DNA of 64,000 nt from Methyloterricola oryzae (GTDB lineage Bacteria > Pseudomonadota > Gammaproteobacteria > Methylococcales > Methylococcaceae), in contig NZ_JYNS01000008.1 in NCBI RefSeq assembly GCF_000934725.1, positions 90,833-154,832 of the forward strand, given 5' to 3'. Below, piece by piece: positions 1 through 64,000 of this stretch. Under the pieces are notes generated by a model that was given only the letters and a program-made list of their open reading frames with translations, made no database searches and was not told the DNA's origin. The translations under genes were made by a program, and so were the position numbers. Numbering within the stretch: the first letter of the stretch is position 1; every line of letters starts with the position of its first letter.

Positions 1-746
<746 letters not shown>

Positions 747-751
747 GACAT

Positions 752-2596
752 TCACCCCATGACCTTTACCCGCAGCACTTCATTCTTCCGTGCGTCGATG
801 ACATGAACTGCGCACGCCATGCAGGGATTGAAGCTGTGGATGGTCCGCAACAGTTCCAGTGGCTGGTCCGCGACAGCCAGCTTGTGCTTGCCATCTTGCA
901 AGGCGGCCTCATACGCACTCGGATTGTTCGCCGGATCGCGCGGCGCGGCGTTCCAGGTGGTCGGAACTACCGTCTGATACGACTCGATCTTTCCATCCTT
1001 GATCTTGACCCAGTGTCCGAGCGCGCCTCGCGGAGCTTCGGTAAAGCCGAATCCTTTGACCTCTGCCGGCCAAGTAAAAGGCTGAAATAATTCCGCGTTA
1101 TGGGTCGCGAGGTCACCACCCTGAATGTTCGCCATGAGTTCCTCGAACCAGACCTTGGTCATATCGCCAATTATCTTGGTATCGAGTGCTTCCGCCAGCA
1201 GCCTTCCCATGGTCGAAAACATGCCGCTGAGGGGTTGCTTGATCTGTCCGAGGCTATCGTTAACGAGGGCTTGTGTCGCCGGATCGCCCTTCGCATAAAG
1301 CACCATCACTCGCGCAAGGGGTCCGACTTCCATGGCATTGCCTTTCCAACGAGGCGTCTTGAGCCACGAATACTCAGGTCCGCGCGCCGGGTCGAATAAC
1401 AGTTCGCCGCCCTCGCATACCGGGACATGCGGCGCGTACGCACGAGTCGGCCCGGTGTACGCGGGAACGGTTTCGCCATCGAAGGGATGCAGTCCTGCCG
1501 ACTTACCGGCAAGCGTATAGTTGAACCAAGATTTCGCAACGAATTCTTGGATTTCAGAAGGGTTCGAAAGATCGATGGGATAGACCGCATCCGCCAATCG
1601 AAAACGCGACAGAGGCAGCCGCCTGCCTGTGCTGTCTTTCGGCCAAAGTATGGCGCCGCTGGGTATCGCAAGTTTTGGCGCCAGCGCGCCCCAGGACGGA
1701 TTATCGTCTTGCGGGTAGTCGCCGAAGCTAAGAAAGTTCCCCAGACCCTCTCCCAGGGTAAACCACTCGGGATAGAACCGCGCCATAGCCAGCATGTCAG
1801 GCAAATGAACCTTGTCGACAAAATCCGTCATTTCCTTGAGAGTCTGCCGCACGACCTCAAAACCATTGGGATCGGAAGACGTGTTCCCATTTAGCAAAAG
1901 ACCCGTCTCATCTGTGCTGATCGCACAAGGCACACCACCGACTAGGAAATTGGGGTGGGGATTGCGGCCGCCGAAAATAGCATGGATCTTTACCATCCGG
2001 CGCTGCCAGTCCAGGGCTTCCAGGTAATGCGTGAACAACATCAGGTTGAGTTCGGGCGGAAGCTTGTAACCCGGATGTCCCCAATAAGCGTTCCCAAAAA
2101 TACCCAACTGCCCGGAAGATACGAAAGTGGACAGCTTGTCCTTGACGGCACGAAAATAGTCGGGGGAGTTTTTATCCCAGCCGGATAGGCAACGTTGCAA
2201 ATCCGCTGTTTTCTGTGGGTCTGCCTTGAGTGCCGAAGTTACGTCCATCCAATCCGGCGATGTCAGTTGGTAGAAATGAACCACTTGGTCTTGCACCATC
2301 TGGACGCCGCTCAATATGTTTCGAATGAGCCTTGCGTTTTTTGGGATGCGATAGTGCAATGCATGCTCGACGGATCGAATTGAGGCCATGGCGTGCACGA
2401 CGGTGCATACACCACAGATCCGCTGAGTGATTGCCCAGGCGTCGCGGGGGTCTCGGCCTTTTAGAATTTCCTCGATGCCACGGAACATCGTGCCGCTGCT
2501 GTAAGCACCGGTCACAGTGCCATCTGATGCGACATCAGTTTCAATATGCAGGTGCCCTTCAATTCGGGTCACCGGGTCCACGATTACCTTACTCAT
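752..2596 (-). CDS. hupL: [NiFe] hydrogenase large subunit
   Basis: This is the catalytic subunit that splits H2 at the Ni-Fe site, 614 aa and normal for group 1 uptake enzymes. The N-terminal Ni ligand motif RICGVC has C61 and C64. The C-terminal motif NPCMACAVH has C592 and C595 and is followed by a 16-residue tail starting VIDARK, which the maturation protease should remove after His598. The protease gene is 6 kb away at 8798-9310. It has no signal peptide, as expected: this subunit is exported by hitch-hiking on the Tat signal of the small subunit encoded just upstream (65-base gap). ATG start with an AAGGAGC-type ribosome site. Confidence 0.97.
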   Translation of the reverse strand: MSKVIVDPVTRIEGHLHIETDVASDGTVTGAYSSGTMFRGIEEILKGRDPRDAWAITQRICGVCTVVHAMASIRSVEHALHYRIPKNARLIRNILSGVQMVQDQVVHFYQLTSPDWMDVTSALKADPQKTADLQRCLSGWDKNSPDYFRAVKDKLSTFVSSGQLGIFGNAYWGHPGYKLPPELNLMLFTHYLEALDWQRRMVKIHAIFGGRNPHPNFLVGGVPCAISTDETGLLLNGNTSSDPNGFEVVRQTLKEMTDFVDKVHLPDMLAMARFYPEWFTLGEGLGNFLSFGDYPQDDNPSWGALAPKLAIPSGAILWPKDSTGRRLPLSRFRLADAVYPIDLSNPSEIQEFVAKSWFNYTLAGKSAGLHPFDGETVPAYTGPTRAYAPHVPVCEGGELLFDPARGPEYSWLKTPRWKGNAMEVGPLARVMVLYAKGDPATQALVNDSLGQIKQPLSGMFSTMGRLLAEALDTKIIGDMTKVWFEELMANIQGGDLATHNAELFQPFTWPAEVKGFGFTEAPRGALGHWVKIKDGKIESYQTVVPTTWNAAPRDPANNPSAYEAALQDGKHKLAVADQPLELLRTIHSFNPCMACAVHVIDARKNEVLRVKVMG

Positions 2597-2661
2597 GACT
2601 CGTGCTCCTTGATTCGTTTCAGACCGGGCGCTTCTCGCCGTCCTAGGGCGGACGGACCGGC

Positions 2662-3672
2662 TTAGTAGTAGAAGCTGCTACGGAACGTTTTTGTGATCGG
2701 ATCAAACCCCTTGTCCCAGAACTGGGGCTCGGAACAACCTATGCAGCCGTGTCCTACGAGCGTGGGCGAATACTTCGGTTCGTTCGTCGAGGGATCTCGA
2801 TTCCACCCCAGAGCCGTGCACGCATTGAACGTTTCCGGCCCCTTGCATCCGAGTCCGATCAGGCAATAGCCTTGGCGGGCCCCTTCGTCACCGTAGCTGT
2901 TGGCAAAGTTCCCCGCGATGAAATGCGAGAGCCGCGGGCAACTGTCATGTACCGTCTGCCCGTAAAAAACCACGGGCCGGAAATAGGCATCGAGTTGCGG
3001 AATCCCATGCACTAGGTAATAAGCAATGGTTCCCGTGATGACCGACGCCATGGGTGGGCAGCCAGCAATGTTGACAAACGGCGGCAGCCTTCCTTCGCCG
3101 CTCGGGCGCACCAAACCTTGTGCCACCAGATCAGCGTAACCCGCTGCGTGCGTCGGATTGGGATAAGCTGCCGGAATTCCGCCGTAAGCCGCGCAGGTTC
3201 CCAGGGCAACCACCAAGGCTGCGCCGCTAACCGCCTCGTTCAGAGTCGCCAAATTCGAATTTCCGGCTGCACAGGACCAAAATTCGGACTCTCCCGTCGG
3301 AATCGCGCCATCTACGATCAGAACATACTGACCATAGGCCGCTGCCATCGCATCCTTGCGCGCCTTTTCCGCGAACTCCCCCGCCGCCACTTGCAAAGTT
3401 TCGTGGTAATCGAGGGAAATAACGTCAAGCACCAATGTTTCAATCGACGGATCAAAAGAGCGAAGAATGGACTCGGAGCACCCAGTGCACTGCTGGAACG
3501 ACAGCCAGATCACGGTTGGCCTGCGAACGTTAGCCAAGGCGTCGGCGAATACCCGTGCTTGCTGACTGGACAACGCGAGCGCCGAAGCGGTGACTCCAGC
3601 GAATTTTAGAAACGAGCGCCGCGAGACACCGCGTTCCATCAGCGCTTCCAGTAATGTTTGTTGCGTGTTCAT
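2662..3672 (-). CDS. hupS: [NiFe] hydrogenase small subunit, Tat-exported
   Basis: This subunit carries three Fe-S clusters that pass electrons away from the Ni-Fe site. The Tat motif SRRSFLK is at residues 17-23, followed by a hydrophobic stretch, so the heterodimer should be periplasmic. Proximal cluster: CTGC (C62, C65), GTC and AGCPP. Distal cluster: His and Cys of VHDSC plus GYC and LGC. Medial cluster: NAC and GCIGC. The proximal site has the standard four Cys, without the two extra Cys of oxygen-tolerant group 1d enzymes. The protein ends FRSSFYY with no C-terminal membrane anchor, so it is probably soluble. I chose ATG 3672 (336 aa, GGGAG site upstream) over an upstream TTG at 3693. 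Confidence 0.96.
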   Translation of the reverse strand: MNTQQTLLEALMERGVSRRSFLKFAGVTASALALSSQQARVFADALANVRRPTVIWLSFQQCTGCSESILRSFDPSIETLVLDVISLDYHETLQVAAGEFAEKARKDAMAAAYGQYVLIVDGAIPTGESEFWSCAAGNSNLATLNEAVSGAALVVALGTCAAYGGIPAAYPNPTHAAGYADLVAQGLVRPSGEGRLPPFVNIAGCPPMASVITGTIAYYLVHGIPQLDAYFRPVVFYGQTVHDSCPRLSHFIAGNFANSYGDEGARQGYCLIGLGCKGPETFNACTALGWNRDPSTNEPKYSPTLVGHGCIGCSEPQFWDKGFDPITKTFRSSFYY

Positions 3673-3689
3673 GTTCCACTCCCAACAGG

Positions 3690-4151
3690 TCAAGGCATGG
3701 AGGTTGGTCGAACCGGCATAATCAGGTCCGCGCCGCGGGCGCGCAGAAGGGCTAGCCCGTGCGCCACGGACCCTCTATCTGAGCGCAGTAGATTAGGTAT
3801 TTCAGCAATCTCGAGAAATGTGCCGAGTACATGATTGTTGACATCGTAGTGGATGACCCACCACAGGCATGGAACGGAAGTCTCGGTGATTTCAGAATTG
3901 CCAGAGGTGGTAACAACTGCGGCAACTTCGCCGCGACCGAGAATGCTGTGTATGAGTGAAATATCTGGTGAGGAACGAACCAACATCCTCAAATCTAGGG
4001 TTGACTCTTCGCCTTTATCGATGAAGGACGACAGCTTCGCATCGATCTCATTGAGGAGAGCCAGGACCGCATCTCGATTAGGCAGGCCCGAAGGACCAAA
4101 GCCACACTTTACGCTTTCGACACGAACCGGAATATCTTCTAACCGACCCAT
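3690..4151 (-). CDS. HupH/HyaF-type hydrogenase accessory protein (single domain)
   Basis: The 153 aa cytoplasmic product resembles the conserved C-terminal domain of HupH/HyaF/HoxQ proteins, which assist maturation or export of the hydrogenase small subunit. The recognisable block is near residues 70-110, with GRGEVAAVV, then ETSVPCLWWV, and a FLEIAEIP segment. Typical HyaF/HupH proteins are about 280 aa with this unit in two copies; here only one is present, so the protein is short but not obviously broken. It is the first gene of the leftward hydrogenase unit, ends 17 bases before the small subunit, and has a strong GGGGAGGAG ribosome site. Family assignment is by pattern recognition and is moderately sure. 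Confidence 0.75.
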   Translation of the reverse strand: MGRLEDIPVRVESVKCGFGPSGLPNRDAVLALLNEIDAKLSSFIDKGEESTLDLRMLVRSSPDISLIHSILGRGEVAAVVTTSGNSEITETSVPCLWWVIHYDVNNHVLGTFLEIAEIPNLLRSDRGSVAHGLALLRARGADLIMPVRPTSMP

Positions 4152-4462
4152 AAAATATCTCCTCCCCTTTATCGATATATAGAGGCTTGCCCTAACTAAA
4201 AGATGATGTTAAAACGGAAATCCATGCAGCCTTAAACTGAGCTACCCAAGTAAAATCACTTTGTGAATGAGATTAGCCGGCGAACACGCAAATTAAGCGG
4301 GGGACTTCACAAAAACAGATACCGGAGAAATCGGCCAGTAGCTTTCGGACTTTAGACCGACCTTCAGAGAGCTTAAGCATCACTTAAGTTTATGAATATC
4401 AAAGGTTCTTTAGATTTCAACGAAATACATTTCGCTGAATTGATATCACAACCGCACAACCT

Positions 4463-4476
4463 TTGACCTAGATCAA
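4463..4476 (-). promoter_or_regulatory. FNR/Anr-type binding site upstream of the hydrogenase operon
   Basis: Minus-strand TTGATCTAGGTCAA matches the FNR consensus TTGAT-N4-ATCAA with one mismatch. Sixteen bases further along the minus strand lies TGTGATATCAAT, an extended -10-like sequence, giving class II geometry with transcription starting near 4428. The leader to the HupH-like gene would be about 280 nt. This would couple hydrogenase expression to low oxygen, which suits an enzyme with a standard four-Cys proximal cluster. The site is nearly symmetric, so it could also act rightward. Confidence 0.55.
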
Positions 4477-4657
4477 ATTAGTGAGGCCGGAAAATGAGGG
4501 GATGGGAAATATCTATTTTGCTAGTCCGCTTTTTACCTACCAAGACTCCTTGCTCTAAGTCTTGGTTTAGCTGTCCTCGCGCAGTCCTCGCGGTCCGATT
4601 AAATCCGACAAACAGAGAAGAATGGGTTAATTGAGCTTTTCGATATGCCACACGTAC

Positions 4658-4673
4658 TGCAATCAAGGCACCA
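4658..4673 (-). promoter_or_regulatory. Possible sigma-54 promoter toward the hydrogenase genes
   Basis: On the minus strand TGGTGCCTTGATTGCA has GG and GC separated by ten bases and a good -12 element (TTGCA), while the -24 element (TGGTGC for TGGCAC) is weaker. It points toward the HupH-like gene about 500 bases away. Uptake hydrogenases in other proteobacteria can be sigma-54 dependent, which makes this worth noting; chance occurrence in AT-rich DNA is quite possible. Confidence 0.25.
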
Positions 4674-5382
4674 TGGAACCACTAAATTGTCGTGACACTT
4701 GATTACTTAGCCTAACAAAAATATCACTATAACTTCCAAATAACACAAACAATTTAAGGCCTAAAAAATCATTTATTAAGAGCCCTCATCAATCTCTAAA
4801 AAAACCAACCTATAAATTTTTTCAGCTTCGTGACAAGATCTTCGAAATAGGTCTCCAAAAGAGCCAATAGGAATCTTATAAGACTTACTATCCAGGATTT
4901 AGGCAAGCCTAGTTTGGGCTTTGCTTAAATTACGACCCATAGAACCTGAAGCAGCAGCGGACACTGAAGCATGCGGCTCTTAGGTCGACTTTCTGAACTT
5001 GACTTCTGTGAAATCGATAAGAAGGTCTGGTCGCGAGTTCACCGAACGCGCAAGCAAAAGGCAATGCACGAGTTCGTGGCGTGTGCCGCCGAGGCCTACA
5101 GACAAAGTGACCGGTGAGTCCGAACTTTATAGAGCTTTGCCTGTCACACGCTTTGAAATTTGGATGGGCGAAATGCGCGTTGGAAAGAAAGAGGCAGGGC
5201 TATTGAAATCTTTATCAACCGAGCGGCCTATGATAGGCTGCTTATGTTCGATCCAGGCTTCCAAACGGTTCCGTTCTCGGAAATCCGCCGTGCACCTTGA
5301 CGGCGTGCCACGGATCTTTCAGTTTGCTCGTCCCGAGAGTCATAACGATATTACATAAACCAAAAATAATGAGGGAAGAGAT

Positions 5383-5976
5383 ATGCGTAATCTAACCTTT
5401 GTCAGAAGCTGGGTTGCAACGCTAGCCATCGTTCTATCGGCCTTGCTCCCAACGTCCAGTTCATGGGCTCATGGCGGAGCTAGCGTCGACACCGACCAAT
5501 GTCGAATCTTCGTGGGCCCCCACTTGGTGCATTTTACCGCTTACCAGCCCCAATTGACCGGCACCACCGAATACTGCGACGCGATACCGGAACTCGGCCC
5601 CAGCACTCTCGTATTCGACTACGAGGGAAAAGCCCTGCGCGCCATGACGGTCGAGTTGGAAGTCACCAAGGAACCCGAAGGGACCCGCGTTTACTATCAG
5701 GAGCCCTCGACGCATCCCTCTGGAACCTTCAACATCAATCTCAACTTCACGGAACCCAGCAAGTACTTGGCGCACGTGACTTTGATCAACGAAGGTCAGA
5801 AAGTGGATGCCCACGTTCCGTTCAAGGTAGGCACCAACGTGAGTGGCGGTGGACTGTCCACCAACGCAATCATCATCCTCATGGTGATCCTGGTGGCGGG
5901 CGGCTACATCTTTTACCTGTCTAACGCCCAGTTCAAAGCCCTCATCGACGGCCTGCTCAAGAAAAAATCAGCCTGA
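5383..5976 (+). CDS. Secreted two-Cys protein with C-terminal membrane anchor (copper-island paralogue 1)
   Basis: The 197 aa product has a signal peptide (about 1-29, cut near WAH), a periplasmic beta-rich domain and a C-terminal transmembrane helix (about 159-180) followed by a short Lys-rich tail. C40 and C65 are probably a disulfide or metal pair. The block VHFTAYQP (49-56) and the end of the domain (YLAHVTL, then PFKVG) recur in the protein encoded at 11679-12371, so the two are paralogues. The strand pattern recalls small Ig-like CopC/FixH/YtkA-type domains, but I do not recognise a named family. It is the first gene of the rightward series; a strong hairpin separates it from the multicopper oxidase. 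A periplasmic role in copper or redox handling is inferred from the neighbours only. Confidence 0.85.
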   Translation: MRNLTFVRSWVATLAIVLSALLPTSSSWAHGGASVDTDQCRIFVGPHLVHFTAYQPQLTGTTEYCDAIPELGPSTLVFDYEGKALRAMTVELEVTKEPEGTRVYYQEPSTHPSGTFNINLNFTEPSKYLAHVTLINEGQKVDAHVPFKVGTNVSGGGLSTNAIIILMVILVAGGYIFYLSNAQFKALIDGLLKKKSA

Positions 5977-5990
5977 CGGCGGCTGTGGAG

Positions 5991-6023
5991 GCGGCCGCGG
6001 CAAGCCCGCGGCCGCTTTCTTGT
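5991..6023 (+). terminator. Strong hairpin with T-rich tail between 5976 and the multicopper oxidase
   Basis: A perfect 10-bp inverted repeat GCGGCCGCGG/CCGCGGCCGC (5991-6000 and 6006-6015) with a 5-base loop is followed by TTTCTTGT. It resembles an intrinsic terminator, or an attenuator or mRNA-stabilising hairpin that would let the first gene be made in excess over the downstream oxidase. Confidence 0.65.
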
Positions 6024-6061
6024 ATCCAGTCGGTGACCGCGACCCTATGGCAGAAGTTCAG

Positions 6062-7810
6062 ATGCTCAGAATACCCCTCAGATCGCTGTTAAGTTGCGCA
6101 TTATTGATGTCCTTCGCGGCTGGCGCCGTAACCACGCCCCCGCCTACTGAAAAAGTACCCCTGGCTGACGCCGAACCCTTCTGCAATAGCGGCGTGCCGC
6201 CGGAATGGCGCGACTCCCAGACGCTGGAAGGTGTCACGATTCAAGAGGAACGCGTCTGCAACCCCGACAATCCCGCAGACATCGCGGTGTTCGTGAAGGG
6301 GACCAACAACGTCTCCATGCAAACGCTGATGGACACGAATCTGGCCGCGGACGCAATCACCATGTCCAATGACATGGACGGCGACGGCGATCCTGACCAT
6401 ATCATCATCAAGCTGGAGATCATGGAGATCAACGGCCACTCGCCAGACTTCGCGGGCGTGGTGCCGACCTTTGACATCGCCCCCGGTATCAGACCGGGCT
6501 TCTGGGTGTTTGCGCCCAAAACGCGCGACATGTCCACCAAGAGTTTCGCCAGCGCAGAGGCCAACGCCTTGCTGCGCATGCCGTCCCCGACCATCCGCGT
6601 CGAGCAGGGTGACATCGTGTGGCTGGTGGTGGAAAACACGCACTATTTCCCGCATTCCATACACCTGCACGGCGTCGACCATCCCTTCCGCGACCACAGT
6701 GGCGAAGGTAACGATGGCGTAGGCCAGACCAGCCACATGGATATCATGCCCGGCGAGAGCAAGACCTACGTCATCAAACCCAGGCAGCCGGGCACGATGT
6801 ATTATCACTGCCATGTGCAGCCGCATACCCATATTCCCATGGGCCTCGCGGGAATGTTTGTAGTCGAGGAAAATAGGCCCAACAATTGGGTGCAGACTTT
6901 CAACGTGGGCAATGGCCAGGTGCGCTCGCCCTCCAAAGCCGTCCGTGAAAAATACGACCGCGAATACGACTTGCACTTCCAGTCGGTGGACAAAGAATTG
7001 CACCGCATGATTCAGGCCGCCAACGATCCGCGTCTGATCGCGCGGGCCATGAATCAGGAATACGACATCACCGACGCGACAGACGATTACTTCATTTTGA
7101 ACGGACGCGCGTTTCCCTACACCTTGCGCGAATCCATCATGGTTGTGGAGCCCAACCAGAAGATCAAGATGCGGGTGCTGAATGGTCATACGGAACTCCT
7201 GGCCTTACACACCCATGGCCACAAGGCAACGGAAACCCACTACGATGGCGTGGAGCATAACCCGGCCGCGAGGGTAACCCGTGATGTGTATTCCATTGCG
7301 CCGGCCCAACGCCTCGACCTGGAACTGAACACCACCAACGACGGGCTGCACAGCTTCGGATCCGGAATCTGGATGTTTCACGACCACGTCGAGAAGGCGT
7401 TCACAACCGACGGCGTCGGTGAAGGTGGAAGCATCAGCGTCATCGTCTACAAGGAATACCTGGACGAAAAAGGCACCCCGAAAACGCACGGCATGGACTT
7501 GACTCCTTATTTCACCAAGCAATTCTGGGAGCGCAAAGTCCCCATCTGGCAGAACTTCGCCGGCGACTGGGGCGCCCTGGGATTGCCGGCAACGGCCGCT
7601 GCGAGCAGCCAGACAGTTGCCCCGGCACCATCCCAAGCACAGGCGAATCAAAGTGCGCAGGCAGCCAGCTCGCCGAACGGTTCTGCCAGCTTTGGGAATC
7701 TGCTGACGGGAATTTTGCTTGGAGTCTTAGGCTATTTCTTCTACCTGAAGCGTAATTTCTTCATTCCGCTGGCCCATGATGCGGTCGCCCGGTTGAAGCG
7801 GATGAAATGA
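6062..7810 (+). CDS. Multicopper oxidase, two cupredoxin domains, membrane anchored
   Basis: Periplasmic copper oxidase, 582 aa from ATG 6062, which gives a clean signal peptide (about 1-22); ATG 6047 is an alternative and neither has a strong ribosome site. The N-terminal cupredoxin domain carries HSIHLHG (H198, H201, H203) and HCHVQPHTHIPM (H249, C250, H251, H255, M260), a complete type 1 copper site. The second domain carries LHTHGH (H383-H387) and HDH (H440-H442) without the Cys, so it can supply trinuclear ligands but no type 1 site. This is the layout of two-domain oxidases with the blue copper in domain 1. Residues 104-112 are Asp/Gly-rich and resemble a calcium loop. An Ala/Gln/Ser linker precedes a C-terminal transmembrane helix and a basic tail. 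The substrate is unknown; a Cu(I), metal or electron-carrier oxidase is possible. Confidence 0.9.
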   Translation: MLRIPLRSLLSCALLMSFAAGAVTTPPPTEKVPLADAEPFCNSGVPPEWRDSQTLEGVTIQEERVCNPDNPADIAVFVKGTNNVSMQTLMDTNLAADAITMSNDMDGDGDPDHIIIKLEIMEINGHSPDFAGVVPTFDIAPGIRPGFWVFAPKTRDMSTKSFASAEANALLRMPSPTIRVEQGDIVWLVVENTHYFPHSIHLHGVDHPFRDHSGEGNDGVGQTSHMDIMPGESKTYVIKPRQPGTMYYHCHVQPHTHIPMGLAGMFVVEENRPNNWVQTFNVGNGQVRSPSKAVREKYDREYDLHFQSVDKELHRMIQAANDPRLIARAMNQEYDITDATDDYFILNGRAFPYTLRESIMVVEPNQKIKMRVLNGHTELLALHTHGHKATETHYDGVEHNPAARVTRDVYSIAPAQRLDLELNTTNDGLHSFGSGIWMFHDHVEKAFTTDGVGEGGSISVIVYKEYLDEKGTPKTHGMDLTPYFTKQFWERKVPIWQNFAGDWGALGLPATAAASSQTVAPAPSQAQANQSAQAASSPNGSASFGNLLTGILLGVLGYFFYLKRNFFIPLAHDAVARLKRMK

Positions 7811-7823
7811 GGCTGTGACGAAG

Positions 7824-8732
7824 ATGAAAAGCTTGCTTATTGCATTGGCGTTGAGTCTTCCGGCATCCATGACGGGCGCCGCGGAGTCCAAGATTGTTGA
7901 CCACAACATGATGATGGATCACGGCGACGGTCACCTGATGGACATGGACGGTGGCATGGTCATGGGACAAAACAAGGACAAGCTGCCGGGCGGATGCGAC
8001 AAGATTTCCGAAGATGCGCACATCACCGTGCATGGTGGTCACAAGTATTCCCAAAAGTTTCCGGGTACCATGTTCGCCTTCGATACCCAGGAGTGGCGTT
8101 TCAAGCCCTGCACCCGGTTGACCATCACGTTCGTCAACGAAGACAACATCCGCCATCAATGGATGATGCATGGGCTCCCCAAGTACATGTACGACAAGGG
8201 CATGTTCCACTTGGAAGTGACCGGCCCCGGCAAAGTGACGGGCACCTTGATCCTTCCGAAGGAGGACAAGACCTACTTGGTCCATTGCGACATTGCCCAG
8301 CACATGGAAAAGGGCATGAAGGGAGAACTTATCGTGGGCAACGGCAGCGGCACGTTTCCGAGTATTCCAGGCCTGACCGACCCTGCCATACCTGATTACT
8401 ATGGCCCCGGCCCGGCACCAGCTACCGTCGCGGCGGGAGCGCTGTCCGTCAAGGGTTCCGATGCCTCATCGACCCCGGCGCCGTCCGTAACAGGGGAGTC
8501 GGCACAAGGTACAACACTGCTGTCCGGCTCGCTGGTTCTCGGCCTGGTGCTTGGCCTGTTCGGCACGCCCATGGCTATGCGCTACGCGGGCCAACGATTC
8601 AAGGGCAAGACCACGGCGGAAGCGGTGGCGGAAATCCTGAATATCGTGTCAGACCTCATAAGTCGCGTGATCAAACTGATTGCCTGGCTCTATGCCAAAG
8701 CCACGGGGCAAAAGCGACTGCCAAGCAAATAG
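7824..8732 (+). CDS. Membrane-anchored cupredoxin with Met/His-rich N-terminus
   Basis: The 302 aa product has a signal peptide (about 1-20) and a Met/His/Asp-rich stretch (residues 26-48, e.g. DHNMMMDHGDGH) typical of copper-binding tails. A cupredoxin domain (about 60-172) has a full type 1 set: H111, C155, H160 and M165 in the spacing C-x4-H-x4-M. C58 and C96 may form a disulfide. A Pro/Ala/Ser linker leads to a transmembrane helix (about 230-253) and a helical cytoplasmic tail. I chose ATG 7824 over GTG 7815 because the GAGG site is better spaced. It starts 13 bases after the oxidase stop, so the two are probably co-transcribed and may be redox partners. Confidence 0.88.
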   Translation: MKSLLIALALSLPASMTGAAESKIVDHNMMMDHGDGHLMDMDGGMVMGQNKDKLPGGCDKISEDAHITVHGGHKYSQKFPGTMFAFDTQEWRFKPCTRLTITFVNEDNIRHQWMMHGLPKYMYDKGMFHLEVTGPGKVTGTLILPKEDKTYLVHCDIAQHMEKGMKGELIVGNGSGTFPSIPGLTDPAIPDYYGPGPAPATVAAGALSVKGSDASSTPAPSVTGESAQGTTLLSGSLVLGLVLGLFGTPMAMRYAGQRFKGKTTAEAVAEILNIVSDLISRVIKLIAWLYAKATGQKRLPSK

Positions 8733-8742
8733 GCGGGACCGC

Positions 8743-8761
8743 GGGCGGCGCACTTCCGCCC
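8743..8761. other. Hairpin between cupredoxin and hydrogenase protease genes
   Basis: GGGCGG (8743-8748) pairs with CCGCCC (8756-8761) across a 7-base loop in the 65-base gap. No T-run follows, so it is more likely a processing or stability element than a terminator; transcription may continue into the protease gene. Confidence 0.4.
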
Positions 8762-8797
8762 GGGCACCGAGGCCGCTAACAGCCCAGGTTCTGTTCG

Positions 8798-9310
8798 GTG
8801 CACACGGAAACTGAAAAGACGGTATTACTCCTGGGCCTGGGCAACGTCTTGATGGGCGATGATGGACTCGGTATCCGTGTGCTCGAGAGAATTCTCCAAA
8901 ACTACGATCTCCCATCCAACCTGATCTGCTTGGATGGCGGGGTCATGGGCCTGCAGCTCTTGTCTCACATGGGCGGAATCACTCATTTGCTGGCAATCGA
9001 TGCGACACAGACCGGTGCCCCGCCCGGGACTGTGGTCAGCCTCGAAGGCGACGATGTACCACAGTGTCTGACCCAAAAATTGTCCATGCATCAGATCAAT
9101 TTTCAGGAGGTACTAGCCATTAGCCAGCTGCAGGGAATGCACCCACCCCACTTAATGATTTGCGGGATGGTACCGGAACGCGTTGAATTCGGCATGGAAC
9201 TCACGGACACGATACAGGACCGGCTGCACGACCTTGAATCTGCTGTAGTAAAGGCACTGTGTGATTGGGGCGTGACCCTCGTTTCAAGATCCAAAACCGC
9301 AGAGTCTTAA
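8798..9310 (+). CDS. hupD: [NiFe] hydrogenase maturation protease
   Basis: This is the endopeptidase that removes the C-terminal tail of the large subunit after nickel insertion. The 170 aa product has the family N-terminal signature GLGNVLMGDDGLGIRVLE (about residues 13-30) with the metal-binding acidic residues, the LDGG segment and a later conserved Asp and His. Length is normal. GTG start at 8798. It lies 65 bases downstream of the cupredoxin gene and on the opposite strand from the hydrogenase structural genes, so the copper-protein genes sit between the enzyme and its protease. The tail it should cleave is the 16 residues after His598 of the large subunit at 752-2596. Confidence 0.93.
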   Translation: MHTETEKTVLLLGLGNVLMGDDGLGIRVLERILQNYDLPSNLICLDGGVMGLQLLSHMGGITHLLAIDATQTGAPPGTVVSLEGDDVPQCLTQKLSMHQINFQEVLAISQLQGMHPPHLMICGMVPERVEFGMELTDTIQDRLHDLESAVVKALCDWGVTLVSRSKTAES

Positions 9311-9873
9311 AAAAAGCGCCGGCTGTCGAACGCTGGTGGCAACAAATTGAGAAGCGCACGAGTAGGCCATGAGGTTCGTGGAGGAGAGTCAACCTCGCCT
9401 GCCCGTGATACCCGACTGCCGGCGAAAACCGGATATGCCAGAGTTAACAAGCATAGAAGGTGCCATTGCCTGCTAGGCGAGGCCGGCATCTCTCCAGGCT
9501 GATACGCCGAAACCAACCATCAGTCCCCTGCTATCCTCGGAATGACGGGGCACGACACCCGCGACCGGATAAACTCAGACTCCACCTTCAATCACCGGGC
9601 CGACACTCCAGCCCATCCTTGCACTGTCCACCAGCACGCAGGCCAAGACCAGCCCCGCGTCATTTCCCCCAGCGCTTCCGTTAATTGCCATATTGAGAAT
9701 CCTACACCTCTCTTACCTTACTGTTTTCACAAGCGTTTTTTCTGGCACGCAGATTGATTAAATAACACCAGGCGGCCTGCGTCACTGCATGCACTCCGCC
9801 GAGACGGATTCCATGTAAAGAAGGCCGTCCATAAGAAAAAAGCAATAAGGCACAGAATCAGAGGTTATTACGG
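9311..9873. other. Intergenic region, 560 bases
   Basis: This gap lies between the protease gene and the second copper-related series. Short frames on both strands lack ribosome sites and recognisable content. The right half is AT-rich and carries the sigma-54-like element at 9743-9758. I see nothing else. Confidence 0.5.
9743..9758 (+). promoter_or_regulatory. Candidate sigma-54 promoter upstream of the BNR/copC series
   Basis: TGGCACGCAGATTGAT has a perfect -24 element (TGGCACG) and a near -12 element (TTGA for TTGC) at the correct spacing. The predicted start lies about 105 bases before the TTG start at 9874. A single change in the -12 GC makes this uncertain. Confidence 0.4.
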
Positions 9874-11157
9874 TTGCTCCAACCATCCCACCGTCCACGT
9901 ATTACCGGCGGGTCGACGCGCTCACTCGATGGCGCGCGGCTGCTCTCCCGCGTCCTGCAACTGCTGATATTGGTCGTACCCGCCATTGCCACGGGCGCAT
10001 CCCGAGTCGCCCAAGATCAAAACGGTGGATTGCCGAATGTTCCTGCCATCGAGGGACTTGTGGATGTGCACAGCCTGGACATCTACAACGAGGCAAATAA
10101 ACTCCACGCCTTGGTGGCAGGCCGTTTCACTGGTCACGCCAACCCGATGCTGGCCTACCTGGCTTCCAGTGACGGAGGACGGAGTTGGAGTAAGCCAGCA
10201 TTCGTTACGGCAGAATCTGATCCTCCCATCGTTTCCCGACGTGGCAACGACGCCCAGGTGGCCGCGAGTGGCCCGCATCTGGTAGTGGCCTGGCAGCAGC
10301 GCGGGCAATTCCCCACCGGCGGCCCCCTGCGCCTCGCACGCTCGGGCGACAACGGCCACACCTGGACTCAATCCCTCCTGCCTGACATCGACGATCCCAC
10401 CAACAATCAGTCCTATCCGGATCTGGTGGCCGACGCAAGCGGGACATTTCACCTGGTCTGGCTGGACGACCGCGAGGAGAATGGCAACGCCCAAGGCTTG
10501 CGTTATCTCAATTCCACCGATGGGGGACGTCGCTGGTCGCAGCAGACCACCATCGACGGCGTGGTCTGCACCTGCTGCTGGAATCGCATCGGCATAATGC
10601 CCGATCGCTCAGTGGCAGTCCTTTATCGCGACGATGAGCCGCACGACATGCGCCTCGCCGTCCGTAACAAGGCAGGCTCCTGGAAAGACCTGGGTAGCGT
10701 CGGCGATTTCAAATGGCATTTCGCCGGCTGCCCGCACTGCGGCGGCGGTTTCGCCAGCGCCATCCGCAAGAACGCCGCCCAACTCCACAGCGTGGTCTGG
10801 ACCGGGATCGAGTCTGCCCCGGGCTTGTATTACCTGAAGTCGTCGGACCTGGGCGCATCCTGGTTACCCCCTTTCCGGCTGGGTGACAGCAGCAGCCGCG
10901 AAGCCGACATCGCCGCCCTGTCCGCGAGACACATCGCTGTGGTTTACAGCATCACGACAGGCGGGAAAGGCCTGATTCATGTGCGCCAGTCCAAGGATGG
11001 CGGCAAAACGTGGTCTCAGGCAAAGGCCCTGACCAAGGGCCCTGAGTCGGCTGATCACCCCCGTATCGTGGCAACGCCCTTCGGATTCCGCGCATTCTGG
11101 ACTGAGCGCGCACCGGGCGGCGGCCGCACACTCACCATGCACTCTTTGGACTCATGA
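9874..11157 (+). CDS. Secreted BNR/Asp-box beta-propeller protein
   Basis: The 427 aa product belongs to the sialidase-like superfamily. At least five Asp-box repeats are visible: SSDGGRSWS, SGDNGHTWT, STDGGRRWS, SSDLGASW and SKDGGKTWS. A hydrophobic segment at about 27-43 after an Arg-rich start is a signal peptide or anchor. Two Cys clusters, CTCCW (C232, C234, C235) and CPHCGGG (C286, C289), are not part of the fold and could bind metal. The start is TTG at 9874 with AGAGG nine bases upstream; no ATG fits. It heads a series with copC four bases downstream, so a metal-related periplasmic role is more likely than glycan cleavage. The exact function is unknown. Confidence 0.8.
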   Translation: MLQPSHRPRITGGSTRSLDGARLLSRVLQLLILVVPAIATGASRVAQDQNGGLPNVPAIEGLVDVHSLDIYNEANKLHALVAGRFTGHANPMLAYLASSDGGRSWSKPAFVTAESDPPIVSRRGNDAQVAASGPHLVVAWQQRGQFPTGGPLRLARSGDNGHTWTQSLLPDIDDPTNNQSYPDLVADASGTFHLVWLDDREENGNAQGLRYLNSTDGGRRWSQQTTIDGVVCTCCWNRIGIMPDRSVAVLYRDDEPHDMRLAVRNKAGSWKDLGSVGDFKWHFAGCPHCGGGFASAIRKNAAQLHSVVWTGIESAPGLYYLKSSDLGASWLPPFRLGDSSSREADIAALSARHIAVVYSITTGGKGLIHVRQSKDGGKTWSQAKALTKGPESADHPRIVATPFGFRAFWTERAPGGGRTLTMHSLDS

Positions 11158-11161
11158 TTTC

Positions 11162-11668
11162 ATGACACAGCATTTGTCGTTTGGCCCGCTATGCCGATTC
11201 ACCCTCCTCGGCCTCACATTGAGTTCCCCTGGGGCAGGCGCTTTTCCGGTCACACCGACCCAAACCACGGAAGAGTGGCTCACCACGGGCACGGCGCAAG
11301 CGGCGCAGAACCGCGAGACCAACCCTTTTGCCCTGACAGCCATCGCACTCCCGCATCTGCTCGCCCATGCGATCCTGGTCAAGGCGAATCCCGAGAAAGA
11401 GTCCGTGATCAGCGATGCGCCTGAAGAAGTCCTACTGATCTTCAACGATGGCGTCGGTGAAGAATACCTGGCCCTGGCCGTGGTGGACGAGGCGGGCAAG
11501 CGCGTCGACAAGCACGACGCCAAACTGGATTTCACCGATCGCTCGCATTTGCGCGCAACGGTGGAAAAACTCCCTCCGGGACGGTACATGGTGCGCTACC
11601 GGGTACTGTCGGCGGACGGGCATGTAGTCAGTGGAAAGTACTACTTCCAAGTACAAGGCAAACAATGA
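11162..11668 (+). CDS. copC: CopC-type periplasmic copper-binding protein
   Basis: The 168 aa product carries the CopC domain: HAILVKANPEKE (H69 at the position of the mature N-terminal His that binds Cu(II)) and a C-terminal DGHVVSGKYYF with the second conserved His. Between the apparent signal peptide (about 1-27) and H69 there are some 40 extra residues; the usual family member begins right at this His, so either the leader is unusual or the His is not N-terminal here. It begins 4 bases after the BNR gene and is followed by the second two-Cys paralogue. It probably carries periplasmic copper; no CopD partner is present in the window. Confidence 0.88.
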   Translation: MTQHLSFGPLCRFTLLGLTLSSPGAGAFPVTPTQTTEEWLTTGTAQAAQNRETNPFALTAIALPHLLAHAILVKANPEKESVISDAPEEVLLIFNDGVGEEYLALAVVDEAGKRVDKHDAKLDFTDRSHLRATVEKLPPGRYMVRYRVLSADGHVVSGKYYFQVQGKQ

Positions 11669-11678
11669 GGGAATTACC

Positions 11679-12371
11679 ATGAGCAAATTCGACCGCGCAC
11701 CAGCCCGTCTGGCCTGTTTTCTGTCCGTCACCCTGCTGGCGGGCCTCCTGGGAGGTCCCGCACTGGGGGCCAACGCGCCGCGAGATCCCTTGAACGGGCG
11801 CCAGTCGTACTCTGGATCAAACATGAACTGTTTGATTGCAAACGATTTTTACGTCATACATTTCACTGCCCTGCAGCCCGGCACGTTCAAGAACGAGGCC
11901 ACCCCCTTCGAGAAGTACTGCCAGGAAGTGCCTCAGATCGGAAAGACCTATTTGACCATGGACCTGCTGGACCGCGACGTGCGTTCCACGCCCATCTCAC
12001 TGCGGGTGGTTGAAGAGGAGTTCGGAGTGGACGGCACTCCTACCCGCGAGATCGCCACCCTGGCCGAAGTTCCGGCCAAGATCTACAAGAACGGCACCGC
12101 GGACACTCAAGTCGACATCACCAAACCGGGACATTACGCGCTCATCGCTAGCATCGGCGAAGACGCCATCACCGAGGACGACCGGCTACGGATTCCTTTC
12201 AGCGTGGGTCTGCCAAGCCCGAGCAAATCCACCGACTGGATGGGCAAGTTGACGGCCTTCATCACCATCGCCTTCTTCGGCACCATGGCCCTCATCGGCT
12301 TTCGCACCTGGCGCGCCTATCGCCGCCCCAAGGCGGCTGAGGCTGATGCGCTGCGCTATCCACCGGCTTGA
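11679..12371 (+). CDS. Secreted two-Cys protein with C-terminal membrane anchor (copper-island paralogue 2)
   Basis: The 230 aa product has a signal peptide (about 1-32), a periplasmic domain with C51 and C81, a transmembrane helix (about 190-209) and a basic cytoplasmic tail. VIHFTALQP (59-67), a YCQEVPQIG segment and a closing HYALIASI/PFSVG block match the protein encoded at 5383-5976 in order and spacing. ATG 11679 has a TGAGGG site; an upstream GTG at 11631 is unlikely. It starts 10 bases after copC. The function is not known. The repeated pairing of this family with copper proteins suggests a copper chaperone or an assembly factor. Confidence 0.85.
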   Translation: MSKFDRAPARLACFLSVTLLAGLLGGPALGANAPRDPLNGRQSYSGSNMNCLIANDFYVIHFTALQPGTFKNEATPFEKYCQEVPQIGKTYLTMDLLDRDVRSTPISLRVVEEEFGVDGTPTREIATLAEVPAKIYKNGTADTQVDITKPGHYALIASIGEDAITEDDRLRIPFSVGLPSPSKSTDWMGKLTAFITIAFFGTMALIGFRTWRAYRRPKAAEADALRYPPA

Positions 12372-12408
12372 AGAGAGCCTGACGCCAATAGCCCGCGTGG
12401 CGGCCCAG

Positions 12409-14120
12409 ATGCATAAACTCCTGCAAGGATGGCTTCTGGCCGCCGTTGCGGCAATGGCGCCGCCGCTTGCCGCCGACTGGGCCGGGTTCTCCAACTACAC
12501 GGTGCTGGCGGAACTGGCGGTTCAACCCGGCGTCTTCACGCTGACTCTCCGCATCCCACTCAAAATGCTCCCCGAACTGGCACAACGCCTGGGTAAGGAG
12601 CGGGATGTTACCCCGGAAGCGCTTTCACGCAGGCTCATGCGGATAAGGGCGGACCACGGCGCGCCCTTGCAGGAGTTGCAACCGCGAGTCACCAAAGAGG
12701 CCGTGCCCGACGCGAACGGTACGCCGGTGGAATTCGTTGAAATAACACGTGTGCTCACGCCAGCCGGCGCGGTCTCCGGATTCACGCTGGCGCCTGCCGC
12801 AGGCCTGGAGAACCGAATCGGCCTGGTGGTCCTCGACCGTGGCGTCCCCTTGGCAGACCTGGCGCCGCTCTCAGGAAACCTGCGCGCCCATCTGGACACG
12901 GAAGATCCCTGGAAATCCGGATTCGACGATCCGGGCTTGGTTCGCCGGCATGCCCAACCACGTTCTTTCCTGTATGTGGAGCCGCTGGAAGTGCGGCACG
13001 AACTATTGCTGCGCCTCACGGACCTGAAGCGCTGGCTTCCCGCCGATCTCATGAAGCCCAAAACCTTATCAGAGGACGACCAATCCCGACTATCCGAAGC
13101 CATCGCCAATCTGGTCAAGAGGCAGTTGCGACTGGAGGTGGATGGCCAGGAACGGCTGGCCGAGTCGGAACAGGTGCAGTTCGTCGGCTTCACCCGCACG
13201 GGCGTTCAACCCCTGCCGCCAGGACCGGTCGACACCACGGCGGCCCTGGTGGGCGTCGTGCTCGCCTACTTTACGGAACAACCGGCCACTACTCTCTCTC
13301 TGACCTGGGACCTGTTCCCGCCAGACGCAGCCCCCTGGCCCGTCAGCGTTCTCCAAGGCACCGAGAGCTTTGATGCCTATGTAACGCCTGCACAGCCACG
13401 GATGGACTGGGCGCACGAGGATGGATTCGAGCCTTTGGCCAGCGAAGCGGCTGCTCCTGCCGACTCAGAGCCCTTCACGCTGGCAAGCGCAGCACAGCCC
13501 GCTCCGGATTCCGAGCGGCGACTGTCCACTTTGCTGGCACTGTTGCTGCCAGTTGGTGTCTGGTTTATCTGGCTGCTGAACCCCAGACGGCGTTTCGCCG
13601 GCTTGACCCTTGCCGGCGCATTAGCGCTTGGCACGGCCCTGAGCTGCCACCCAGGCATCCGGCAGCAGCAGGGAGGCGACGGCTCCGGCTTGCTGGACGA
13701 AACCCGGTTACGCGCCGTGCTAGCACCCATGCTGCACAATGCCTACCGGGGATTTCAACTACGGGATGAAGAAGCCGTCTACGACCGGCTTGCCCGCAGC
13801 CTTGACGGTCAACTCCTGGAAGAAACCTATCTTCAGCAGCGCCGCAGCCTGCTCAGGCATTCGCAGGGCATCGGCGGCCTGGGCAAAGTGGATCGGGTCG
13901 AAATCGAGCATCTGCAACTGATGCCCACGGAGACACCGGCCACCGCAGAACTGGAGGCGGAATGGGTCGCCCATGGCAGCGTTTCGCATTGGGGGCATTC
14001 CCATCCACGCCACAATCGCTACCGCGCCCGCCTTAAGCTGCAGGTCGCCCCTGATCAGCGCGTGCGCATCACCGCCATGGATTTTCTCGACGGACAGGAC
14101 TTGGGCTCCGGCCCCGCCTC

Positions 14121-14124
<4 letters not shown>
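12409..14124 (+). CDS. Large periplasmic/membrane protein of unknown function
   Basis: The 571 aa product, from ATG 12409, has a signal peptide (about 1-22, ending ALAADW-like), a long soluble region and a hydrophobic block near residues 365-410 interrupted by NPRRRF, suggesting two transmembrane helices. A final helical domain with many Arg and Glu follows. I recognise no enzyme motif. An in-frame ATG at 12346 would overlap the previous gene by 26 bases and spoil the signal peptide. Its stop overlaps the ATP-binding protein gene (ATGA), so it is probably coupled to the ABC system and may be its periplasmic or adaptor component. It has a His-containing SHWGHSHPRHNR stretch near the C-terminus. 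Confidence 0.75.
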
Positions 14125-14774
<650 letters not shown>

Positions 14775-14777
14775 CAA

Positions 14778-15935
14778 ATGCGCCACGATTTCTACCTGGC
14801 ATGGCGCTATTTGCGCCACCACACGGGGCGTACCTGGATTTTGGTCATTTGCCTCAGTCTGATCGGCAGTTTACCCATGGCGCTGCACTCACTCATGGAT
14901 GCCGGTGAGCGGCAGATGCTGGCGCGCGCCGAGTCAACGCCTTTACTTATCGGCGCGCGAGGCAGCGCCGTTGACCTGACCCTGGCCGCCTTGTACTTCA
15001 ACACGGTGCCGCCACCGGCCACACGCATGGCGGAAGTGGAGCGCATCGCCGACAGCGGCTGGGCAGACCCCTTGCCGATCTATGCCCGGTTCCGTATCCA
15101 GGGCCACCCCTTGGTAGGCGTTACCCTGGACTATCTTGAATTCCGTGGCCTCGAGCCCCAACAAGGCCGGACCTTCGCCCTGCTGGGCGAGTGTGTGATC
15201 GGCGCCGATGCTGCCGCCGCACTGCATCTCAAACCCGGCGACAACCTGCTCACCACCCCGGAGAACATGCTGGACCTGGCCGGCGTGTATCCCTTGAAGC
15301 TGCACGTCGCTGGCATCCTCGCCAGAAATCATTCGCCGGATGATGCGGCCGTGTTCATCGACCTGCAGACCGCCTGGATCATCGAGGGACTCGGACACGG
15401 CCACGAAGCCCAGGCCACCGCTGGCAGTCCGTCGAATGTGGTCGCCGACCCGCGTCTGGTGACCTACACAGAGATCACGCCGGAAAACGTCGAAAGTTTC
15501 CACTTCCATGGCGATCCCCTGACCTACCCCATCAGCGCCGTGATCGCCCTCCCCCACGATCGGCGCGCCGCCACCCTCTTACAGGGCCGCTACCTGTCAC
15601 CGGATGACCCTGCGCAAATCGTCCAGCCTCCGCAGATTGCGCAGGGCCTGCTGCAAAACGTGTTCAAGGTGGGAGATCTGCTGGACGCCGTCCTGCTCTG
15701 GGTGGGAAGCGCCGCTTTGCTGGCCGTGGGCCTGGTATTTACTTTGTCCTTGAGGCTGAGGGAGCGCGAACTGCACACCATTTTCCTGATGGGCTGCAGC
15801 CGCAGCACCGTGGCGCGTCTCGTAGCCGCGGAATGCATCCTGTTGGCCGGATTCGCCGGACTGATCTGCCTGGCCTTGGTCCAGCTCGTGCGCACCTATG
15901 CCGAACCCCTCGTTCAGCACCTTGTCATTTCCTGA
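14778..15935 (+). CDS. ABC transporter permease, FtsX/MacB type
   Basis: The 385 aa product has one N-terminal transmembrane helix (about 20-38), a large periplasmic domain (about 40-285) and three C-terminal helices, the classic FtsX/MacB layout. The segment RERELHTIFLMGCSR between helices is the usual cytoplasmic coupling loop. His residues are frequent in the periplasmic domain (FHFHGDP, LGHGHEA), which may relate to metal. It probably works with the ATPase just upstream and the ZnuA-like protein downstream. The direction of transport is not clear: MacB-type systems are mechanotransmitters or exporters, not typical importers. Confidence 0.88.
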   Translation: MRHDFYLAWRYLRHHTGRTWILVICLSLIGSLPMALHSLMDAGERQMLARAESTPLLIGARGSAVDLTLAALYFNTVPPPATRMAEVERIADSGWADPLPIYARFRIQGHPLVGVTLDYLEFRGLEPQQGRTFALLGECVIGADAAAALHLKPGDNLLTTPENMLDLAGVYPLKLHVAGILARNHSPDDAAVFIDLQTAWIIEGLGHGHEAQATAGSPSNVVADPRLVTYTEITPENVESFHFHGDPLTYPISAVIALPHDRRAATLLQGRYLSPDDPAQIVQPPQIAQGLLQNVFKVGDLLDAVLLWVGSAALLAVGLVFTLSLRLRERELHTIFLMGCSRSTVARLVAAECILLAGFAGLICLALVQLVRTYAEPLVQHLVIS

Positions 15936-15946
15936 AGGAGCCCCCC

Positions 15947-16861
15947 TTGTTCAAACATCCAACGTTCAAGCATTGTCTCTGGCTGATCTGCCTGGCGCTG
16001 ACGACGGCCGCTCATGCGGATCTCGACACCTCGAGCCGGCTCAGGATCATCGCATCCAACTACCCGCTGGCCTATTTCGCCGAACGCATCGCCGGGACTC
16101 GCGCGACCGTCTCCATGCCGGTTCCGGCCGGAGAAGACCCCGCCTTCTGGAAGCCTTCGCCGCGGGACATCGGGGACATGCAACGTGCCGACCTGATCCT
16201 GCTAAACGGCGCAGACTACGAAAAGTGGCTGGCGCGCGTGTCCTTGCCGAGACTTAAAACGGTAGACACGTCGGCTGCCTTTAAGCAGGACTTCATCGTC
16301 ATCGCCAATGCTGTCACCCACAGCCACGGCCCTGCTGGCACGCACTCCCACGCCGGCACCGCCTTCACCACCTGGCTGGACCTCACTCAAGCAGTCAAAC
16401 AGGCGGAGGCCATCGCGCAGGCCTTTGCGCGAAAGCGGCCAGAATTGAAAAGCCAGATTATGGGCAACTTCGCCAGCTTGCGGACCGACCTCGAGAAACT
16501 CGACTCCGAACTCAAGTCCCTCGCTTCCGCCAAACCGGGCATTGCACTGCTCGGTTCTCATCCGGTGTATCAGTATCTGGCGCGGCGCTATGGCCTGAAC
16601 CTGGAGAGCGTGCATTGGGAACCCGATGAAATGCCTCCAGCAGGCGAATGGCAGGCTTTGGAAAGCCTCAACCGGGAACGCCAGGCTCAATGGATGCTAT
16701 GGGAGGCGCAACCAAACGCGGATATTGCCAAGCGCCTGAAAGAGACCGGCGTGCAGAGCGTGGTGTTCGACCCCTGCGCCAACCGGCCTGAAGACGGTGA
16801 TTTCCTCAGTGTCATGCAGCAGAACAAGGCCAATCTGCAGCGCGCCCTGGGCGTGCGCTGA
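15947..16861 (+). CDS. ZnuA-like periplasmic metal-binding protein
   Basis: The 304 aa product resembles the metal-binding (A-1) cluster of solute-binding proteins: signal peptide (about 1-21), a N-terminal lobe with LNGADYEKWL, a His-rich loop (THSHGPAGTHSHAG), the GSHPVYQYLARRYGL element with the conserved His, and a C-terminal Asp-containing FDPCANRP. The usual DPHxWLD site reads AFTTWLD, so one canonical His is missing, possibly replaced by the His-rich loop. The start is TTG 15947, with GAAGGAG six bases upstream; a longer frame from 15833 would run 100 bases into the permease gene. The substrate may be Zn, Cu or Mn. ZnuB/ZnuC-type partners are absent; the linked ABC genes are of a different class. 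Confidence 0.85.
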   Translation: MFKHPTFKHCLWLICLALTTAAHADLDTSSRLRIIASNYPLAYFAERIAGTRATVSMPVPAGEDPAFWKPSPRDIGDMQRADLILLNGADYEKWLARVSLPRLKTVDTSAAFKQDFIVIANAVTHSHGPAGTHSHAGTAFTTWLDLTQAVKQAEAIAQAFARKRPELKSQIMGNFASLRTDLEKLDSELKSLASAKPGIALLGSHPVYQYLARRYGLNLESVHWEPDEMPPAGEWQALESLNRERQAQWMLWEAQPNADIAKRLKETGVQSVVFDPCANRPEDGDFLSVMQQNKANLQRALGVR

Positions 16862-17276
16862 ACCATACTACAATTGCGGACTGCCGCCGCAATGCCCCTC
16901 AAGATCAAGGGCGAGGCCGATGTGGCTTAGCCCGTCGGTCCCCCAGGCTGAAGTCAGGATCACTCGCGCAATCCCAGACTTTGGCCGGAAAACCTGCGCG
17001 CCACTGGGAGAGTAGCAGAGATAAACACCTACCGATGCGGACTCAGGATGGACCGATTCCACGGCCAAATACTGGACTCCTTCGCCACGGGAGGGGTCGC
17101 TCGCGGCAGGACAAGGCTTCTGCCTCACGTCTTAGAATTGGGTTCGAATTCAGCGACCCGGCCAATCCGGATACGCACATAGATAAGCGCGCTATGGTCG
17201 CTCGGCTCCCCATACTTCGGCCAAGTCCGGGAGCCGTCGCGCCAATCCACCCTTATAAAAATCTTTGAAACGCAGC
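16862..17276. other. Intergenic region, 415 bases
   Basis: No convincing gene. A 95-codon plus-strand frame at 16981-17268 lacks a ribosome site and any recognisable feature. A GGTTCGAATTC sequence near 17140 recalls a tRNA T-loop, but the flanking stems do not pair. Confidence 0.5.
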
Positions 17277-17399
17277 TCAGTGCGTCATCCAGTCGGGCTT
17301 CTTCGGGCCCGGAGTATTACCGAAAGGCCCTTCCTTGCCGCATCCCGATAAAGCGAGGAAGACGGCAATACAAACAATAATGCGTGTGGCATGTGACAT
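17277..17399 (-). CDS. Small lipoprotein, 40 aa
   Basis: This short gene was found by hand. ATG 17399 is preceded by a GTGAGGG site. The product begins with a hydrophobic signal segment ending in the lipobox LSGC (C20), followed by Gly-Lys-Glu and a Pro/Lys-rich tail ending DWMTH. After processing only about 21 residues remain, similar to the small lipoproteins of the LptM (YifL) class, which share a short polar tail after the acylated Cys. I do not assert that identity. An FNR-type box lies about 150 bases upstream. Confidence 0.7.
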   Translation of the reverse strand: MSHATRIIVCIAVFLALSGCGKEGPFGNTPGPKKPDWMTH

Positions 17400-17549
17400 A
17401 AAAACCCTCACCGGAAAAATGTTCCCGGATTATGGTTACTTAGTTTAAGTTGAATTAGGCGGAACACGAACGTAATCCACAGCCCCCCATGAAATCGAGG
17501 GCGGCAACGGAAAGCCCGCGTCATCTGACAGTATCGAAACAGACCGGGA

Positions 17550-17563
17550 TTGACCTCGATCAA
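17550..17563 (-). promoter_or_regulatory. FNR/Anr-type binding site upstream of the small lipoprotein gene
   Basis: The plus strand reads TTGACCTCGATCAA and the minus strand TTGATCGAGGTCAA, one mismatch from TTGAT-N4-ATCAA, the same half-site variant as the box at 4463-4476. The nearest gene reading away from it is the lipoprotein at 17277-17399. The SmbP-like gene at 17653-18033 is transcribed toward the box, so the site is downstream of that gene. Confidence 0.5.
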
Positions 17564-17652
17564 TAGATCGAGGTCTGGATACAAGCAACGGAAATAGCTT
17601 AGTGAAAACCTGTCTTGGCTCTCGTTACCCCGTTTATGTCCCTGGAAATCGA

Positions 17653-18033
17653 TTACATCTTGCCATCTTTCTTGTAGTAGTCGATTTCCTCACCGCACTT
17701 CGTGATGACGTGCTCCAATTTCGGAATGGCTTCACCCATGTTACCGGCCTCTAGGAGCGCGACCGCTTCTTTGAGATAGCTGGACGCGATCTGCATGGGC
17801 ATGGTGCTCTTTTCCTTGAACGAGGCCACCGCCAGTTTACGGCCCTGGTTGGCGGATTCCAAAGCAGCGTCCTTATTGCCGGCCTTTGCAGCTTCAAGAG
17901 CGGTCTGGGTGGCCTTGTAGACTTCGCCCAGGTTCATCGGCGGATCAGCGTAACGGCCACCTGCGAAACTCACATTTGCGATCAGCGCAAAAATGGCAAT
18001 CCACAGCATGCGAAACATAATGCTAGCTTTCAT
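17653..18033 (-). CDS. Small secreted helical protein, SmbP-like
   Basis: The 126 aa product has a signal peptide (about 1-24, ending SFA) and then an all-helical mature domain with repeated amphipathic segments: ALEAAKAGNKDAALESANQ, followed by a second unit ending in a LEAGNMGEAIPKLEHV segment. This resembles the repeat pattern of the small metal-binding protein SmbP described in Nitrosomonas, but the many His residues of SmbP are nearly absent (one His in the mature chain). One Cys lies near the end (TKCGEE). It is monocistronic. The location next to metal genes is suggestive; the function is not known. Confidence 0.75.
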   Translation of the reverse strand: MKASIMFRMLWIAIFALIANVSFAGGRYADPPMNLGEVYKATQTALEAAKAGNKDAALESANQGRKLAVASFKEKSTMPMQIASSYLKEAVALLEAGNMGEAIPKLEHVITKCGEEIDYYKKDGKM

Positions 18034-18511
18034 CTAGAACTCCCTATAATTATCGAAAAGTCAAAGTACACTCGTCCCATACTCTATGTCAGGGGCGAAG
18101 CATATACCGGATATATCGGGTCACAGCTGAGCGCAACCCAACTCGATAACATAAGCAAGCGTCATGCCGATGGATTTTCAGAAAAACCTTCATTCAAAAT
18201 GAAGAACATAAGGCGAGGATACTGAAGCTTTGCGGAAATTCACTAGGGGATATGCCATAGCTCCTGCTGAATATCCCATAAATTTCACTCTAATTACTTC
18301 ACCGCCTTACGCTACCATTTCATCGGGCCTTTCGACGATCCATGTGATTGACTAGGCCGTCAGGCTGGATTCGATAGGGATAACCTCAACTGTCATACGC
18401 AGTGGGGACGAGAGCCTTTCCCAGGAGGCCTGCGCAGAGCCTCTCGAGGCGGATGCAAAAAGGGGTGCTGACGTGATAAAGTCTAGGCTTACGCTAGGTT
18501 TCTAACGACGA
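18034..18511. other. Intergenic region, 480 bases
   Basis: This region lies between divergent genes. There is no coding frame of note. A CAGGAGGCCTGC sequence at about 18420 resembles part of a B12 box, but no other parts of a cobalamin riboswitch are present. Confidence 0.5.
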
Positions 18512-19837
18512 ATGCGCATCGACTCGCTGATCAGTGCCCGCTGGGTGATACCGGTAGAACCGGAAGGCGTGGTGCTGGACCATCACGCCGTGGCCATCCG
18601 CAACGGCCAAATCCTCGAGGTTCTGCCCACCGCAGACGCCTTGAACCGCTATCAGCCCGGCACCCATACAGACCTGCCGCAACACGCGCTCATACCCGGC
18701 CTGGTGAACGCGCATACGCACGCCGCCATGGCGCTCCTGCGGGGCGTGGCGGACGACATGCCCATGATGGATTGGCTGCACAAACACATCTGGCCCCTGG
18801 AAAGCCGCTGGGTGGGCGAATCCTTCGTGCACGACGGGACCGAGTTGGCCATTGCGGAAATGCTGCGCGGCGGAATCACCTGCTTCAACGATATGTACTT
18901 CTTTCCCCAGGTTACCGCGCGCCTCGCGCTGCAGTGCGGCATGCGAGCCAGCGTGGGCATGATCCTGGTCGATTTTCCCAGCGCCGGCGGCAGCGGGCCC
19001 GACGACTACCTGTCCCAGGGACTGGCGCTGCATGATGAGCTGCGTCACCAGAACCTTATAAAGACTCTCTTCGCACCCCATGCGCCCTACTCCGTGTCCG
19101 ACGGCCCGCTGTCGCGCGTCCGCGTGCTAGCAGCGGAGTTGGAGCGCCCCATTCACATGCACGTGCACGAAACCGCCGACGAGGTGGAACAGGGACGGGC
19201 CAGCCACGGCATGCGTCCTCTGCAACGGCTCGACCAGTTGGAATTGCTCGGCCCCGGCTTCATCGGCGTGCACATGACCCAGCTCACCGATAGCGAAATC
19301 GAGCTCTACGCCCGCAGTGGAGCCCACGTGGTGCACTGTCCAGAGTCCAACCTGAAGCTGGCCAGCGGCTTCTGCCCGGTGGCGAGGCTGCTCGACGCCG
19401 GCATCAATGTTGCCTTGGGCACCGACGGCGCCGCCAGCAATAATGACCTGGACATGCTGGGCGAGATGCGCACAGCCGCGCTCCTGGCCAAGGGCCTCGC
19501 GGGCGATGCCAGGGCCGTGCCGGCGCCGGTCGCGTTGCGTATGGCAACCCTGGCCGGTGCCCGAGCCCTGGGGCTGGAGAGCGAGATTGGTTCCTTGGTG
19601 GCTGGCAAATCCGCCGACATCACCGCCATCGACCTGGGGCGACTGGAAAACCTGCCCTTGTTCGACCCCATTTCGGATATCGTTTACGCCGTGGGCCGTC
19701 AGCAGGTCAGTGACGTCTGGGTCGCGGGCCGGCGCTTGCTCAAGAACCGTGAACTTACCACCCTGGACCAGTCCGCCATCGTCGCCAAGGCCTGCGCCTG
19801 GCGCGAGCGGTTGGCCGCAACTGCAACCGAGGCCTGA
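18512..19837 (+). CDS. mtaD: 5-methylthioadenosine / S-adenosylhomocysteine deaminase-type amidohydrolase
   Basis: The 441 aa TRZ/ATZ-family metallohydrolase deaminates methylthioadenosine and/or S-adenosylhomocysteine. Visible features: metal-binding HTHAAM, the GGITCFNDMY segment, PHAPYSV, HMHVHETADE with the catalytic His and Glu region, and GTDGAASNN with the conserved metal Asp. The pathway makes sense next to ubiG, whose reaction releases S-adenosylhomocysteine. The order mtaD-ubiG-mupP-SDR is the one known from Pseudomonas. ATG start; the ribosome site is weak. Confidence 0.92.
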   Translation: MRIDSLISARWVIPVEPEGVVLDHHAVAIRNGQILEVLPTADALNRYQPGTHTDLPQHALIPGLVNAHTHAAMALLRGVADDMPMMDWLHKHIWPLESRWVGESFVHDGTELAIAEMLRGGITCFNDMYFFPQVTARLALQCGMRASVGMILVDFPSAGGSGPDDYLSQGLALHDELRHQNLIKTLFAPHAPYSVSDGPLSRVRVLAAELERPIHMHVHETADEVEQGRASHGMRPLQRLDQLELLGPGFIGVHMTQLTDSEIELYARSGAHVVHCPESNLKLASGFCPVARLLDAGINVALGTDGAASNNDLDMLGEMRTAALLAKGLAGDARAVPAPVALRMATLAGARALGLESEIGSLVAGKSADITAIDLGRLENLPLFDPISDIVYAVGRQQVSDVWVAGRRLLKNRELTTLDQSAIVAKACAWRERLAATATEA

Positions 19838-19843
19838 TACGCG

Positions 19844-20554
19844 ATGACTTCCGCCGAAAACGTACACGCGCACGAAATCCACAAGTTCGGCAGCCAGGCC
19901 GAGCGCTGGTGGGATCCCGACGGCGAATTCAAGACCCTGCATGCGGTCAACCCACTGCGCGTTCAATTCATCCGCGCGATGGCAGCCTTGGAGGGCCAAC
20001 GGGTCGTGGACGTGGGCTGTGGCGGCGGCATCCTCAGTGAAGGGCTGGCCCGCTGTGGGGCGGAGGTGCTGGGCATCGACCTGAGCGCCGACCTGCTGGA
20101 CGTGGCCGATCTGCACGGGCTGGAATCCGGCGTCCCCGTGGCCTACCGCAAGATCAGCGCCGAGGCGCTGGCCGCCGAGCAACCCGGCGCGTTCGACCTG
20201 GTGACCTGCATGGAAATGCTGGAACATGTGCCCAACCCCGCCTCGATCGTCAATGCCTGCGCGCGCCTGGTGAAACCGGGAGGCATGGTGTTTTTCTCCA
20301 CCCTCAACCGCAACCTGAAGGCCTATCTGCTGGCCATCGTCGGCGCCGAGTACCTGCTGCGCATGATCCCCAAGGGCACCCATGACTACGCCACTTTCAT
20401 CCGGCCTTCGGAACTGGTGCACTGGGGCCGTCAGAGCGGACTGGACCTGGTCTCCATGGAGGGCGTGAGCTACAACCCCATCACCCGCCAGTTCAGCCTG
20501 GGTCCCGATGTCGGCGTCAACTACCTGGCCGCTTTCACCCGCAGCCCGGATTGA
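19844..20554 (+). CDS. ubiG: Ubiquinone biosynthesis O-methyltransferase
   Basis: The 236 aa SAM-dependent methyltransferase carries out both O-methylations in ubiquinone synthesis. The N-terminal [12 protein letters not shown], the SAM motif [15 protein letters not shown] and [14 protein letters not shown] are characteristic. It follows mtaD by 6 bases. Length and motifs are standard, so the identification is firm. Confidence 0.96.
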
Positions 20555-20558
20555 CGCC

Positions 20559-21233
20559 ATGGCAACAACGACACCCCGGGCCGTCCTCTTCGACCTGGAC
20601 GGGACCCTGTTGGATACCGCCGAGGACCTGGTCCGCGCCTGTAACGCCGCAGTCTCCGAAGCGGGCCTCGCTCCGCAGCCCTTGGCCGACTTGCGCCCCT
20701 TGATCTCCGGCGGTGCCGAGGCCATGCTGGCCCACGTGCGCAGCCGGGATCCCAGACCGGTGGATGGACAGGCCCTGCTGGCGCGTATGCTGAATCTGTA
20801 TGAGGACAATATCGCCGTGCATACGCGATATTTTGAGGGTATCGAGGCCGTACTGGACGAATTGGAGCATCGGGGGCTCCCCTGGGGCATCGTCACCAAC
20901 AAAGTCACGCGCTTCACCCATCGCCTGCTGCAAAGCCTCGGGGTTTTCGACCGGCCCGGCTGCATCATCAGCGGGGATACCCTGCCGCACAAGAAACCGC
21001 ATCCGGCACCCATGCTGGAGGCCTGCCGCCGACTGGACCGCGACGCGAGCGACTGCGTCTATGTGGGCGACGCAAGGCGCGACATCCAGGCGGGGAGAAA
21101 CGCCGGCATGCATACTCTGGCTGCCTTGTACGGCTATCTGGGCGAAGACGATCCGGCCCAGGACTGGGGTGCAGACGGGATGCTGGGTCGGCCATCCGAC
21201 CTGCTGGACTGGCTGGACACGAGGAGCGCATGA
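20559..21233 (+). CDS. mupP: HAD phosphatase, MupP (N-acetylmuramate 6-phosphate phosphatase) / Gph type
   Basis: The 224 aa HAD hydrolase has the nucleophile motif LFDLDGTLLDT, motif II in the IVTNK segment and the acidic motif YVGDARRDIQAG. In Pseudomonas the gene between ubiG and the YciK-type SDR is mupP, which acts in peptidoglycan recycling; position supports this rather than phosphoglycolate phosphatase. ATG 20559 is preferred over an upstream start that would lie inside ubiG; the gap to ubiG is 4 bases. It overlaps the next gene by 4 bases. Confidence 0.88.
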   Translation: MATTTPRAVLFDLDGTLLDTAEDLVRACNAAVSEAGLAPQPLADLRPLISGGAEAMLAHVRSRDPRPVDGQALLARMLNLYEDNIAVHTRYFEGIEAVLDELEHRGLPWGIVTNKVTRFTHRLLQSLGVFDRPGCIISGDTLPHKKPHPAPMLEACRRLDRDASDCVYVGDARRDIQAGRNAGMHTLAALYGYLGEDDPAQDWGADGMLGRPSDLLDWLDTRSA

Positions 21234-21979
21234 CCATCTTGTTCGAAACCGGGGATAACCTCAGCGGGCGCGTCATCCTCATCACAGGTGCCGCAGGAAG
21301 CCTGGGCACGGTCGCGGCGCGCGCTTGCGCCGCCCAGGGCGCGCAGACCATCCTGCTGGACAAGGCGCTGAAGCGGCTGGAATGGCTGTACGATCAGATT
21401 ACCGACAGCGGCCACCCGCGGCCCGCTCTCTATCCCATGGACCTGGCGGGCGCAACGGAAGCGGATTACGAGGAACTTGCCCAGACCATCGAGCGCGAAT
21501 TCGGCGCCCTGCATGGCTTGTTGCATAGTGCGGCGGAAATGGGAGTACTCGGACCCTTGCGGGACGTGGATGGCGTGAGCCTGGAGCGCGCGCTGCGCAT
21601 CAACCTGACCGCCCCCCATCTGCTCACCCGGGCCCTGTTGCCCCTGCTGGCGCGAAGCGGCGATGCATCCGTAGTGTTCACCGGAGACAGTTCCGCCAGC
21701 CGCCGACGGGCCTATTGGGGCGCCTACGGCATCGCCAAATCCGCGCTCGAAGGTCTAGCCAAGGTGCTCGCTCAGGAGCTTGAGGCGGGCGGCCGCGTCC
21801 GCGTCAACCTGTTTGAACCGGGTCCTGTGAACTCGGCCCTGCGCATGAAGTCCCATCCGGGTGAGCGGGCCGACCACCGCGGCGACCCCACCGCCCTCGC
21901 CAGCCGCTACGTTCAATTGCTTGGCCCTGGCAGCCGGGGCGCGAATGGCGCGGTGTTCTGCGGCCCGTTGGCGGCATAA
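21230..21979 (+). CDS. Short-chain dehydrogenase, YciK type
   Basis: The 249 aa SDR oxidoreductase has a Rossmann ITGAAGSLG motif (a variant of TGxxxGxG), a catalytic YGIAK (Tyr/Lys) and a preceding Ser in GDSSAS. It resembles E. coli YciK, whose substrate is unknown. It is the last of the mtaD-ubiG-mupP group, joined by an ATGA overlap. Confidence 0.9.
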   Translation: MTILFETGDNLSGRVILITGAAGSLGTVAARACAAQGAQTILLDKALKRLEWLYDQITDSGHPRPALYPMDLAGATEADYEELAQTIEREFGALHGLLHSAAEMGVLGPLRDVDGVSLERALRINLTAPHLLTRALLPLLARSGDASVVFTGDSSASRRRAYWGAYGIAKSALEGLAKVLAQELEAGGRVRVNLFEPGPVNSALRMKSHPGERADHRGDPTALASRYVQLLGPGSRGANGAVFCGPLAA

Positions 21980-22016
21980 ACCGCCCAAACCAACAATCCA
22001 ATGGAGAGATTTAACG

Positions 22017-22565
22017 ATGTATGGTCGTGAAAGCATCGCCCTGCAGCGTGAGGTACATGCCGTTCAGATTCCCGAAGGCACCCCTCTGACCCTGCCCCAG
22101 GGACACATCGTGACCCTGTTTCAATCACTGGGCGGGAACTTCACCGTCACCACCGAGCGCGGCAACATGGTCCGCATCGCAGGTGACGACGCAGACGCCC
22201 TGGGCAAGGAACCCCCCAGCCTGGGGAATCTGGAGAGCGGCAACGACGCTGAAACCATCGAGAAGAACGCCTGGGAGGTCATGCGGACCGTGTTCGACCC
22301 CGAGATTCCGGTCAACATCGTCGATCTGGGGCTGGTTTACCATTGCGGGGTGACGCCGGACGCCGAGGGCGGACACGCGGTGCATGTGATCATGACCCTG
22401 ACGGCGCCGGGCTGCGGCATGGGGCCTATCCTGCAGCAGGACGTGGAACTGGGCATCCGAAACCTGCCTGGGGTCACCCGCGTCAACGTGGAAGTAGTGT
22501 TCGATCCACCCTGGTCGCGGGAAATGATGTCCGAGGTCGCCAAGCTGCAGCTCGGCATGTTCTGA
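22017..22565 (+). CDS. sufT: SufT-type Fe-S cluster assembly factor (DUF59/MIP18)
   Basis: The 182 aa product has a N-terminal extension followed by a MIP18/DUF59 domain with FDPEIPVNIVDLGLVY and the TAPGCGM motif containing the conserved Cys. SufT proteins help to load Fe-S clusters on target proteins. ATG 22017 has a GGAGA site; earlier starts would lie in the SDR gene. It may be the last gene of the upstream operon (37-base gap). No suf or isc genes are present here. Confidence 0.88.
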   Translation: MYGRESIALQREVHAVQIPEGTPLTLPQGHIVTLFQSLGGNFTVTTERGNMVRIAGDDADALGKEPPSLGNLESGNDAETIEKNAWEVMRTVFDPEIPVNIVDLGLVYHCGVTPDAEGGHAVHVIMTLTAPGCGMGPILQQDVELGIRNLPGVTRVNVEVVFDPPWSREMMSEVAKLQLGMF

Positions 22566-22629
22566 ACGAGGCGACCGCCTCGCGGCTCCTCAGAGCTCGC
22601 GGGGAATCGCGCATCTGCCGGGCGAGCCC

Positions 22630-23364
22630 TCAGCCTTCTTCCACCTGCGGCACCCGGGCGCGGCGCTGCAGCCACATGACGCCGAACAAATCAACGATGC
22701 CGACCCACAATCGATGCCAGGTGCCGTACTTGGACTGACCACTGAGCCTGGACCGGTGGTTGACTTCCACCGAGATGACCTTACCACCGGCGCGCTGCAC
22801 CAGGGCTGGTAGAAAGCGATGCATGTGGTCGAAATAGGGAAGTAGCAGAAACACCTCCCGCGAGAAGACCTTGAGCCCGCAGCCCGTATCCGGGGTCTGA
22901 TCCCCCAACAGGCCGCCGCGCACCGCATTGGCCACCCGCGAGGAGAATTTGCGCCACCCGGTGTCCTTGCGCTTGCGGCGATACCCCGCCACCATGGCCA
23001 AGGGCTGCTCCTGTTGCAGTTCACGCAGGGACACCAGCAAGCGGGGGATGTCGGCGGGATCGTTCTGCCCATCTCCGTCCAGGGTGGCGATCACCCCTGC
23101 GCGGGCGGCACGCACGCCCGTCATCAGGGCCGTGCTCTGGCCGCAGGCTCGCGCATGCATCAATACCCGCAGACGCGGAAACGCCTGCTTCAGCGCCTGA
23201 AGCCGGGCGCGGGTGGCGTCGGTGCTGCCATCATCCACATAGATGATTTCGTGCTCACACACGCCCGCCAGGGCGTTGTCAATCTCCCTCAACAGGGGCT
23301 CGAGGTTTTCCTCTTCATTGTGCACGGGCACAACGACGGCCAGATCCATCAAACGGTCTCCCAT
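22630..23364 (-). CDS. Family 2 glycosyltransferase, dolichol-phosphate-mannose-synthase type
   Basis: The 244 aa GT-A glycosyltransferase has VVPVHNEEENL, VDDGSTD, the DGDGQNDP metal-binding motif and a RSGQSKYG-like C-terminal region (SRLSGQSKYG). It lacks the C-terminal transmembrane pair found in ArnC/GtrB proteins, so it is probably a soluble or peripheral enzyme that uses a nucleotide sugar and a polyprenyl phosphate. The initiator could be either of two nearby Met codons. It lies downstream of purM on the same strand with a 44-base gap. Confidence 0.88.
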   Translation of the reverse strand: MGDRLMDLAVVVPVHNEEENLEPLLREIDNALAGVCEHEIIYVDDGSTDATRARLQALKQAFPRLRVLMHARACGQSTALMTGVRAARAGVIATLDGDGQNDPADIPRLLVSLRELQQEQPLAMVAGYRRKRKDTGWRKFSSRVANAVRGGLLGDQTPDTGCGLKVFSREVFLLLPYFDHMHRFLPALVQRAGGKVISVEVNHRSRLSGQSKYGTWHRLWVGIVDLFGVMWLQRRARVPQVEEG

Positions 23365-23408
23365 GGGTTTTCAAAATGATGCGCGCGGTTCGAGCGACGC
23401 GACTACGT

Positions 23409-24464
23409 TCAAGCGGGTTGCAGGCTGGCGCGGTAGCCGACCACCGGTTCGCCCGCGACGATCTCCCCCAGCACCACGGGCGCCTCGCCCTGCGCCCTCA
23501 ACACCTGCAGCGCACGCTCGGCATCGGCGGCCGCCACGCAGACCAGCATGCCGATGCCGCAATTGAACGTGCGCAACATCTCGTCCTGGGCGATCCCCCC
23601 CTGGTTCTGTAACCAGCCGAACACCGGGGGCAAAGGCCAGGCATCCAGATCGATGAGCGCCCCCGTGGTCGGCGCCAGCACCCGCGGCAGGTTCTCGGTG
23701 AAACCGCCGCCCGTGATATGCGCCAGGGCGTGCACGGGGACCTCCGCCAGCAGCGCCAGCAGGGACTTGACGTAGATGCGCGTCGGCTCCAGCAAGCGCT
23801 CGCCCAGGGTAGCGCCGTCGAAGGCCTGCTCGAGACCGGCCCCAGACTTCTCCAGTACCTTGCGGATCAAGGAATAGCCGTTGGAATGGGGTCCAGAGGA
23901 AGGCAAGCCGATCAGCACGTCACCGGGGGCCACGCGGGTGCCGTCCAGGATGCGTTCCTTTTCAACGATGCCAACGCAAAAACCCGCCAGATCGTAGTCA
24001 CCGGCCGCGTACATGCCGGGCATTTCCGCTGTCTCTCCGCCCACCAAGGCGCAGCCCGCCAGTTCGCACCCGCGCCCGATGCCCTCGATCACCGCCGCCG
24101 CCGCGTCCACGTCCAGTTTGCCGGTCGCGTAGTAGTCGAGAAAAAACAGCGGCTCGGCACCCTGCACCACGATATCGTTTACACACATGGCCACGAGATC
24201 GATGCCTACACCGGCGTGCCGGCCAGTTTCAATCGCCAGTCTCAGTTTGGTTCCAACTCCATCCGTGCCGGCCACCAGCACCGGCTGCCGAAAGCGCTCC
24301 AGGGGCAATTCAAACAGCGAGCCAAAGCCGCCGAGACCGGCCAGCACGCCAGGAACCCGGGTGCGTGACGCAATGGGCTTGATGCGCTCCACCAGTTGAT
24401 TGCCGGCATGGATATCGACACCGGCGTCCTTGTAGCTGAGACCCTGATCGGGAGTCGTATTCAA
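23409..24464 (-). CDS. purM: Phosphoribosylformylglycinamidine cyclo-ligase
   Basis: The 351 aa AIR synthetase of purine synthesis has the characteristic N-terminal SYKDAGVDI, the [10 protein letters not shown] motif, and [11 protein letters not shown]. Length is normal. It is divergent from the CDP-alcohol phosphotransferase gene at 24632, an arrangement known from several gammaproteobacteria. Confidence 0.97.
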
Positions 24465-24631
24465 AGGCGATTCCTCAAAACTGCGTATTGGGTTGGAAAG
24501 ATGGACTCGCTACAATGGCGCGGGTCATCCTGAAGGCATTATTGTACAACGCCATCCCGCGCACTGCGGGCGGAATTGTCGGCAACCATCAGGATGCCGC
24601 ATGCAGTTGACCCACCAGCAGGACCCTGCCG

Positions 24632-25201
24632 ATGAAGTTGGAAGCTCGACACCTGCCGAACCTCATTTCGATGCTGCGCATCCTGCTGGTGGTTCCCGTG
24701 GTGCAGTTGCTGTTGGCCGGGCGCTATGCGTGGGCGCTGGGTCTGTTCGTCCTGGCTGGCGTTTCCGATGGCCTGGACGGGTTTCTGGCCAAGCGCTACG
24801 GCTGGCAGAGCCGGTTGGGATCTTTCCTCGATCCGGCTGCCGATAAACTGCTGCTGCTCTCCTGCTTTATCGTGGGCGGATGGCAGGGACTGATGCCGAT
24901 CTGGCTGGTGGCCGCCGTGGTGCTGCGTGACCTGGTCATTGTCCTGGGTGCCTCGGCCTACTACCTGCTACTCGGCCCCTACGATGGCCAGCCCTTGATC
25001 TCCAGCAAGATCAATACCTTCCTGCAGCTTTTCTATGTATTCCTGGTGCTCTGCAGACAAAGCGCATTGCCCGCGCCTGCTTTCCTGATCGATGTGGTGG
25101 CTCTGGCGACCCTGGCCACGACCCTGCTGAGCGGCGGCCTTTATGTCCAGATCTGGGGCAGGCAATGGTTGCGCGAACGGGGCGCCGGGGGGAAGACGTG
25201 A
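24632..25201 (+). CDS. CDP-alcohol phosphatidyltransferase family protein
   Basis: The 189 aa integral membrane enzyme has the CDP-alcohol motif D-G-x2-A-R-x8-G-x3-D-x3-D in the form SDGLDGFLAKRYGWQSRLG followed by FLDPAADK. It is PgsA-like and would join a CDP-activated lipid to an alcohol such as glycerol phosphate. Whether it is the main PgsA cannot be told. Several hydrophobic segments follow. The last codons overlap the next gene (GTGA). Confidence 0.88.
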   Translation: MKLEARHLPNLISMLRILLVVPVVQLLLAGRYAWALGLFVLAGVSDGLDGFLAKRYGWQSRLGSFLDPAADKLLLLSCFIVGGWQGLMPIWLVAAVVLRDLVIVLGASAYYLLLGPYDGQPLISSKINTFLQLFYVFLVLCRQSALPAPAFLIDVVALATLATTLLSGGLYVQIWGRQWLRERGAGGKT

Positions 25202-25629
25202 ACATCCGGCGTGTGCTCCCGGGCGTCCTCGTGGTTCTGATGCAGGGACTCTGCCTCCGAGACGCCTGGCCCGGCGTCGCGGGCGGGAATTCGATCTTTG
25301 TCATTCCGCCGGACCCGCATACCAGCGAAGCCATCGCCATCAGCTACCCGCGCCGGGGTTGCGGGAGGGAAGTGATCGACACCACCACCCGAGGGAGAGA
25401 CATCGAGATCACCGTAAGCTTCGAGGAGACGTGTCTTCAGGCCGTCACGCCCGGCGTGCCGCTTGGCGGACTGCCGCAGGCGCCGGGCGCTCTGTACGGC
25501 CGCATCGAGCTTGGCCACCTGCCCGCCGGCAACTACCGGGTCAAGCTGTATTACCGGGATCTGTCCGAGGGGCGCCGCTCCCGAAGTTTCGCCGCCACGG
25601 AGTTGTTCGCCGTCATGCCATCCCGTTGA
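25198..25629 (+). CDS. Secreted hypothetical protein
   Basis: The 143 aa product starts at GTG 25198, overlapping the stop of the previous gene, with a GGGGGGAAG stretch upstream. A signal peptide (about 1-29) is likely. The rest is beta-rich with two Cys (CGREVID and ETCLQAV) that could form a disulfide, and an LPAGNYRVKLYYRD segment typical of Ig-like folds. I do not recognise a family. Confidence 0.7.
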   Translation: MNIRRVLPGVLVVLMQGLCLRDAWPGVAGGNSIFVIPPDPHTSEAIAISYPRRGCGREVIDTTTRGRDIEITVSFEETCLQAVTPGVPLGGLPQAPGALYGRIELGHLPAGNYRVKLYYRDLSEGRRSRSFAATELFAVMPSR

Positions 25630-25639
25630 CGGCGGCGCC

Positions 25640-26221
25640 TCATCGTGCTGGCAAGGGGGGAAAGGCCTTCAACATCTGGCGGATGATGCGGTCAATCTGC
25701 TCGGTACGCTGCTGCGGCGTGAGATCCTCGTCCAGGGCATTGCGCGCCGTGGCCCGCCACAACAGCTTGCGCGTCCCCGGATTGACGAAATCGAGCACGA
25801 TCACCCGCTCGTCATAGTCCCGAACGTAGGCCTGTGGCCCCAATCCGCCACCCATGTAGCCCCAGGGATAGCCCCACCAGCCATAACCGTAATAACCACT
25901 GTAGGTGGTGACCTCCACCTTGCGCTTCAAGGCCGCGTGGAAAGTCACCCAAAAGTCTGGCGCTTTACCCGGAACCAGTTCCTTGCGGTAGCCTTTTGCC
26001 AGCAGGGCCTGTTCGACCGCATTTTGCACACGCTCAAGCAACAGGGTGTCCGTATCCACCACGGCGTCGCCGCTGCCGGTATTCCCATCGGGCATCCAGG
26101 AGAAGGTATGGAGCCTGGAAAAGTTGGTACCGGGATCGAAGTCGCGGCTGATATCGTAGGATGTGGCGCAGCCTGTCACAATACACGCCAGAATTACCGC
26201 CAAAAGCCTTTGAGCGCTCAT
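25640..26221 (-). CDS. DUF4136 lipoprotein
   Basis: The 193 aa product starts at ATG 26221 with a strong GGGGAGG site. Its signal ends in the lipobox VTGC. The mature chain has the DUF4136 pattern: YDISRDFDPGTNFSRLHTFSW near the start and VTTYSGYYGYGWWGYPWGY in the middle, a Tyr/Gly/Trp-rich stretch seen in many members. Function of the family is unknown. It is convergent with the gene before it. Confidence 0.88.
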   Translation of the reverse strand: MSAQRLLAVILACIVTGCATSYDISRDFDPGTNFSRLHTFSWMPDGNTGSGDAVVDTDTLLLERVQNAVEQALLAKGYRKELVPGKAPDFWVTFHAALKRKVEVTTYSGYYGYGWWGYPWGYMGGGLGPQAYVRDYDERVIVLDFVNPGTRKLLWRATARNALDEDLTPQQRTEQIDRIIRQMLKAFPPLPAR

Positions 26222-26276
26222 GATGATCTGCCTCCCCGGCCTTACCGCCGGACACAAGACCTGACAACCGCCTTTC

Positions 26277-27014
26277 GTGACTGAAACCCGCCGGCGCTAT
26301 TTCTTTCCAGCCAGCCTTCCGCGTTCGACGCGACGCCTGGCTTTCCGCATCCTGTTCGCGATCCTGCTGGCCAGCGTGCTGCCGGTTATCGCCTTACGCT
26401 GGCTGCCGCCCCCCACCAGTGCCTTCATGCTGGAGGCCTGGGCCGGCGCGCTGCTGACAGGCCAGCATCTCGACCTCAGGTACCAATGGACTGCCTGGGA
26501 TGCCATTTCGCCCGAAGCGGCCTTGGCGGTCATGGCCTCGGAGGATCAACTGTTTCCGGAGCACGATGGCTTCGATTTTCATGCCATCAGCCGGGCCATC
26601 AGTTCAAATCGCAAGGGCCGGCCTTTACGCGGGGCCAGCACCATCAGCCAGCAGACGGCCAAGAACCTGTTCCTCTACTCCGGCAAGAGTCTCTGGCGCA
26701 AGGCGCTGGAAGCCTATTTCACCGTTCTGCTGGAAAGCCTCTGGCCGAAACGACGCATACTGGAAACTTACCTGAATATCGCACAATTCGGCAAAGGAAT
26801 ATACGGTGTCACCGCTGCCGCCGAGACGTACTTTCACAAGCCCGCGAGCGACCTGACGACTGCCGAAGCCGCGCTGCTGGCGGCGGTGCTTCCGAACCCC
26901 GTGGTATTGCGCGCGGACCGCCCCAGCAACTACGTGCTGAAACGCCGGCAGTGGATCATGAGGCAGATGCGCCAGATGGGTGGGCGCGGCTTTTTGAACC
27001 GTCTGGCACCCTGA
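26277..27014 (+). CDS. mtgA: Monofunctional peptidoglycan glycosyltransferase
   Basis: The 245 aa family 51 transglycosylase polymerises lipid II. A single N-terminal transmembrane helix (about 20-42) anchors the catalytic domain in the periplasm. The five family motifs are visible: SEDQLFPEHDGFD with the catalytic Glu, RGASTISQQTAKNLFL, the KRRILETYLNIAQFG block and later elements. GTG start. It is divergent from the DUF4136 lipoprotein gene. Confidence 0.95.
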   Translation: MTETRRRYFFPASLPRSTRRLAFRILFAILLASVLPVIALRWLPPPTSAFMLEAWAGALLTGQHLDLRYQWTAWDAISPEAALAVMASEDQLFPEHDGFDFHAISRAISSNRKGRPLRGASTISQQTAKNLFLYSGKSLWRKALEAYFTVLLESLWPKRRILETYLNIAQFGKGIYGVTAAAETYFHKPASDLTTAEAALLAAVLPNPVVLRADRPSNYVLKRRQWIMRQMRQMGGRGFLNRLAP

Positions 27015-27127
27015 GGGAGCACTAATTCGAGAATTCGGGGCGCTGTGACAAAGGGCCCGCCCTGCGCGTGGCCAGGACCGGCGAAATGGAGAAGCGCCCG
27101 CGCCGGGAAGCAACGGGCGCCGGCGAC

Positions 27128-27400
27128 TCAGATACCGCTGCTACTCAAGGCCATCATGATGTCGTTGAGGATACCCGTGATACGCGGGTGTTCCACTTCG
27201 AACTGGGTAACGGCATCGTTCATTTCGTTGAGCAGGTCGGGTTGGTCCTCTTCCACCACCCCGGGTGCCGCCGTCATGCGCTGCTCTATGCTCTCCACGA
27301 GACCGGTAAGCCGCTCTTTGGTTTCCGTGTCGCTCAGATCGAGCCGCTCGATCTCACGGCGGAGTTCCTCCAGCGCATTATTGATTTGTTGTTCTGTCAT
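27128..27400 (-). CDS. DUF4404 family protein
   Basis: The 90 aa cytoplasmic acidic protein is predicted fully helical, matching the small DUF4404 family of gammaproteobacteria, with no known function. ATG 27400 (MTEQQINNAL) is preferred over a TTG six codons upstream. It lies alone, convergent with mtgA. Confidence 0.75.
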   Translation of the reverse strand: MTEQQINNALEELRREIERLDLSDTETKERLTGLVESIEQRMTAAPGVVEEDQPDLLNEMNDAVTQFEVEHPRITGILNDIMMALSSSGI

Positions 27401-27572
27401 AGTCAGGGATTCCGGCAACTACTCATATTGCTATGACAGTTTACCATAGAAACCCGGCCGTCTCGGTTGTCGCAGAGGTAGAGTCGGTCAGGGAACATCT
27501 CGCTGTGCGTGTGGTTTTTTGTCAAAATTGTCTGCGGGTCCCTCAACCCGGCCAAAATAACGGAGACATGCG

Positions 27573-29513
<1,941 letters not shown>

Positions 29514-29580
29514 ACGCCTCCCGGGTGCGCCGGCCAGCGCTAGGTACCCCGGCGGAGATTTGCAACAACGAAACCGTTAG

Positions 29581-29943
<363 letters not shown>

Positions 29944-29959
29944 CAGGCTTCGGCCGACG

Positions 29960-29987
29960 GGTTGGTCCGGTCCCGCCCGGGCCAACC
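29960..29987. terminator. Hairpin between convergent PII and MarR genes
   Basis: GGTTGGTCCGG (29960-29970) pairs with CCGGGCCAACC (29977-29987), with one T-G pair and a 6-base loop. No T-run follows, so it may act as a shared block or a stability element. Confidence 0.4.
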
Positions 29988-30007
29988 TGACGCGCCCAAC
30001 CGCCGTT

Positions 30008-30586
30008 TCAGGCGGCTGAAGGCGGGGGGGCTTCGTGTTCCCGGCAGATCTGGTGGATATCGCCCTGCATCAGCTTCTCGCCAGTCAGGGCACAGCGATG
30101 ACTTGCGTCGTCCTCGATACAATGGTGGCGGCAACTGAGGCATACCCCGAATGAGCGCGACTGATTGGCCTGCTGCAAGGCGCGCAAGACGCAGTTGAGC
30201 GCTTCGACGACCTGACCCTGCTCGCTTTCCGGTATCAGTGCCACGGCCTTGCGCAAGGTCGCCGGAGGAATCGCGCCGGTTACCACTTGCCGGCCGCTCT
30301 CAGTCAACTCGAGGTGCACTACGCGGCGATCCTTGAGGTCGGGCTTTTTCTCCACATAGCCGCCATTTTCCAACACGCCCAGCGTCTGGGATACGGTTCC
30401 CTTGGTCAAGCCCAGGAATTCCGCCACCGCTGCCGGCGTGTTGCTGTAGCGGTTGCAACTATTGAGGTAATGGAGAGCTTCCAGTTGCACCGGCTGCAGC
30501 CCTTTACTCAAGCCGGAGCGACGCGTGTCGGTACGCAGCAGGTTCGCGATTCTCTCAAGATGCTCGTAAATCGGTTCCGTCTTCAT
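30008..30586 (-). CDS. MarR-family regulator with C-terminal Cys/His-rich tail
   Basis: The 192 aa product has a winged-helix DNA-binding domain (about residues 20-120) with NTPAAVAEFLGLTKGTVSQTL as the recognition helix region and DRRVVHLELTESG as the wing. Beyond residue 150 it has an added tail, CLSCRHH, CIEDD, HRCALTGE, HQICREHE, with five Cys and several His that could hold a zinc or Fe-S centre. This tail is not part of the usual MarR fold and may sense metal or redox. The perfect palindrome at 30605-30614 lies 18 bases upstream of its start and is the likely operator. Confidence 0.88.
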   Translation of the reverse strand: MKTEPIYEHLERIANLLRTDTRRSGLSKGLQPVQLEALHYLNSCNRYSNTPAAVAEFLGLTKGTVSQTLGVLENGGYVEKKPDLKDRRVVHLELTESGRQVVTGAIPPATLRKAVALIPESEQGQVVEALNCVLRALQQANQSRSFGVCLSCRHHCIEDDASHRCALTGEKLMQGDIHQICREHEAPPPSAA

Positions 30587-30604
30587 GTCTCAATGGTATC
30601 GGAT

Positions 30605-30620
30605 CAAAATTTTGTTGACA
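30605..30620. promoter_or_regulatory. Palindromic candidate operator overlapping a rightward -35 element
   Basis: CAAAATTTTG (30605-30614) is a perfect palindrome within TCAAAATTTTGTTGA, followed at once by TTGACA (30615-30620), a consensus -35 box pointing right. The -10 partner (TAGTTT at 30639) is weak. The MarR protein encoded to the left would be placed to repress both directions. Confidence 0.45.
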
Positions 30621-30697
30621 AGGCAGTAGGAGAACCGGTAGTTTGTGCTCCGGTGTCGAGACCATACATTCACGACTAGCAGTCCTCCTTCCCATGT

Positions 30698-30730
30698 GGG
30701 GGTGAATCATCCAATTCACTCCCATTTTTT
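30698..30730 (+). terminator. Intrinsic terminator 37 bases before the DUF2024 gene
   Basis: GGGGGTGAAT (30698-30707) and ATTCACTCCC (30714-30723) form a 10-bp stem with one G-T pair, followed by ATTTTTT. It ends any rightward transcript begun near 30650. Its position just before a gene suggests an attenuator, or the end of a short RNA of roughly 80 nt. Confidence 0.7.
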
Positions 30731-30766
30731 ATCTCCAGCATTCGCCCCGCAACGCAGAACGTGACT

Positions 30767-31033
30767 ATGACAAAAGTCTATGTTTTTGATACGTATGCAA
30801 AGACTACCGGCGGCCGCATCATGCATTTCGATGTAGTCATTGCAGAGAACGTCCCTGAGAAAGCCCTGAAATATGCCAAGGACTGGTTAGACAGCCTTGG
30901 CGAGCACGGCGCATATCTCGCGCCCGAAAATTGCGCGTACTGCCATAGTTCCGACGACGTCCCGCCGCCCATGCAACAGGCAATTGCAGAAAATGGCTAC
31001 GCCATATTTAAACTGGAAGGTTGCCCCAAGTAG
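30767..31033 (+). CDS. DUF2024 family protein
   Basis: The 88 aa protein begins MTKVYVFDTYAKTTGG and matches the small DUF2024 family (N-terminal YVFDTYA signature, C-terminal GYAIFKLEGCPK). It contains the sequence CAYCHSS, with a CxxCH pattern but no signal peptide, so it is not a haem protein; zinc binding is possible. ATG 30767 is preferred over a GTG two codons earlier. A terminator-like hairpin lies directly upstream. Confidence 0.85.
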   Translation: MTKVYVFDTYAKTTGGRIMHFDVVIAENVPEKALKYAKDWLDSLGEHGAYLAPENCAYCHSSDDVPPPMQQAIAENGYAIFKLEGCPK

Positions 31034-31176
31034 CGCCGCTTGCTTTCCCCCGAGGCTTTCATGCTTGCAGTGCCCCTTCCATGAGCGTCATAATGATGGC
31101 CAAGCCTATTTCAGGCGCCCGGCCACGCCGGGTGCGCATCCCTGGTATATTCCCTACCGAACCCAGGAGGTTCATT

Positions 31177-31497
31177 ATGCGCGAAAATTTGACATCATGT
31201 ATCTTTCTAATTGCTTCACTCAGTGCCAGCTCGGCCGCACTTGCCGCCAACGCCGAGGCGGCCAAACCCACGGCCACCGGCATGTGCGCAGCCTGCCACG
31301 GCGCCAACGGAATCAGTGCCGCCGGCAACTTCCCTAACTTGGCGGGTCAAAAGGAAGAGTACCTCGCCGCCGCCTTGAAAGCCTATCGCGACAAGACCCG
31401 GAACGCGCCCATAATGAACAATATGGCGGCCAGCCTGAAGGATGAGGATATCGCCAACCTCGCGGCTTATTTCTCCGGCCTGAAACCGACTCCCTGA
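31177..31497 (+). CDS. Class I cytochrome c
   Basis: The 106 aa periplasmic monohaem cytochrome has a signal peptide (about 1-24), haem motif CAACH (C37, C40, H41) followed by Gly, and a Met sixth ligand in NAPIMNNM (M80 or M83). This is the cytochrome c553/c5-like arrangement. ATG 31177 has a perfect CAGGAGG site; an upstream frame from 31021 is spurious. Likely a soluble electron carrier. It is the only complete c-type cytochrome in the window. Confidence 0.93.
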   Translation: MRENLTSCIFLIASLSASSAALAANAEAAKPTATGMCAACHGANGISAAGNFPNLAGQKEEYLAAALKAYRDKTRNAPIMNNMAASLKDEDIANLAAYFSGLKPTP

Positions 31498-31539
31498 ACT
31501 TCCCTAGCGGGCTGGCGCGCAGTAAGCCGCCAGCCTGCC

Positions 31540-32391
31540 TCAGGCCCCCAAAATCGCCTTGAAGAATTCCGGCTGCGCGAACGCAGCCCGATGCACTGCC
31601 TCGTTGTAATAGCGCGTGGCAAAGGCTTTGCCGCGGGCGTCAGCATCACGAAACCCCTCAAGGCTGCCCTTGCCTGCCATGGTCCCGCTCCACCAACCAG
31701 AGGGATAGAGGAACTGAGGGAAGAAAAACGTCGTGGTCTGGGCAAAGCCGGCCCCGCGCATGGTCCGGTGCATGGATTCCAGAAGCGGCAGGTGAAACAG
31801 CGGCGACTCGCTCTGCTGAACAAGGATGCCATCAGGCCTCAGGCAGCGCAGGCACTGCTGGTAGAAGGCCTGGTTAAACAAGCCTTCGGCAGGGCCCACC
31901 GGGTCGGTACTGTCAACGATGATGACATCCACGCTGTTGTCCGGCGCGTCCTTCACCCATTGGATACCGTCGATGAAGAGCAGTTGCGCCCGCGGGTCGC
32001 CGTTGGATGCGCAAAGGTCCGGGAAATAGGTTTCCGCCAGGCGGGTCACGCGCTCATCGATCTCAATCTGCACGGCAGACTCCACCCCCGGATGCTTCAG
32101 CACCTCCTTCAGGCTCCCGCAGTCGCCTCCGCCGATGATCCACACCGTCTTCGGATTAGGGTGGGTGAATAAGACCGGGTGGGTCATCATCTCGTGGTAG
32201 AGGAAATTGTCCCGGTCGCTCACCATGGTGCAGCCATCGATCACCATGAGTTTGCCAAACCACACGGTGTCGTAGATCTCGATCCGCTGAAAGGGCGTCT
32301 GCTCCTCGTGCAACTTGGCGGTGATTTCCAACGACAGGGCGCTGCCGTTGTGCGGATAAACCTCGGTGAACCAGTTTTTGCCTGCCTGCAT
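31540..32391 (-). CDS. speE: Spermidine synthase
   Basis: The 283 aa aminopropyltransferase makes spermidine from putrescine and decarboxylated SAM. Visible features: the GGGDCGSLKEVLKH SAM-binding motif, DNFLYHEMMTHPVL and VIIVDSTDPVGPAE with the catalytic Asp. It is divergent from speA with an 82-base shared region, which supports joint control of polyamine synthesis. Confidence 0.95.
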   Translation of the reverse strand: MQAGKNWFTEVYPHNGSALSLEITAKLHEEQTPFQRIEIYDTVWFGKLMVIDGCTMVSDRDNFLYHEMMTHPVLFTHPNPKTVWIIGGGDCGSLKEVLKHPGVESAVQIEIDERVTRLAETYFPDLCASNGDPRAQLLFIDGIQWVKDAPDNSVDVIIVDSTDPVGPAEGLFNQAFYQQCLRCLRPDGILVQQSESPLFHLPLLESMHRTMRGAGFAQTTTFFFPQFLYPSGWWSGTMAGKGSLEGFRDADARGKAFATRYYNEAVHRAAFAQPEFFKAILGA

Positions 32392-32473
32392 ATGCCGTCA
32401 ATTTCAAGAATGGAAAATTCTCGGGATTTTCCACATAATCAGCGACTTTTCAAAGAACTTTTTTGGAACCTCC

Positions 32474-34348
<1,875 letters not shown>

Positions 34349-34349
34349 G

Positions 34350-35213
34350 ATGAAAGCGGGCTTCATCGGGCTGGGCGCCATGGGGGCGCCCATGGCGGTT
34401 AATCTGGCGCGGGCAGGCTATCTTCGTGGCGTCTGGAACCGCAGCACCGGGAAAGCGCAAGCGCTGGCCGATGAGCTTGGCGTTCGCGCCGCCGCCACGC
34501 CAGCCGAACTGGCCAGCGAGGCCGACATCCTCCTGATCTGCGTGTCCGCGGACACCGACGTGCTCGCCGTCGTCGAGGCACTGCGCCCGGGCCTGCGCTC
34601 CGGTCATATCGTCGTCGACCATTCCACGGTCAGCGCCGCCACGGCGCGCGCGGCGGACGCTCTGGTTCGCTCCACCGGAGCGGCCTTTCTCGACGTCCCC
34701 GTCACCGGCGGCGTGGAAGGAGCGCGGGCCGCCAGCCTCGCCATGATGGCGGGGGGCGAAGCCGAGGATCTGGAGCGCGCGCGTCCCGTGTTGAACGCCA
34801 TGGCCACGCGCATCGCCCACATGGGGCCGGTGGGCTATGGCCAGGCCAGCAAGGCGGTGAACCAGATCATGGCGGCCGGCATCAACCAGGCGGTGACGGA
34901 GGCCTTGGCCTTTGGCCAGGCGCAAGATCTGGACATGGACAAGCTCATTGATGTCGTCGCCGGCGGCGCCGCCGGCAACTGGTTCCTGAACAAGCGGGGC
35001 CCCACCATGACCCGCGGCGTTTTCGAACCGGGCTTCAAGCTCGCCCTCCATCACAAGGACCTCATGATCTGCCTGCAGATGGCGGAAGCCATGAACATGG
35101 ACCTGCCCCTCACGCGACAGACCTTGATCGACTACGCAAGCCTCATGGAGCGTGGCCATGGCAGCGAGGATATTTCGGCGCTCTACCGCCTTAAACGACA
35201 GGCGACGGACTGA
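34350..35213 (+). CDS. NAD(P)-dependent beta-hydroxyacid dehydrogenase
   Basis: The 287 aa product has the GFIGLGAMGAPMA NAD motif, the DVPVTGGVEGA substrate motif and the catalytic Lys in ASKAVNQIM, which place it in the 3-hydroxyisobutyrate / tartronate semialdehyde reductase family (GarR/MmsB/GLYR-like). The substrate cannot be told. It starts 1 base after speA stops and may be co-transcribed. Confidence 0.88.
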   Translation: MKAGFIGLGAMGAPMAVNLARAGYLRGVWNRSTGKAQALADELGVRAAATPAELASEADILLICVSADTDVLAVVEALRPGLRSGHIVVDHSTVSAATARAADALVRSTGAAFLDVPVTGGVEGARAASLAMMAGGEAEDLERARPVLNAMATRIAHMGPVGYGQASKAVNQIMAAGINQAVTEALAFGQAQDLDMDKLIDVVAGGAAGNWFLNKRGPTMTRGVFEPGFKLALHHKDLMICLQMAEAMNMDLPLTRQTLIDYASLMERGHGSEDISALYRLKRQATD

Positions 35214-35221
35214 ACCGCGAC

Positions 35222-35620
35222 ATGACAGAACAGACTGAAACCACGACGCCCTATGAACGCCTTGGCGGCGAACCGGTGCTGCGCGCCCTGGTCGAGCGCT
35301 TCTACGCGTATATGAACGATCTGCCGGAAGCGCGCATGATCCGCAAGATGCACGCCGCGGACCTGGGCGGCGCCAAGGAAAAGCTGTTCAAATTTCTTTC
35401 CGGCTGGCTGGGCGGCCCGGACCTCTACGTCGCCGAATACGGTCATCCGCGCCTGCGTATGCGCCACTTCCCTTTCCCCATCGGCGTCGAGGCGCGCGAT
35501 CAATGGGTGCTCTGCATGCGGCAGGCGCTCGACGAGACCGTCGCGGATGAGGCGCTCCGAGCCCTGCTATTGCAGGCATTGGAGCAGACCGCGACCCACA
35601 TGATCAACACCGAAGACTGA
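35222..35620 (+). CDS. Truncated haemoglobin, group II
   Basis: The 132 aa product has the trHb2 pattern: YERLGGEPVLRALVERFYAYM, the proximal His in LRMRHFPF and the G8 Trp in RDQWVLCM. Group II globins bind O2 or NO and often act in NO or peroxide handling. It lies 8 bases after the dehydrogenase gene. Confidence 0.9.
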   Translation: MTEQTETTTPYERLGGEPVLRALVERFYAYMNDLPEARMIRKMHAADLGGAKEKLFKFLSGWLGGPDLYVAEYGHPRLRMRHFPFPIGVEARDQWVLCMRQALDETVADEALRALLLQALEQTATHMINTED

Positions 35621-35676
35621 AACAGATCCGCTGCCGCGCGCCAGCAACCCATCACACTCCGAGGAAACCCCAGCGT

Positions 35677-36519
35677 ATGAAAATGAGCCCCCAGCAGTTC
35701 CTGGACTGGGAATCCAAGCGCATCACCCTGCTCGGCATGTCGGGGGTGGGCAAAACCACCCTGGCGGACAAACTGCCCAAGCAGAACTGGTTCCATTATT
35801 CCGGGGATTACCGCATCGGTACCCAGTACCTGGGCGAAGCCATCCTGGACAACATCAAGCGCCGCGCCATGGAAGTGCCGTTCCTGCGCGACCTGCTGCG
35901 CTCCGATTCCATCTACATCGGCAACAACATCACGGTGAACAACCTAGCGCCGGTGTCGACCTTCCTGGGCAAGCTGGGCAATCCGGCCCTGGGGGGGCTG
36001 AGTCTGGCGGAATTCAAGCGGCGCCAGGCACTGCACCACCAGGCGGAGATCGCCGCCATGCGCGACGTGCCGGCCTTCATCGAAAAAGCCAGCGACATCT
36101 ACGGCTACCGTCATTTCATCAATGATGCCGGCGGCAGCGTGTGCGAACTGGACGACCCGGCCACCCTGGAACTGCTGGCCGAGCACACCCTCATCCTCTA
36201 CATCAAGACCACGCCGGAACTGGAGGAGACCCTCATCGAACGGGCTTCACGCGATCCCAAGCCGCTCTATTACCGGGAAGAGTTCCTGGATGAACAACTC
36301 GCGGCATTCCTGGCGGAAAAGTCCTACGGGGGAATCGACGCCATCCCGCCCGACGAGTTCGTCACCTGGGTCTTCCCCAGACTTTTCAATTCGCGCCTGC
36401 CGCGCTACCAGGCGATCGCCGACCAGTTCGGGTATACCGTGGACGCCCGCGAGGTCGCCCGGGTCGAAAACGAAGCCGATTTCGTCCGCCTGATATGCCA
36501 GGCCCTCAGCCGGGCCTGA
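35677..36519 (+). CDS. P-loop ATPase/kinase-like protein next to metA
   Basis: The 280 aa cytoplasmic protein has a Walker A GMSGVGKTT near residue 20-28. The rest does not fit a named kinase. It contains conserved-looking blocks FHYSGDYRIGTQYLG and HFINDAGGSVCELDD. The position directly before a MetA-family gene recurs, to my knowledge, in some proteobacterial genomes, suggesting a link to methionine synthesis or to regulation of it. GAGGAAA ribosome site. No membrane segments. Confidence 0.75.
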   Translation: MKMSPQQFLDWESKRITLLGMSGVGKTTLADKLPKQNWFHYSGDYRIGTQYLGEAILDNIKRRAMEVPFLRDLLRSDSIYIGNNITVNNLAPVSTFLGKLGNPALGGLSLAEFKRRQALHHQAEIAAMRDVPAFIEKASDIYGYRHFINDAGGSVCELDDPATLELLAEHTLILYIKTTPELEETLIERASRDPKPLYYREEFLDEQLAAFLAEKSYGGIDAIPPDEFVTWVFPRLFNSRLPRYQAIADQFGYTVDAREVARVENEADFVRLICQALSRA

Positions 36520-36541
36520 TGCCAAACGCAGATACCGAACC

Positions 36542-37606
36542 ATGCCCCTCGTTGCCCATAAACCTTTACCCACATTCGACCGCCTCCGCGAGGAAGGCCA
36601 GGAAATCCTGACGCCGGAGCGCGCCGCCCATCAGGACATCCGCGAAATGCACATCGGGCTGCTGAACATGATGCCCGACGCCGCCCTCGCCGCCACGGAG
36701 CGGCAGTTCTTCCGCCTGGTGGGCGCCGCCAATCCCATCGTGCAGTTCCACATGCACCCCTTCACCATCGAGGGACTGCCGCGCTCGCCGGAGGCACTGG
36801 ACTATATCGCCACCTATTACGAGAGCTTCGAGCAGATAAAGCAGGATGGACTGGACGGACTGATCGTCAGCGGCGCCAACGTCACCCATCCCAAGCTGCC
36901 CCAGGAGGCTTTCTGGCAGCCCTTGACCGAAGTCATCGACTGGGCGAAGGACAACGTCAGTTCCATCCTCTGCTCCTGCCTCGCCACCCATGCCCTGATT
37001 CAGTACTGCCATGGTATCGAGCGCACGCACCTGGGGGGCAAGCGCTGGGGCGTGTTCTCCCACCGCGTGGTGGATCCGGCGCACCCGCTGGTGGCGGACA
37101 TCAACACCCGCTTCGACGTGCCGCACTCGCGCTACAACGAGATCTTCAGGGAAGACATGGAAAACGCCGGCCTGCGGGTGCTGGTGGAAAGCGAGGAAGC
37201 CGGCGTGCACCTGGCTGTGAGTCAGGACCTGTTCCGCGTGGTGTTCTTCCAGGGGCACCCCGAGTACGACGCCATCAGCCTGCTCAAGGAATACAAACGC
37301 GAAGTCTTGCGCTATTTCAACGGCGAGCGCGAGGACTATCCGCCCTTTCCGGAGCATTATTTCTCCCTGGAAGTGGCCGGCATCCTCAACGAGTATGGCC
37401 AGCACCTGCGCAGCGCCAAGCATTCGGGAAAGCCTGCGCCCGAGTTCCCGGAACGGCTGATCATCCCGCATCTGGACAACACCTGGCGGGATACGGCGAA
37501 GGCCGTCTTCAATAACTGGCTGGGGAAGATCTACCAGATCACCGATCAGGATCGGCGCAAGCCCTTCATGCCGCATGTCGACCCGGACAACCCGCTGGGA
37601 CTTTGA
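36542..37606 (+). CDS. MetA-family homoserine O-acyltransferase
   Basis: The 354 aa homoserine O-succinyl- or O-acetyltransferase (HTS family) starts methionine synthesis. The catalytic Cys lies in SILCSCLATHA (C144 or, by alignment, C146), and the QGHPEYDA block supplies the conserved His and Glu. It is about 45 aa longer than E. coli MetA. Acyl donor preference cannot be read reliably from the primary sequence, so the symbol is withheld. It follows the ATPase gene closely (22 bases). Confidence 0.88.
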   Translation: MPLVAHKPLPTFDRLREEGQEILTPERAAHQDIREMHIGLLNMMPDAALAATERQFFRLVGAANPIVQFHMHPFTIEGLPRSPEALDYIATYYESFEQIKQDGLDGLIVSGANVTHPKLPQEAFWQPLTEVIDWAKDNVSSILCSCLATHALIQYCHGIERTHLGGKRWGVFSHRVVDPAHPLVADINTRFDVPHSRYNEIFREDMENAGLRVLVESEEAGVHLAVSQDLFRVVFFQGHPEYDAISLLKEYKREVLRYFNGEREDYPPFPEHYFSLEVAGILNEYGQHLRSAKHSGKPAPEFPERLIIPHLDNTWRDTAKAVFNNWLGKIYQITDQDRRKPFMPHVDPDNPLGL

Positions 37607-37645
37607 CCTCCCGCCCGAAGCCGACCGAGCGGCGAACGAATCGAG

Positions 37646-40150
37646 CTAGTTGGAGCCCGGCCGACTGGCCAGGGGCCGCGGTTCGCCCCAGTAATAACCC
37701 TGACCGAATTCGATACCCATGGCTTCCAGGTCCTGGGCCAGCTCGCGAGTCTCCACCCATTCGGCGATGGTCTGCAGCCCCATCACATGACCAATGCGGT
37801 GAATAGATTCCACCATGGCCTGATCCACCGGGTTTTCCCGCATGCCGCGCACCAGCCGCCCGTCGATCTTGAGGAAGTCCACGTCCAGGCTTTTCAGGTA
37901 ACCAAAGGACGAAAAACCAGCGCCGAAGTCGTCCAGGGCGAAGCAGCAGCCCAATTCCTTGAGGGCGGCGATGAACTGCCGGACTCGGCGCAGGTCGGCG
38001 ATGGCGGCATTTTCATTGATTTCGAAACACAGGGCGGAGCTTGTCGCGACCTTGCTGCGCCGTATGCGTTCAACGGCGAAATCCAGGAAGTTCTCATCCG
38101 ACAGCGCCTGAGCCGACAGATTGATGGCGTAGCGGCGGTGACCCGGCACCGTCTTCGCCTCCAGGTAGGAGAGCAATTCGTCCAGCACCCAGCGGTCGAT
38201 GCTGACCACCTGGTTGTAGCGCTCGGCGGCCGGAAGAAAAGCGCCCGGCAATATGTCACGGCCCTCCGCATCACAAAGCCGCAACAGCACTTCCCCGTAT
38301 TCACCGTCGACGCTGCCCGGTTGCAAGGGCAGGATGGGCTGCAGGAATAGTCTGAAATGCCCGCCAGCCAGCGCCGACTGGATGCGCGGCAGCCAGCGCA
38401 TGTCACCATGCCGCTTGAGCAGATCCTGATCGTCCGGTTGATACACATGGACACGGTTGCGGCCGCCTTCCTTGGCGGCGTAGCAAGCCGCATCCGCGGC
38501 GCCCAGCGCCGCCGCGAGACTCATTCCCGGGGTACTGATGGGCAACAGCCCGATGGTCACGGCAATGGCGAAACTCTTGTCTTCCCAGGCGAAGCGGAAA
38601 TTCTGCACCACTTCCCGCACGCCCTGCGCGACGCGCTCGGCCTCCTCCAGGGGACAATGCTCGAGCAGCACGCCGAATTCGTCCCCACCCAGGCGCGCCA
38701 GCGTGTCGCGGGTCCTGATGCGTGACTGCAACTGCACGGCCACCTGGCGCAGGAGTTCATCGCCCGCGGTGTGACCGCACTGATCGTTGACCACCTTGAA
38801 CTGATCCAGGTCCAGATAGAGCAGCGCATGGGGATCGGTAGGCCCGGCCGCCTCGAGCACACGCGACAACCTGCGCTCAAATTCACGTCGGTTCACCAGG
38901 CCAGTGAGTTCGTCATGGGTCGCCTGGTAATTGAGTTCCTGTGCCAGCTTGCGCTGGGCGCTGACATCGCGAAACACCAGCACGGTGCCTACACTGGAAT
39001 CATTGCCGTCGCGTATCGGGGATAGACTGAACTCCACGGGGATTTCCCGGCCGTCCTGGCAGGTCAGCAGACACGGCTTGGTCCCCAGGGTTCGGGTTGG
39101 CAGCGTACCCGGAGCAGACAGTAAAGCACTCTCCACCGTCCGGCTTTCCTCATCCACGATGCGCAGCACCTCCGCCAATGGCCGACCGACGATCTGATCG
39201 GCCTGCCAACCCGTGACCTGCTCGGCCACCGGGTTGACGAAGCGGACGTTACCGGCCTCGTCGGTCGCGATCAGCGCATCGCCGATACTTTCCATGGTGA
39301 CCCTAAACAACTCCTTTTCCCTTACCAAGCTGCGGTTGCTGGCATCCAGTTCCCGGGTCCTCTCTCGTACCCTCTGCTCCAGCGCGTTATGGGCCGCTTT
39401 CAACGATTCCTCGGCACGCTCTCGCTCGCCGATCTGGATGGTCAACTCGCGGTTGACGGCCTCCTGCGTATCTCTGGAAGCCATCAATTCACGCACCAGA
39501 TCGCCGTTCTCAAACCGGAGCCGGAGTGAATCGGTCAAGGTTTCATGGATGCGCCGCGAAATCACCAGCATCAAGGCTGCAAACAGCACCAGCAACAGGC
39601 CCATGGCCAGGTGAAGCTGGCCACCCTGCCCCATGATTTGCACGGTAAACGGGGCCAGGCTGGGCAGCATATAGGCCAGATAGGCGCCACGGTAGGAGGA
39701 GAGCGTCGACATGGCCCCAGCCGCCAACCCGGCCAGGACGAAGGCGAGGAATATCTGGTGAATGGCGCTGTCCGGAATGAAGAACAGCACGCCGGCAAAG
39801 CCCCACACACACCCGGACAGAACGATTCCCCACAGGAAACGTCTCGCCCAGATCGGGCTCTCGGTATCAGGTGACGAACGCCGGTATGAACGGACCAGGC
39901 CGGTGCGGACCAGGGTGAGAAGCAGGGTTGCGGCCAGCCAGACACCGACAACGGCCGGGTCTGCAAGTCCCCAGAAGACGTGGGCGACAACACAGGCAAT
40001 GAGGACAACCGCGGTGAACGCACTGGAACTTTGCGTATAAAGCAAACGCACCTGGCCGGCGGTTACGGCGGCGGTCTGATCCCTCGTGAGGATTCCAGCA
40101 GACGCTTCGAAAGGGTACGGCTCCTTCAGCGTCTTGAAAGCGCGCATCAT
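37646..40150 (-). CDS. Membrane GGDEF-EAL protein with PAS domain
   Basis: The 834 aa c-di-GMP signalling protein. Order: N-terminal membrane sensor (about residues 40-210, six or so hydrophobic segments), coiled coil (about 225-285), PAS (about 285-400), GGDEF (about 415-580) with LGGDEFG and an upstream RTRD inhibitory site, and EAL (about 600-830). The EAL signature reads EVLLRL; further catalytic residues (INLSAQ, EINENA, ALDDFGAG, LKIDG) look intact. It is probably bifunctional, or an active phosphodiesterase under a GGDEF control domain. It is divergent from the FadL-type gene. Confidence 0.92.
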   Translation of the reverse strand: MMRAFKTLKEPYPFEASAGILTRDQTAAVTAGQVRLLYTQSSSAFTAVVLIACVVAHVFWGLADPAVVGVWLAATLLLTLVRTGLVRSYRRSSPDTESPIWARRFLWGIVLSGCVWGFAGVLFFIPDSAIHQIFLAFVLAGLAAGAMSTLSSYRGAYLAYMLPSLAPFTVQIMGQGGQLHLAMGLLLVLFAALMLVISRRIHETLTDSLRLRFENGDLVRELMASRDTQEAVNRELTIQIGERERAEESLKAAHNALEQRVRERTRELDASNRSLVREKELFRVTMESIGDALIATDEAGNVRFVNPVAEQVTGWQADQIVGRPLAEVLRIVDEESRTVESALLSAPGTLPTRTLGTKPCLLTCQDGREIPVEFSLSPIRDGNDSSVGTVLVFRDVSAQRKLAQELNYQATHDELTGLVNRREFERRLSRVLEAAGPTDPHALLYLDLDQFKVVNDQCGHTAGDELLRQVAVQLQSRIRTRDTLARLGGDEFGVLLEHCPLEEAERVAQGVREVVQNFRFAWEDKSFAIAVTIGLLPISTPGMSLAAALGAADAACYAAKEGGRNRVHVYQPDDQDLLKRHGDMRWLPRIQSALAGGHFRLFLQPILPLQPGSVDGEYGEVLLRLCDAEGRDILPGAFLPAAERYNQVVSIDRWVLDELLSYLEAKTVPGHRRYAINLSAQALSDENFLDFAVERIRRSKVATSSALCFEINENAAIADLRRVRQFIAALKELGCCFALDDFGAGFSSFGYLKSLDVDFLKIDGRLVRGMRENPVDQAMVESIHRIGHVMGLQTIAEWVETRELAQDLEAMGIEFGQGYYWGEPRPLASRPGSN

Positions 40151-40329
40151 GGAAATCGCCTAGGCAGAACTCATTCCTCAGTTTACAGCAATTTACGTCA
40201 CCAAAATATTCGGACATGCTGATACGTGGCATCCGCCGTGATATCCGGGATTGACGCAGCCCGCTGCGGCGGGTCAGACTTCCGGTAGCTGGCGCAACCC
40301 GCACCGCCACCTCACCTGCCTGAGGCGCC

Positions 40330-41739
40330 ATGGAAGCAACTCCCTTCGGCCGAACACGAATACCACCGCGTCTTGCGGAGCGCTGCCCGTGCCCGCGTAT
40401 CGCGTGCTCGCCTTGCTTGGCGTTGCTCTGCCTCGCCTCGTTCTATGGCACCCCGCGCCCGGTTTCAGGCGCCGGACTGGCCCTCATGGAGCAAGGCGTC
40501 AGGGAGCTGGGACAAGCCTTTGCCGGTGCTGCCAGTTCTTACGAGGATGGCAGCAGTGTCTATTTCAATGCGGGCGCACTCGGGCGATTCGAGCGTCCAA
40601 TGCTCTCCGTGGCAGGTTACATCCTGCTGCCAGGGACCCGCTTTCATGACGGCGGTTCACGCATGAGTCCCTCCCTAGGCGGCGCGCCACTTGCCGGCAG
40701 CGATGGCGGCGATGCTGGCGTGACAACCTTGCTTCCCAACGCCTACCTGGTGCAGCCGATTGCCCCCGGGCTGGTCTTCGGACTCGGCGTCAATGCCCCA
40801 TTTGGCTCCCACAGCGCGTATCAGGCAGGCTGGAAGGGCCGCTACCAGAACCTCAGTTCCGATCTCAAAACGATCAACATCAATCCGTCCCTGGCTATCC
40901 GCATCCGAGATGACCTCGCCTTTGGTGCGGGCATCAATATTCAGTACCTGCAGGCCTCGCTGACCAGTGCCATCGATTTCGGGACGGCCTGCTTCGCCAC
41001 GCTCGGACCGCTCGCTTGCTCCGCCCAGCGGCTCCTGCCCCAGCAATCCGATGGAAAGCTGACACTGGAGGGCAACAGTCTGGCGCTTGGCTACAACCTC
41101 GGCATTCACTATACGCCGCTGCAAGGTACGGCGCTTGGCGTCAGCTACCGCTCCCGGGTGGAACATCGCGTGGACGGCCATGTTGACTTTGACGTGCCTG
41201 GCGAAGCGGCGGCAATGACAGGCGGCGGCCGCTTTACCGACTCCGCCGCCCGATCCACCGTCGTCATGCCCGACAGCCTGGAATTCGGCTTCACCCAGCA
41301 AATTGGCCGCCAATGGAGCGTCAGCGCGGAAGCGCTCTGGACGCACTGGAGCCTGAACCGCGAATTGCGCACACGACTGGCTTCCCCCGCCGGGGACCTG
41401 GTGGAAACCTTGGACTGGCAGGACACCTGGCGCTGGGCCTTGGGGACCAGTTTCAAACCGGAGGAGCGCTGGACCCTGCGCGCCGGCCTGGCCTTTGACC
41501 AATCCCCGGTCCGCAGCGGCCGACTGCGCACAGCCCGCATACCGGACAGCGACCGGGTCTGGCTGACCATCGGGCTCAGCTACCAGCTCGGCGCTGACCT
41601 CACGCTACACGGCGCCTACGCCCATGTCTTCTTCGCCGAGGCGCCCATCAACCACACCGGAAGCACAGGCGACCAGCTGATCGGACGTTACCAGCAGCAA
41701 GCCGATATCATCGGGCTGCAACTGGACTGGCGTTACTGA
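40330..41739 (+). CDS. FadL/OmpP1-type outer-membrane channel
   Basis: The 469 aa beta-barrel protein of the FadL/TodX/OmpP1 family takes up long-chain fatty acids and other hydrophobic compounds. Signal-like segment at about 22-50, then GAGLALMEQGVRELGQAFAGAAS, matching the family N-terminal hatch (where NPA is usual), and the typical final aromatic residue (WRY). Start ATG 40330; a later start is possible because the first 20 residues are Arg/Pro-rich. Confidence 0.85.
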   Translation: MEATPFGRTRIPPRLAERCPCPRIACSPCLALLCLASFYGTPRPVSGAGLALMEQGVRELGQAFAGAASSYEDGSSVYFNAGALGRFERPMLSVAGYILLPGTRFHDGGSRMSPSLGGAPLAGSDGGDAGVTTLLPNAYLVQPIAPGLVFGLGVNAPFGSHSAYQAGWKGRYQNLSSDLKTININPSLAIRIRDDLAFGAGINIQYLQASLTSAIDFGTACFATLGPLACSAQRLLPQQSDGKLTLEGNSLALGYNLGIHYTPLQGTALGVSYRSRVEHRVDGHVDFDVPGEAAAMTGGGRFTDSAARSTVVMPDSLEFGFTQQIGRQWSVSAEALWTHWSLNRELRTRLASPAGDLVETLDWQDTWRWALGTSFKPEERWTLRAGLAFDQSPVRSGRLRTARIPDSDRVWLTIGLSYQLGADLTLHGAYAHVFFAEAPINHTGSTGDQLIGRYQQQADIIGLQLDWRY

Positions 41740-41831
41740 CACTCAGCCCAGACTGCACGCTCGACCCGCCGCAGTCAAAACGGACGGACTGCATATTGGC
41801 CTTCGAGCCGAGTCGTGCCCAGAGGTCTATA

Positions 41832-41860
41832 GAGGGCCATTGGAGGGGCATTCGGCCCTC
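41832..41860. terminator. Hairpin between convergent genes
   Basis: GAGGGCC (41832-41838) pairs with GGCCCTC (41854-41860) across a 15-base loop. It lies between the FadL-type gene (ends 41739) and the small helical gene on the other strand (ends 41872). There is no T-run on either side. Confidence 0.35.
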
Positions 41861-41871
41861 AGACGATGAGA

Positions 41872-42189
41872 TCACGCCGCAGCAGCCGCCAGTTTTCCCA
41901 ACTGATCCACCGCCTTGCCAACACTCTGAATGGTTTCCGCGACCTTGCCCAAGTCCTTGAGCGCATCCACGATGTCGCCGTTCGCTGCCTCGATTCCCTT
42001 TCGAGCCTTGCGGTACTCTTGGGTAGCCGCGTCCACATTGGCATCCACCAGCGCTTGAATTGCCTCAAACACCTTGGCCAACTGTTCCCGCAGCGACTTC
42101 TTCTTTTCCCGATCAGTCTCTTTGATGATCAGGGCTTCGAGCAGATGGGACATCTGCTGCAGTTCAGCACCCAGGGAAGTTTGGGTCAT
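41872..42189 (-). CDS. Small helical protein
   Basis: The 105 aa acidic/basic, fully helical protein ends in an Ala run (AAAAA). ATG 42189 has an AAGGAG site. It follows the lipoprotein gene by 27 bases and is probably its partner. Long Leu-heptads (KSLREQLAKVFEAIQALV) suggest a coiled coil. No known family recognised. Confidence 0.72.
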   Translation of the reverse strand: MTQTSLGAELQQMSHLLEALIIKETDREKKKSLREQLAKVFEAIQALVDANVDAATQEYRKARKGIEAANGDIVDALKDLGKVAETIQSVGKAVDQLGKLAAAAA

Positions 42190-42216
42190 GGTCTTGCTCC
42201 TTTGCATGGCTCCGAA

Positions 42217-43089
42217 TCAGTCCGTATCGCCCAAGGCCTGCATGGCCGTCCTGAGCGAATTCATCTGCTTGCCCAAGCTGCGCACATCATCCAGGGAATA
42301 TCGATCGTGAAGCAACGACTCGACCAAGCCTTCATGCGCCTGCTTGAAGTCACGCAGCGCCGCGGCCGCCTGGGCGGAAACAGCATCCAGATGCGCCCGC
42401 TCCTCCTGGGTGCGGCGCAGCCCGTCGACGGCGGTCAGTCGGTCGGCGCTGCGACTGGCAGGGTCCTCCAAGACCGCTTCCGAATCCTGCCGCAATTGCC
42501 GGATCGTGGTCTCGAATCCCATCGCCAGTTGCGCATTCTGGGGCGAGAGATCGCTGATGAGTAGATCGCAGAGGGTATTCACGTCCTCGCGCGCAGCAGG
42601 CACAATCTGTTTGACCGCCTTGGCCTTCTTCGCTTCCACCCAGAAATAGCCGATGCCCTGCACGAGGCGGCCGAACCCGTTCAACTGCGCATCACTCATG
42701 TGCCGGCCGCCAATGGCGGAAAAACTGTCCAAAAAGGCGTCTGTAGCCTGCCGCACTTCCGCCTCCTCCGAGTCTTCCACCAAGGTGAAGAGCAGCTTTC
42801 CATAATTACTCAGTGCCTGGGCTGACCTGACCCGATCGATCACCCTTTCCGGGTCCATGGCGCCATCCAGATTGTCGGCCTTCGCATGGCCGCCTAAGAC
42901 CACATCCATACTGTTCATTTCAATAGTGGCGGAACGAAAATGCCCGAATTCTTTTGCCGCCACATCACCAATTCCCACCGATGCCTGGGCAACCCCAGCG
43001 GCGGCGGCGCGCTGGTTCACATTCAGGGCACAACCGAAGAGATTACCGGCCACCACCAGGATTAAACAGGTTCTATACAGCCCTTTCAT
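42217..43089 (-). CDS. Helical lipoprotein of unknown function
   Basis: The 290 aa product begins at ATG 43089 with an AAGGAGG site. The signal ends in lipobox LFGC. The mature protein is predicted to be almost entirely helical. No enzyme motif is visible. It is the first of a two-gene unit with the small helical protein, suggesting a periplasmic complex. Confidence 0.78.
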   Translation of the reverse strand: MKGLYRTCLILVVAGNLFGCALNVNQRAAAAGVAQASVGIGDVAAKEFGHFRSATIEMNSMDVVLGGHAKADNLDGAMDPERVIDRVRSAQALSNYGKLLFTLVEDSEEAEVRQATDAFLDSFSAIGGRHMSDAQLNGFGRLVQGIGYFWVEAKKAKAVKQIVPAAREDVNTLCDLLISDLSPQNAQLAMGFETTIRQLRQDSEAVLEDPASRSADRLTAVDGLRRTQEERAHLDAVSAQAAAALRDFKQAHEGLVESLLHDRYSLDDVRSLGKQMNSLRTAMQALGDTD

Positions 43090-43221
43090 GCGCGTTCCTC
43101 CTTCTTTCAGCCCTGTCACCTTATGCCGCCGACGCGGATTCAGCAAGCAAGAGTGAGCTTGGTCACATTCTGATGCTTCAGAGCTACCAGTGACGGGAAA
43201 GATTACCGGCAGGCGGCGGTA

Positions 43222-43302
43222 TTATTAACCTGGCCCTCAAATTCGCCTGATCAATGCGGGGCAAGGATGCCCCGGCGTGGCCACTGGCCGCGTCAGCCAA
43301 GG
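43222..43302 (+). repeat. Dispersed repeat, copy A
   Basis: An 81-base element starting TTATTAACC and ending CGTCAGCCAAGG matches copy B at 45729-45809 at 66 of 81 positions, without gaps, in the same direction. It lies upstream of the sigma-54 activator gene. Confidence 0.8.
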
Positions 43303-43464
43303 CAAGCGCGCCCAACCCCGGCAGTGGTGCGGCTTGAGGACCTCGGACCCGATGACGCCTGCCCCAAGCATCACCTCCAAGGGCACCAAGAGGCATCAGG
43401 CCGACCCGCGAGAGTTGGGATAAATCACAACGTCAGTGACGCCTCGGCCTTCAAAAAGGCGCAA

Positions 43465-43486
43465 AGTGTCGCAGATTTGCGACACT
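43465..43486. promoter_or_regulatory. Palindromic upstream activating site
   Basis: AGTGTCGCA and TGCGACACT are perfect 9-base inverted repeats around GATT. Palindromes of the TGTCGC...GCGACA type are typical sites for sigma-54 activators. It lies about 90 bases before the predicted start of the sigma-54 promoter, in the right place for activation by looping. Autoregulation by the activator downstream is a plain hypothesis. Confidence 0.65.
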
Positions 43487-43539
43487 CTTCCGATCAACCC
43501 ACTCCCGTCCCCTTAACATTTTCTTAAATTTCCGACATC

Positions 43540-43555
43540 TGGCTAACGAACAGCA
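43540..43555 (+). promoter_or_regulatory. Sigma-54 promoter (-24/-12)
   Basis: TGGCTAACGAACAGCA has GG (43541-43542) and GC (43553-43554) with exactly ten bases between. The expected start is near 43566, giving a leader of about 560 nt before the activator gene at 44128. The nearby palindrome strengthens the call. Confidence 0.6.
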
Positions 43556-44127
43556 TCGGTGCATGGGCGAAAATACGAACTGATCTGCTCCGATTGCTTA
43601 TGTAAAATTTTTGAACAGGGCGTGTTTGAGCGGATACGGGGATTTCCTAGTACAATGAATTTTGGAACTTTTGTCCGCAACGAATCCGTGCTGAATGTGG
43701 ACCTCGCGAGCCAGCCTGTCGGAAAAATTTACAGAGCCGGAAAAGATCGGTATTTAGCGTGGCAGCCTGCCGATCCCCGCAATCATGGCTGTTGTGACAA
43801 CCGCCCCTAATAAAATAATAAGCTTTTGAATTTATATTATTTATTTTTTCATATCCATTGCGATGGGAAAGGAAATAAAGCGACTCCAGAGGGATTTTCT
43901 GGTTTTTGGCGCGCAGTTTGCTTAGACTAATGACGTCGCCAAGCAGCAACACTCGTCCCGATTTGTTTGGGTACCGGGGCGCGGATTGGCCAGCATTTGG
44001 GCGCTTGATGGAACGCCGACTCGTGCTGAATTTCAGCGTCGGTATCGCTAAGAAAAATAACCGGCCCGCCGTCTGGCGGGACAGGGCCAAGGCCAAGGAC
44101 CTCCGACTGATACTGGAGCAGAGATAA

Positions 44128-45528
44128 ATGTTCAAGCGTAACGTATTCGTACTGTCCAGCAATCAGGATCTGGTGGAGTTCAACCGTGGCGATGTGCGCC
44201 ACGAGTGGAACATACACAGTGCCGAAACCCTGCAGCAGTCATGCGCATTGATCGGCATGCACGACTTTTTCGTCGGTGTGATCGACTTCTCCCATTCTTC
44301 CGCTAAAGCCTTGCTGGAGTGGCAGGAAGAACTGATGCTGCTCAATCCCGCCATAGCCTGGCTGGCGTTGGTGCCACCGCATTATCTCGATGATCCCCAA
44401 TTTCGCCGGCAGCTGATCGTCAAATTTTTTGACTACCATACCTTGCCGCACGACCCCCTGCGCCTCCAAGTAATCCTCGGTCACGCCTACGGCATGGCGC
44501 TTCTGCACCATCACCCTGCGGATGAAGTGGGCTCGAATGGGCAATGCGGGATGGTAGGCGAGACCGACTCCATGCAGCAGGTATTTCGCGAGATTCACAA
44601 AGCAGCCGGCGTCGACTACCCGGTGCTGATTACCGGCGAGAGTGGAACTGGTAAGGAACTGGTGGCCCGCGCCATTCATACCTCATCTCCCCGTTCAAAC
44701 CGGCCTTTTGTCGCGGTGAATTGTGCGGCGCTCCCGGCCAACCTGATCCAGTCAGAGCTGTTCGGCCACACCAAGGGAGCCTTCACCGGCGCCCACGAGA
44801 ACAAGACAGGCCACATCGAATCCGCGCAAGGTGGAACGGTGTTCCTGGATGAAATTGGCGACCTTTCGCCCGAGGCCCAGGTGGTGCTCTTGCGCTTCCT
44901 GCAGGAGAGCGTCATACAGCGGGTGGGTTCTTCCCAGGATATCAAGCTGGACGTGCGAGTCTTGACTGCGACCCATGTGGATCTGGAAAGGGCAGTCAGA
45001 GAAGGCCGCTTTCGCGAGGACCTGTACTATCGCCTCAATGTCTTGCGCGCCACCCCCCCGCCCCTGCGGGACCGCCGCAATGACATCGCCATTCTGGCAC
45101 AGCACTTCCTGGAAAAATTCAAAGGCAACAATGGCAAGGTAAAAGGCTTTTCCAGCCAGGCCATCGAAACCCTGTTGTCCCACGATTGGCCCGGCAATGT
45201 TCGGGAGCTGATCAACCGGATCAGGCGCGCCCTAGTCATGAGCGAGAACCGCTGGCTGACTCCCGGCGATCTGGGCCTGGAGCGCCGCGCCGGTCGCCGC
45301 GGCCAGGTCACGGACCTCAATCTCGCCAGGCAATTGGCGGAAAAGCAGGCCATCCTGACTGCTCTTAGACAGTCCGGCAACAATCTTTCTCTGGCGGCCA
45401 AGTCCCTGGGCATTTCGCGTATGACACTTTATCGCCTGATGGAAAAGGTAGGACTCGAATGCGAAAGTCTGGACCGCAACAATGCCGTCCGGCGTCCACG
45501 TAACAACCAGAAGCCCACGGCACGCTGA
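44128..45528 (+). CDS. VpsR-like sigma-54-dependent transcriptional activator
   Basis: The 466 aa regulator: degenerate N-terminal receiver-like domain (about 1-125), AAA+ domain (about 143-380) with Walker A GESGTGKE (170-177), GAFTGA (217-222) and VFLDEIG (238-244), and a C-terminal Fis-type helix-turn-helix (about 410-450, LAAKSLGISRMTLYRLM). The intact GAFTGA loop shows that it contacts sigma-54. D53 could be the phospho-acceptor, but the acidic pair of the first strand is missing (VFVLSSNQD), so phosphorylation is doubtful, as in VpsR of Vibrio, which controls exopolysaccharide genes. It is flanked by two copies of an 81-base repeat. GGAG site. Confidence 0.88.
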   Translation: MFKRNVFVLSSNQDLVEFNRGDVRHEWNIHSAETLQQSCALIGMHDFFVGVIDFSHSSAKALLEWQEELMLLNPAIAWLALVPPHYLDDPQFRRQLIVKFFDYHTLPHDPLRLQVILGHAYGMALLHHHPADEVGSNGQCGMVGETDSMQQVFREIHKAAGVDYPVLITGESGTGKELVARAIHTSSPRSNRPFVAVNCAALPANLIQSELFGHTKGAFTGAHENKTGHIESAQGGTVFLDEIGDLSPEAQVVLLRFLQESVIQRVGSSQDIKLDVRVLTATHVDLERAVREGRFREDLYYRLNVLRATPPPLRDRRNDIAILAQHFLEKFKGNNGKVKGFSSQAIETLLSHDWPGNVRELINRIRRALVMSENRWLTPGDLGLERRAGRRGQVTDLNLARQLAEKQAILTALRQSGNNLSLAAKSLGISRMTLYRLMEKVGLECESLDRNNAVRRPRNNQKPTAR

Positions 45529-45728
45529 CCCGCCAGATCGCTTACCGGTGACCACGCGATACACCTTCTGCCAGCATACCGGGGATACTCAGCCCCTGGA
45601 TTGAAACGGGCTATTTGGAGACGCCAGCCCCCCATGCCCCGGCTTATGCACCCAGACAAGGCCTGAATCGGTTTCCTCGCAAGCAGGCGGCGGATTCAGT
45701 GAATCGCCTGACTACCTGGCTAACCGAC

Positions 45729-45809
45729 TTATTAACCCGGCCCTTGAAATGGCCGGGTTAATGCGGGGCACGGATACACCGGCGCGGCCAGAGGCCGCGT
45801 CAGCCTAGG
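45729..45809 (+). repeat. Dispersed repeat, copy B
   Basis: This matches copy A (43222-43302) at 66 of 81 positions. Copy B keeps a perfect 9-bp inverted repeat, AACCCGGCC (45735-45743) and GGCCGGGTT (45752-45760), that is decayed in A. Some similarity (CCTCCAAG and nearby blocks) may extend beyond the 81 bases. With A it brackets the sigma-54 activator gene as direct repeats. Confidence 0.8.
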
Positions 45810-46131
45810 TCGGGCACGAACCGACCTTGGCGTCGGCCCGAAATACCAGGAGCGTATTTTGGGGGCCACATTAATGATCCCACCCTCCAAGCGATGCGGC
45901 CTGACAGTCCGGCGCAGTATGCGCGGCGGCGTTTTCACACCGTCAAGAGCCAACCAAACGGCTCGCTCCACGCCCCCTTCGGGCTATCAGACCGTAATCC
46001 CGAACTGAGTTGCCTAACCACCCGATGTGGCGGATCGAGCCAACACCAGCCGCTCCGGAGGCCTGCATCAAGCCCGGCGGGGACCGGGCGATGACTCAGT
46101 CGAATGAAGACGTAGGGGAATCCAAAATATG

Positions 46132-46169
46132 AAAAAACGGCGCCAAACCCTGGGAAGGGTCATGGCGCC
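46132..46169 (-). terminator. Intrinsic terminator of the response regulator gene
   Basis: Read on the minus strand, TGGCGCC and GGCGCCA (46163-46169 and 46139-46145) enclose an inner CCCT/AGGG stem, followed by TTTTTT. It lies about 50 bases past the stop of the regulator. Confidence 0.85.
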
Positions 46170-46215
46170 ATTCCTGTTGAATCGCTCGGCTGCTATTAAA
46201 GCAGCCCGGTAACGC

Positions 46216-47019
46216 TTAGTTAAGGAAAGTCGTTTGAGCTGTACCGCGGGAAGATCCTGCATCCTTGAGCGTCATTCTGCGCTTGCGACCGGTCCCCGGC
46301 CCAGCCTCAGGCATGTCTCGCCCACCGCCCTCCCGGTCCCATGAGAACGGGGAACTGCTCGACGAAACCGTCGTCGCTTCGGGAACAGGCACCGGCTGCA
46401 GTTTGATGACGCCAGTGCTCAAGGCCAAGTGCGCCAACTGCGCTGCGTTGCTGACGCCCAGCTTTTTCATGATGCGCGTCTGATGAACACCGACGGTCTT
46501 CGGGCAGGAATCCAGCAGGTTTGCAATCGCCCGGACCGAATGGCCTTCCGCCAGGCGCCGGAACACTTCAAACTCGCGCGGGGTCAACAGGTCGATACCC
46601 CATCCCATCAACTGATTGGGCTTGCGGATCGGCGTACTGTTGAAGAAGTTTTCCCCCTTGGCCACGGCGTTCAAGCCTTCGACAATCACTTGGGCACTGG
46701 CCCGCTTGTTCACGAAGCCCTTGATTCCGACCTCTTTTACCCGCCGTAAGATCATCTCGCAATCATCGGAATTGAATGCCAGGATCTTCGCTCGGGGATC
46801 TTCCTGCAGGATGCGGCGAGAAATTTCCAGGCCGTCGATGTCGGGCAAACACAATTCCATCACAACCAGATCAGGGAGAGCCCGGAAATAGGCGGCATAG
46901 CCGTCTCGACCCGCTTCGGCCTCCGCAATGACGGCAAACTCGCCGGTTTGTTCCACAAGACGGCGGAAACCTTCACGAACCACCGGCTGGTGTTCAATCA
47001 TCAGAATCTTTTTTGTCAT
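46216..47019 (-). CDS. NarL/FixJ-type response regulator with Glu at the phospho-acceptor site
   Basis: The 267 aa product has a receiver domain (about 1-120), a LuxR helix-turn-helix (about 145-205; LTPREFEVFRRLAEG, LDSCPKTVGVHQTRIMKKL), and an extra Ser-rich, basic tail (about 215-267). At the phospho-acceptor position the sequence is VVMELCLPD, i.e. Glu55 in place of Asp. The first-strand acidic pair is reduced to one Glu (MIEHQP). The conserved Lys in FVNKRAS remains. Glu can mimic phosphorylation, so the protein may be always active; it is not likely to be controlled by a kinase. No kinase gene is nearby. It has its own terminator. Confidence 0.9.
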   Translation of the reverse strand: MTKKILMIEHQPVVREGFRRLVEQTGEFAVIAEAEAGRDGYAAYFRALPDLVVMELCLPDIDGLEISRRILQEDPRAKILAFNSDDCEMILRRVKEVGIKGFVNKRASAQVIVEGLNAVAKGENFFNSTPIRKPNQLMGWGIDLLTPREFEVFRRLAEGHSVRAIANLLDSCPKTVGVHQTRIMKKLGVSNAAQLAHLALSTGVIKLQPVPVPEATTVSSSSSPFSWDREGGGRDMPEAGPGTGRKRRMTLKDAGSSRGTAQTTFLN

Positions 47020-47383
47020 GACGGAGTCTGTGCCTTTAGTTGGAAACGAACGTTGATAGGCATCCTGCTATCGAGTCGAATACGACTTCTTCTGCCGGAC
47101 AAGTCTCTTAGTTTCTGATCTGTGTATTCCGCACGCTTTGCGAAAAGTTCAATGGTTCTCGATAAGTTTTTTGCAACCAATGCAACCCGGCCATTACCTT
47201 GACGCGTGTGAAACTTTGTACTAGCGTCGCTCCCCTATTGCCGTATAGAATTTTTTTATGGAAGAGTCGAAGGCCTTCGTATGAACCTTCGCTCCCTATC
47301 GCTATCGGGACACTCACGGCTTGAAACTCACGGGAACGGGCACGCCGGCCTTCAATCGAATCGAAGTACATCGGAGAAGACCT
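47020..47383. other. Divergent intergenic region
   Basis: This stretch lies between the regulator and the secreted SGNH-domain gene. TTGACG near 47199 with TAGCGT 17 bases later is a weak sigma-70-like pair. TATAGAAT at about 47244 is a possible -10 box. No open frame of interest. Confidence 0.4.
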
Positions 47384-50215
47384 TTGATTTTTAAGTACCA
47401 CTTCGCCATTTCTGCCCTGCTTGGACTCTCGCTGATGCTGTCGGCGCCGGTCCAAGCCGAGCCGAACCAATCAAAGCTGGCGTCCCAGGCGCTTGCGGCC
47501 CAGTTTGCCGGACTGGCCAGTCCGACCATTGCTATCGGTACCCCTGAGCCAGAACAACCGTATACGGTAGGAGAAAAAGCGACCGTAACCTGGTACTACA
47601 CCGGAATTAGCAAGAAGAAAAAGCTGCGCGTCTCCCTCCTTCAGGCAAACGGAAAAAGCATCCGTAGCGTCCGCGTTCGGGCAGACCGCGCATATCGCTT
47701 TACGCTGAACCAAAAGCTCGCCAGGAAGCTTAGCCAGGTTGAGGTCTGCATACCGCGCAGCACGAAATTTCCCGGTATTTGCGACTTACGAAAGGTCACG
47801 GTGCTTGAGGCACCGCCCCCAGGCGCAGCGATTGGGTTCAATCCGCCGTCGGTCGGTTTTGTTGCCCAGAAAGATGTTGACCCGCCCGCCCAGGTCCTGG
47901 AGATTTCGACGACCGAAAGCCAGAATATCGGCTATTCGGTAGCAAACGACGCGAGTTGGCTGAGTGTCAGCCCCGGCGACGGTACAGCACCCGGCTCTGT
48001 CACGCTGACGGCGCACACGGCGGGCCTGGTTCCAGGCACATATAAAACGTCCCTGAAGGTTACGGCTGCAGGAACATCGTCTTCCACCAGCGTCCCGGTT
48101 ACCCTGGAAATTCTCAAACCGGGCACAAAAACGCCTCTCGGCCTGAAGTTCAGCGCCACAACCCTGGGATTTGACCTAAGCAGCGGCGCTGCACCCGAAT
48201 CGCGACAACTCGATATCTTTACCAGCACCAGCGGGACGGTCGCATTTCAGGCAGCCAGCAATGCCAGTTGGCTCAGCGTGACACCCAACACTGGCACGAC
48301 GCCGGCCAGCTTGACGGTCAGCGCGAGTGCAACAGGTCTTTCACCGGGCAGTTACAGCGGCGAGATCAGAGCGACCGCTGACGGTCACGCGGCAGTGAAA
48401 CTCGGCGTCACACTCAACGTAACCGCGCCCCCTACCCCACCCACACCTGCCATACCCGCCTTGCAGTCGAGTACAGCCAGCCTGAGCTTCACCGCTGCAA
48501 GCGGCACCTCGCCAGCGGTGCAAAACATCCAACTTTCTACCAACACGGGAGCCGCCGTCAGCTTTGCACTTGACGAACCAGCACCCTGGCTCAGCGTGCT
48601 GCCCGTCGGTACCAGCACGCCGTCGGGCATCAGCCTGGCTGCGAACGGCGCCGGTCTGTTACCGGGCGATTATTCCACCACCTTGAAGGCGCAGTCGTCG
48701 GGATACCAGTCGGTGGCAATTCCTGTGCGCTTCAAGGTGACCGCACCCACTGGGACGGACCTGCTCTCCGATGACTTCAACGACGGCAGTGCTGCAGAAT
48801 GGAGTATCGGCAACGAAACAAAGAATACGCCGGACTGGCAGGTAGTAAACGGCCAATTCAAGCTCGTTAACCTGGTGGCCTTGGCCTCAGATACGCACAA
48901 ACAAGGCCATAACGTCGGCACTTACGCAATAAGAAACGACTCGATACCGTTGCAGGATTACCAGTTCGACGTCACTGCGACGAGTTCGTCCGAATTCAAC
49001 GTGGATACGGGGGTCATGTTCCGCTACCAGGACCCAAACAACTATTACCGACTCTCCATCGGCAATGGCATGACGCGCCTGGAGCGCAAGCGGCTCGGTA
49101 CGTTCTCAACCCTGGCAGGCAATGCGCGAGGATATTTGCGCGGGGTTCCCCAGGTCATCAGCGTCAGCGTGCAAGGTGCCCTGATTCAGGTCAGCGTCAA
49201 CGGAGAGCGTCTCTTCACCGTGCGCGATGCCGAAATCGCCACCGGCGGCGTCGCCCTTTACTGCCGCGACAACTGCGCCTTTGATGACGTCCATGTGCGG
49301 CCGGTACCCGGGGCACCTAGCATAGCGGTGTCGAAACCAGAAGCTCATACCGTGGTGGCCCAAACCAATTTCGATGTCTCAGCCGTGGTCTTGAACGATC
49401 CGGGAGCAAGCGCCGAGGTGGAATTCAGTCTAACGGACATGCCTGGCGCCTGCGGCCAGGCGGTAAGCTCTGGCGCTGGTCTCTTTACAGCTCAGTGCAG
49501 CATTCCCGCCGATGGCGTCATCAGGGGCGTCACGGCAAGCCTTAAGGTCGGCGGCACACTTGTCGACCTGGATTCAAATGAGCGCATCGCCTATGGCAAC
49601 AAAATTGTCGCGGTGGGGGACAGCATCACCTTTGGCGTGGGAGATGACAACTCAGGGGACAATCCCGATCCGGGCGGATGGGTAGTCTCGGACGGCTATG
49701 CACCGGTCCTGACCAAACTGCTGAATCAAAGCCACGCACTTCCCAGCATGGTTTACAACAACGGGATACCGGGTGGATTAAGTGTCGACATCAAGACTCA
49801 TATCGGTAAGATTCTAGAACGCCACGCTGACGCCCAATACGTGCTGTTGATGATTGGCACCAACGACGCTGGCAGGGATAAGTCCGTCGCCGAGTACGGA
49901 GCCAACTTGGATGCGGCGATAGCGACCATCACAAGCCGGGGCAAAACGCCGATAGTGGCGAGGATTCCTCCAAGGCTCGGCGACGACCCGACCGCTTATC
50001 CGGCTCCGATCGAGAGCGCGCCACGCAATCAAAAAGTCATTTCATACAATGACCTGATCGAATCAAGAGCAGTGAGCGGGCTAAGCTTGGGCCCCGACTT
50101 TTTCAACTACTTCCTGGCGAGGCAAGACCAGTTTTCTGATCTTCTGCACCCAAATGGCCTCGGTTACAACTCGATGGGCGAACAGTGGAGCCAGTCCCTG
50201 GGCTTCCTCCCCTGA
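47384..50215 (+). CDS. Large secreted SGNH/GDSL hydrolase with Ig-like repeats
   Basis: The 943 aa exported protein starts at TTG 47384, with GGAGA six bases upstream, and has a signal peptide (about 1-25). Then come an N-terminal beta domain (about 45-150), three BACON/choice-of-anchor-like repeats (about 155-430, each with an ASWLSV- or PWLSV-type core and a closing PGxY segment), a LamG/DUF1080-like beta-sandwich (about 435-650), another beta domain (about 655-740) and a C-terminal SGNH hydrolase (about 750-943) with GDSIT (Ser), GTNDA, and DLLHPNG (Asp-x-x-His). The activity would be esterase or lipase-like, on polysaccharide or lipid. The binding modules suggest a surface or exopolysaccharide substrate. 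Confidence 0.85.
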   Translation: MIFKYHFAISALLGLSLMLSAPVQAEPNQSKLASQALAAQFAGLASPTIAIGTPEPEQPYTVGEKATVTWYYTGISKKKKLRVSLLQANGKSIRSVRVRADRAYRFTLNQKLARKLSQVEVCIPRSTKFPGICDLRKVTVLEAPPPGAAIGFNPPSVGFVAQKDVDPPAQVLEISTTESQNIGYSVANDASWLSVSPGDGTAPGSVTLTAHTAGLVPGTYKTSLKVTAAGTSSSTSVPVTLEILKPGTKTPLGLKFSATTLGFDLSSGAAPESRQLDIFTSTSGTVAFQAASNASWLSVTPNTGTTPASLTVSASATGLSPGSYSGEIRATADGHAAVKLGVTLNVTAPPTPPTPAIPALQSSTASLSFTAASGTSPAVQNIQLSTNTGAAVSFALDEPAPWLSVLPVGTSTPSGISLAANGAGLLPGDYSTTLKAQSSGYQSVAIPVRFKVTAPTGTDLLSDDFNDGSAAEWSIGNETKNTPDWQVVNGQFKLVNLVALASDTHKQGHNVGTYAIRNDSIPLQDYQFDVTATSSSEFNVDTGVMFRYQDPNNYYRLSIGNGMTRLERKRLGTFSTLAGNARGYLRGVPQVISVSVQGALIQVSVNGERLFTVRDAEIATGGVALYCRDNCAFDDVHVRPVPGAPSIAVSKPEAHTVVAQTNFDVSAVVLNDPGASAEVEFSLTDMPGACGQAVSSGAGLFTAQCSIPADGVIRGVTASLKVGGTLVDLDSNERIAYGNKIVAVGDSITFGVGDDNSGDNPDPGGWVVSDGYAPVLTKLLNQSHALPSMVYNNGIPGGLSVDIKTHIGKILERHADAQYVLLMIGTNDAGRDKSVAEYGANLDAAIATITSRGKTPIVARIPPRLGDDPTAYPAPIESAPRNQKVISYNDLIESRAVSGLSLGPDFFNYFLARQDQFSDLLHPNGLGYNSMGEQWSQSLGFLP

Positions 50216-50257
50216 GAAGCGTCAGCCACCTTCGAACGATCATTACGAGGTGAGCGA

Positions 50258-50959
50258 TCAGGGCACCACCGGCACCCTCTGTACGAGGCGGATGCCGGTG
50301 GTTGTCACCGCCGCCGAGTACGCCAGCGCCTCGACCCCGGCGCGCAGCGCTTGGCGTAGGGTCTGACCATAAACCGCATCGATGCGGTCGGCAGGACATA
50401 GTTGCGTGGCGTCCTGCCGTTGGATGCAGAAAAAGATGACTCCGCGACCGCCCTGCCACACCATCTCGGCAAGTTCGCGCAGATGCTTGCTGCCCCGCGC
50501 GCTGACGGCGTCCGGAAAATAGGCGGTGCCATGCTCCACCAGGGTCACGTTCTTGACCTCCACAAAACAGGGCGGCCCATCGCCTTCCAGGAGCAGGTCG
50601 ATCCGGCTGTTTTCAGCGCCATATCGCACTTCCCGCCGGATGGTCGAATAGCCCGCCAGTTCTGAGACTGTGCCGTCACGGATAGCATCCTCCACCAGGT
50701 GATTGCTCAATCCCGTATTGATGCCCACCATGACGCCGTCCAAGGTTTCCACCAGTTCCCAGCTATAGCTGTACTTACGCGCGGGATTCTTGCTGATGCT
50801 GAGCCAGACCCGGCTTCCCGGCTCGGCACAACCGAGCATGGACCCGGTATTGGGCGTGTGGGCGGTTACCTGCTCGCCATCATCGAGTTCCACATCGGCG
50901 AGAAAGCGCTTGTAGCGCCGCATCAGGCGCCCCGGAAGCAAGGTCTGTTCGAACTCCAT
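50258..50959 (-). CDS. sfsA: Sugar fermentation stimulation protein A
   Basis: The 233 aa SfsA homologue has the LLPGRLMRRYKRFLADVEL start, the CAEPGSRVWLS block, and a GENSRIDLL/VEVKNVTL catalytic-like centre that resembles a nuclease fold. Function in bacteria is not settled. It is in the same direction as the small hydrolase, with a 24-base gap. Confidence 0.93.
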   Translation of the reverse strand: MEFEQTLLPGRLMRRYKRFLADVELDDGEQVTAHTPNTGSMLGCAEPGSRVWLSISKNPARKYSYSWELVETLDGVMVGINTGLSNHLVEDAIRDGTVSELAGYSTIRREVRYGAENSRIDLLLEGDGPPCFVEVKNVTLVEHGTAYFPDAVSARGSKHLRELAEMVWQGGRGVIFFCIQRQDATQLCPADRIDAVYGQTLRQALRAGVEALAYSAAVTTTGIRLVQRVPVVP

Positions 50960-50983
50960 GCCCGGTTTGGCCTGGCCGCTGCG

Positions 50984-51451
50984 TCAGGAAACCTGTAAAG
51001 AGTCCACCACCTTCAACAGCATGGCCAGCGATTCCGGGTCCGCCAGGCGATGCTCGGTCCCCACGGCGATCAATGCCGATTCGGAGAGCCCGCTGCGGGA
51101 AAGTAGTTCCTGGCTGTCCGCATAGGGGACGACCTCGTCGGCCGGGGCATGCAGGATGATCGTTCCCGGCGGCACGCGGTCGATACTGCCCCAGCGTTTC
51201 CAGGCTGGACACAACAACACCCGTGGCACGCCGGCGGCTTGCATGTTGACGGCAACGGCGCCGCCCCGGCTGGAACCCACGATCAGATCGGCGCCGTTCT
51301 CGGCCAACCAATTTTCCGCAATGCGCACCGCGGCATCGAAATCCTCGTCCGGCAGAGCCGGTTCGAGCATTTGATGGCCCGCCTGTTTGAGATAGGAGGG
51401 CTTGACGCCGCCCGGGACGGATTGCCAACCGTGCAGATAAAGGATTTTCAT
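50984..51451 (-). CDS. Small alpha/beta hydrolase, RBBP9/YdeN or YqiA type
   Basis: The 155 aa product begins MKILYLHGWQS, with an oxyanion-type LHG motif, and has the nucleophile elbow GSSRGG and the H residue in TEHRLAD. The length fits the small esterases of the YqiA/RBBP9 class. Substrate unknown. Confidence 0.85.
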   Translation of the reverse strand: MKILYLHGWQSVPGGVKPSYLKQAGHQMLEPALPDEDFDAAVRIAENWLAENGADLIVGSSRGGAVAVNMQAAGVPRVLLCPAWKRWGSIDRVPPGTIILHAPADEVVPYADSQELLSRSGLSESALIAVGTEHRLADPESLAMLLKVVDSLQVS

Positions 51452-51531
51452 GGTGATGCTTGCGCTTCCGTCGGATTCAGGGGCAAGATAAGGGCAGATT
51501 GCGGCCAGATATCGTAACTGTCGCTTCCTGC

Positions 51532-52113
51532 ATGAACGCCGTCCATTTTAACCAAAACCATCTCACACCACGATTCGCGGCACTCCTCGCGGAAGAACGC
51601 AACGCGCCGCTGGGGCCGGGAATGCCGGACGAAGGACTGCGCGCGGAACTGTCGGGACTGAACGCCGGGGACGCCTTTCTCCCGCATCGAGTCATCGACA
51701 AGTCCATGGCCCAGGCCGTGCTCGCCGGGCTCTGGCTCTATCACGACTTCCTGGATGAGAGCCACCGCATCAGCCAGAACATTCCCGGCAGCACCGGCAG
51801 CTACTGGCACGGATTGATGCACCGGCGCGAGCCCGACAGTTGGAACAGCAAGTACTGGTTCGAACGGGTCGGTGCTCACCCTATCTTTACCATGTTGTGC
51901 GAGTGTGCACGGGAACTGGCGGAGGCCGCCCCGCCCCTGGTCGAAACCGACTTCCTGCGCCAGCAGACGCAATGGAACCCTTTTCTGTTCGTTGATTTGT
52001 GCGAATCGGCGCGGGAAGGGCGAATTCCGGCGGAAGCACTCTGCCGAGAAATCCAGATGATCGAATGGCGGCTGCTGTTCGACTTCTGCTACCGGCACGC
52101 CGTCGGCATCTGA
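51532..52113 (+). CDS. Conserved cytoplasmic protein of unknown function
   Basis: The 193 aa protein has no signal or membrane segment and is predicted helical. The segment QAVLAGLWLYHDFLDESHRISQ, rich in His/Asp/Glu, is followed by STGSYWHGLMHRREPDSWNSKYWFERVG; the closely set His and acidic residues look like a metal or nucleotide site. I do not recognise a family. It starts at ATG 51532 and precedes the radical SAM gene by 19 bases; the two are probably co-transcribed. Confidence 0.75.
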   Translation: MNAVHFNQNHLTPRFAALLAEERNAPLGPGMPDEGLRAELSGLNAGDAFLPHRVIDKSMAQAVLAGLWLYHDFLDESHRISQNIPGSTGSYWHGLMHRREPDSWNSKYWFERVGAHPIFTMLCECARELAEAAPPLVETDFLRQQTQWNPFLFVDLCESAREGRIPAEALCREIQMIEWRLLFDFCYRHAVGI

Positions 52114-52132
52114 TCGTCCGGATTCCGTCCCG

Positions 52133-53650
52133 ATGATCCTGCTGGCGACGCTGAATGCCCGCTACTCCCATGCCTCCCTGGGGCTGCGCTGCCTGATGGC
52201 GAACATGGGCGAACTCACGCCCATGACGCGGATCGAGGAATACATTATCACCGACCGCCCCCAGGACGTGGCGGAGGCCTTGCTCGCCCTGCGGCCCCGC
52301 ATCATCGGCCTGGGCGTTTATATCTGGAACGTGGAGCAGTCCACCAAGCTGGTCGCCCTGCTCAAGCGCATCTCCCCGGAAACCGTGATCGTGTTGGGTG
52401 GTCCCGAGGTGAGCCATGAATGGGAGGAGCAGCGCCTCGTGCAGCTAGCCGATCACATCATCACAGGCCCCGGCGACCTGGCTTTCGCCGAACTTTGCCG
52501 GCAGGTGCTCAAGGGCGCGAAACCGCCCAAGCTGCTGCACGCAGAACAACCGTCGCTGGAATCCCTGCGCCTGCCCTACGAGTTTTACGACGAACGGGAC
52601 ATCGCCCAGCGCACGGTTTACGTTGAAGCCTCCAGGGGCTGCCCCTTCAAATGCGAGTTTTGCCTGTCCGCCCTGGACAAGACCGCTTGGCCGTTTCCGC
52701 TGGAACATTTCCTGTCCGCCATGGACAACTTGCACGCCCGTGGACTGCGCCAGTTCAAATTCGTCGATCGCACCTTCAACCTGAACGTGAAGGCCAGCCT
52801 GCAGATCTTGGAGTTTTTCCTGGAACGGTTGGACGAACACCTGTTCCTGCATTTCGAGGTCGTCCCCGACCATCTGCCGGATAAGCTGAAAGAGGCGATC
52901 AAGCGCTTCCCGCCCGGCAGCCTGCAGTTCGAGGTGGGCATCCAGACCTTCAATCCCGAAGTGCAGCAACGCATCAGCCGGCGCCAGGACAACGATAGGA
53001 CCGAAGCCAACCTGCGCTGGCTGCGGTCGGAAACCAATGCGCACATTCATGCGGACCTGATCGCGGGACTGCCGGGCGAGGGTCTCGCCAGTTTCGCGGC
53101 GGGCTTCGACCGCCTGGTCGGGCTTGAGCCTCACGAGATCCAGGTCGGCGTACTCAAGCGGCTGCGCGGCGCCCCCCTGGACCGCCACAGCCAGTCTTTC
53201 GACCTGCGCTACAGCCCCGATCCGCCCTACAATGTGCTGAGCACCAGCCTGATGGATTTCGCGACCCTGCAGCGCATCAGCCGCTTCGCCCGGTACTGGG
53301 ACCTGGTGGGGAATTCCGGGCGCTTTCAGAACGGGCTGCAATTACTTCTGGGCTCGTCGCCTTTTGAACGCTTCATGGCCTTCAGCGACTGGCTGTACGC
53401 ATGCCTGGGCAAGACCCATCAACTGGCGCTGGACCGCTTGTACGATCTCACCTACCAGTGGCTCACCGAACAGGGCGGAGTCGATTCAGCCGCCGCCACA
53501 CAGGCCATCGCCCGCGACTTCCATGCCAGCGGCACCCGCAGCGTACCGCGCTTCCTGGCACGGGAAGGCATCCGTTCACCCGGACCGCGAGTTCCGGCTG
53601 CCGGCGTCAAGGCACCCGCGCGCCAGCAGCGCCATCTGTCAGGTCACTGA
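52133..53650 (+). CDS. B12-binding-domain radical SAM protein (DUF4080)
   Basis: The 505 aa product: N-terminal cobalamin-binding-like Rossmann domain (about 1-130), radical SAM domain (about 160-370) with the CxxxCxxC motif CPFKCEFC, and a C-terminal DUF4080 region. Such class B proteins carry out methylations or radical chemistry using cobalamin. The N-terminal domain lacks a clear DxHxxG, so B12 binding is only probable. It follows the unknown protein gene. Confidence 0.9.
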   Translation: MILLATLNARYSHASLGLRCLMANMGELTPMTRIEEYIITDRPQDVAEALLALRPRIIGLGVYIWNVEQSTKLVALLKRISPETVIVLGGPEVSHEWEEQRLVQLADHIITGPGDLAFAELCRQVLKGAKPPKLLHAEQPSLESLRLPYEFYDERDIAQRTVYVEASRGCPFKCEFCLSALDKTAWPFPLEHFLSAMDNLHARGLRQFKFVDRTFNLNVKASLQILEFFLERLDEHLFLHFEVVPDHLPDKLKEAIKRFPPGSLQFEVGIQTFNPEVQQRISRRQDNDRTEANLRWLRSETNAHIHADLIAGLPGEGLASFAAGFDRLVGLEPHEIQVGVLKRLRGAPLDRHSQSFDLRYSPDPPYNVLSTSLMDFATLQRISRFARYWDLVGNSGRFQNGLQLLLGSSPFERFMAFSDWLYACLGKTHQLALDRLYDLTYQWLTEQGGVDSAAATQAIARDFHASGTRSVPRFLAREGIRSPGPRVPAAGVKAPARQQRHLSGH

Positions 53651-53692
53651 ACCCGCTGAGCGGCGGGCCGGGGAAGTCTGGAACCGGCTACC

Positions 53693-54895
53693 CTAAGCCG
53701 CCGCCCGCAGCCGCGTCGCCGTGATGGGCAGCAGGCCCAGCAGGATCAGGGCGCCGAAGCCGACGCCAGCCTGGATAGCGGAGACACCGGCCTCCATGGA
53801 CATGGTATACAGGCCGATCATGATCAGCATGGACAGGTTCTCGGCCAGGTTCTGCACCGCCACCGCGTGCCCGGCGCCCACGGTATCGTGCCCCCGCTCC
53901 TGCAGCAGCGCGTTCAGGGGCACCACGAACAGGCCACCGCAGACTCCGATAGCCACCAAAAGCAGGACTGTCTGAGGCAAGTTGGCCACCAGCGACAACG
54001 CCATGATGAGAGGCCCCAGCAACAGGCCGGGGACCAGCGCGCGGTTGACGGTTTCCAGGGCGATCCAGGCGGAGGCCAGGGCCGCGCCCACGGCGATACC
54101 GATGGCCACGGCGCCGTTGAGGTTGGCGGGCGTGCTGGTATCCTGGATGGCCAGGGCCAGCGGCACCCACGCCACCAGCAACAGCCGCAAGGTCGCCCCG
54201 CTGCCCCAGAACAGGCTGGTGCAGGCCAGGGAGAAACGCACATCGCGATCGCGCACCAGGGTCCAGGTGATTTGCAGAAAATCCTTGAACAACTCCCAGG
54301 GATGGAAGCGCTCCCCGGGGTGCACGGCAGGCAGCCTGGGAATCGCCAGGTTGGCGAGCATGGCGGCCAAATAACAGCCGGCCACGCTGATCAAGGCCAA
54401 ATTCACCGACTGGTCCGACAGCCAGCCGCCTGCCGCCACTCCGAGCAGGATGGCGACGATGGTGGAACCTTCCATCATGCTGTTGGCCTTCACCAGTTGC
54501 GCCGGCGTCACCAATTCCGAGAGGATGCCGTACTTGGCCGGCGAATAGGCCGCCGCCCCCACACCCACCAGGCCATAGGCCAGCAAGGGATGAAAGCCGG
54601 CGGTCATGGCCCCGGCGCCGATGAGCTTAAGGCCGTTGGCCCACAACATGACGCGTCCCTTGGGCAAAGCGTCGGCAAAAGCGCCGGCGAAGGGCGCGAG
54701 GACGACAAACGCCAGCACGAAGAACTCCTGCAGCAAGGGCACCCATTCCGCCGGCCGCTGCTGGGATTTGACCAGGGCGATGGCGGCAAACAGCAGGGCA
54801 TTGTCGGCCAGGGCCGAGAGGAACTGGGCCGAAAGCACGGCGCTCATCGCCCGCAGCGGCCAGTGGTTCGGGTCTTGCGCGTTCGTGGATTGCAT
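53693..54895 (-). CDS. lplT: Lysophospholipid transporter, MFS type
   Basis: The 400 aa major facilitator with about 12 hydrophobic segments. It matches LplT, which moves lysophosphatidylethanolamine inward for repair by Aas. It is encoded beside the aas-type gene (6-base gap), which supports the assignment. Confidence 0.93.
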   Translation of the reverse strand: MQSTNAQDPNHWPLRAMSAVLSAQFLSALADNALLFAAIALVKSQQRPAEWVPLLQEFFVLAFVVLAPFAGAFADALPKGRVMLWANGLKLIGAGAMTAGFHPLLAYGLVGVGAAAYSPAKYGILSELVTPAQLVKANSMMEGSTIVAILLGVAAGGWLSDQSVNLALISVAGCYLAAMLANLAIPRLPAVHPGERFHPWELFKDFLQITWTLVRDRDVRFSLACTSLFWGSGATLRLLLVAWVPLALAIQDTSTPANLNGAVAIGIAVGAALASAWIALETVNRALVPGLLLGPLIMALSLVANLPQTVLLLVAIGVCGGLFVVPLNALLQERGHDTVGAGHAVAVQNLAENLSMLIMIGLYTMSMEAGVSAIQAGVGFGALILLGLLPITATRLRAAA

Positions 54896-54901
54896 AGCCT
54901 G

Positions 54902-57058
54902 TTACCCTGCCCCTTCCAGATGCTCGAGGCCCAGGGCCTTGAGCGCGACATAATCGAGCTTACCGGTGCCGAGCAGCGGTAGCGCCTCCAGGCGCACGAG
55001 GCGCCGCGGCACCGACAGTTCCGGGAAGCCGGCCTGGCGCGCCGTTTTGGTTAGCAGTTCCTGGCTCAGCCCCGGGTCGGTGGTGCACAGCACCAAGGCC
55101 TCGCCTTTCTGCGGGTCCGGCATGGCGAATGCGCCATGCTGGCAATCCGGCGAAGCCAGGGCCGCCAGCCGTTCGACCGCTTCCAGCGAGATCATCTCGC
55201 CGGCGACCTTGGCGAAGCGCTTGACCCGGCCCAGGATGCTGACATACCCGTCCGGGTCGATCTCTACCACATCGCCGGTCTCGTACCAGCCCTCCCCCAG
55301 TTCGGAACGGGGCGGCTCGATCACACCGGGGTGCTCGTAGAGGTAGTAACCCAGCATCACATTGGGGCCGCGCACATGCAGGATGCCCCCGCGCTCGATC
55401 CCGGGCACCGGCAGCAACCGGCCCTCCACGGCGGGCAGCAACTGGCCGACGGTGCCGGTCCGGTAGGCCATGGGCGTGTTCACCGAGATGACCGGAGCTG
55501 TTTCGGTGGCTCCGTAGCCGTCCAGAATGCGGATACCGAATTTCTCGAACCACAGGCTGCGCACGCTCTCCGGCAGCTTCTCGGCGCCAGACACCACATG
55601 GCGCAACCGGTAGAAATCGTAAGGGTGCGCCTGCTTGCCGTAGTTGCCCAGGAAGGTGCCGGTTCCCAGCAGCACCGTGCAGTTGCGGTCGTAGACCACC
55701 TCGGGGATGACCCGGTAATGCAGGGGCGAGGGATAGAGGAACAGGTTGGCGCCCGCCAGGATGGGCAGTAAACCGCCCACCGTGAGCCCGAAGGAATGGA
55801 ACACCGGCAGCGCGTTCAGCACCTTGTCCTCCGCGCTGAAATCCACCACAGAGAGGATCTGCGCGATGTTGGAGAGGATCGCCCGGTGCGACAGCACCAC
55901 GCCCTTCGGCCGCCCCTCGGAACCGGAGGTGAACAGCACCACAGCGGGGCTGTCCGCGTCAGGCCGCGCGGTCGCCCAGCGCGGGGCCAGCGTGGCCAGG
56001 ATCACCCACAGCCGGTCGGCCAGTTGCAGGTCCTGCTGCAAATCCTCGAGATAACAAAATCGGGCCTCCGGGAGCGCCTCGGGCACCCAGGCGAGCTTGC
56101 CCTTTTCCAGAAACACGCGCGAAGTGATGACCGTGCGCACCTGTGCCGCGGTGCAGGCCGAGCGCAGGCCCTCGGCCCCGGCGGTGTAGTTGAGCAAGGC
56201 CGCCACCCGCCCGCGCCCCGACAGACCAAACAGCAGGCCGAAGGTCGGCGCCAGATTGGGCAGCAGAACGCCCACGTGCTCGCCTTCGTGTGTATGGCGG
56301 GAAATCAGGCGTCCCAGGCCTAGCGACAGGCGAATCAGAGCACCGTAGGACAGCTCGCTGCCCTGGATGTCCTCCATGACCGGCCTCCGCCAACCCTGGA
56401 CGGCGGCTGTATCGAACAAGGCCGTATGCAGGCTCTGGACCGGCCGCGAGCGGAACATCATTTCCTGCATTATGCGCCGCAAGCGTTCTCCCGCCAGCCG
56501 GCGCCGCTCGCGCGCCCGCTCCGCTTCGGGCATGGCGAGAACCGTGGGAGCCTGCACCGAGATCGTGATCCTGGGAAACAAACGCCTGGGGTGACGGCCG
56601 GCCAGACGGCTGAAATAGGTGCGGGCGGCACCGTCCAGACGCACCGGCACCAGGCTGGCGCGGGTCTTGGCGGCGACAAAAGCGGGCCCGTCATAGACCT
56701 TCATCAGGGACCCGGTCACCGTGATGCGCCCCTCGGGAAATACCATGACCGGCCGGCCGGACTCCACCAGGCGCAGGATCTTCTTCATCGCCATAGGGCT
56801 GGTGGGATCCACCGCGAGGTAATCGGCCAGGGACAGGATGGGCCGGAACAGCCGGCTGTTGGCGATGCCGGTGTGCACCACGAAGACGGGATCGACCGGC
56901 AGGAATAGCCCCAGGAGCAGGCCATCCAGAAACGACTCGTGATTGGCGACGATCAGCAGCTTATCGTGGCCGGTGATCCGTTCCACACCCTCCACGCGGA
57001 CGCGGAAGAGCAGGCGGAACAAGAGTTGCAGGACAGGGCGGAGAAACGTGCGGGCCAT
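54902..57058 (-). CDS. aas: Bifunctional acyltransferase / acyl-ACP synthetase
   Basis: The 718 aa product has a N-terminal PlsC-type acyltransferase (about 1-190) with NHESFLDG and PEGRITVTG, followed by an AMP-binding domain (about 220-710) with FTSGSEGRPKGVVLS and GYGATETAPVIS. It recycles lysophospholipids. The first gene of a two-gene unit with lplT. The length agrees with E. coli Aas. Confidence 0.94.
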   Translation of the reverse strand: MARTFLRPVLQLLFRLLFRVRVEGVERITGHDKLLIVANHESFLDGLLLGLFLPVDPVFVVHTGIANSRLFRPILSLADYLAVDPTSPMAMKKILRLVESGRPVMVFPEGRITVTGSLMKVYDGPAFVAAKTRASLVPVRLDGAARTYFSRLAGRHPRRLFPRITISVQAPTVLAMPEAERARERRRLAGERLRRIMQEMMFRSRPVQSLHTALFDTAAVQGWRRPVMEDIQGSELSYGALIRLSLGLGRLISRHTHEGEHVGVLLPNLAPTFGLLFGLSGRGRVAALLNYTAGAEGLRSACTAAQVRTVITSRVFLEKGKLAWVPEALPEARFCYLEDLQQDLQLADRLWVILATLAPRWATARPDADSPAVVLFTSGSEGRPKGVVLSHRAILSNIAQILSVVDFSAEDKVLNALPVFHSFGLTVGGLLPILAGANLFLYPSPLHYRVIPEVVYDRNCTVLLGTGTFLGNYGKQAHPYDFYRLRHVVSGAEKLPESVRSLWFEKFGIRILDGYGATETAPVISVNTPMAYRTGTVGQLLPAVEGRLLPVPGIERGGILHVRGPNVMLGYYLYEHPGVIEPPRSELGEGWYETGDVVEIDPDGYVSILGRVKRFAKVAGEMISLEAVERLAALASPDCQHGAFAMPDPQKGEALVLCTTDPGLSQELLTKTARQAGFPELSVPRRLVRLEALPLLGTGKLDYVALKALGLEHLEGAG

Positions 57059-57117
57059 GGGGGTTCCTTTTCAGATCGCTCGGGTCACGCCAATGGCCCC
57101 TCAGGTGCGGGCTCGGC

Positions 57118-57142
57118 CCGGCCGGGTTCGGTGCCCGGCCGG
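57118..57142 (-). terminator. Hairpin downstream of malQ
   Basis: A perfect 9-bp stem CCGGCCGGG/CCCGGCCGG with a TTCGGTG loop starts 10 bases past the malQ stop. No T-run follows on the minus strand, so termination is uncertain. Confidence 0.45.
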
Positions 57143-57152
57143 AATCCGGTGC

Positions 57153-58643
57153 TCAGACGCGGTCGTAGCGCCGGATCATGCGGCCCAGCCAGATGCTGTG
57201 TTCGCTGCTGACCTGCTCCCATTCGAATCGCCAGCGCCAATTGCTGCCGCCCATGGTGCCGGGCTGGTTCATGCGGTGCCCCTCACCCAGGCCCATGACG
57301 TCCTGCATGGGCAGGATCGCCAGGCGCGCCCGGGAAGCCAGGGCCGCGCTGACCAGGGCCCATGGCATGGGCTCGGCGTACTCGGCCAGATGTTCGTCCA
57401 CAGCCTGGCGTTGCTCGGAGCTCAGATGCTGGTACCAGGACAGCGAGGTGTCATTGTCGTGGGTGCCAGTATAGACAACGTCGTTTTCCACGTGATTCGC
57501 CGGCAGGTAGGGGTTGTCGGGCCCGCCATCGAAGGCGAACTGCAGAATCAGCATGCCGGGGATGTGGAACTGCTCGCGCAAGGCCTCCACTTCCGGCGTG
57601 ATGACCCCCAGGTTTTCCGCCACCAGGGGCAGGCCGACACCGTCCAGGGCGGCGAACAGCGCCCGCATCAACGCCTCGCCTGGAGCCTTGACCCACCGGC
57701 CATGTATGGCGGTTTCCTGATCGGCGGGAATCTCCCAGAAGGCCTCGAAGCCGCGGAAATGGTCGATGCGCACCCAATCGTACAGCGCGATCTGTCCCCG
57801 CACCCGCTCGATCCACCAGCTAAAGCCGTCTTCCTCCATGCGCGCCCAGTTGTAATGGGGATTGCCCCAACGCTGGCCCACGGCGGAGAAATAGTCCGGC
57901 GGCACGCCGGCCACCACACGGGGCTGCCCGGCCTCGTCCAGATCGAAATACTCCCGCTGGGCCCAGACATCCGCGCTATCGCAGGCGACGAAGATGGGCA
58001 TGTCGCCGAACAGGATGACGCCGCGGGACTTGGCATAGGCCTTCAGTTCCTTCCATTGCTGAAAGAACACGAACTGCTCGAAGCAGACCTGATCCACCGC
58101 GGCCGCCAGGCGTACCCGCGCCGCAGCCAGCGCCTCGGCCTGACGGTCGCGCAGCGGCTGCGGCCACGCATGCCAGGAGGTTCGCCCGTATTCCTCGCGC
58201 AAGGCAACGAACAGCGCATAGTCATCCAGCCAATGGGATTGTTCCTGCCGGAAACGCTCCAGCATGCAATGCTCATAGGCGCCCGCCGACTCCAGAAAGC
58301 CCGCGTGGGCCTGCTTGAGGCAAGCCAGCCGGTACACGCTGCTGCTTTCGCCTTCCAGGTGGGGAAGCAGTTCCTTGAGCCAGCCCTTATCCAGCAGCCA
58401 TTCCAGGCTGATCATCTGCGGGTCGCCCGCATGCACCGACATGCATTGATAAGGCGAGCGGTCCTCGTGGGGCGGTCCGATGGGCAGGGTCTGCCACAGG
58501 GTGCACCCTGAGCTCACCAGAAAATCCACGAAACGTTTGGCCTCGTCCCCCAGGTCGCCGCACTCCAGCGGGCCCGGCAGGGATGTGATATGCAGCAGAA
58601 TGCCGGCGCGCCGGCGGTCCAGGATGCTCTGCGCTTGCGTCAA
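57153..58643 (-). CDS. malQ: 4-alpha-glucanotransferase
   Basis: The 496 aa family 77 amylomaltase transfers glucan chains in glycogen or maltodextrin metabolism. It starts RRAGILLHITSLPG, and has the RIDHFRGF motif with the nucleophile Asp region and VAENLGVITPEV with the acid/base Glu region. TTG 58643 with GGGAG upstream gives the normal length; a longer frame to 58787 adds low-complexity residues. It lies in a glycogen gene group with glgC, glgB and glgA. Confidence 0.94.
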   Translation of the reverse strand: MTQAQSILDRRRAGILLHITSLPGPLECGDLGDEAKRFVDFLVSSGCTLWQTLPIGPPHEDRSPYQCMSVHAGDPQMISLEWLLDKGWLKELLPHLEGESSSVYRLACLKQAHAGFLESAGAYEHCMLERFRQEQSHWLDDYALFVALREEYGRTSWHAWPQPLRDRQAEALAAARVRLAAAVDQVCFEQFVFFQQWKELKAYAKSRGVILFGDMPIFVACDSADVWAQREYFDLDEAGQPRVVAGVPPDYFSAVGQRWGNPHYNWARMEEDGFSWWIERVRGQIALYDWVRIDHFRGFEAFWEIPADQETAIHGRWVKAPGEALMRALFAALDGVGLPLVAENLGVITPEVEALREQFHIPGMLILQFAFDGGPDNPYLPANHVENDVVYTGTHDNDTSLSWYQHLSSEQRQAVDEHLAEYAEPMPWALVSAALASRARLAILPMQDVMGLGEGHRMNQPGTMGGSNWRWRFEWEQVSSEHSIWLGRMIRRYDRV

Positions 58644-58763
58644 GTTAACTCCCGTTGTGTCTTTACATGATCGATTTGGTGGACTGGAACAGCCGCCGCC
58701 GAACGGCGCACGACATCGAGCCCGGAGCGCTTCCGGCCCTCGCAGGAGCCGGACATAAAGATG

Positions 58764-58785
58764 AAAACGGCGCCGCTGGGGCGCC
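58764..58785 (-). terminator. Intrinsic terminator downstream of glgC
   Basis: Two GGCGCC sextets (58769-58774 and 58780-58785) around a 5-base loop are followed on the minus strand by GTTTT and a T-rich stretch. It lies between glgC and malQ, which therefore probably have separate transcripts. Confidence 0.6.
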
Positions 58786-58953
58786 ATGAAAAAGTTCCAA
58801 ACTCTGGATTAACGGGGCCTTCGACCGCGCGTCGGCGTGAGCGCGACGACGGTGAAATTCCCCGTCTTTTCGTCGGCTCGGGTATGGCGGCGCCGCGGCG
58901 CCACATCAACCCGCTCGCTGGCGGGGATAAGCGGTAAGTGCGGCTAGCCGGCA

Positions 58954-60225
58954 TCAGCGGGCATAGTGCAGCCGCTGCCCGAACTGGTCCGGGGTCACCA
59001 GCACCACGCCGCCCGGGCTCACATAGAACCGCTTGCGGTCCTCCTCGGGATCCTCGCCGATGATGGTATTCGCCGGAATCTTGCAGCCCTTGTCGATGAC
59101 GGCCTTCTTGATGCGGCAATGGCGGCCGATGTTCACCTCCGGAAGTATCACGGCGTCCTCCACGTGGGAATAGGAGTTGACGCGCACGTTGGAGAACAAC
59201 AGCGAATGCCGCACCTCGGCCCCGGAAATGATGCAGCCGCCGGAAACCATGGAATCCACCGCCAGGCCGCGTCGGTCATCGTCGTCAAACACGAATTTGG
59301 CGGGCGGCGTCTGGGTCTGGTAGGTCCAGATGGGCCAGTCCTTGTCGTACAGGTTCAACTCCGGGTTGACCCCGATCAACTCCATATTGGCCGACCAATA
59401 GGCGTCCACCGTGCCCACGTCGCGCCAGTAGGCCTGCACTCCGCTCTGCACGTCACGGAAAGGATAGGCGAACACCCGGTATTTCTTGATGATCTCGGGA
59501 ATGATGTCCTTGCCGAAATCGTGCGTGGACCCCGGCATGTCGGCGTCCTTGATCAACTGCTCGAACAGGAAGCCGGTGTTGAAGATGTAGATGCCCATGG
59601 AGGCCAGGGAGTGGTCCGCACGATCCGGCATGGCCGGCGGGTGGTCGGGCTTTTCCACGAAGCCGCGCACGCGCTTGTCCTGGTCCACGTCCATGACACC
59701 AAAGGCCCGCGCCTCGTCGATGGGCACTTCCATGCAGCCGATGGTGAGGTCCGCCTGCTGCTCCACGTGATAGGCCAGCATCAGGCCGTAGTCCATCTTG
59801 TAGATGTGATCGCCGGCCAGGATCAGGATGTATTCCGGATCGCGCTGGCGGAAGATGTCCAGGTTTTGATAAACGGCGTCGGCAGTGCCGGCATACCAGG
59901 TTTCCTGAAGCCGCTGCTGGGCCGGCAGGATATCGACGAACTCGCCCAACTCGGCCCTGAGAAATCCCCAGCCCTGCTGGATATGGCGGATCAGCGAGTC
60001 CGACTTGTACTGCGTCAGCACGCCCACCTGGCGGATACCGGAGTTCAGACAGTTGGATAGGGGGAAATCGATGATGCGGAACTTGCCGCCAAAGGGAACT
60101 GCCGGCTTGGCGCGCCACTCGGTCAGCTTCTGCAGCCGGGTGCCTCTACCGCCAGCCAGGATCAACGCCAGGGTATGCCGCGTAAGGCGGCTTACAAAGC
60201 GGGAGGTATGGATTGATTCGGGCAT
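58954..60225 (-). CDS. glgC: Glucose-1-phosphate adenylyltransferase
   Basis: The 423 aa enzyme makes ADP-glucose for glycogen. It has [20 protein letters not shown] near the start, followed by [15 protein letters not shown], and the GTADAV and GDHIYKMDY segments. The C-terminal left-handed beta-helix repeats are visible (e.g. [17 protein letters not shown]). It is divergent from glgB. Confidence 0.97.
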
Positions 60226-60335
60226 GAGGGGGCTCCTTGTTCGTTGGACCTACAACCAGGGGACAAATTTGGTAACATAAAGCCCAGTCATTCCGGCATT
60301 AGTCGGCGCCATTTTACTACCAGAGGTCAATTAAA

Positions 60336-62621
60336 GTGAACCCGACCGAAGCGCAGCGTGCCCCCGCCCCAGACACCGGCGTGGCGGGCCTCGACCCCGA
60401 GTTGCAGCGCATCGTGACGGCATGCCACCACGACCCGTTTCAAGTGCTCGGTCGCCACACGGGCACCGGCGGGGAGATCATCAGGGCGTTGCTGCCGCAG
60501 GCGGAAAGCGCCAGCCTGGGTGAGGACGGACCGGAGTTGAAGCGCATTCCGGGCACCGACCTGTTCGAAGGCAGGCTACCGAGCAAGCGGACGCTGCCTC
60601 AGCACTACCGGCTGTACTGGAAGGACGCGCAAGGTGAAACCCACTCGCGCATCGACCCCTACACCTTTCCCGCACAACTGGCCGATTTCGACATCCATCT
60701 GTTTGGTGAGGGCAAGCACTGGCACATCTACCGCCTTCTGGGCGCCCACACCCATTGCGTGGATGGCATCGACGGCATCCTCTTCGCCACCTGGGCACCC
60801 AATGCCGAGCGGGTCAGCGTGGTGGGCGATTTCAACGACTGGGATGGCCGCCGCCACCCGATGCGTGTGCGAGGCGGCAGTGGCGTCTGGGAGTTGTTCA
60901 TCCCGGAATTGCAGCCTGGCACGGTCTACAAGTTCGAAATCCGCAACCGCCAGAATGGCAGCATCCTGCTGAAGACCGACCCCTACGGCCAGCGCTTCGA
61001 ACTGCGGCCGAACACCGCGTCCCTGGCGGTACCCAAGACCAATTTTGGCTGGAAGGACCAGGCCTGGATGGAGGAGCGCGCCAAGAGCGACTGGCTGCAT
61101 GCGCCCCTCTCCGTCTACGAGGTGCACTTGGGCTCCTGGCGACGCGACGGCGAGGGCGGCTTTCTCAACTACCGCGAACTCGCGGCGGAACTGGTGGATT
61201 ACGTGAAGCCCTTGGGCTTTACCCACATCGAACTGTTGCCCATCACCGAACATCCGCTGGACGCCTCCTGGGGCTACCAGACTACCGGTTACTTCGCGCC
61301 GACGGCGCGTTTCGGCTCACCGGACGATTTCCGCTTTTTCGTCGATTATTGCCACCGCCACGGCGTCGGCGTGATCCTGGATTGGGTGCCAGCCCACTTC
61401 CCCAAGGATGCCCACGGCCTGGCCCATTTCGACGGCACGGCCCTTTACGAGCACGAGGACCCGAGGCTGGGCGAGCATCGTGACTGGGGCACTTTGATCT
61501 ACAACTTCGGCCGCAACGAGGTAAAGAACTTCCTCATTGGCAGCGCCATGTTCTGGATGGAGGAGTTCCATATCGACGGCCTCCGGGTGGATGCCGTGGC
61601 CTCCATGCTCTACTTGGATTATTCCCGCCAACCGGGGGACTGGATTCCCAACAAATACGGCGGCAACGAGAACCTGGAGGCCATCGCCTTCCTGCGCGAA
61701 CTCAATACGGTCACCCACCAGCAGCACCCGGGAACCCTGGTGATGGCGGAAGAATCCACCGCCTGGCCGCAGGTGACCCGTCCCACCTGGACCGGCGGCC
61801 TGGGTTTCACCATGAAGTGGAACATGGGCTGGATGCATGACAGCCTGGTGTACATGAGCAAAGACCCAATCCATCGGCATTACCACCACGACCAGATCAC
61901 CTTCGGCCTGCTCTACGCCTTCAGCGAGAATTTCATCCTGCCGTTCTCCCACGACGAAGTGGTGCACGGCAAAGGCTCCATGCTGCAGAAGATGCCGGGC
62001 GACGAATGGCGACGTTTCGCCAATCTGCGCACCCTGTACACCTTCATGTTCACCTATCCCGGCAAGAAGCTGCTGTTCATGGGCTGCGAATTCGCGCAAG
62101 GGGGCGAGTGGAACCACAGCCGCGCCCTGGACTGGCAGGTGCTGGACTTTCCGCTACACCAGGGTATCCAGAAGCTGGTGGCCGATCTGAACCGCCTGTA
62201 TCGGGACACACATGCCTTGCATGGCCTGGATTTCGATGCCGCCGGCTTCGAATGGATCGATTGCCATGACGCGCCGCAATCGGTGCTCAGCTACCTGCGC
62301 CGCAGCGGCAACGACTTCGCCATCGTCGTTCTCAATTTTACCCCGGTACCGCGCCCCAACTACCGCATCGGCGTGCCGGAAGCGGGTGTATATTTGGAAG
62401 TGTTCAACTCCGATTCGGAATACTACGGTGGCAGCAACACCGGCGTAGGACATGCCATGGCGGAAGCACGGGAATGGATGGGACGCCCCTATTCCCTCAA
62501 CCTCACCCTGCCACCCCTGGGTGGCGTGGTGCTCATGCTGCGCGGCGAGGAGGAGGCAGACGAGGCGCTCGAACCTGAAGCGGACGCCGACACCACCGAC
62601 GATCCGGAAACGCCGGCATGA
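60336..62621 (+). CDS. glgB: 1,4-alpha-glucan branching enzyme
   Basis: The 761 aa GH13 enzyme adds alpha-1,6 branches. Domains: extra N-terminal module (about 20-130), CBM48 (about 140-240), catalytic barrel (about 270-620) with [19 protein letters not shown] (nucleophile Asp), MAEEST (acid/base Glu) and SHDEVVHGK, and the C-terminal beta domain. It ends in an acidic tail of about 25 residues ([14 protein letters not shown]). GTG start at 60336. Overlaps glgA by 4 bases (ATGA). Confidence 0.97.
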
Positions 62622-64000
62622 CCAAGGTCCTGTTCGCCACCAGCGAAGTCTACCCGCTGATCAAGACCGGCGGACTGGCCGACGTGTCCGGCTCCCTGCC
62701 CCTGGCCCTGAAGGGGCTGGACCACGACGTTCGCATCATCATGCCAGCCTATGGTGATCTGCTTGCCGCTCTGGCCAAGCTGCAAACCACCCGGATCATG
62801 CACGGCAGCGGCGCCATCGAGATACACGAAACCACGCTGCCCGGCGCCGATATCCCGGTATGGCTGGTGGCCCACGCGGGCTGCTTCGACCGACCCGGCA
62901 ACCCCTATCTGGGCCCTGATGGCCAGCCCTGGCCCGACAACGCCGACCGCTTCGCCCTGCTTTGCCGCGTGGCGGTGGAAGTGGCCATGAACCGAGTCGG
63001 GCTGCGCTGGAAGCCGGACATCGTGCACTGCAACGACTGGCAGACCGGTCTGATCCCCGCTCTGCTGGGGGATGAGCCAGGGCATCCGGCCACCGTCTTC
63101 ACCATCCATAACCTGGCTTATCAGGGGCTGTTTCCGCCCGAGACTTTCGGACAGATCGCCCTGCCGAAGCGGTTCTGGACCTGCCATGCCTTGGAGTTCT
63201 ACGGCTCGCTCTCGTTCATCAAGGGCGGTCTGGTCTACGCCGACCGTATCAGCACGGTCAGCCCCAACTACGCCGTCGAAATACAGGGCGAGGAGTTCGG
63301 CTGCGGCCTGGAAGGCCTGTTGCGCCAGCGCGCCGACCGCCTGAGCGGCATTCTCAACGGCATCGACGAGGATGCCTGGAATCCGGCCCACGATCCGCAC
63401 ATTCCCCACCCCTTCGACAGCAACGATCTGAGCGGAAAAGCCAAAAATAAGGCCGCCCTGCAGCGCCATTTCGGCCTGGAAGAAAACCCCGGCCTGGCGG
63501 TGCTGGCCCTAGTGGGGCGTCTGGTTCAGCAGAAAGGGATCGACCTGGTCATCGACCTGCTCCCCAAACTGGCGGAAATGCCCTTGCAGTTGGTCATTCT
63601 GGGCAGCGGCGAACGGCGCTACGAGCGTGTCCTGGAAAAATGGGCCGCGCTTTACCCCGACCGCATCGCCCTCAAGTTCGGCTATGACGAAGCGCTAGCA
63701 CACCTGATCGAAGCGGGCGCCGACGTCTTTTTGATGCCCTCGCGCTTCGAACCCTGTGGCCTGAACCAGATGTACAGCCAGCATTACGGCACCGTGCCCG
63801 TGGTGCGGAGCGTCGGGGGACTGGCAGACACCGTGGATGACGCCAGCCCCACCAACATGACCCTGGGCAAGGCGACCGGAATCGTGTTCCACGAGGCCGA
63901 GCCCGCGGCCTTGTTCGGCGCCATTCAGCGGGCGCTGAATCTCTATGCCACCCCGGATATGTGGCTCAGGATGCAGAAGACTGGCATGGAGCGCGACTTT
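62618..64000 (+). CDS. glgA: Glycogen synthase (3' end outside window)
   Basis: 461 codons of GlgA are present; the frame is open to the right edge, so it is absent from complete-frame lists. Characteristic N-terminal [10 protein letters not shown] (ADP-glucose binding), [30 protein letters not shown], and [11 protein letters not shown] motifs are present. Typical length is about 480, so only a few dozen residues are missing. It forms one unit with glgB. Confidence 0.96.

Follow-up and report, generated by a model that had tools for sequence, protein, structure and literature searches.

PmoD/AmoD is a membrane-anchored copper-binding protein known from methane-oxidising bacteria, built from a signal peptide, a cupredoxin domain with two invariant Cys and a C-terminal helix (Fisher et al. 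2018, PMC6189053). As described in that paper, only PmoDs with the motif Cx7MxHxnC form CuA; those with Cx9HxnC bind copper without CuA and often have copC close by, and those with Cx8MxnC are often found near multicopper oxidases (MCOs) and ABC transporters. Copper binding in vitro is reported there for PmoDs including one Cx9H member, from which no CuA was obtained, and a PmoD homodimer is able to form a CuA centre, an electron-transfer site. When a PmoD other than those treated here was knocked out, growth suffered in the presence of copper but not under copper starvation, and the authors leave electron donation, copper loading and stabilisation open (PMC6189053).

Paralogous pairs have also been described. 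Two pmoD homologues are described for Methylococcus capsulatus Bath: MCA2130, which neighbours a multicopper oxidase, goes down without copper (Kam1 genome paper, PMC6688271), and MCA2170b, beside copC, is up-regulated without copper (PMC6688271, citing PMC4831470). The transcriptome paper, in whose main text the name PmoD does not appear, places copC and a ZnuABC-like ABC transporter in copper-responding cluster CRC 3 (MCA2168-2179), raised in copper limitation (PMC4831470). The ammonia oxidisers have the pair AmoD/AmoE, with copC nearby (PMC6189053). A different small protein, CtaK/YtkA, is needed for cytochrome oxidase at low copper in B. subtilis, and a role alongside Sco in the assembly of CuA has been proposed for it (PMC9145763, PMC13344008).

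We analysed two genes in a 64,000-nucleotide stretch of the Methyloterricola oryzae genome (the window), both of which encode PmoD/AmoD. The window pair itself is ordinary, being the counterpart of the published M. capsulatus pair. Comparison with relatives uncovered a link between PmoD and cytochrome oxidase operons which is new as far as the literature searched extends.

Identity of the two window proteins

A phmmer search of all PDB sequences gave a sole match for each protein, PmoD 6cpd, with E 3.6e-12 for copy 1 (P0001) and 2.7e-10 for copy 2 (P0002). The AlphaFold models (mean pLDDT 83.7 from a 37-row alignment for copy 1, 73.5 from a 13-row alignment for copy 2) have a predicted cupredoxin fold like that of 6cpd, which is the best solved match of both (Foldseek 2.2e-11 and 1.5e-10, respectively). 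The structure comparison with PmoD and CopC proposed in the preliminary description of this locus gave, for copy 1, a VIA Z of 17.1 to 6cpd with an rmsd of 1.9 over 114 residues; the next-best Z was 9.8, and CrdA of Helicobacter (Z 8.9) and CopC (Z 7.7) stood far lower in the list. Residues 26-36 of this model, the region of the N-terminal His, have pLDDT below 50.

Both proteins contain the two strictly conserved Cys of the family, 25 residues apart in P0001 (C40/C65) and 30 in P0002 (C51/C81). Hydropathy alone (Kyte-Doolittle) indicates a signal peptide, with hydrophobic stretches at residues 4-24 and 7-31, and a C-terminal membrane helix, at residues 152-182 and 188-209. The block VHFTAYQP and the closing VPFKVG of P0001 correspond to IHFTALQP and IPFSVG in P0002, so that every shared feature listed in the preliminary description is present. 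The resemblance extends beyond these short blocks: in a single BLASTP comparison the two aligned with E 3e-10 and 25% identity across 146 columns, thus passing the test set beforehand.

Neither protein matched any Pfam or NCBIfam model at E up to 1, which fits the earlier impression that no named family could be recognised. That impression was nevertheless mistaken, the family being PmoD/AmoD with the solved structure 6cpd, whereas the expectation of a single copper-related family, probably for copper handling, was right. An unnamed family was rejected on the same 6cpd matches in sequence and structure. PCuAC and FixH, each represented by a Pfam model, were rejected because no Pfam family of any kind was matched at that threshold. 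CopC (PF04234) is likewise a periplasmic copper protein, and its gene adjoins copy 2, but neither window protein matches it in sequence and the similarity is that of a distant beta-sandwich. CtaK/YtkA (PF13115) is, like PmoD, small, membrane-tethered and extracytoplasmic, and serves oxidase assembly; P0001 and P0002 differ in having no match to its model at E up to 1, with weak matches in 6 of the 37 members of our family alignment (E up to 0.01).

The window proteins share with the PmoD of Methylocystis sp. Rockwell (6cpd; Met49242_1452) the two Cys, the cupredoxin fold and sequence similarity, as well as the signal peptide and C-terminal helix described for it (PMC6189053). They differ at its CuA ligand Met49 (Cx7MxH), which is Leu in copy 1 and Val in copy 2, and both genes lie outside any pmo operon, a location that is a trait of the CuA-forming subset. 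AmoD/AmoE differ from the window pair in being encoded in amo operons. The host genome contains three AMO-A and three AMO-B matches, with three pmoA genes, and thus encodes copper membrane monooxygenase, which makes the host a methanotroph or close kin; no PmoD match was found in the regions around its three pmo loci, two of which are at contig ends. A third, more distant PmoD copy with a lipobox-like LASC lies elsewhere in the genome (L008:8952-9698), with no neighbour recognised as copper-related.

Table 1. Positions in the window of the two PmoD-family genes, their sequence features and neighbouring genes
Feature	Position	Strand	Basis
PmoD-family protein copy 1 (P0001, 197 aa)	5383..5976	+	motif Cx9HxnC
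His30 of copy 1, predicted mature N-terminus past signal peptide (A|HGG)	5470..5472	+	invariant in 14/14 rows (alignment A1)
Cys40 of copy 1, first conserved Cys	5500..5502	+	alignment
His50 of copy 1, H of Cx9H	5530..5532	+	alignment, motif count
Cys65 of copy 1, second conserved Cys	5575..5577	+	alignment
C-terminal membrane helix of copy 1	5836..5928	+	hydropathy; helix 160-180 in predicted model
Two-domain multicopper oxidase, C-terminal hydrophobic helix	6020..7810	+	Pfam Cu-oxidase_3/_2; hydropathy
Cupredoxin, Met/His-rich N-terminus and C-terminal hydrophobic helix	7815..8732	+	Pfam Cu-oxidase_2 1.1e-4, Copper-bind 0.0027; hydropathy
BNR-repeat protein, first gene of copC unit	9874..11157	+	Pfam BNR_2; in 21/21 unit-B loci
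CopC	11162..11668	+	Pfam CopC 1.1e-21
PmoD-family protein copy 2 (P0002, 230 aa)	11679..12371	+	motif Cx9HxnC
Cys51 (11829), His61 (11859), Cys81 (11919) of copy 2	11829..11921	+	alignment
C-terminal hydrophobic stretch of copy 2	12240..12305	+	hydropathy; helix 187-215 in predicted model
592-aa protein of unknown family	12346..14124	+	no Pfam match above cut-off; beside copy 2 in 15/21 loci
ABC transporter ATPase	14121..14774	+	own sequence (no Pfam scan); conserved neighbour
MacB/FtsX-type permease	14778..15935	+	Pfam MacB_PCD 1.7e-7
ZnuA-like metal-binding protein	15833..16861	+	Pfam ZnuA 2.1e-47; true start probably after 15935

Two conserved neighbourhoods

P0001 is the first gene of a series that continues with an MCO and a cupredoxin (unit A). 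The MCO, whose true start is probably downstream of the TTG at 6020, has 3g5w as its best solved relative. PmoD is followed by MCO and cupredoxin on one strand in 21 of the 23 loci from the host's family. Of the two exceptions, one is a genome's second copy (L074) and the other lies on a contig that ends about 0.9 kb past the gene (L089). That the paralogues are kept, as had been proposed, is borne out in relatives: P0001 has a match in 37 of the 38 genomes of the family, host included (E <= 0.001). The 27 named copy-1 loci are mostly from Methylococcaceae, including Methylococcus capsulatus Texas, Methylocaldum sp. 14B and Methylotetracoccus oryzae. Across the order, 293 of 311 genomes were matched by the copy 1 profile at the same threshold, a count that includes other paralogues. 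Among 20 loci picked from other families of the order, the cupredoxin adjoins PmoD in 10, four of them with an MCO too (L152, L154, L155, L156), and the other 10 have neither. This division follows the sequence before the first Cys: a cupredoxin follows all 10 copy-1 loci of HGG type and adjoins none of the 10 copy-1-like loci of HRG type, which with one further row form a single clade (11 rows, 100/100). Two later loci agree, L226 having a cupredoxin and L223 both MCO and cupredoxin. In two genomes (G320 and G559) the whole trio sits after pmoA-pmoB.

Copy 2 belongs to a different set (unit B), in which a BNR-repeat gene, copC and PmoD stand in this order in 21/21 loci, with a gap of 10 bases between copC and P0002 in the window. 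The gene for the 592-aa protein, two ABC genes and ZnuA lie within a few kb downstream in 15 of these loci; the same set is upstream on the same contig in one (L109) and absent from the stretch read in five. Unit B thus matches M. capsulatus CRC 3 in gene content. M. capsulatus Texas has two PmoD matches, at L082 within unit A and at L100 within unit B; no ABC set of this kind accompanies its other copC (L196) in the stretch read. Since the same neighbourhoods, multicopper oxidase and copC, occur in M. capsulatus (PMC6688271), we take the window pair as counterparts of the known one. Copy 1 corresponds to MCA2130 and copy 2 to MCA2170b, an assignment made by gene content and neighbours and not by locus-tag sequence.

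In contrast to the M. capsulatus pair, the two window units are side by side, with the copies 5.7 kb apart, and next to hydrogenase genes. No unit-A locus of the 23 contains unit B and no unit-B locus of the 21 contains unit A, in stretches of up to 20 kb, so that, of all the loci read, those of this genome alone have the two side by side, and the bracketing of copper genes is local. The hydrogenase genes that surround unit A are also local to this genome as far as read: a hydrogenase link was rejected because 0/23 unit-A loci of relatives hold such genes, and in three relatives with the same hydrogenase (L200-L202) the stretch read contains no PmoD.

A tree of 97 rows, for which about every third Methylococcaceae copy-1 row had been kept beforehand, placed copy 1 within a 36-row clade spanning several families of the order (98/90). 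The 27 copy-2 rows group as a single clade (99/92), to which the third-copy group and three rows from pmo-bearing genomes are joined; a 99/90 branch sets this side apart from one that comprises copy 1, 6cpd and the cox-linked forms described below. The tree program warned of long branches meeting in the cox-linked group with PMO_L185, the third-copy group with PMO_L193, and PMO_L181/L184 with copy 2. The duplication is therefore old and preceded the diversification of the family.

Metal-site motifs and PmoD in cytochrome oxidase operons

Copy 1 and copy 2 are both Cx9HxnC and neither has the CuA ligand set Cx7MxHxnC. With ORFs grouped by best-matching query and 121 of 124 scored, Cx9H is present in 55/66 copy-1-like ORFs, 24/28 copy-2-like ORFs and 14/16 ORFs of the group nearest the cox-linked PmoD, and the third-copy group (11 ORFs) has no His at the motif. 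The MCO-linked PmoD of Methylococcaceae is therefore Cx9H and not Cx8M. Cx7MxH was found in 0/121 scored ORFs; of the three unscored, one (L156) has no His there and two amo-linked ORFs (L185, L192) carry the CuA motif. A further pattern, [AGS]H[GR]G shortly upstream of the first Cys, is present in 65/66 copy-1-like and 15/16 cox-like-group ORFs and in none of the 28 copy-2-like or 11 third-copy ORFs. Its two exceptions are an ORF apparently cut by a contig end (L068) and that of genome G354, which reads PHGG. The pattern would fit a mature N-terminal His once the signal peptide is cleaved. A histidine brace, a site found in CopC and PmoB, might then be present at the N-terminus of copy 1 and the cox-linked forms, which is a guess from sequence.

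In an even sample of the host's class, 369 Gammaproteobacteria genomes, PmoD is present in 13, and 11 of these have AMO-A, which occurs in no other genome of the sample. AMO-B too is absent from the remaining two PmoD-bearing genomes, G354 and G476. In G354, PmoD-MCO-cupredoxin follows CtaB-CoxB-CoxA-COX3-COX3-CoxD on the same strand, and the oxidase is assigned to the caa3 type because CoxB carries a cytochrome c domain. The order of G354 comprises 19 genomes of one family, nine with PmoD and ten without, so the oxidase can do without PmoD. In 9/9 PmoD-bearing genomes of this order PmoD is the next gene after the cytochrome c oxidase genes, eight with the whole set from CtaB to CoxD and one, at a contig end (L216), with the last three. 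Downstream are YtkA and CCP_MauG in 7/9, which places a YtkA gene directly beside PmoD, the MCO and cupredoxin in one (G354) and neither in one. In G476, PmoD-YtkA-MauG has no cox genes within 20 kb. The nine cox-linked PmoDs and that of G476 form one clade (100/99). Among the ORFs listed for L194 and L215, some of them scanned with Pfam, no Sco or Cox11 gene was seen. The Methylococcales loci up to L202 gave loose cases only, with distant oxidase matches near PmoD in L161, L169 and L087/L126, and the cox link accordingly appears to be a feature of the G354 lineage.

We found no report of PmoD within a cytochrome oxidase operon in the literature searched. According to the main text of Fisher et al., all PmoDs come from species with a pMMO or AMO homologue; their Methods give 98.5% of 860, so exceptions may be among their data (PMC6189053). 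PmoD in cox operons would loosen the accepted tie to methane or ammonia oxidation. The cox operons would also make the role of PmoD/AmoD in these two processes easier to test: the cox-linked PmoD, mostly next to a member of a family implicated in CuA assembly and, in the one such genome tested, without pMMO/AMO, would allow a copper-loading test on a far more easily assayed enzyme.

A proposed copper-loading role and its alternatives

From the context of its genes, PmoD is somewhat probably a membrane-tethered periplasmic copper-loading protein. Both copies would be exported, held to the inner membrane by the C-terminal helix and predicted to bind copper in the periplasm at a Cys/His (Cx9H) site distinct from the CuA-forming set. 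Copy 1, the MCO and the Met/His-rich cupredoxin may form a set tethered to the membrane, which would accept copper in the periplasm, hold it in the proper redox state and pass it on to copper enzymes whose cupredoxin domain is periplasmic: pMMO (PmoB) in the host, and cytochrome c oxidase (CoxB, CuA) in the lineage with cox operons. The MCO might serve to oxidise Cu(I) or else to maintain the proper redox balance of the copper pool, which is a guess. Copper sites in a periplasmic cupredoxin domain are common to pMMO/AMO (PmoB) and caa3 oxidase (CoxB). Copy 2, grouped with CopC and ZnuA-like ABC genes, would be part of a cluster for copper acquisition under starvation, as for M. capsulatus MCA2170b; scavenging in those conditions is suggested by how the M. 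capsulatus genes are expressed and by the CopC and ABC neighbours.

What stays constant around PmoD is the membrane tether, the small cupredoxin fold, the Cys pair (with His nearby in most) and copper-protein neighbours. What changes is the partner enzyme, pMMO/AMO or caa3 oxidase, which favours copper loading over a role in methane chemistry. On the other side stand several observations. In the literature searched we came across no paper in which a PmoD transfers copper. The cox link is confined to one family of 19 genomes, ten of them without PmoD, and to one clade. One cox locus (L212) has no YtkA, MauG, MCO or cupredoxin after PmoD, and the HRG clade has no adjoining cupredoxin.

PmoD and the cupredoxin could instead relay electrons, either delivering them to pMMO or taking them from it, or passing them on from cytochrome c to the oxidase, and the MCO would then act as a sink. 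The CuA centre of the PmoD homodimer (PMC6189053), the cupredoxin as the most constant neighbour of copy 1 and the MauG-type dihaem protein in 7/9 cox loci would all suit such a relay, but both copies are Cx9H, a motif whose tested member made no CuA (PMC6189053), and the sole motif shown to form CuA is absent from the scored ORFs, the two unscored amo-linked ones excepted; we regard the relay as unlikely. Slightly less likely still is a CueO/CopA-like detoxifying role for unit A, with oxidation of periplasmic Cu(I) by the MCO and buffering of copper by PmoD and the cupredoxin. An MCO beside a Met/His-rich copper protein does resemble copper-resistance loci, and the MCO of the window distantly matches TIGR01480 copper_res_A, at 42.5 bits where the cut-off is 478.95. 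Copper sensitivity would also fit the growth defect of the pmoD deletion seen only with copper, yet this defect falls in pMMO-using conditions and is tied to pMMO by its authors (PMC6189053), and the trio attaches to pmo and cox operons.

The preliminary description had also seen in the two copies a pair of subunits, and in their bracketing of the copper genes a functional unit. Their short distance in the window and the ability of PmoD to homodimerise (PMC6189053) would be compatible with one heteromeric complex, but the units lie apart in relatives, the copies are in separate old clades and copper affects the expression of the M. capsulatus counterparts in opposite ways (PMC6688271), which leaves both ideas unsupported and a joint complex highly improbable. 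The essential role also suggested there is conjectural; the published knockout of another PmoD was impaired in growth with copper alone (PMC6189053). The gene-neighbour check proposed at the outset instead tied each copy to a set of its own, MCO-cupredoxin to copy 1 and CopC to copy 2.

Beyond copper loading as such, we tentatively suggest that PmoD may be a portable copper-loading part, and not a methane or ammonia protein in itself, which joins either pMMO/AMO or caa3 oxidase according to the membrane copper enzyme on which a lineage depends. It would travel with MCO and cupredoxin, or with YtkA and a MauG-type protein, and in the copy-1/cox branch the N-terminal His may add a Cu(II) histidine-brace site.

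Neighbours of PmoD in the copC unit

In all 21 loci, copC is preceded by a gene for a BNR-repeat protein, whose CTCC and CPHC motifs could bind metal. The gene for a 592-aa protein is conserved in the CopC-PmoD-ABC unit; its product is a candidate component of the copper uptake system.

Features in the window and in L008, a locus elsewhere in the host genome
Feature	Position	Strand	Remark
[NiFe] hydrogenase large, small and HupH-like genes	window 752-4151	minus	
HupD protease gene of [NiFe] hydrogenase	window 8798-9310	plus	
BNR-repeat protein gene	window 9874-11157		upstream of copC
592-aa protein gene	window 12346-14124		Pfam: no match above cut-off
Third PmoD-like copy	L008:8952-9698		

Hydrogenase genes around unit A

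Unit A (PmoD copy 1, multicopper oxidase and cupredoxin) is flanked on both sides by [NiFe] hydrogenase genes, with HupD separated from the others. Close relatives of this hydrogenase occur in only four of the 37 other genomes of the family (G026-G029; large subunit 72-74%), and the host encodes a second [NiFe] hydrogenase elsewhere, 51% identical to the one in the window.

PmoD-like proteins in other settings

The third PmoD-like copy carries a lipobox-like LASC and lacks the His of the copper motif; none of its neighbours was recognised as copper-related. Its group has a constant Cys spacing of 35 residues (11/11). In another gammaproteobacterial family (L194, L212-L219), PmoD directly follows cytochrome c oxidase genes, and genes for YtkA and a MauG-type dihaem protein mostly lie downstream of it. 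Other families of the order contain a clade of copy-1-like proteins with an HRG N-terminus (L159, L161, L162, L165, L168, L171); in five of these six, L168 being the exception, the copy-1-like gene is followed directly by one for a roughly 290-aa protein, alike among loci when compared by eye.
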